Source: Alphaproteobacteria bacterium
GTDB taxonomy: Bacteria > Pseudomonadota > Alphaproteobacteria > UBA828
Assembly (NCBI GenBank): GCA_016869195.1
Contig: VGET01000006.1
Coordinates: 1 to 39,339, forward strand
Length of the DNA: 39,339 bases
Direction of reading: 5' to 3'
In this document: in pieces, positions 1 to 39,339 of the stretch
Layout: each line of letters opens with the position of its first letter
Position numbering within the stretch: position 1 is the first letter of the stretch
Position numbers and translations under genes: made by a program
Notes under the pieces: generated by a model
Told to the model about the DNA's origin: nothing
The model's input: only the letters and a program-made list of their open reading frames with translations
Database searches by the model: none

Positions 1-197
1 TGCGTGCCTGAGGCGCTCGCGCCGGCGGTCGGTCAGCTCCTGGTTGACGAAACCGCGCGACGTGCTCAAATCGATGCCTTCCGCTCGGTGGCGAGCGCCC
101 TCCGCTCCGGCGGCAAGCCGGCGAGCGAGCGGGCGGCCGACGTCATTCTATCGCTGATCGCCGACCGCCAATCACAGATGAAGAATGGGAGACCCTG

Positions 198-198
<1 letters not shown>
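1..198 (+). CDS. lpxB: Lipid-A-disaccharide synthase, C-terminal fragment (5' end outside window)
   Basis: Frame 1 reads CVPEALAPAVGQLLVDETARRAQ...ASERAADVILSLIA to TGA at 196-198, resembling LpxB C-termini; lpxB lies next to gltA in many Alphaproteobacteria. Confidence 0.7.
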
Positions 199-614
<416 letters not shown>

Positions 615-620
615 GCTGGC

Positions 621-860
621 TCAATGCAGCATCAGCCCGGCGATCAAGCCGCCGAGCGCCGCGACCGTGGCGATGACCGCCGGCTTGGCAATGGTGCCGA
701 GAACACGGAAGCGGGGTTGATTGTCATTGGCGGGGCGGAGCGGCCGGATGCGCGCGCGCCCCGCGACTTCCTCCACCGGCTCCGAGGCCAGCCGGCGCGC
801 ACGGCCGAGCGGCGCCCGCAGGCGCCGCTCGCCGCCCTCATTTTCGGCCTTCCTAACCAC
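621..860 (-). CDS. Small single-TM hypothetical protein with [10 protein letters not shown] motif
   Basis: 79 aa; C-terminal hydrophobic helix ([20 protein letters not shown]); GTG start overlaps the end of gltA, same strand. Confidence 0.5.
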
Positions 861-2178
861 GCTTGCCGATCGGCACGTAGGGCCGCTGCGGGGAACCAGT
901 GTAGAGCTGGCGTGGCCGGCCGATCTTCTGTTCGGGGTCCTCGATCATCTCTTTCCACTGCGCAACCCACCCTACGGTGCGCGCGACCGCAAACAGCACC
1001 GTGAACAACTGGGTCGGGAAGCCGAGCGCCTTCAGGATGATGCCCGAGTAGAAATCGACGTTCGGGTAGAGCTTGCGCTTCACGAAGTAATCGTCTTCAA
1101 GCGCGATGCGCTCGAGCTCCATCGCGATCTCAAGGAGCGGCTCGTCCTTGATGCCAAGATCGCTCAGGACCTCATGGCAGGTTTCGCGCATGACGCGGGC
1201 GCGCGGGTCGAAGTTCTTATAGACCCGGTGGCCGAAGCCCATGAGCTTGAAGTTGTCGTCCTTGTCCTTGGCGCGCTTGATGAACTCAGGAATGCGCTTC
1301 TTGTCGCCGATCTCGCGCAGCATCTTGAGCACGGCCTCGTTGGCGCCGCCATGCGCCGGGCCCCAGAGCGTCGCGATGCCGGCCGCGATGCAGGCATAGG
1401 GGTTCGCGCCCGAGGAGCCGGCGAGCCGGACCGTCGAGGTCGAGGCGTTCTGCTCGTGATCCGCGTGGAGAATCAGAAGGCGATCCATCGCCCGCGCATG
1501 GATCGGGTTTAGCTTGTACTCCTCGCACGGCACCGAGAACACCATGTGCAGGAAGTTCTCGGCATAGTTCAGCTCGTTGCGCGGATACATGAACGGCTGG
1601 CCGATCGAATATTTGTAGGCCATCGCGGCGATCGTCGGCATCTTCGCGATCAAGCGGTGCGACGCGATCATGCGGTGGGTCGCGTTCTTGATGTTGGTGT
1701 CCTCGTGATAGAACGCTGCGAGTGCGCCGACCACGCCGATCATCACCGCCATGGGGTGGGAATCGCGCCGGAAGCCGCGATAGAGCAGTTGGATCTGCTC
1801 GTGCACCATGGTGTGCTTGGTGATCGTGTTTTCGAAATCGGTTTTGGCCTTCGCATTCGGCAGGTCGCCGTTCAGGAGAAGGTAGGCGCACTCGAGGAAT
1901 GAGCTGTGCTCGGCCAGTTCATCGATGGGATAGCCGCGATGCAGCAGGACGCCCTTCTCACCATCGATGAAGGTGATGCCGGACTGGCAGCTGCCGGTCG
2001 CCATGAAACCCGGGTCGTAGGTGAAGTAGCCGGTCTCCTTGTAGAGCGCGCGCACATCGATGACGCCGGGGCCCAAGGTGCCATCATAAACGGGCAACGA
2101 CGCTGACTTGCCCGACGACCCGTCGGTGAGCGTGACGGTGCGGGCCGGCGTCATCTCTTTGACCACCTTGGCTGACAT
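853..2178 (-). CDS. gltA: Citrate synthase
   Basis: [20 protein letters not shown]...[25 protein letters not shown]...[20 protein letters not shown]-like gaggggaac before ATG at 2178. Confidence 0.97.
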
Positions 2179-2346
2179 CTGGTTCCCCTCGCTATTTGTT
2201 TGTTTCCGAACGAAAAATCGCGACAGGCGGCCTACCCCCGGCCACGCGGCACGCAACCCGATGACCTGTCAAGCCTACGCTGATTCAGAGACGCGATGAT
2301 AGGGCCAGAGGATTACGTTTTCAATTCAACCTGGTTAACGAGGCGC

Positions 2347-3750
2347 TCACGTCCGGGTGACATCGGTGATCCGGCCGAGGGTCGCCTCGCGCCCCAGGGC
2401 GGCCATGACGTCGAAGATCGGGGGAGACACGGACGAGCCGGTAAGGGCGGCGCGCAGTGGCTGCGCGATCGCGCCGAGCTTGAGGCCCTTGGCCTCTGCT
2501 TCCGCCCGGGTGGCCTGTTCGAGTGTCGCGGCGCTCCAATCCGAGCAGGTGCTGAGGCGCTCGGCGAATGCACGCAGCGCGGCCTTCCCATCCGGCCCGA
2601 GCTGCTTGGTCGCGCCGGCGTCCAGCGGGAGCGGTCGCGGTCGAAACAGGAACGCGGCGCCGTTGGCCAGCTCGATCAGCGTGCGGGCCCTGGGTTTCAG
2701 CGCCGGCAGAAGGCGATCGAGTTGGATGCCTTCCTCCGTGGTCAGGGCCCGGGCGAGCGACTTCTCGATGAGCGCCGCGACGGGCGGCCTCAGCACATCT
2801 CCTGCCGCCTCACGAATGTAGTGGGCGTTCAGGCTGAGCAGCTTCTCCATGTCGAAGCGGGCGGGCGAGCGGCCGATCGATTCGAGATTGAACCACTCGA
2901 TGGCCTTTGCGGTCGGGATGATCTCGTCATCGCCGTGGCTCCAGCCGAGCCGGAGCAGATAGTTCCGCATCGCCTCGGATAGCAGGCCGAGATGCGCATA
3001 GTCGCCGAGCGCGACCGCCCCATGGCGCTTCGACAGCTTGGCGCCGTCGGCGCCGTGGATCAGGGGAATATGGGCGTAGCGCGGCGGCTGCCAGCCGCAC
3101 GCCAGAAAGAGCTGCGTCTGGCGGAACGCGTTGGTCAGATGGTCGTCACCGCGGATCGCGTGGGTGATCGCCATGTCGTGATCATCGACCACGACCGAGA
3201 GCATGTAGGTCGGCGTGCCGTCGGCCCGGAGCAGCACCATGTCGTCGAGCTCGGCATTGGCGACCGCGACGCGACCCTGAACCAAATCCTCGACCACCGT
3301 TTCGCCCGATTGCGGCGCCTTGAAGCGGATGACCGGCTTCGCGCCGGGCGGTGCCTCCTTCGGGTCGCGGTCACGCCAGCGGCCATCATATTTGGGTGAG
3401 CGGCCCTCGGCCCGCGCGCGCTCGCGCATCTCGGCCAGTTCCTCGGGCGTGCAGTAGCAGTGATAGGCTCTGCCCTTGGCCAGCAGGTCGCGTGCGACGT
3501 CGGCATGACGCGAGGCGCGCGCGAACTGGAAGACCGGCTCGCCGTCCCAATCGAGGCCGAGCCAGCGCAGTCCCTCGATGATCGCGCGCACCGCATCTTC
3601 CGTCGAGCGTTCGCGGTCGGTGTCCTCGATGCGCAGCAGGAACCTGCCCTGGTGGTGGCGCGAGAACAGCCAATTGAACAACGCCGTGCGGGCGCCGCCG
3701 ATATGAAGATAGCCGGTGGGCGAGGGGGCGAAGCGGGTCACGACGGTCAT
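2347..3750 (-). CDS. gltX: Glutamyl-tRNA synthetase
   Basis: [53 protein letters not shown] (KMSKS-type) motif. Confidence 0.97.
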
Positions 3751-3824
3751 GGGGGATTCCTGGCGATTCAGGCGCTGCGCGGGGCGGGCCAGGGTGTAGC
3801 ATAACCGGACGCAGGGCGGAACCG

Positions 3825-6050
3825 ATGACGCCGATCGACTGGCCGGCCGAAACCATGCCACGTGAGAAGGGCCGCGCGGCCTCGGCGCTCGCGGCCTGGC
3901 TCCTGGCCGAGCGCGATCGCTGGGTGCTGTGGGCGCCGGTGCTCGTCGGCCTCGGCGTCATCCTCTATTTCGAGCTTGCGGTCGAGCCGCCATGGTGGCC
4001 GACGGCCATCGCGCTCGGGGCCTGCGTGCTCGCATCGATCCTCATGCACCGCCGCCCGGTTCCGCTCGTCCTCTGTCTCGTCGCTGGCCTGTTCGTGCTC
4101 GGCTTTGGTGCGGCCCAGCTGCGGACCGCTCTGGTCGACGCACCGATCCTGGAGCGCGAGGTCGGGCCGAGCTGGATCACTGGTCGCATCGCCGAGATTG
4201 GGCTTGATCCGAAAGAGGCCCGCGTCGTGCTCGAACAGGTCGAGATCGATGGTCTCGAGCCAGGTGCGACGCCGGCGCGGGTGCGTCTGAGCCTCCGCGG
4301 CTCACAGCTCGAGGGCGCCATTCGTGGCGCCGTGCCGGGCGAGCGCTTTCGCTTCCGTGCCGTGTTGCGCCCTCCGTCAAGTCCGACCGAGCCCGGCGCC
4401 TTCGACTTCGGGCGCCAGGCCTATTTCGACCAGATCGGCGGCACGGGTTATGTGCGGGGCGCGATCGAGCGCCTCGGCGATGGCGTTGAGGGCGGCCTCG
4501 CGGCTTCGCTCGCGCGCGTGCGCCATGCAGTGAGTCGGCGCATGATCGACGGTCTGCCGGGCGAGGCCGGGCCGTTCGCGGCGGCACTTGTCATCGGCGA
4601 GCGCAGCGCGATGCCGGGTGACCTCCAGGTCGCGATGCGCAATTCAGGTCTGGCGCATCTGATTGCGATCTCGGGCCTTAATTTTGCGCTGGTCGCCGGC
4701 TTCGTGTTTGTCGCGGTGCGCTTTGGCCTTGCCCTGATCCCCATGCTTGCCTTGCGCTTTCCAATCAAGAAATGGGCGGCGTTCACCGCGTTGCTCGCCT
4801 CGCTTGGCTATCTGTTGCTGACCGGCGCGAGTGTGCCGACCGAGCGGGCGTTTCTGATGACGGCACTGGTCCTGATTGCGGTGCTGATCGACCGAACGAG
4901 CCTGTCGATGCGGCTCCTGATGTGGGCGGCACTCGCGATCGTGCTGCACTCGCCCGAGGCCGTATTGAGCGCGAGCTTCCAGATGTCCTTCGGCGCGACG
5001 CTTGCCTTGATCGCAGCCTACGAAGCCATTCGCGCGCCGCTCGGCGGCTGGGCCGCGCGCTCGCGCTGGTGGCAACGGCCGGCGGTGTATTTCTTTGCCA
5101 TCGCCTTCACCTCGCTGGTCGCCGGCATCGCGACCGGGCCGTTCTCGCTCTACCACTTCAACCGGTTCGCGGACTATGGCCTGATCGCCAATCTGATCGC
5201 GGTGCCGTTGACCGGGCTCTGGGTCATGCCCTGGGGCTTGATCGCGCTCATCCTCATGCCGTTCGGCGTGGAAGAAGTGGCCCTGGTGCCGATGTCGCTC
5301 GGGCTCGACGGCATTGCCGCGACCGCCCGGATGGTGAGCGCGTGGCATGGTTCGGTCTCGCTCGTGCCGTCCATGCCACCGGTCGCGCTCGGGCTGATCG
5401 CGCTCGGCGGTTGCTGGCTCTGCCTGTCGCGCACGCGCTGGCGCTTTCTATCGGTGTTGCCGTTCGGGGCGGCCATTCTCGTTATCGGACTCGCGCGACC
5501 GCCCGATTTGCTTGTGGATGGCGAGGCCAAGATCTTCGCACGCCGGGGAGAGGACGGCCGACTTTGGCTGTCGTCGAATCGCCTAGCCCGCTTTGTGGGT
5601 GAGTCCTGGCTTCGCCGGTCGGGTCAGGAGGAGGCCGGCCCCTGGCCGCTCAATACCAGCCTTGCGGCGGAAGAGGAAAACGTCGGCGAAGGCTCATGGA
5701 CCGCCGAACTGCCGCCGTCATGCGACCTCGAAGGCTGCGTCTACTCGAAGGGCGCCATACGCGTGGCGGTACTGCGCGGGCGGGGTGCGCTCGACGAAGA
5801 ATGTCGGACCGCCGATCTCGTGGTTGCGCTGTTTCCAATCCGCAGCCGCGAAGTCTGCACTGAGCCAGACATCGTTATCGGTCGCTTCGACCTTTGGCGT
5901 CGCGGCACGCACGCGTTTTGGATCGATGATGGCGTCATCACGGTGCAAACGGTCGAACAAGACCGCGGACACCGTCCCTGGGCGCCAGGGCGTCGCACAA
6001 GGCGGAATGACGATCGCGCTGATGAAGGCGTCGGGAGCGACGCTCAGTAG
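3825..6050 (+). CDS. comEC: ComEC/Rec2-family competence-type membrane protein
   Basis: 741 aa polytopic protein; [38 protein letters not shown] and [14 protein letters not shown] are characteristic; 3' end overlaps the convergent lexA. Confidence 0.9.
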
Positions 6051-6757
6051 CGGCGGAGCAGCCCCACGATGCGGCCCTGCACCCGCACCCGGCTCGGGCC
6101 GAAAATGCGGGTCTCATAGGCCGGATTGGCCGGCTCGAGCGCAATCGACTCGCCCTTGCGACGCAGGCGCTTCAACGTCACTTCGTTGTCGTCGACCAGG
6201 GCAACCACGATTGTGCCGTTGTGGGCCGTATCGCAGCGCTGGATGATCGCGGTGTCGCCGTCATAGATGCCGGCCTCGATCATCGAATCGCCCTCGACCT
6301 CAAGGGCGTAGTGTTCGCCCGTGCCGAGAAAGCTGGTCGGCAGGTCGATCCGCGTACTTTCATCGCGCAGCGCCTCGATCGGCGCGCCGGCGGCGATCCG
6401 ACCGTAGAGCGGCACGGAGATGGTGCGCGGCCGATTGCCCTGGCCGTTGCCATTGCGGTCCTGACCAAAGTCACCCGGTATCACATTGCCGCGTGGGCCG
6501 GTGTTGGAGGCCACGAGCTGGGGCCTGAGCTCTTCAGTCCGCGGCTGCGGAATCTTGGTTACTTCGAGCGCGCGCGCGCGGTGGGGCAGGCGGCGCAGGA
6601 ATCCGCGCTCCTCGAGCGCCGTGACCAGCCGGTGAATGCCCGACTTCGAGCGCAGCTTCACCGCCTCTTTCATCTCCTCGAACGAGGGGGCGGTGCCATG
6701 GGTCTTCAGGTGCGAGTCGATGAAGAGTAGGAGTTCGAGCTGCTTCTTGGTCAGCAC
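6044..6757 (-). CDS. lexA: SOS-response repressor LexA
   Basis: [66 protein letters not shown]; LexA/S24 C-terminal domain [18 protein letters not shown] start at 6757 chosen by similarity; ORF extends to 6784. Confidence 0.95.
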
Positions 6758-6804
6758 GCCTTGGCCCTCGCGCGATACGAACAAAGAGGAAACACCGGAC
6801 CAGC

Positions 6805-6819
6805 GTTCTATGTTGGTTC
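6805..6819. promoter_or_regulatory. Alphaproteobacterial SOS box (LexA operator) upstream of lexA
   Basis: GTTC-TATGTTG-GTTC matches GTTC-N7-GTTC exactly, about 50 bp upstream of the lexA start. Confidence 0.85.
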
Positions 6820-6882
6820 CGCCTTGAAGTCAAGCGAGACCAACTAGGGTGTTGTAAGTCCGCGCGATCCCTGATCGACGCC

Positions 6883-8091
6883 TCAAAGGGCGTCGAGTCG
6901 ATGGATCGGGACAGCGCTGCCGGCCGGGAGCGGGGGAGCTTTCGGAGCTCGCACGATCAGGCAGTCGGCGCGGGCTAACAGGCCAACCATCGAGCTGTCC
7001 TGCTTCTGAAACGGCGTGGCGATCAAGCCGCCGCTGGCCTCTGGGGACGGTTTCAATGTGGCCCTCAGATAGTCCTGGCGCTCATCGTTCTCGGCGAGCG
7101 CGGCGCCGACTTTCGCACGCTCAATCGACGGGGCGACCTCCGCCATCCCGAGCATCCGTCGAATGGCCGGGCCAAGGAACAGCAGCGCGCAGACCAGGGA
7201 TGACACCGGGTTTCCGGGCAGGCCAAGGAGCCGCGTATCGCCGATGTGGCCAAACATGAGTGGCTTGCCGGGCCGCATGGCGATTTTCCAGAAGTCGAGT
7301 TCGAGCCCAACGCCGCCCAACACATCGCGCACGAGGTCGTGCGTGCCGACTGAGGCCCCGCCCGTGGTGACGAGCAGGTCGGCGCCGCGGGCGCCCGCCG
7401 CGAGCGCCCGCAAGGACGCCTCATTGTCGAGCGCGATGCCGAGATTGATCGGCTCGCCGCCGAAGCGGCGGATCGCCGCCATCAGCGCGAGCGCATTCGA
7501 CGACACGATCTGGTTAGGCCCGATCGGTTCGCCCGGCATGACGATCTCATCGCCGGTCGCGAGCACGGCGATTCGCGGCCGGCGTGCGACGCGCAGCCAG
7601 GGCACGTTCATTGCCGCGGCAAAGCCGATGGCGCGGGCGTCGAGCCTGCGACCGGGCTCGAGGCCGATGTCACCCGCCTTGAAGTCGAGGCCAGCCGGCC
7701 GGACGAAACGTCCGAGCGGCGTGTCGAAGAGCACGTGGACTCGCTCGCCCTCGGCCTTGACGTTCTCCTGGATCACGATCGTGTCGGCGCCCTCGGGTAG
7801 AGGCGCGCCGGTAAAAATGCGCACCGCCTCACCCGCACCAACCCGGCCGCTGAAGCTCTTTCCGGCGGGCACCTCGCCGATCTGGCGCAAGGTGACCGGG
7901 GCCTTGGCGACGTCGGCGCCGCGCACCGCATAGCCGTCCATGGCTGAGACCGGCCAAGGCGGCTGCGTGACGCGCGCGCGCACCGGCTCGGCGAGCACGC
8001 GCCCATCGGCCTCGGCCAGCGAAACCGTCTCCGCGGTCAGCGGCGCGAAGGCATCAAGTATGCGTGCGGTGGCCTCGGCGACGCTCAACAT
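6883..8091 (-). CDS. moeA: Molybdopterin molybdenumtransferase
   Basis: MLSVAEATARILDAFAPL...PPWPVSAMDGYAVRGADV...FTGAPLPEGADTIVIQE...VLATGDEIV...TTGGASVGTHD...GLPGNPVSSLV. Confidence 0.96.
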   Translation of the reverse strand: MLSVAEATARILDAFAPLTAETVSLAEADGRVLAEPVRARVTQPPWPVSAMDGYAVRGADVAKAPVTLRQIGEVPAGKSFSGRVGAGEAVRIFTGAPLPEGADTIVIQENVKAEGERVHVLFDTPLGRFVRPAGLDFKAGDIGLEPGRRLDARAIGFAAAMNVPWLRVARRPRIAVLATGDEIVMPGEPIGPNQIVSSNALALMAAIRRFGGEPINLGIALDNEASLRALAAGARGADLLVTTGGASVGTHDLVRDVLGGVGLELDFWKIAMRPGKPLMFGHIGDTRLLGLPGNPVSSLVCALLFLGPAIRRMLGMAEVAPSIERAKVGAALAENDERQDYLRATLKPSPEASGGLIATPFQKQDSSMVGLLARADCLIVRAPKAPPLPAGSAVPIHRLDAL

Positions 8092-8104
8092 GCGGGACAG
8101 ATGC

Positions 8105-9394
8105 TCATGAGCCGCGAAACTCGCCCGACTTGCCACCCACCTTGTGCAGCAAGCGCAGGTCGCTGATGCGCATGCCGCGGTCGATCGCCTTGCACATGTC
8201 ATAGACCGTGAGGGCCGCGACCGACGCAGCGGTCAGCGCCTCCATCTCGACGCCGGTGCGCGCGGTGATCCGGCAGGTCGCCACGATATCGACGGCGTTG
8301 CGCGTGACATCGCAGCTCAAATCAACCGAGACGGCGTCGAGCGCGAGTGGATGGCACAAGGGAATCAGCTCGGGCGTGCGCTTGGCGGCCATGATTCCGG
8401 CCAGCCGCGCGACCGCGAGCACGTCGCCCTTCTTCACGCCGCCCGCCATGATGCGCTGGAGCGTCGCGGGCTGCATGAAGACGCTCGCCGCTGCTGTCGC
8501 CGTGCGCTCGGTGATCTCCTTGGCGGACACGTCGACCATGTGCGCCTTGCCCTCGGCGTCGAAGTGCGTCAGGCCGCCCACGGCGGAAGCAGGTGAGGGT
8601 GCACGATCGCCGAGCAGCGCGCGTGTCGCCGCCGCCACGTCAGGCTGGCGCATCAGCGATTCACCGACCAGGAAACGGCGCACGCCGATCGCCGCCATGC
8701 GCTCGAGATCGTCATGACGTTCGAGCCCGCTTTCGCACACGACATCGCGATCCGGCGGCACCAGCGGCGCCAGGCGCTCCGAGGTCGCGAGATCGACCTT
8801 CAGCGTCTTGAGATTGCGGTTGTTGATGCCGATCAGGCGTGCCTTGAGCCGAAGCGCGCGCGCCAACTCGCCCTCGTCATGGACCTCGACCAGCACATCC
8901 ATGCTGAGCCGGTGCGCCGCATCCTCAAGCTCCGCCGCCTGATCATCCGACAGCGCGGCCATGATGAGCAGGATGCAATCGGCACCGAGCGCGCGCGCCT
9001 CGATCACCTGGAACGGATCGAGCATGAAATCCTTGCGCAGCACGGGCAGGCTCACCGCGGCCCGCGCCGCGGCAAGGAAGTGGTCTTCGCCCTGGAAATA
9101 GGGCGCATCGGTCAACACCGACAGACAGGTCGCGCCACCAGCTTCATAGGCGCGCGCGAGGCTCGGCGGGTCGAAGTCCGCGCGGATCAGGCCCTTGCTC
9201 GGCGAGGCCTTCTTCAACTCGGCGATCAGGCCGAAGCCGCCGCCCTGGGTCGCGCGCGACAGGGCTGCGGCAAAGCCGCGTGGCGGCGGGGCCGCGCGGG
9301 CCTCGGCCTCGAGCGCCGTGACGGTGCGCTCTGCCTTGCGGCGCGCGATGTGCTGCCACTTGTCGCGGCAGATCTGCGCCAGCGTGTCGCTCAC
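8105..9394 (-). CDS. Fused indole-3-glycerol-phosphate synthase (TrpC) - cyclic pyranopterin monophosphate synthase (MoaC)
   Basis: aa 1-263 TrpC ([66 protein letters not shown]); aa 275-429 MoaC ([74 protein letters not shown]); no stop between. Confidence 0.93.
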
Positions 9395-10446
9395 GACGCG
9401 ACCTCTTCCTCGGGCGGCGGCGGCGGGCGGTTGGTGATCGTGATCAGGGCCTCGAGCCCGGCGCGCGCTCGTCCCGTGTCGATCGAGCGGGCGGCGAGCG
9501 CGAGGCCCGCCTTGAGGTCAGGCGCCTTGTCGGCGATCACCAGCGCGGCCGCGGCGTTGAGCAGCACGATGTCGCGGAGCGGCCCCGGTGCGCCATCGAG
9601 CAGCGCGCGCATGTGGCGTGCGTTCTCCTCGCCGTCTGCGCCCTTGAGGTCATCAAGGTTGGCGCGCGCGAGGCCAACTTCTTCCGGCGTCACGGTGAAA
9701 CGGCTGATCGCGCCGTTCTTGAGCTCGACGACGTGGCTCGGACCGGTCGTGGTCAACTCGTCCATGCCGTCATGGCCGTGGACGACCCAGACGCGCGTTG
9801 CCCCGAGATTGCGCTCCACCTCGGCCATCGGCTCGAGCCATTGCGGGCTGAACACGCCGAGCAATTGGCGCTTGGCGCCGGCGGGATTGGAGAGCGGGCC
9901 CAGCAGATTGAAGATCGTGCGTACCGCAAGCTCGACCCGCGCGGGCGCGACATGGCGGGTCGCGCCATGGTGCCTGGGTGCCATCATGAAGCCGATATTG
10001 GCGATGCGGAGAGCCTCTTCAATCAGCGCCACATCGGCATCGAGATTGACCCCGAGCGCCGCCAGCACATCGGCCGAGCCCGAGCGCGACGAGAGCGCCC
10101 GATTGCCGTGCTTCGCGACCGGCACGCCGGCGCCCGCGACCACGAGCGCCGCTGCGGTCGAGACGTTGAAGGTGCCGCGCGCGTCGCCGCCGGTGCCGCA
10201 GGTGTCGATCGCATTGCTCGGCGCCTGAACCCTGACCGCGCGCGACCTAAGCGCGAGCGCACCCCCAGTGATCTCATCGACCGTCTCACCGCGAACCCTG
10301 AGGCCCATCAGAAAGGCGCCCATCTGCGCAGGCGTTGCCTCGCCCGCCATCATGAGCGCGAAGGCGTGCTGCGCCCGCTCAGTCGAGAGGCGCTCGCCCT
10401 CCGCGATGCGGCGGAGAATGGCCTTCATGTCTTCGGTCTGGGTCAT
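9391..10446 (-). CDS. trpD: Anthranilate phosphoribosyltransferase
   Basis: [27 protein letters not shown]...[52 protein letters not shown]; 4-bp overlap with trpC. Confidence 0.96.
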
Positions 10447-10509
10447 AGGGTCCGTGGGCTGGAAAAGATGCGGAACGCCGCCCGAGCAAACCGGTCGGCA
10501 GCCCCGCCG

Positions 10510-10527
10510 TCAAGGGTCAGCCCTTGA
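10510..10527. promoter_or_regulatory. Perfect 7-bp inverted repeat in the trpD/copA divergent region
   Basis: TCAAGGG-TCAG-CCCTTGA between trpD (start 10446) and copA (start 10560). Confidence 0.4.
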
Positions 10528-10559
10528 TTCGGGGTGCCGGGCCGGACCACATAAAGGCC

Positions 10560-12983
10560 ATGGCCGACGCGCTCCAGGACGCGACCACCCCCCAACCGGC
10601 GATGCGGCGGACGCTGACCCTCCCGATCAAGGGCATGCATTGCGCTGCCTGTGTCACGACGGTCGAGCGCGCGCTTAGCGGGGTGGCGGGCGTTGCCTCG
10701 GCCACAGTCAACCTGGCGACCGAGCGCGCCCAAGTGACGCTCGACGTTGGCTGGGCCGACCTCGCGGCGTTGAGCGGTGCCGTGGCGTCGGTCGGTTACG
10801 ACGTTCGGCGCTCGAGCCACGTGTTCGAAATCGAAGGCATGACGTGTGCGACCTGCGTCGGCCGGGTCGAGCGCGCTCTGCGATCGGTGGAGGGCGTGAT
10901 CTCGGCGACGGTCAACCTCGCCAGCGGCGAGGCGCGTGTGATCGCGCTCGACGGCCAGTTCGATCCGGCGCGCGCCGTGGCGGCGGTTGCGAAGGCCGGC
11001 TACCACGCCCGCCTGAAGCGTACGGCGGTTGGTCGCGCGTCCGAATGGCGGGCGCGGCTCGAGTCCGGCTCGGTTGTCCTCGCGCTCGTGCTCAGTCTGC
11101 CGCTCGTGGCCGAGATGATCGCGCACATGGCGGGCTCGCATTTTGCCTTGCCGTGGTGGCTGGCTCTTGGTCTAGCGACCATCGTGCAATTCGGCTTCGG
11201 CGCGTCGTTCTTACGTGCGGGCTTCGCCGCGCTCCGCCATGGCACCGGCAATATGGACCTGCTGGTCGCGCTCGGCACCTCGGCGGCCTTCGGCTACAGC
11301 GTCGCGCAACTGATCCAGCCGTTCGGCGATGGCGCACGCTATTTCGAGGCTTCCACGCTGGTGATTGCGCTGGTCAGGCTCGGGCGCTGGCTCGAGGCAC
11401 GCGCCAAGCGGCGGGCCGGTGCGACGCTGCGTGCGCTCTACGCGCTTCGTCCTGATCAGGCGACCGTCGAGCGCGATGGAAAGGCCGTTTTCGTCCCGCT
11501 CGCCGAGCTTCAGGTGAAGGACATCGTGATCGTCCGACCGGGAGAGCGCGTTCCGGTCGATGGTACCATCGTCGAAGGCACAAGCGAGCTTGATGAGTCC
11601 TTGGTGACAGGTGAGAGCCTGCCGGTCACCAGAGACGTTGGCGCGCGCGTCGCCGCCGGCTCGATGAACGGCACCGGCCTGCTGAAAATCGAGATGATGG
11701 CGCTCGGCGCGGAATCGACCATCGCGCGGATCGCGCGCGCGGTCGAGCGCGCGCAGGCGAGCAAGCCCGCGATCCAGCGTCTGGTTGACCGCATCAGCGC
11801 GATCTTTGTGCCGATCGTGCTCGGAATCGCCATCGTCACCGTGCTGGCCTGGGGCCTCGGCGTGGGCAACTGGACCATGGGATTTGTTTCAGCCGTTTCC
11901 GTGCTGGTCATCGCCTGTCCTTGCGCGTTGGGGCTGGCGACCCCGGCGGCGTTGGTCGCCGGCACGGCGGCGGCGGCCCGCCGCGGCGTTCTCCTGCGCG
12001 ATTCCGAGGCGATCGAGCAGGCTCGGCGCATCGATACCATCGTGTTTGACAAGACCGGCACGCTCACGATCGGGCGGCCAAGCGTGGTCGCCTGTATCCC
12101 GCATGGCATCAGCGAACAAGAGCTGCTCTCGCTGGCGGCCGCAGTTCAGATGGGCAGCGAACACCCGCTCGGCCGCGCCATCGCCGCGGCGGCGGCGGCC
12201 AAAGGCATCACACCGCCAAGAGCACGATTGTTTCGGGTGAAGCCGGGCAGGGGGGTCAGCGCAACGGCCGCGCACGGCTCGCTCCTCGTCGGCAGCCGGC
12301 GCTTCGTCGAAGAGTCCGGCGTCGAGACGGCCGTGCTCGTCCAACAGGCGGATCGCCTCGAGGCTGAGGGACGAACCGTGGTCTGGGTCGCCGAGCTGGC
12401 GCCGTCGCCGCGCGTGCTAGGGCTCATTGCCTGCGCTGATCAAGTGCGCGACGCCGCGCCGGTGGCGCTGGCGCGATTGAAGGCGAGGGGGTTTCGCCTG
12501 GTGCTGATCACCGGCGACAACGCATCGAGCGCGCACCGCGTGGCGCGGGCGCTCGGCATCGATGAGGTGCACGCGGGCGTGCTGCCCGAGGCAAAGTCAG
12601 CCGAAATTCTCGCCCTGCGCGACTCGGGGCGTCGAGTCGCGATGGTCGGAGACGGCATTAACGACGCGCCGGCACTCGCGGCGGCGGACCTCGGCATCGC
12701 GATCGGCAGCGGCACCGATGTCGCGATGGAGACGGCCGCCATTACGCTCATGCGCAGCGACCTCGCACTCGTCGAAGAGGCGATCGACATCGCGCGCGCG
12801 ACTCGGCGGAAGATCGCCGAAAATCTTGTGTGGGCCTTCTCGTACAACGTCGTCGCGTTGCCGCTCGCCGCTGCTGGACTGCTCGGTCCGCTGATCGCTG
12901 GCGCCGCGATGGCCTTCTCAAGCGTCAGCGTCGTCAGCAACGCTCTCCTTTTGCTCCGTCGCCCGAATCGCATTAGAGCGTGA
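10560..12983 (+). CDS. copA: P1B-type copper-translocating ATPase with two N-terminal HMA domains
   Basis: Two HMA motifs (GMHCAACV, GMTCATCV), CPCALGLATP, DKTGTLT, HP motif (EHPLGRA), GDGINDAPALAAADLGIAIGSGTDVA. Confidence 0.95.
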   Translation: MADALQDATTPQPAMRRTLTLPIKGMHCAACVTTVERALSGVAGVASATVNLATERAQVTLDVGWADLAALSGAVASVGYDVRRSSHVFEIEGMTCATCVGRVERALRSVEGVISATVNLASGEARVIALDGQFDPARAVAAVAKAGYHARLKRTAVGRASEWRARLESGSVVLALVLSLPLVAEMIAHMAGSHFALPWWLALGLATIVQFGFGASFLRAGFAALRHGTGNMDLLVALGTSAAFGYSVAQLIQPFGDGARYFEASTLVIALVRLGRWLEARAKRRAGATLRALYALRPDQATVERDGKAVFVPLAELQVKDIVIVRPGERVPVDGTIVEGTSELDESLVTGESLPVTRDVGARVAAGSMNGTGLLKIEMMALGAESTIARIARAVERAQASKPAIQRLVDRISAIFVPIVLGIAIVTVLAWGLGVGNWTMGFVSAVSVLVIACPCALGLATPAALVAGTAAAARRGVLLRDSEAIEQARRIDTIVFDKTGTLTIGRPSVVACIPHGISEQELLSLAAAVQMGSEHPLGRAIAAAAAAKGITPPRARLFRVKPGRGVSATAAHGSLLVGSRRFVEESGVETAVLVQQADRLEAEGRTVVWVAELAPSPRVLGLIACADQVRDAAPVALARLKARGFRLVLITGDNASSAHRVARALGIDEVHAGVLPEAKSAEILALRDSGRRVAMVGDGINDAPALAAADLGIAIGSGTDVAMETAAITLMRSDLALVEEAIDIARATRRKIAENLVWAFSYNVVALPLAAAGLLGPLIAGAAMAFSSVSVVSNALLLLRRPNRIRA

Positions 12984-13046
12984 CGACGGTCCATCGCGTC
13001 GCGTTGTGGACCGCTCGAACGATAAGCGAGGGGCACGGCGGCAGCG

Positions 13047-14033
13047 ATGCAGGGCAAGCGCGCGCGATCAGTGCGGCGAAACGCGTGGAAGACTCGCCCG
13101 CTTGTTTCATCCCTGATTCGACGCTCTGCCAAACTTGCCCTCGCTCTGATCGTCACGCTCGTCATCGCAACTCAAGTGAACGCCGCGGACACCTTCGGTC
13201 CGCGCGACACCGAAGCGCAGATATCGAGCCTCGCACCCGCGTCAGCCGGATTTCCTTCCAGCTTTCCGCTTTTGTCGGCAGCCCTCCGCGTTCCTGGAAT
13301 GCTGGTGCCGGACGAGCCCTGGCGGCGCTTTGCGGTGCGCGCAAAGGTCGAGCCTGGCCAGCCCGCGATTGCCATCGTGATCGATGATCTCGGCATGAGC
13401 GCGCGCGAGGTGGACAATGTGCTCGGGCTCGGCGAGCAGCTTACCCTGTCCTTCCTGCCCGATGGGGCCGATGCCCCCTGGCTCGCCCGCTATGCGCGGC
13501 GCGCCGGCCATGAGGTCCTGGTGCACGTGCCGATGGAGCCGATGCATGCGGGCCACCGGCTGGGCGCCTATGGCTTGCGGGTCAGCTATGGGGCTCAGGT
13601 CAACCGGGATCGCCTGAGCACAATTCTCGCGCGCTTCGGCGCCTATGTCGGCATCAACAACCACATGGGCAGCCGCTTCACGAGCGATACCGAATCGATG
13701 GCCCCGATCCTGACCGAATTGAAGCGTCGTGGCCTGATGTTCCTCGATTCTCGCACCACCGCCGCGACCCAGGGCAACCGCTTGGCGGCGCTGCTCGAGG
13801 TGCCCCACGCGATGCGCGACGTGTTCATCGACGCCGAACCGACGCCGGAGGCGATCAGGTATCAGCTCGCTCGGCTTGAGCGTGTGGCCCGAGAGAATGG
13901 GCTCGCGATCGCGATCGGCCACCCGCATGCCGCGACCCTGCGGGCGCTGCGGGCGTGGCTGCCTGAGGCCAAGGCCCGTGGCTTCGCCTTCGTGCCGATC
14001 AGCTATGCCGCGAGGCTCAACTGCGCCTGCTGA
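13047..14033 (+). CDS. Divergent polysaccharide deacetylase family protein (YibQ-like)
   Basis: AIVIDDLGMSAREVDNVLGLGEQLTLSFLPDG...HEVLVHVPMEPM...GINNHMGSRFT...RGLMFLDSRTT...GHPHAATLRAL; N-terminal hydrophobic segment. Confidence 0.9.
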   Translation: MQGKRARSVRRNAWKTRPLVSSLIRRSAKLALALIVTLVIATQVNAADTFGPRDTEAQISSLAPASAGFPSSFPLLSAALRVPGMLVPDEPWRRFAVRAKVEPGQPAIAIVIDDLGMSAREVDNVLGLGEQLTLSFLPDGADAPWLARYARRAGHEVLVHVPMEPMHAGHRLGAYGLRVSYGAQVNRDRLSTILARFGAYVGINNHMGSRFTSDTESMAPILTELKRRGLMFLDSRTTAATQGNRLAALLEVPHAMRDVFIDAEPTPEAIRYQLARLERVARENGLAIAIGHPHAATLRALRAWLPEAKARGFAFVPISYAARLNCAC

Positions 14034-14045
14034 TAGCTGCGGGCA

Positions 14046-15947
14046 TCAATTCCTGGCCGTCGTGAACAGCGACTGGAGCCGCTGCTCGTTGATGCTGACG
14101 CCGTAGCGGCGCTCAAGCGCGGCCTGATAGGCAATCGAGAGATCATTGGCACGGCCCTGGCCAAGCGCATCGGCCAGCTGATCGATCTGATCCTTGGCGG
14201 TCGCGGGGTCGGGAACATCGCGGCTCTGCAGGAGAACGACCGCATAGCCCTCCGGCACTGGCGCAACGATCGCGCCCGGTGTATGCGGCGATTGCGCAAA
14301 CAAGCGGCGGACAACATCGGCAGTCACGCCGCGTCTCTCCTCTTCGAGCACCCGCGGCAACCCCTCGAGCGCGATCACCTCGTAATTCTTCTCTTTCGCG
14401 GCGTCCGCAAGCGGCGTGCCGGCCTTGACTCGCTCGGCCAGCGCGTTGGCCGCGGCCTCAGCCATCTTCAGCCGCTCGGTGATCTGCCAGACGGTCAACA
14501 CCTTGTCGCGCACGTCGGCGAACGGGCGGAGCTTCGCCTCCTCGATCGAATCGACATGGGCCATGAAGATGGTCTGGCCCGTGGTCTCCTTCAGGCCGCT
14601 GTCGCCACCTGAAGTCAGCGCGAACACGGACTCAAGGATCTCGCCGCGCTCGGCAACCTCTGCCAGCACCTCAGCATTCGCCTTGTCGAAGCCGCTGCGG
14701 TCGGTCGTGATCTTGATGGTGTCGACGCCGACCGCCTTGGCGGCCTGCTCGATATTGGCGCCGCCGGCCAGCTCATCTTCCAGTGTCTTGGAGAGGCGTC
14801 CCACGCTGTCGCCAGCGAGACGCAGCGACATCTCCGTCCTGAGCTCCTCCTTGACCTCGTCGAACGTCTTCGTCCGCGGGGCGGCAACTTCCTTGACCCG
14901 GAACAGGCTCCAGCCGAACGCGGTTTTCACCGGCGCGCTCGGTTTGTCGACCGCGAGCTCGAACACAACCGTCGCGATGTCCGCCGGCAGGCCATCTTTC
15001 GCGACGCCGTTGAGCACGTTCGTGCTGGCGCCCTTGGCCGTGAGCGCCGTGGTCAAGGCCTCGAAGGGCTGCCCCTGCTCGAGCATCGTCGCCGCTTCCT
15101 TGATCAGCGCCTCCTCGGGCGCCTGCAGCTGCTCGATGGTGCGAAGCTCGGGCAGGTTGAATTCGGCCGCGCGCTCGTCGTATTCGGCCTTCAGATCCTC
15201 ATCGCTCAGCTCGATTGTGTCGACGAGGGCCTCGGGCGTCAGGCGCAGCACGGTCGCGGTTCGGTATTCCGGCGCTGTGAAACGCTCGGCATTGTCCTTG
15301 TGGAAGGCCTCGAGCGTGGCTTGGTCGGGCTCCGCGATCGGCGTCGCGTCATCGCGCGGGACGATCACCGAAAGCGCGTTTCGCGTCTCGCCGCGCGCCC
15401 GATAGAGCGCCTCGGCGAAGGCGCGCGGCGCCGGGCGCTCGCCCAACACCGCGCCCAATACCTGTTCGCGGCTCAGATCATTCCGCACCGCCGTCTCGTA
15501 GCTGTCGGCATTCATGCGGCTATTGCTCAGCGCTCGGTCATATTGCTTGCGATCAAATTCGCCGGCTTCGTTTTGAAACGCCGGCTGAGTCACGATCTCT
15601 TCGCGCACCCTGTCGTCGGTGACCGCGATGCCGAGGCTCTTCGCCTCCTGCTGGATCAGACTCATGCCGACCAGGCGCACGAGGGTCTGGAGGTGCAGGC
15701 CCTGGCGGGTGGCGTCTTCCGCGGTCAGGCCCGGATTGCGCGCCTGCAGGCGGCTCAGGTCACGCTGGAAGTCCTCCTGAAGCCGGCGCCCGCTGATGCC
15801 TTCCTCGCCCACGCGCGCGACATCGTCCTGGCTGGTCGTCGCGGACTGGCTCAGCATGTCGCCGATGCCCCAGGCGGCGAAGGCGATCACCAGGACGATG
15901 ATGATGCCCCGGCTCGTCCAGGAGCGCATGAAGTCTCTCGCGTTCAC
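14046..15947 (-). CDS. ppiD: Membrane-anchored peptidyl-prolyl isomerase / SurA-N domain protein (PpiD-like)
   Basis: N-terminal TM (TSRGIIIVLVIAFAAWGIGDML) followed by SurA_N-like and parvulin-like regions; GTG start VNARDFMRSW proposed with upstream GAGG. Confidence 0.87.
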   Translation of the reverse strand: MNARDFMRSWTSRGIIIVLVIAFAAWGIGDMLSQSATTSQDDVARVGEEGISGRRLQEDFQRDLSRLQARNPGLTAEDATRQGLHLQTLVRLVGMSLIQQEAKSLGIAVTDDRVREEIVTQPAFQNEAGEFDRKQYDRALSNSRMNADSYETAVRNDLSREQVLGAVLGERPAPRAFAEALYRARGETRNALSVIVPRDDATPIAEPDQATLEAFHKDNAERFTAPEYRTATVLRLTPEALVDTIELSDEDLKAEYDERAAEFNLPELRTIEQLQAPEEALIKEAATMLEQGQPFEALTTALTAKGASTNVLNGVAKDGLPADIATVVFELAVDKPSAPVKTAFGWSLFRVKEVAAPRTKTFDEVKEELRTEMSLRLAGDSVGRLSKTLEDELAGGANIEQAAKAVGVDTIKITTDRSGFDKANAEVLAEVAERGEILESVFALTSGGDSGLKETTGQTIFMAHVDSIEEAKLRPFADVRDKVLTVWQITERLKMAEAAANALAERVKAGTPLADAAKEKNYEVIALEGLPRVLEEERRGVTADVVRRLFAQSPHTPGAIVAPVPEGYAVVLLQSRDVPDPATAKDQIDQLADALGQGRANDLSIAYQAALERRYGVSINEQRLQSLFTTARN

Positions 15948-16128
15948 GGCCCAACCTCTTGAGATCAATGGCGCCGACGCGCCGACGTGGCGGCGATCCT
16001 AGGCGGGGCGGGGCGGGGCAGCAACCGGCGTCTCCCCAGGGCGGCGGCGTCTGGCAGGCACCTTGGTTGCCGTGATAGAACGCGCGCGCCTCACAATCGC
16101 CGGTTGGAGCAGCCTCACAGGTCGTCCA

Positions 16129-16908
16129 ATGACAGCATTGCGCGGAAACCGCCTGATCGTGGCCAATTGGAAGATGAACGGCCTGCGCCGCGATGGCCTC
16201 GACCGGGCCCGGACGCTCGTGGTCCGCGCGAGCGCTACCCCGCCCAAGGGCTGCGAGATCGTTCTGTGCCCGCCATCGACGCTTTTGCACGAGATTCGCG
16301 GTGCACTCGACGGCAGCGCGGTGCAGCTCGGCGCACAGGATTGTCATCAGGCCACGCACGGCGCCTTCACCGGCGACGTCAGTGCGGCGATGCTGGCGGA
16401 TGTCGGCTGCCGCTATGTCATTGTCGGCCACTCCGAGCGGCGCGCCGGCCATGCCGAGCGGGACGCCGACGTCGCGGCCAAGGCCCTTGCCGCCGTGAGT
16501 GCCGGCCTGACCCCCATCATCTGCGTGGGCGAACGACGCGAGGAGCGGGATTCCGGCCAGGCGTTAACCGTGATCGAGGCCCAGGTGCGGGCCTCCGTGC
16601 CGAGCTCGCTCACTTTGCCTTTTGTGCTCGCTTATGAGCCGATTTGGGCGATCGGCAGCGGGCGCACGCCGACCACGGCAGAGATTGAGGCGGTGCACGC
16701 CCTGGTTTGGCGGGTGCTGAATGACCACTTTTCAGGCACCATGCCGGACGTCCGCGTGCTATATGGCGGCTCCGTCGGCGCCAAGAACGCGCCGGAGCTG
16801 CTAGCGATCAGGGGCGTCCATGGCGCGCTGGTCGGTGGCGCCAGCCTGTCGGTCGAGGATTTCTGGGCGATCTGCGCGGCGGCGGGTCGCCTGGATGTGG
16901 CCGCCTAA
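16129..16908 (+). CDS. tpiA: Triosephosphate isomerase
   Basis: LIVANWKMNG, GHSERR, AYEPIWAIGSGRTPT, VLYGGSVGAKNA. Confidence 0.97.
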   Translation: MTALRGNRLIVANWKMNGLRRDGLDRARTLVVRASATPPKGCEIVLCPPSTLLHEIRGALDGSAVQLGAQDCHQATHGAFTGDVSAAMLADVGCRYVIVGHSERRAGHAERDADVAAKALAAVSAGLTPIICVGERREERDSGQALTVIEAQVRASVPSSLTLPFVLAYEPIWAIGSGRTPTTAEIEAVHALVWRVLNDHFSGTMPDVRVLYGGSVGAKNAPELLAIRGVHGALVGGASLSVEDFWAICAAAGRLDVAA

Positions 16909-16922
16909 CGCTTGAGGGATTC

Positions 16923-17387
16923 GTGGAGACCGTACTTCTCGTCATTCTCGTCATCATCGCGCTCGCGCTGATCGCGGTCGTTCTGGTCCAGCGCAGCGAA
17001 GGCGGCGCGCTCGGCATGGGCGGCGGCCCCGGCGGGCTGTTCTCGGCCCGTGGCTCGGCCAATCTGTTGACCCGGATCACCGCCGGCCTCGCGGCCGCGT
17101 TCATGATTCTCAGCCTGGTGCTGGTCATCATCGAAGGCAGCGGCAGCCGGAATCGGTCGGTGATGGATGCGCCGCTGGCGACCGACGTCGCCACACCGCC
17201 GACGGCCGATGATGCCGCGATCGATACGGATCCGGCGGACACGGGCGAGCGGGTGCCGGTTGGGGCGACCGAGGGCGGGGCGGGTGAGACCTTCACGCCG
17301 GGCGAGGCGAGCGCGCCGAAGCCCGCTGGCGAGTCGGGCGCGCCCAAGCCGGAGAATCAAGAATCGACGATCCCGCAATCCGAGTAG
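16923..17387 (+). CDS. secG: Preprotein translocase subunit SecG
   Basis: METVLLVILVIIALALIAVVLVQRSEGGALGMGGGPGGLFSARGSANLLTRITAGLAAAFM; acidic/Pro-rich C-terminal tail. Confidence 0.95.
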   Translation: METVLLVILVIIALALIAVVLVQRSEGGALGMGGGPGGLFSARGSANLLTRITAGLAAAFMILSLVLVIIEGSGSRNRSVMDAPLATDVATPPTADDAAIDTDPADTGERVPVGATEGGAGETFTPGEASAPKPAGESGAPKPENQESTIPQSE

Positions 17388-17479
17388 CCGGCGGGCGACT
17401 CGCGGGTCCGCCAGGGGCCGATCGAAATGCCACGCGCCGTCCTTTGGGGGCGCGCGCCCGTCTGCTATATTAGGCGTCC

Positions 17480-19108
<1,629 letters not shown>

Positions 19109-19132
19109 TGCAACTTCCCGGGCAATTGCCAA

Positions 19133-19240
19133 CACCCCCCACCCTGACCCTCCCCCTCAAGGGGGGAGGGAAAGAAAAAAGCGCAACGCCTCTTCATTTT
19201 CCTCCCTCCCCCTCGATGGGCGAGGGCAGGGGTGGGGGTG
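19133..19240. repeat. REP/BIME-like intergenic palindromic element (pyrG-kdsA)
   Basis: CACCCCCCACCCTGACCCTCCCCCTCAAGGGGGGAGGGA (19133-19171) is an imperfect inverted repeat of TCCCTCCCCCTCGATGGGCGAGGGCAGGGGTGGGGGTG (19203-19240), spacer ~31 nt. Confidence 0.75.
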
Positions 19241-19259
19241 AGCGGGGACTTCGGGCATT

Positions 19260-20126
19260 GTGAATCGCCGGATGAGCGATGCAAAGACGCGCCGGGTTCG
19301 CATCGGCGGTTTCGAGGTCGGCAATGATTCGCCGCTGGCGCTGATCGCGGGTCCGTGCGCCATCGAGAGCCGCGCGCATGCACTCGAAGTGGCGGGCGCG
19401 CTGGTCGAGATCTGCGCCGCGCGCAAGCTGCCGCTGATCTACAAATCATCGTTCGACAAGGCCAATCGCACGAGCCTGACCAGCGCGCGCGGCGTCGGCA
19501 TCGATGACGGCCTGCCGATCCTGGCCGACGTGCGCGAGCGCTATGGCTGTCCGGTGATCACCGACGTGCACGCGCCGGAGCAATGCGCGCGCGCGGCGCA
19601 GGCGGTCGACGTCTTGCAGATTCCGGCGTTTCTCTGCCGGCAGACCGATCTGCTGGTTGCCGCGGCCGAGACGAAGCGGCCGGTGAACGTGAAGAAAGGG
19701 CAATTCCTCGCGCCCTGGGATATGGCGAACGTGGTCGCCAAGCTCGACGCATGCGGCAATCCCAACACGCTGCTCTGCGAGCGCGGCGCGAGCTTCGGCT
19801 ACAACACGCTTGTGTCAGACATGCGCTCGATCCCGATCATGGCGCGCACCGGTTGCCCGATCGTGTTCGACGCGACGCACTCGGTGCAGCAGCCGGGCGG
19901 GCAGGGGACGACGAGCGGTGGTCAGCGCGAATTCGTGCCGGTACTGGCGCGCGCCGCTGTGTCGATCGGCGTCGCGGCCGTGTTCATGGAGACACATCCG
20001 GACCCGGACAAGGCGCCCTCAGATGGCCCCAATATGGTGCCACTCAAGGAGCTGCCGGCGCTCCTCGACACGCTGATCGCGTTCGACCGGCTGGCGAAGG
20101 CGGCGGGTCGCCCAAACGCGCGCTGA
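19260..20126 (+). CDS. kdsA: 3-deoxy-8-phosphooctulonate synthase (KDO-8-P synthase)
   Basis: [21 protein letters not shown]...[12 protein letters not shown]...[20 protein letters not shown]...[14 protein letters not shown]...[12 protein letters not shown]. Start GTG 19260 or ATG 19272. Confidence 0.96.
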
Positions 20127-20724
20127 GCTGACCCGCCGGGTCGCCCTAAGACTTACGCCGCCTGTTTCCAATGCGGCGGGAAGGCGCGGTCGTAGCCGGT
20201 TTGCTTCTCGATCCGCTCTTTCCACTGCTTGAGTGCGGGATAGCGTCTGCCAAATTCGTCGAAGCCGAGGTTGAGCGGCTTCACGTCGTCCCGCCCGCCG
20301 CAGCGCGCCAATAGGCCGAGGACGGGGTAGACCCAGCAATCGGCCGCAGAGGGCGCCGAACCCGCCAACCAATCCTGGCTCGAAAGAATTTTTGAGATTC
20401 GATCGATCTCGACCTTGGCGGCGTCAGCGGAGGCCCTGACCTCGGCCATTTTCTGGTCGAGGCCGCCGAAGAGAATCGGCACGACTACGCCGAACACGGG
20501 CTGCTCGAGGTAGTAGGTGCACTCGGAAATCTGGCGCCAGATTTGCCCGCTCTCAGCCGGCGTACGGCCGAACAGCGCGGGCTCGGGATGCTTCTTCTCC
20601 AGGTACTGCATGATCGCGATGGTCTCATAGAGCGTGACGTCACCATCCTTCATGACCGGCACTTTGCCGCGGGGGTTCATCGCGAGGAAATTCGGCGCCT
20701 TGTGATCGCCCTTGGAGAACTCGA

Positions 20725-22882
<2,158 letters not shown>

Positions 22883-22883
22883 T

Positions 22884-22943
22884 GCGACTCGGCACCGCTA
22901 CTGGTGCGACTCGGCATTGACAGACGCGACTCGGGTGTGATTC
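22884..22943. promoter_or_regulatory. Cluster of four GANTC (CcrM-type methylation) sites within a TGCGACTCGGCA direct repeat
   Basis: GACTC at 22886, 22908 and 22928; GATTC at 22939; GCGACTCGG repeated at 22884, 22906 and 22926 just upstream of ftsB. Confidence 0.6.
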
Positions 22944-22952
22944 GCTCGACCC

Positions 22953-23279
22953 ATGCTCGCACTCGCCCGTGAGTTTCGCTTCCGCGCTCGGCATCTCGTC
23001 TTTCCGATGCTCGGCGTGCTGCTGATGCTCTATTTCGGATACCACGCGGTCCAGGGTGATCGCGGCCTCCTCGCCTTGATGAAACGCTCGAACGATGTCG
23101 AGGAGGCTCGCTCCCGAGTCGCCGCACTTCGGGCCGAGCATGAGGCGATCGAGCACAAGGTGGCACGGCTCAAGCCGGAAAGCCTCGACCTCGACCTGCT
23201 CGATGAGCGCGCGCGCGCAATCCTCAATCTTTCCGCCCCTGACGAGGTCGTGTTGATCGAGCGCCCTGACGCGCGCTGA
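22953..23279 (+). CDS. ftsB: Septum formation initiator FtsB/DivIC family
   Basis: Short protein with N-terminal TM (HLVFPMLGVLLMLYFGYHAVQGDRGLLAL) then coiled coil (EARSRVAALRAEHEAIEHKVARL); located between eno and pdhA. Confidence 0.9.
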   Translation: MLALAREFRFRARHLVFPMLGVLLMLYFGYHAVQGDRGLLALMKRSNDVEEARSRVAALRAEHEAIEHKVARLKPESLDLDLLDERARAILNLSAPDEVVLIERPDAR

Positions 23280-23415
23280 TCACCGTCGCGCACGAATCTT
23301 GAACTTTCTGTTGGCATGCTAACGCTGGGCGGGCGAATTGTTGCCGCCCTGGGGCTTTCCTTGTAGCTTGCCCGGGGGCGCATCAGCGCTCGGTCATCGA
23401 ACAATGGGGGGGACG

Positions 23416-24423
23416 ATGGCGGTAGCGGCGAAGAAGAAGGATAAGCCTGGCGGCACGCCGGAGCCGACCCGTGACGATCTCCTCGGCTATTACCGTCAAA
23501 TGCTCCTGCTTCGTCGCTTCGAGGAAAAAGCCGGCCAGATGTATGGCATGGGCCTGATCGGAGGGTTCTGCCACCTCTATATCGGGCAGGAGGCGGTCGC
23601 GACCGGAATCCACGCCGCGCTCGGCCAAGGTGATTCGGTGATCACCGGCTATCGCTGTCACGCCCACCTGATTCTTGCCGGCAGCGACCCCAAGGCGGTC
23701 ATGGCCGAGCTCACGGGGCGTGCGGGCGGGGTCTCCAAGGGCAAGGGCGGCTCAATGCACATGTTTTCGGAGAAGGGGCACTTCTTCGGTGGGCATGGCA
23801 TCGTCGGCGCGCAGGTGGCACTCGGCGCCGGCCTCGCCTTCGCCAATTGGTATCGCGGCAATGATCGCGTCGCGGTCGCCTATTTCGGCGATGGCGCGTC
23901 CAATCAGGGCCAGGTGTTCGAATCCTTCAACATGGCGGCGCTGTGGAAGCTGCCCGCGATCTTCGTGATCGAGAACAATCAGTACGCGATGGGCACCTCG
24001 ACCGCGCGGCACGCGGCGATCCGCGAGCTCTATCGGCGCGGCGAGGCGTTCGGCATGGATGGCCGCCAGGTTGACGGCATGGACGTGATCGCGGTGCGGG
24101 CCGCTGCCGAGGATGCGGTGGCACATTGCCGCAGCGGCGCCGGGCCGATCGTGCTTGAGATGATGACCTACCGTTATCGCGGCCACTCGATGTCCGACCC
24201 CGCGAAATATCGGAGCAAGGAAGAGGTCGCCCGCGTGCGCGCCGAGCGCGACCCGATCGAGCGGCTGCGCGATCACCTGGTCGAGAACAAGTTTGCCGAT
24301 GACGAGCTGTTCAAGGAAATCGACAAGGAGATCAAGGCGATCGTGAACGAGGCCGCCGAGTTCGCACAGAACAGCCCGGAGCCTGACCCGTCAGAGCTCT
24401 ACACAGACATACACGTGAACTAG
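23416..24423 (+). CDS. pdhA: Pyruvate dehydrogenase E1 component, alpha subunit
   Basis: [37 protein letters not shown]...[23 protein letters not shown]...[19 protein letters not shown] before ATG 23416. Confidence 0.97.
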
Positions 24424-24448
24424 GCCGAGAGAGCGGGGAGCAACAGAC

Positions 24449-25432
24449 ATGCCGGTTCAGACCGTGCGCGAGGCCTTGCGAGATGCCATGGCCGAGGAGA
24501 TGCGCGCCAGTCCCGATGTCTTTCTGATGGGCGAGGAGGTCGCCGAATATCAGGGCGCCTACAAGGTAAGCCAGGGCCTGTTGCAGGAGTTCGGGCCCAA
24601 GCGCGTGATCGACACACCGATCACCGAGATGGGCTTTGCCGGCATCGGCTCGGGCGCGGCGATGCTCGGGCTGCGGCCGATCGTCGAGTTCATGACTTTC
24701 AACTTCGCCATGCAGGCGATCGATCACATCCTGAACTCGGCGGCCAAGACGCTCTACATGTCGGGCGGCGAGATCAAATGCCCGATCGTGTTTCGCGGGC
24801 CAAATGGCGCCGCGTCGCGCGTCGCCGCGCAGCACTCGCAGTGCTATGCCAGCTGGTATGGCCATGTGCCGGGCCTCAAGGTGGTCTCGCCCTATTCGGC
24901 GGCGGACGCGAAGGGGCTCCTGAAATCCGCGATCCGCGATCCGAACCCGGTGGTGTTTCTGGAGAACGAGCTGCTTTACGGCCAGAGCTCGGAAGTGCCC
25001 GAGGGCGCCGATGTCACCGTGCCGATCGGCAAGGCGAGCATCGTGCGCCAGGGTAGGGACGTGACGGTCGTCGCGTTCTCGATCATGGTCGGCAAGGCGC
25101 TGCAGGCGGCCGAGAAGCTCGCGGCGGACGGCATTGAGATCGAGGTCATCGATCTCCGCACCATCCGACCCCTGGATACCGAGACCGTGATCGCCTCGCT
25201 CAAGCGCACGAACCGGCTGGTCTGCTGCGAAGAAGGTTGGCCCTTTGCCGGCATCAGCGCGGAGATTGCGATGGTGGTGATGGAGCAGGCGTTCGACGAT
25301 CTGGACGCGCCGGTGATGCGCGTCACGGGGAAGGACGTGCCACTGCCTTATGCCGCCAATCTCGAGAAATTAGCCTTGCCGCAGATCGACGACATCGTCA
25401 CCGCGGTCAAGGCCGTCTGCAACAAGGGTTGA
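24449..25432 (+). CDS. pdhB: Pyruvate dehydrogenase E1 component, beta subunit (no N-terminal lipoyl domain)
   Basis: [68 protein letters not shown]. Confidence 0.97.
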
Positions 25433-25498
25433 TCGGAAGCGACTTCGACGCTGAGCGCGGCCTCGCGCCGGCGTAGGAACGTTCGGGGGGGAACCACC

Positions 25499-26800
25499 AT
25501 GGCTGTTCGCGTGCTGATGCCGGCGCTGTCGCCGACCATGACCGAGGGCAACATCGCCCGCTGGCTCAAGAAGGAAGGCGACAAGATCAAGTCGGGTGAC
25601 ATTCTCGCCGAGATCGAGACCGACAAGGCGACCATGGAGGTCGAGGCGGTCGACGAGGGCGTGCTCGGCAAGATCGTGGTGCCGGACGGAAGCCAGGGCG
25701 TGAAGGTCAACACGGTCATTGCCGTCATCCTTGACGATGGCGAGGATAAATCCGCCATCGACAAGATGCTGGCGGGTGGTGCCGCACCGGCGCCGGCCGC
25801 TGCGGCCACGCCGGCTCCGACTCCCGCTGCCGCAGCGGCCCCGGCCCCGGCCCCAAGCTCGGCGCCAGCCGCCGCCGCACCGGCTGCCGCGCCGCAAGGC
25901 CGCATCTTTGCGAGCCCGCTGGCGAAGCGCATGGCCGAGCAGGGCGGTGTCAACCTTGCGGCGGTCAAGGGCAGCGGGCCGCATGGCCGCATCGTCAAGG
26001 CCGATATCGAGGCGGCGATCGCCGGCGGTGCAGCCGCGCCCGCCGCGGCCCCTGTCGCGATGGCGGCCGCTGCGCCTGTTGCGGCTGCTGCGGCGTCTAC
26101 AGTTGCGGGCGCGGGCTACGACGACGTTGCCGCGAGCAACATGCGCAAGGTGGTCGCAAAGCGCCTGCAGGAGTCCAAACAGCAGGTTCCGCACTTCTAT
26201 CTCACGGTCGACTGCGAGATCGACCGGCTGCTCGAGATCCGCAAGGAGCTGAACGCGAAGTCGGACAAGGCGAAGCTCTCGGTCAACGATCTGGTCATCC
26301 GCTGCGCGGCGCTCGCGCTCTGGAAGATGCCGAAGGTCAATGCCGCCTGGATCGACGGCGTGATCCGCACCCATCATTCGGTCGATATCTCGGTCGCGGT
26401 CGCGATCGAGGATGGCCTGATCACGCCGATCATCAAAGGCGCGGAACGCAAGACCGTGTTTGCCATCTCGGACGAGATGAAGAGTCTCGCCAGCCGCGCG
26501 CGCGAGAAGCCGATGAAGCTGAAGCCCGAGGAATTCCAGGGCGGCACCTTCTCGATCTCCAATCTCGGCATGTTCGGCGTCAAGCACTTCGAGGCGATCA
26601 TCAACCCACCCCAGGCCTGCATCCTGGCGGTTGGTGCCGGCGAGCAGCGCGCGGTGGTGAAGAACGGCGCGCTCGCGATCGCGACCGTCATGTCGTGCAC
26701 GCTTTCGGTTGATCACCGCGTGGTCGACGGCGCGCTCGGCGCCGAGTGGCTCAAGGTGTTCAAGGCCCTGATCGAAGACCCGCCGGCGGTGTTGCTTTAG
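25499..26800 (+). CDS. pdhC: Dihydrolipoamide acetyltransferase (PDH E2)
   Basis: One lipoyl domain ([17 protein letters not shown]), Ala/Pro linker, E3-binding domain ([13 protein letters not shown]...[12 protein letters not shown]), acyltransferase [14 protein letters not shown]. Confidence 0.97.
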
Positions 26801-26815
26801 ACCACTGTTCCATCG

Positions 26816-26889
26816 CCTCATCCTTCGACAAGCTCAGGATGAGGCTCGCTCAAAGGCCCTCATGCTGAGCAGGTCGAAGCACGAGGGCC
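26816..26889. repeat. REP/BIME-like element: two hairpins in inverted orientation
   Basis: CCTCATCCT-tcgacaagctc-AGGATGAGG (26816-26844) and GGCCCTC-...-GAGGGCC (26855-26889); the reverse complement of the second resembles the first (core CTTCGAC..GCTCAG.ATGAGG). Confidence 0.8.
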
Positions 26890-26929
26890 TTAACACGAGA
26901 CCAAGCTCCGAGCCACAACGAGGGAACCC

Positions 26930-28333
26930 ATGGCCGATACCAGCTTCGATGTCGTCGTTGTTGGCGGTGGACCGGGCGGCTACGTCACGGCGATCCGCGC
27001 GGCCCAGCTCGGCCTCAAAACAGCCTGTGTCGAGCGTGAGCACCTGGGCGGCATTTGTCTCAACTGGGGCTGCATTCCGACCAAGGCGCTGCTTCGCGTG
27101 TCGGAGATCAAGCACATCGTCGATCATCTCGGCGACTACGGCATGTCGGCGACCGGCGTGCAGGTGGATCTCGCCAAGGTGGTGAAGCGCTCGCGCAATG
27201 TCGCAAGCCAGCTCTCCAAGGGCGTCGCGCACCTCCTGAAGAAGAACAAGGTCACGGTGTTCGATGGTCACGGCAAGCTCGCCGGTGCCGGCAAGCTCGA
27301 GGTCACCAAGGACGGCAAGGCGGTCGCGACCCTGAGCGCCAAGCACATCATACTGGCGACCGGCGCGCGCGCGCGTTCTCTGCCGGGCCTCGAGCCCGAT
27401 GGCAAGCTGGTCTGGACCTACAAGGAAGCGATGGTGCCAGAGGGCATGCCGAAATCGCTGCTGGTCATCGGCTCGGGCGCGATCGGCATCGAGTTCGCGA
27501 GCTTCTATAAGGATCTCGGCGCCGACGTCACGGTGGTCGAGGTGCTGCCGCGCGTGTTGCCGGTCGAAGACGAGGACATTTCCGCCTTCGCCAAGAAGTC
27601 GTTCGAAGAGCAGGGCATGAAGATCCACGTCGACACCACGGTGAAGGCGCTCAAGAAGGGCGCCAACAAAGTGACCGCGACGCTCGAGGCCAAGGGCGGC
27701 AAGGTCACCGAGATCACGGTCGATCGGGTGATCCTCGCCGTCGGCATCGTCGGCAATGTCGAGAACCTCGGCCTCGAAGGCACCAAGGTGAAGGTCGAGA
27801 AGGCGCATGTCATGATCGACAAATGGGGCGCGACGGGTGAGCCCGGCGTCTACGCCATTGGCGATCTCGCCGGTCCACCCTGGCTCGCGCACAAGGCGAG
27901 CCACGAGGGCGTGATCGTGGTCGAGAAGATCGCGGGCGTGCAGGGCCTGCACCCGCTCGACACCTCGAAGATCCCCGGCTGCACCTATTGCCGCCCGCAG
28001 GTCGCTTCGGTCGGGCTCACGGAGAAGGCCGCGCGCGACAAGGGCTATCAGGTGAAGGTCGGCAAGTTCCCGTTCATGGGCAATGGCAAGGCGATCGCGC
28101 TTGGCGAGCCCAAGGGCCTGGTCAAGACCGTGTTCGACGCCAAGACCGGCGAGCTCTTGGGCGCGCACATGATCGGCGCCGAGGTTACTGAGCTGATTCA
28201 GGGCTATGCGGTCGCGCGCACGATGGAGGGCACCGAGGCCGATCTGATGCACACGGTGTTCCCGCACCCGACCCTCTCGGAAATGATGCACGAGGCGGTG
28301 CTTGACGCCTACGGTCGGGCGATCCACTTCTAG
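26930..28333 (+). CDS. lpdA: Dihydrolipoamide dehydrogenase (E3)
   Basis: VVVVGGGPGGYVTAIRAAQLGLKTACVEREHLGGICLNWGCIPTKALLR; C-terminal HPTLSEMMHEAVLDAYGRAIHF. Confidence 0.97.
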   Translation: MADTSFDVVVVGGGPGGYVTAIRAAQLGLKTACVEREHLGGICLNWGCIPTKALLRVSEIKHIVDHLGDYGMSATGVQVDLAKVVKRSRNVASQLSKGVAHLLKKNKVTVFDGHGKLAGAGKLEVTKDGKAVATLSAKHIILATGARARSLPGLEPDGKLVWTYKEAMVPEGMPKSLLVIGSGAIGIEFASFYKDLGADVTVVEVLPRVLPVEDEDISAFAKKSFEEQGMKIHVDTTVKALKKGANKVTATLEAKGGKVTEITVDRVILAVGIVGNVENLGLEGTKVKVEKAHVMIDKWGATGEPGVYAIGDLAGPPWLAHKASHEGVIVVEKIAGVQGLHPLDTSKIPGCTYCRPQVASVGLTEKAARDKGYQVKVGKFPFMGNGKAIALGEPKGLVKTVFDAKTGELLGAHMIGAEVTELIQGYAVARTMEGTEADLMHTVFPHPTLSEMMHEAVLDAYGRAIHF

Positions 28334-28394
28334 GTCGACGTGGGCGGGCATCAAGTTCAGCTCAGCCTTGGGTTGCCTGGAGGCGTGACGCCTG

Positions 28395-29324
28395 ATGAGC
28401 GACGAGAACGTAGCGCCAATCGTTAAGCGGCCGGAGCGCCTGCCCAAGCCGCCCTGGCTTCGCGTCAAGGCACCGACCTCGCCCGCGCACGCCGAGACCC
28501 GAGCGCTCATGCGCGAGCACCGGTTAAATACGGTGTGCGAGGAGGCGGCCTGCCCCAACATCGGCGAGTGCTGGGCCAAGGGTCATGCAACCGTCATGAT
28601 CCTGGGCTCGGTCTGCACCCGCGCCTGCACCTTCTGCAATGTCAAGACCGGCCTGCCCGACCGGCTCGATCCGCATGAGCCGGAGGAGGTGGCGAAGGCG
28701 GTCGCCGGACTCGGGCTCGAGCATGTCGTGATCACCTCGGTCGACCGCGACGACCTCGACGACGGCGGCGCAGGACATTTCTGCCGCGTGATCGAGCGGC
28801 TGCGGGCGACCGCGCCCAACACGACGATCGAAATCCTGACGCCCGACTGGCGCAACAAGGATGGCGCGCTCGAAGTGGTCGTGAAGGCGAGGCCCGACGT
28901 CTACAACCACAATCTCGAGACGGTACCGCGCCTCTATACCGAGGTGCGCCCCGGCGCGCGCTATTTCCTCTCGCTGAATCTCCTGGCGCGGGTGAAGCAG
29001 CTCGATCCGTCCATCTTCACCAAGTCCGGCATCATGGTCGGGCTCGGCGAGGAGCGGCGCGAGGTGCTCCAGGTGATGGACGACCTTCGGAGCGCCGATG
29101 TCGACTTCCTGACCATCGGCCAATATCTCCAGCCGACGCCGCGGCACCACGCGGTCGACCGCTATGTCACGCCAGATGAGTTCGATGAGTACAAGCGCCT
29201 CGCTTATGCCAAGGGTTTCCTCATGGTCTCGGCCTCGCCGTTGACCCGTTCGTCCTATCATGCGGGCGATGACTTCCGTCGCCTGCGCGCCGCGCGCGAA
29301 GCCAAGCTCGCGGCCTCACCGTAA
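28395..29324 (+). CDS. lipA: Lipoyl synthase (radical SAM)
   Basis: [13 protein letters not shown]; radical [19 protein letters not shown]-like [22 protein letters not shown]. Confidence 0.98.
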
Positions 29325-29345
29325 GAACCTCAAGGGGGCGCGGTC

Positions 29346-29813
29346 ATGCCCCGACACGCCGAAACCAAGCTCCTGCCATACTCCGTCGAGCAGATGTTCG
29401 ATCTGGTTGCGGCGGTCGAGCGCTATCCAGAGTTTCTGCCCTGGTGCCTCGGCTCGCGCATCATCAAGCGCGAGGCAGCCGAGGTGCATGCGGATCTTCT
29501 GATCGGCTTCAAGATGTTCCGGGAGCGCTGGCAATCGCGCATCGTCATGGCGCGCCCGGAGACGATCGACGTGCACTATGTCGATGGGCCATTCCGCCAC
29601 CTCGACAATCGCTGGCGCTTCGAGCGCAGGCCCGAAGGCTGCGCCATCGATTTCTATGTCGACTTCGAGTTCCGCTCGCGAATCCTAGGCAAAGTCATGA
29701 GCGGCCTCTTCGGCGAGGCGGTGCACCGCATGGTGCGCGCCTTCGAAACGCGGGCGCACCAGATCTACGGCAAGGAGAGCCGGGCGAGCGCCTTGCCGTC
29801 GGGGCTTGTTTGA
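29346..29813 (+). CDS. RatA/COQ10-family START-like protein
   Basis: LPYSVEQMFDLVAAVERYPEFLPWCLGSRI...FRERWQSRIVM...DGPFRHLDNRWRF...FEFRSRILGKVMSGLFGEAVHRMVRAFETRA. Confidence 0.93.
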   Translation: MPRHAETKLLPYSVEQMFDLVAAVERYPEFLPWCLGSRIIKREAAEVHADLLIGFKMFRERWQSRIVMARPETIDVHYVDGPFRHLDNRWRFERRPEGCAIDFYVDFEFRSRILGKVMSGLFGEAVHRMVRAFETRAHQIYGKESRASALPSGLV

Positions 29814-30820
29814 TGGCCGCGCTCGCTGAGACAGTGACGCGCAACGCGCGACCTTCACTGGGTGTTGATCAAGACGGTGCGCTCGTCCGCTCGATTGTGC
29901 GCGATGCCGCGCGGCGCTACGCCGCGACCCGCCGCGCGAAGGTCGATGAGTTCGTCGAGCGCCAGTTCTCACTCGCAGGCGCGCTTGAGCTGAACCGTCG
30001 AGCGCTCGGATGGGATCTCGCGCGCGCGCCGGTCAACATTGCGCTCTCGGGGCCGGACCTGGCACGGCGCGTATTGGCCAAGGGCGCCGGAAAGCTTGGC
30101 CTGTCTGATCTGTCGCGCACGCTGGCCGACAAGCCGCTCGTGCTCGAGACCGCGGTGGCGCGCGAGCTCGAATATCGTCTGTTCACGGAACTGCTCGAGC
30201 TTCCCTATGAGGGCGATGACGGGCGCAACGCGACGCGCGATGCCTTCGCCGATGAGGTGCTCGGGGATGCACGGCTTGAGTTGCTCGGGCGCGACATACC
30301 GGCCGACGCAATGAGCCAGGCCCGCCGTGCGATCGAGGCGTCGGTCGACAGCTACAGCGCGACACGCATTGCCGCGGCTGACCTCGCGAGCGGTCTTGTT
30401 TCGGCCAGCATCGGTGCGGTCGCCCTGCACAAGCTGACGCCGGGCGCGCTCTCGCTCGGACCGGTCGCGGCGCACGCGCTCATTCAACATGCGGCGCTCA
30501 CGACATTTCCGCTCGGCACGACGATCGGCGGCGCCTGGTACGGCGTGTTCCCGGTCAGCGCACCGGTTGCGCTGAGCATCGCGGTGACCGGCGGCATCGC
30601 AGCCGGGCTCGCGGTCTTCAGCGCGCTCTCGGGCGTCATTACCGATCCGATCCAGAACAAACTGGGCCTGCACCGGCGGCGGCTCTTGAAATTGATCGAT
30701 GCGGTCGAGGCCGCCTTGAGCGGTGAAGACAAGCGCTTCAGCGCCCACGATCAGGTGGTCGCGCGCGTGTTTGACGTGGTCGACGCATTGACGACCCTGC
30801 GCACAGCGACCAAAGGCTAG
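29813..30820 (+). CDS. Conserved hypothetical protein with C-terminal hydrophobic region (possibly DUF6635-like, from memory)
   Basis: TGATG overlap with the RatA gene; soluble N-half then LASGLVSASIGAVALHKL...TTIGGAWYGVFPVSAPVALSIAVTGGIAAGLAVFSALSGVITDPIQNKLGLH. Confidence 0.8.
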   Translation: MAALAETVTRNARPSLGVDQDGALVRSIVRDAARRYAATRRAKVDEFVERQFSLAGALELNRRALGWDLARAPVNIALSGPDLARRVLAKGAGKLGLSDLSRTLADKPLVLETAVARELEYRLFTELLELPYEGDDGRNATRDAFADEVLGDARLELLGRDIPADAMSQARRAIEASVDSYSATRIAAADLASGLVSASIGAVALHKLTPGALSLGPVAAHALIQHAALTTFPLGTTIGGAWYGVFPVSAPVALSIAVTGGIAAGLAVFSALSGVITDPIQNKLGLHRRRLLKLIDAVEAALSGEDKRFSAHDQVVARVFDVVDALTTLRTATKG

Positions 30821-30826
30821 GCCACG

Positions 30827-31489
30827 CTAACGGCCGGCAGCGCGCAGCAAGTGAGTTCGGGTGGCGGTGAGGACGCCCGAAAGCGCTATCGCGCCTTGGC
30901 CGGCCAGAAACTCCTGGCGCAGGCCTTCCGCATCGCTGGCGTCAGAGCGTGATCCGGGCCCTGCGACCATCTGAATGACCGTCGACAGGTCGGGCTCCAA
31001 ATACATGCAGCTGAAGACCTCTTCGGTAGCGCTCAAGAAGCAGCGCACCGGCACGACAGTGTGGTCGACCGTCTCAATAGTGATGTCTGTAACAGCGTTC
31101 AGCCCTTCCTTGTCCTCTACCATCATGTCGAACTGCGATTCGTAGTAGACCTCAGCGTGCGCCGCCGTGGCGAAGATCAGGTAATACACCGCAGCATCGC
31201 AGAACGCCTCGCCCGGGCCTTCGAAGGCCGCGGCAACGCCGGCGACGATACCGCTTTGAGTCGCTTCCTCAGGTAGCTTTCCGTCCGACGTCGTCTCAAG
31301 GTGGCGGTATCCGTGGCGCAGCTGGCTCTGATCAAACGGCGTCTCGACAAGGGCGCGCGCGAGCACATTCGCATTGTCGGCGGCGGCAGGGTGCAGCAGC
31401 AGTAAGCCGAGCGCAAAACCCAATGCCAACGCACCGAACCAACGACCGCATGCCGAAATGCCCCTCTGCTCAACGACGCCGATGCTCAT
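30827..31489 (-). CDS. Secreted/periplasmic hypothetical protein
   Basis: Signal peptide-like N-terminus (GRWFGALALGFALGLLLLHPAAADNANVLARAL); SD gagagg before ATG 31489; no family recognised. Confidence 0.75.
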   Translation of the reverse strand: MSIGVVEQRGISACGRWFGALALGFALGLLLLHPAAADNANVLARALVETPFDQSQLRHGYRHLETTSDGKLPEEATQSGIVAGVAAAFEGPGEAFCDAAVYYLIFATAAHAEVYYESQFDMMVEDKEGLNAVTDITIETVDHTVVPVRCFLSATEEVFSCMYLEPDLSTVIQMVAGPGSRSDASDAEGLRQEFLAGQGAIALSGVLTATRTHLLRAAGR

Positions 31490-31564
31490 GAGTCCTCTCC
31501 GAGGTCGTGCAGAAGTGTGTCGGGCCACTTCACACGCGCAGTGCATCGCCGGCTGTAACGGCGA

Positions 31565-32086
31565 TCACTGATGCTCGGTTCCGTGTTGGTCTCGGCCGGC
31601 GGCTTGTTGGATGAGTTCGAACGCGCGAGCGACCGTTGCGAGGCGCACGGCCGATCGATCCCCCGCAAACACCTGTCGCACGTGTACCGTGGGGGCGCCT
31701 CGGCGGGCACAGCCGAAATGGACGAGGCCGACCGGTTTGGATGCGGTGCCGCCGCCGGGGCCGGCAACCCCTGTCACCGCGATGGCGATATCCGCATTGG
31801 AGTGGGCGAGGGCACCCTCGGCCATCGCGCGGGCAACCGGCTCGCTGACCGCGCCGTGCGCGGCGATCAGCGCGGAGGGAACGCCGAGCATCTCTGCCTT
31901 TGCCGCGTTGGAATAGGTGATGAACCCGCGGTCCACCACGTCCGATGAACCCGCGATCTCGGTGAGGCAGCCGACGATGAGGCCGCCGGTGCAGGACTCG
32001 GCCGTGGCCAATTTGAGCCGGCGCGCTCGGCACAGCGCGAGCAGTTCTTCGGCCTGTCGGCAGAGGGCGACGGGGAGGTTTGTCAC
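31565..32086 (-). CDS. pncC: Nicotinamide-nucleotide amidase (CinA C-terminal domain, PncC)
   Basis: LATAESCTGGLIVGCLTEIAGSSDVVDRGFITYSNAAKAEMLGV...AVTGVAGPGGGTASKPVGLVHFG. Confidence 0.95.
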   Translation of the reverse strand: MTNLPVALCRQAEELLALCRARRLKLATAESCTGGLIVGCLTEIAGSSDVVDRGFITYSNAAKAEMLGVPSALIAAHGAVSEPVARAMAEGALAHSNADIAIAVTGVAGPGGGTASKPVGLVHFGCARRGAPTVHVRQVFAGDRSAVRLATVARAFELIQQAAGRDQHGTEHQ

Positions 32087-32580
32087 GGCGGAATCCAGAT
32101 CCAGACGTTCCAGGTGAGAATGGCGGCAAGCGCGCCGGCCAGTAGATCGTCCGACATGACACCGAGGCCGCCTTTGACCCGTCGATCGATCGCGCTGATC
32201 GGCCAGGGCTTGATGACATCAAACAGGCGGAAAAAAGCGAAACCGATGGCAAGGGTGATGAACCCGGGCGGCACCAGGATCAGCGCGAGCCATTGCCCCG
32301 CCACCTCGTCGACCACGACTGGGCCGGGGTCTGCGATGCCGCGCCGTTTCGCATAGCGGCCCGAGGCCCAGATGCCGGCGAGGTAGACGACGATGACGCC
32401 GACCGCGAGGCCCAAGGGGCCGAGATAGGTCGAGATCAGCCAGGCGAAGGGCAGGGCTGCGAGCGAGCCGATGGTTCCAGGCGCGTAGGGAAACAGGCCA
32501 ACGCCGAACCAGGTGGCGATCAACGCATCGAGATGGAACCGTCCGATTGAGCGCGGGGCAGGCATGGTTCGCGCGCTCAT
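32083..32580 (-). CDS. pgpA: Phosphatidylglycerophosphatase A
   Basis: [27 protein letters not shown]...[17 protein letters not shown]...[36 protein letters not shown] at 32580 overlaps the ispDF stop. Confidence 0.95.
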
Positions 32581-33812
32581 GGCGGCGGCGGGACGGGCAC
32601 GAGCAGCGTCGCGATCGCCTGGGCCGCGAGGCCTTCCTTCCGGCCGGTGAAGCCCAAGCGCTCGGTCGTGGTCGCCTTGACGCTGATACGATCGCCGGTG
32701 ATGCCGAGCAGCGTCGAGAGGCGTGCGATCATCGCGTCGCGATGCGGGCCGATGCGCGGCCGCTCGCACAACATGGTGATATCGACATGGACAATGCGTG
32801 CGCCTCGCGCCTGGGCGAGGCCGACGGCATGGGTCACGAACCGGCTCGAATCCGCGTGGCGCCATTTGGGGTCGCTCGGTGGAAAGTGACGCCCGATATC
32901 GCCGGCCCCGAGCGCGCCGAGGATCGCATCGACCAGCGCGTGGAGCCCGACGTCGCCGTCCGAATGCGCGATCACGCCGGCGTCGTGGGGCACGCGCACG
33001 CCACAGATCATGACGTGATCGCCGGGTCCGAAGCGGTGGACGTCGATGCCCTGGCCGGTGCGAGGCTCATACATAAGGGTCATCGCTTCAGTGCTCCGTT
33101 CGCCGGCGGCAAGAACCTGTGCGGCGCGCTCGAAATCCTCCGGCCGGGTGATCTTGAGATTGCGTTCCTCGCCCTCGACCAGCGCGACGCGAAGTCCCGC
33201 ACGCTCGGCGACCGCGGCATCGTCGGTCAGCTCAGGGCCATGGGCCGCGGCGCGGTGCGCAGCAAGGATAGCGGTGAACCGAAAGCCCTGCGGCGTCTGC
33301 GCGCGCCAAAGCTGGCTCCGATCGACCGTGCCCACGATCTGACCGGCTTGGCCTTCACGCTTCAGCGTATCGGTCACACGTAGCGCCAGGATGGCGCCGT
33401 CCGAAGTTCCGAGCGCTGCCAGGACCCTGTCGATTTGCGTCGATGAGACCAGCGGGCGGGCGCCATCGTGGATCAGCACGAGACGGGGGATCAAATTGAC
33501 CAGACTCTCGAGCCCATTGCGCACCGAATCCCGTCGCGAGGCGCCGCCGGCGACGGTTGGCAGCAACTTTGCCGCCACGTCAGCCGGCAGCCCGTCGATC
33601 GCGCGTGTGTAGAGATCGGCGTCGTCGGGATGGATCGCCACCCGCAGCCACTGCACGCCAGGGTGGCCGCCGACCGCGCGCAAGGTGTGATGCAGCACCG
33701 GGCGGTCGCCCCCCAAGGGCAAATACTGCTTCGGCACCGTCCCGCCGACCCGCTGGCCACGCCCGGCCGCGACGATGAGGGCTGCCACCTCTGTCATTTC
33801 GCTGTTCGCCAT
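32577..33812 (-). CDS. ispDF: Bifunctional IspD-IspF (MEP pathway)
   Basis: Isp[26 protein letters not shown]; Isp[58 protein letters not shown]. Confidence 0.97.
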
Positions 33813-33902
33813 CGCCGATCCCGTCTGCTCCGAGACATCTAGCAGGAGCCGGCTTGATTCGCACAGGTCGCGGGAATGTCAGGGGTCTGCTAGGCTAGAA
33901 TC

Positions 33903-34292
33903 ATGGCAAAGACGACCAATAAGACCCCAAAGGCGCCACAGCCCCCCCAAGGGGGCTGGCACGCCTCGGTTGCGCCCACGCTTGCCGCGATCGAGGTGCG
34001 CAAGGGCAAGCCCAAGGCGGCCGAGTATGTGTTGACCCACGGCACCGCGCGCATCGGGCTCTATGCGCCTCGCGGCAGCGATCCGCAACAGCCGCACGAG
34101 CAGGACGAGGTCTATGTCGTGGCCCGGGGCAGCGGCGTCCTGGTCAATGGCGACGACGAGCGTGCCTTCGGACCCGGCGACATGCTGTTCGTGCCGGCCG
34201 GTGTGGTCCATCGCTTCGAGCGCTTCTCGGACGATCTCGCTTTGTGGGTGGTGTTCTACGGGCCGGCTGGCGGCGAGGGCGCAAAACGCTGA
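33903..34292 (+). CDS. Cupin-domain protein
   Basis: PHEQDEVYVVARGSGVLVNGDDERAFGPGDMLFVPAGVVHRFERFSDDLALWVVFYGP. Confidence 0.88.
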   Translation: MAKTTNKTPKAPQPPQGGWHASVAPTLAAIEVRKGKPKAAEYVLTHGTARIGLYAPRGSDPQQPHEQDEVYVVARGSGVLVNGDDERAFGPGDMLFVPAGVVHRFERFSDDLALWVVFYGPAGGEGAKR

Positions 34293-34301
34293 TCGGGCCG
34301 G

Positions 34302-34379
34302 ATTTGCCCTTTTTCGGCAAATGGGCTAGGCTTTGCCCAATGATTAGGCATAACTCCTTGGTGCCCAGATAATGGGCAC
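34302..34379. promoter_or_regulatory. Three successive inverted repeats in the cupin-ntrB gap, the last over the ntrB ATG
   Basis: ATTTGCC-ctttttc-GGCAAAT (34302-34322), TGGGC-taggcttt-GCCCA (34322-34339), GTGCCCA-gataa-TGGGCAC (34361-34379). Confidence 0.55.
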
Positions 34380-35520
34380 AACCAGTTTTGCGACGAAGCA
34401 CGTGCTTCAGGCGCACGATACGGTGCGCCCGCAGAGCATGTCGACAGACGGGCTTCTGGCGGCGCTGCCGGCCGCCGTGATCTGCCTAGATTGGGCGGAC
34501 AAAGTGGTCTTTGCCAATCCGGCGGCAGAAGAGCTGTTCGGCTTGAGCGCGGCCTATCTGAGCGCGGGCTTGGCGCAGGCCGTGCCGGCGGACAGTCAGT
34601 TGCTCGCCATCGCTCGGCGCACGCGCGCGCTGGCGCAGCCGGTACGCGAGCACGACGTGCCGGTCGACCTGATACGGCGTGGCGTCACCGTCGCGCTCGA
34701 TGTCGACGCTGCGCCCTTGCCGGCCGAGAAGGGCGGCGCCTGGGGTGGGCTGGTGCTGGCGATGCGGGAGCGCGCGCTGGTCCAGCGCTTCGATCGACAG
34801 GCACAGCAGCGCGAGGCGGCACGCTCGGTCGCGGCGCTCGCCGGCATGCTGGCGCATGAGGTGCGCAACCCGCTTGCTGGAATCCGTGGTGCCGCGCAGC
34901 TGCTCGAGGAAGGGGCGAGTGAGGCCGATCGAGAGTTGGCGCACATGATTCGCGATGAGGTCGACCGGGTGGCGCGGTTGATCGCGCGCATGGAGGCCTT
35001 CGGTGAGGCGAATGCCTCGCCCCATGTCCCGGTCAACATTCATGAGGTGTTGGATCGCGTGCGCGCGCTCGCCCAGCATGGTGCGGGCAAGCCAACTCAG
35101 ATCTCGCGCCACTATGATCCTTCCCTGCCGCTCGTGCTGGGCAATCGTGACGAGCTGGTTCAGCTCTTCCTCAATCTGGTGAAGAACGCGATCGAGGCGC
35201 TTCCCTCAGGCCATGGTGAGGTGGCGCTCGGTACGTCCTATGCGCCCGGGCTGATGGTGGCCGGCCCCGATGGGCGGCGCCGTCATCGTGCGCCGATCTG
35301 TGTCAGCGTGCGCGACAATGGAGCCGGCATTCCGGAGGCGATCCGCGAGCATCTCTTCGACCCCTATGTCAGCACCAAACCAAGCGGCACCGGCCTCGGC
35401 CTCGCCATGGTGGCCAAGCTGGTGCGCGACCATGGCGGCGCGATCGAATTTGAGAGCCGGCCGCGGCGCACCGAGTTCCGCGTCTATCTTCCGGCGGCAG
35501 AGCGCGAGATGCTGCCGTGA
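34372..35520 (+). CDS. ntrB: Nitrogen-regulation sensor histidine kinase NtrB
   Basis: PAS-like N-terminus; H-box [26 protein letters not shown]-box [13 protein letters not shown]-box [18 protein letters not shown]. Alternative start ATG 34438. Confidence 0.95.
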
Positions 35521-37004
35521 TGAGCGCGTCCGAAATCGCCCCGTCCGCGCGTATCCTGGTGGCGGATGACGACCAGAGCATTCGCACCGTGCTGCACCGC
35601 GCCTTCGCTCGCCTCGGCCATGAGGTGGAGCTGGTGTCCAACGCAGCCGCGCTCTGGCGGCGCGTGAACGGCGAGGAGCTGGATCTTCTGATCACCGATG
35701 TCGTGTTTCCCGACGGCGACGGGCTCGAGCTGTTGCCGCGCGTGAGGAATTTGCGACCAGGGCTGCCGGTCATCGTCATGAGCGCCCGCTCGACCCTTTT
35801 GACGGCGCTGCGCGCGCGCGAGCGCGGTGCGTTCGACTATCTGCCGAAACCGTTCGACCTCAATGTGTTGGTCGCGACCGCACAGCGCGCGCTTTCGCCG
35901 CGCGACTTACAGCCTTTGGGCTCGGCCCGCCCGGCCGATACCGGCGAAGCCATGCTGCTGATCGGGCAATCGCCCGCCATGCAGGACGTGTTTCGCACGG
36001 TGGTTCGCCTGACGGGCAACGACCTAACCGTGCTGATCACCGGCGAATCCGGCACAGGCAAGGAACTGATCGCGCAGGCGCTGCACAATTATGGAAGTCG
36101 CCGCGCCGGGCCGTTCGTCGCAGTCAACATGGCCGCGATTCCGCGTGAGCTGATAGAGAGCGAGCTGTTCGGGCACGAGAAGGGGGCGTTTACCGGCGCG
36201 ATCGCGCGCAAGGCCGGCCGGTTCGAAAGCGCAAACGGCGGGACGCTGTTCCTCGACGAGGTCGGCGATATGCCGATGGAGGCGCAGACTCGGCTGCTCC
36301 GTGTGTTGCAGGACGGCGAGTTCATCCCGGTCGGGGGGCGTTTGCCGATACGCGTCGACGTCAGGATCATCGCGGCGACGCATCGCAATCTGCGCCAGCT
36401 TGTCGGCCAAGGGCTGTTCCGCGAGGATTTGTTCTATCGGTTGAATGTTGTCCCGATCCATGTTCCGCCCTTGCGAGAGCGCACCAGCGACATTCCGCTG
36501 CTCGTGCGCGACTTCCTGTCACGTGCCTCGGCTGATGGCCTGCCGGCGAAGACGATCTCTGCCGAGGCCATGGTGCTGCTGGTAAGACATGATTGGCCGG
36601 GCAATGTGCGTGAGCTGAACAACATCGCGCGGCGCCTCGCCGCGCTGCATGGCGAGGATGAGATCGACGCCGAGGCGGTGCGAAGAGCACTGGTGGAGGC
36701 GGATGGTATCGGTGCGGTGCGTGGCGGCCCGAGCCCGAAGGCCGACGGCGCCGAAGCCGATCAAAGCCTGGGCCTCACGCTCGAGCGCCATCTGTGCCGC
36801 TACTTCGCCGCCCATGGCGACCATCTACCCCCGAGCGGGCTTTATGACCGAATCTTGCGGGAGGTCGAGCGGCCTCTGCTTTCGACCGCGTTGGCGGCGA
36901 CCCACGGCAATCAGCTTCGGGCGGCGCGCCTCCTCGGCCTGAATCGAAACACGCTGCGCAAGAAAATCCGCGAGCTTGAGCTCCATGTCGTCCGCGACAA
37001 CTGA
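35520..37004 (+). CDS. ntrC: Nitrogen-regulation sigma54-dependent response regulator NtrC
   Basis: Receiver domain ([26 protein letters not shown]), AAA+ ([31 protein letters not shown]), C-terminal Fis-type HTH. Confidence 0.97.
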
Positions 37005-39288
37005 GGAAAGCTTCTCGCACCCGCCGGCGCTGCCTCCGCTCGCGGCGGACCCGCCGTCATTCTTCAGGCGCGCCAATCAATGGTTCATGCGCGTTGGTAT
37101 GGGGCGGCGCTTCCCCATCGCCTTGGCCGTGGCCGCCGTTGCCTCCGGCATCTCGACCTATCTCGCGATGTCGGGTTCGGGACCGTTTGAGTCGAACCCG
37201 CGCACCGTCCTCTTTTTGCTCAATGTCGATCTGGTGCTGCTGCTGCTGCTGGGCGCAGTCGTCGCGCATCGCCTGGTTCGATTGTGGATCGAGCGCCGTC
37301 GTGGTTCCGCGGGCTCGCGCATGCAGACCCGCCTGGTCACGCTGTTTGCTGTGGTGGCGGTCGCGCCAGCGATCATGGTCTCGATCTTCTCGGCGCTCTT
37401 TCTCGACCTCGGCATCCAGGCCTGGTTCAGCCAGCAGGTGCGCCACGCAGTCGAAGAGTCAGCCGCGGTCGCGGAATCCTATTTGAAGGAGCACCGTGAG
37501 GGCATTCGGGCCAACGTGCTCGCCATGGCGAGTGACATCAATCGGCAGGCGCCGCAGCTCATGCAGAACCCGGCCTATCTGAGCCAGCTGGTCAGCCGCC
37601 TCGCCGAGCTCCGCGGTTTGAGCGAGGCCCTCGTGCTGACGCGTGATGGCCGTGTCCTCGCACAGGATGGCCTAAGTTTCGCGCTCGGTCTCGAGCGCAT
37701 TCCCGAGACCGCCATGCAGCAGGCCGAAGCGGGCGAGACGGTTATCCTCGGCTCAGAAACCGAAGACCGCGTTCGCGCCGTGGTTCGGCTCGATCGGTTT
37801 GTCGACGGCTATTTGTTCGTCGGGCGCTTCATCGAGGTCGGCGTGCTTGAGCACGTTCGTAACGTCCAAAGCACCGTGGCTAACTACAAGATGCTCGAAT
37901 CGCAGCGCTCGGGCATCGAGATCACGTTCGTCATGATCTTTGTGGTCGTCGCCCTGCTGATTCTGCTCGCGGCAATCTGGGTCGGCTTGATCTTCGCCAC
38001 CAAGTTGGTTCGTCCTGTCGGCGAGCTGATTGCGGCGGCAGAGCGGGTTCGTAGTGGTGATCTTGGCGCGCGGGTCGATGAGGGCGCGCCGGGCGATGAG
38101 ATTGGCAGTTTGGGCCGAGCCTTCAACCGGATGACCGGTCAGCTCGAGAGCCAGCGATCCGAGCTTGTCGCGGCGAACCGCCAGCTCGATGAGCGGCGCC
38201 GGTTTTCCGAGGCGGTGCTCGAAGGTGTATCCGCCGGCGTCCTCGGCCTCGATGCGACCAGCTCGATCAACTTGGCCAATCGCTCTGCGCTCGGCTTGCT
38301 CGGGGTCGGCGCTGAAAATCTGATCGGCAATGACATCCGGATAGCGATTCCCGAGATGGCACCGCTCATGGCCGATACGACGGCCCTGTCCGGCAGAACC
38401 GTGCGCTCCCAGATCGAAATTCACCATGAAGGGCGCACCCGAACCCTGATCGTTCGCATCGTGACCGAGATGGTGAATGGTGAGGTCAAGGGCTACATCG
38501 TGACCTTCGATGACATTTCAGCCCTGGTTGCGGCGCAGCGCACCGCCGCCTGGGCCGACGTGGCGCGCCGCATCGCGCATGAGATCAAGAACCCGCTAAC
38601 GCCGATCCAACTCTCGGCCGAGCGCCTGAAGCGAAAGTATTTGCGTGAAATCCAAAGCGAGCCCGAGATCTTTACCGCCTGCACCGACACCATCGTGCGC
38701 CAGGTTGGCGACATTCGGCAGATGGTCGACGAGTTCTCGGCCTTCGCGCGGATGCCGGCGCCTGTGCTGCGCTCCGAAGATCTCGTGTCGCTCGCGCGCC
38801 AGGCGATCCTGATGCAGCGCATGGCCAATCCCGACATCAGCTATGAGCCCTTCGAGCCCGGTGGGCCGGTCAAGGTCGAGTGCGATTCCCGCCAGATCGG
38901 GCAGGCGATCACCAACCTTCTGAAAAACGCGGCCGAGGCCATTCGGGGTCGCGAGGCTCGGGATCGTGGGCAGGAGGAGGGAGGTCGTATCGGACGAATC
39001 TGGACCCGGATCGAGCGCGATGGTGATCGCTGCACGCTCCTCGTCGAGGACGACGGCCCCGGCCTGCCACAGGGAAATCGTGAGCGATTGACCGAGCCCT
39101 ATGTCACCACGCGCGAAAAAGGCACGGGTCTGGGTCTCGCTATCGTCAAGAAAATTATGGAAGATCACGGTGGTGAGCTGATCCTCACCGATCGGCCCGG
39201 GGGCGGCGCGCGGATCGGCCTTGCATTCGCCGCGCGTGGGGATAACGCTTCCGAAGCCGAGCGAATCGTTTCGAAGCGAAGCGCCTGA
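36985..39288 (+). CDS. ntrY: NtrY-type membrane sensor histidine kinase
   Basis: Multiple N-terminal TMs, HAMP-like region ([27 protein letters not shown]), PAS, H-box [31 protein letters not shown]-box [18 protein letters not shown]. Confidence 0.96.
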
Positions 39289-39339
39289 TGCCAGCCGAAA
39301 TCCTGATCGTCGATGACGAGCCCGATATCCGCTCGTTGC
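39288..39339 (+). CDS. ntrX: NtrX-type response regulator, 5' fragment
   Basis: [17 protein letters not shown] at the window end, ATG overlapping the ntrY TGA. Confidence 0.88.
   Translation, partial: MPAEILIVDDEPDIRSL

Follow-up and report, generated by a model that had tools for sequence, protein, structure and literature searches.

A predicted CcrM-marked, leaderless promoter of the division gene ftsB and the occurrence of its layout across the Alphaproteobacteria

Results

GANTC sites between eno and ftsB

We examined a 39,339 bp stretch of an alphaproteobacterial assembly (GCA_016869195.1, contig VGET01000006.1, positions 1–39,339), here referred to as the window. Its positions 22886–22952, directly upstream of the cell division gene ftsB, probably form a sigma-70-type, leaderless ftsB promoter marked by the methyltransferase CcrM, at which methylation would tie transcription to replication. 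The intergenic region between the eno stop codon and the ftsB ATG spans 22883–22952, with the ATG at 22953. The upstream neighbor eno (enolase) is at 21584–22882 on the forward strand, while the downstream gene, at 22953–23279 on the same strand, encodes a DivIC/FtsB protein of 108 aa (PF04977 DivIC, E = 5e-13), which confirms its earlier naming as ftsB.

Four GANTC sites were identified in this region, at 22886–22890, 22908–22912 and 22928–22932 (all GACTC) and at 22939–22943 (GATTC), with spacings of 22, 20 and 11 bp, exactly as an earlier note on this DNA had described. Site 1 is distal, within the repeat unit TGCGACTCGGCA; site 2 is in the second repeat unit, directly 5′ of the −35 box; site 3 is inside the −35/−10 spacer, 11 bp ahead of site 4; and site 4, in the context TGATTCG, overlaps the extended −10, with its predicted m6A bases at −13 (top strand) and opposite −11 (bottom strand). 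The direct repeat carrying GANTC sites, which the note had also pointed out, is real, and the 22/20/11 spacing, including that of the distal site, recurs unchanged in two further species of the genus. The note had further read these spacings as helical phasing; the spacings stand, but evidence for a class-wide phasing rule among the upstream sites is weak (R = 0.24, p ~0.03).

GANTC is depleted in the window as a whole, with 106 sites counted vs 204.5 expected from dinucleotide shuffles. At the window density, about 0.18 sites would be expected in the intergenic region, in line with the low number first assumed, and at least four have a Poisson probability of 3.6e-5 per such interval, or about 0.02 such intervals expected per window. 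It is the sole place in the window with four GANTC inside 70 bp. Genome-wide clustering, which the earlier note had proposed as a check, gave a divided answer: the three-GACTC array was found by pattern search only once in the 3.48 Mb assembly, but looser GANTC triples numbered 71 (vs 16 for a reversed control motif), so that loose clustering is not unique. The further dense GANTC clusters of the genome were mostly within coding frames.

Some GANTC groups elsewhere in this genome are recorded here in their own right. Within the window, four GANTC in 71 bp (17331–17401) are just 5′ of the CTP synthase gene (frame start 17480); GANTC upstream of CTP synthase is well conserved among Caulobacter relatives (PMC3708114). 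On contig C43 (L270:2567–2640), five GANTC in 74 bp, after pcm, are directly 5′ of a gene encoding a LysM/Peptidase_M23 lipoprotein (NlpD/DipM-like, a division-related class), and this cluster and the ftsB promoter have GACTCGGGTGTGA in common. Contigs C26, C35 and C113 carry an identical GANTC-rich GACTCGCGGGGGATTCCCAGGCGATCGGCGTTGTGATTC near their ends, probably a repeated element.

Anatomy of the ftsB promoter

The inferred −35 box, TTGACA, is at 22917–22922 on the forward strand. The inferred extended −10 (22938–22946, same strand) consists of TGA (22938–22940) and the hexamer TTCGCT (22941–22946), and the spacer between TTGACA and the hexamer is 18 bp with TGA at its end. When 51 families were aligned on the core, TTGAC, or more loosely TTG(A/C), stood 21–22 bp before the proximal GATTC, a T preceded GATTC in 49 families, and a T was found three bases past it (−7) in 48. 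Conservation of −15T, −14G and −7T agrees with TGn and −10 contacts, and the sigma-70 extended −10 features are all there: TTGAC, a 17–18 bp spacer, TGn, −12T and −7T. Class-wide, the hexamer follows the pattern TTCnnT. Its −11 base is T, where A is normal, and a standard consensus promoter scan of the ftsB upstream region gave no promoter call; the promoter reads as a weak one that needs help. The combination TTGAC-N15..17-TGATTC occurs once in the genome.

Transcription of ftsB is predicted to start on the A of the ATG (22953), giving a leaderless mRNA. The earlier note had mentioned neither the −35 box nor the overlap with an extended −10 nor a leaderless start. The spacing to the ATG fits this prediction, as does the absence of a Shine-Dalgarno sequence from all 91 loci having the promoter layout (0/91); one was found in 10 of 49 loci without the layout. 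Between eno and ftsB, no terminator or RNA structure was detected (fold z = 0.25; no terminator-like match).

Among relatives in the GTDB family of the window, the intergenic sequence diverges outside the core, which keeps the order TTGAC(A), spacer GANTC, TGATTC, 9–10 nt and ATG. As the core persists in relatives without eno upstream, the promoter belongs to ftsB and does not require eno, and the suggestion that ftsB is controlled apart from eno is supported. In the MAG L037, FtsB is 68% identical to that of the window and the ftsB upstream region matches that of the same-genus G012; its title, 'Rhizobium sp. Q54', is probably wrong.

Conservation across the class

Of 288 genomes from across the class, many of them draft, 263 yielded an FtsB, and 140 upstream regions were read, with start codons set by rule. 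For family counts, one genome was taken for each of 62 GTDB families. The promoter layout was present in 41 of the 62 families, against 0.125 in shuffles. A GANTC at −22 to −12 was found in 46/62 families and a spacer GANTC in 30/62, while fifteen other palindromic pentamers gave 0–8 and 0–9, respectively. Conservation of the sites in relatives, on which the earlier note had staked its reading, is thus class-wide.

The spacer GANTC is mostly 11–12 bp from the proximal site and its middle base is variable, as is that of the upstream sites. Such variation is what CcrM recognition, unlike a sigma contact, allows. At the proximal site the middle base is T in 40 of 41, and a near-invariant GATTC is expected there if the site also serves sigma. 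Along the upstream region, GANTC frequency peaks between −11 and −30, drops to baseline across the −35 box, is elevated again at −41 to −130 and reaches background farther upstream.

Two variants of GANTC placement were also seen. In several genera, a further GANTC, as CGATTCG/GATTCG, recurs within the ftsB coding sequence, some 10 bases past its start (e.g. L040, L041, L048, +11). Six loci labelled Rhodospirillaceae (L042, L044, L045, L046, L049 and L063) have the two-GANTC core and a longer leader in which a purine-rich stretch precedes a GTG start; in most of them, inverted GANTC pairs resembling GATTCAATGAATC come after the core.

Retention of the layout in relation to CcrM and GcrA

Both ccrM and gcrA, whose presence in the full genome the earlier note had left to be checked, were found by protein and domain matches. 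The assembly encodes one CcrM (E = 1.4e-158 to the Caulobacter enzyme structure 6PBD, 350 residues) with methyltransferase and RAMA domains, and its frame shares a locus with a ribonuclease HII-like (rnhB) frame. Both halves of the encoded GcrA match Caulobacter GcrA structures (7YE1, 5YIX and 5YIU), with the DNA-binding and the sigma-binding domains both encoded.

Across the class, protein search detected CcrM in 211 genomes at E up to 1e-30, with 204 orthologues at E below 1e-90. A Pfam profile detected GcrA in 183 of 288 genomes. A second profile, built from the GcrA of the window's family, gave 181, and we rejected a profile artefact as the source of GcrA absence. In any draft genome, absence of either protein may be an assembly gap.

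The layout was retained at 84 of 111 CcrM-positive loci vs 8 of 29 CcrM-negative ones (p = 4e-6, with loci that are not phylogenetically independent), and in 46/60 vs 5/19 families, respectively; the remaining 27 of the 111 CcrM-positive loci were without it. Split by genotype, it was found at 54/78 loci with both proteins, 30/33 with CcrM and no detected GcrA, 3/8 with GcrA and no detected CcrM, and 5/21 with neither. On a promoter skeleton defined blind to GANTC, the site was present at 74 of 76 CcrM-positive vs 7 of 11 CcrM-negative loci (p = 0.002, loci of a family not being independent), and a family-level test of the CcrM association among skeleton-bearing families gave p = 0.03. Four of the seven CcrM-negative genomes having the site are sole representatives and some are incomplete assemblies with CcrM-positive family mates, for which reason some of these absences are probably assembly gaps.

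Several families consistently negative for GcrA still keep the promoter GANTC. In family f31, all three sampled genomes are CcrM-negative and GcrA-positive, and the sigma skeleton was kept while GANTC was lost through three different changes, TGCTTCACT, TGATCCAGT and TGGTTCAGT. Two of the three alter solely the n of TGn, occupied by the A of GANTC, a base that, to our knowledge, sigma does not read. In genus g6, which belongs to the same family as the window, TTGACA persists but the GANTC site is gone; a single g6 genome was examined for CcrM and was found to have GcrA but no CcrM. The intragenic ftsB GANTC described above also occurs in g6.

Promoter retention thus appears, from this comparison of genomes, to follow CcrM and not GcrA. 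The earlier note had suggested control of ftsB by CcrM methylation together with GcrA. Of the outcomes that it had listed as refuting this, absence of ccrM and lack of conservation were both contradicted by the data. CcrM control is supported by the co-occurrence; the GcrA part fares less well, considering the 30/33 CcrM-positive, GcrA-negative loci that keep the site and the CcrM-negative, GcrA-positive lineages that lost it. Since the site is kept at those 30 loci, GcrA would not be the only reason for its conservation, although GcrA as the reader in this organism is plausible.

Discussion

Proposed mechanism

We propose that ftsB is served by an extended −10 promoter of the sigma-70 type with a CcrM site in the spacer, another in the −10 and more upstream, and that its mRNA would begin at the ATG. 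Built on the observed layout, its conservation, its co-occurrence with CcrM and the presence of CcrM and GcrA, the proposal predicts methylation, a start site, and a direction and timing of the effect. CcrM would methylate the GANTC sites, and full or hemimethylation at −13/−11 and in the spacer may alter how RNA polymerase opens the weak −10, so that ftsB transcription would be coupled to replication-fork passage. Promoter melting begins where the two GANTC adenines sit (−13 and opposite −11), which makes a direct effect of methylation plausible. In this organism, sigma-70-bound GcrA would probably assist at the methylated TGATTCG, and in lineages without GcrA methylation would have to act directly or via another reader. 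A bolder form, which we put forward tentatively and rate at somewhat below an even chance, is that control of ftsB is an ancient, class-wide CcrM function independent of GcrA, in which m6A at −13 and opposite −11 would directly change opening, or be read by an unknown protein, with GcrA as an add-on in some lineages.

Alternative explanations

GcrA-sigma70 activation operates at Caulobacter targets including mipZ and podJ, and the ftsB promoter could be a classical GcrA-dependent one, with such activation as the whole reason for the retained sites. In favor of this reading, the genome encodes GcrA. Site 4 reads TGATTCG, which has been reported as the activating motif (PMC7987155), and sites 1–3, being CGAGTCG on the minus strand, match YGAKTCK. 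In Caulobacter, a cell-cycle class is distinguished by a GANTC located between −35 and −10 (PMC4287350). This reading does not account for retention at 30/33 CcrM-positive loci without detectable GcrA, for the consistently GcrA-negative families among the site keepers, or for the loss in the GcrA-positive, CcrM-negative f31, and we consider it rather unlikely. Alternatively, TGATTC may be an ordinary conserved −10 in which the GANTC match is incidental, as the fixed spacing to the −35 and the ATG and the T at 40/41 proximal middle bases would allow. That would leave unexplained the spacer GANTC (30/62, with varying middle base and register), the GANTC enrichment up to −130 and the selective loss in f31 at a position unread by sigma, and we regard it as improbable.

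We likewise give a small chance to the array binding a repressor or another factor (e.g. CtrA or a MucR-like protein), with methylation irrelevant or merely blocking. The direct repeat TGCGACTCGGCA and the weak helical phasing are in its favor, and ftsB is under direct CtrA control in Hyphomonas (PMC7200025); against it, the repeat units change between genera while GANTC stays, TTAA-N7-TTAA is absent from the intergenic region and the loci have no single longer motif in common. Chance clustering in a GC-rich genome might be argued from the 71 loose triples elsewhere; it is hardly credible given the local Poisson value of 3.6e-5, and is refuted by class-wide recurrence at the same place.

Relation to known CcrM-regulated promoters

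The CcrM-marked promoter proposed here resembles the CcrM/GcrA promoters of Caulobacter crescentus (ftsZ, mipZ, podJ and ctrA P1) in three respects: a division gene carries GANTC within or close to its core promoter, the genome encodes CcrM and GcrA, and the proximal site fits the TGATTCG activating motif. Unlike those, its target is ftsB, GANTC is within the extended −10, the predicted start is leaderless, and the layout is class-wide and kept with CcrM where GcrA is not detected. TGATTCG / YGAKTCK is the extended motif given for GcrA-activated promoters (PMC7987155).

Promoters methylated by MamA in Mycobacterium tuberculosis (PMC3701705) also have a fixed methylation site overlapping the −10, for which direct action was proposed; that likeness suggests a direct m6A effect on promoter opening. 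Enzyme and motif are different, however; MamA acts on the final −10 base and further downstream, whereas the m6A predicted here are at −13 and opposite −11, and the MamA effect is known from a few genes of one species. At the Agrobacterium tumefaciens gcrA and repABC-Ch2 GANTC promoters (PMC11514494), CcrM effects were seen in engineered E. coli (detectable there for gcrA) or with little role of GcrA; these are other genes, and the effect on gcrA is repression.

A published survey of the class, sampling a single species from each order, concluded that GcrA/CcrM control of division genes is not universal outside Caulobacterales (PMC7987155), and ftsB is missing from the printed table of essential CcrM-affected Caulobacter genes (PMC3973325). 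In Sphingopyxis under anoxia, ftsB goes down together with ccrM, ctrA, ftsN and ftsW (PMC6472365), which is compatible with CcrM control of ftsB but indirect. Our literature search, covering few subscription papers, found no paper linking ftsB to GANTC. CcrM-regulated promoters are themselves known; the ftsB layout would be a new form among them.

CcrM is widely retained in Alphaproteobacteria, and published comparisons describe its targets as rewired (PMC7987155). A promoter of the present kind, methylation-marked and fixed on a single division gene throughout the class, is a concrete candidate for a shared ancestral role of CcrM, and the CcrM-positive lineages without detected GcrA may serve as natural test systems for whether methylation works in the absence of the known reader.
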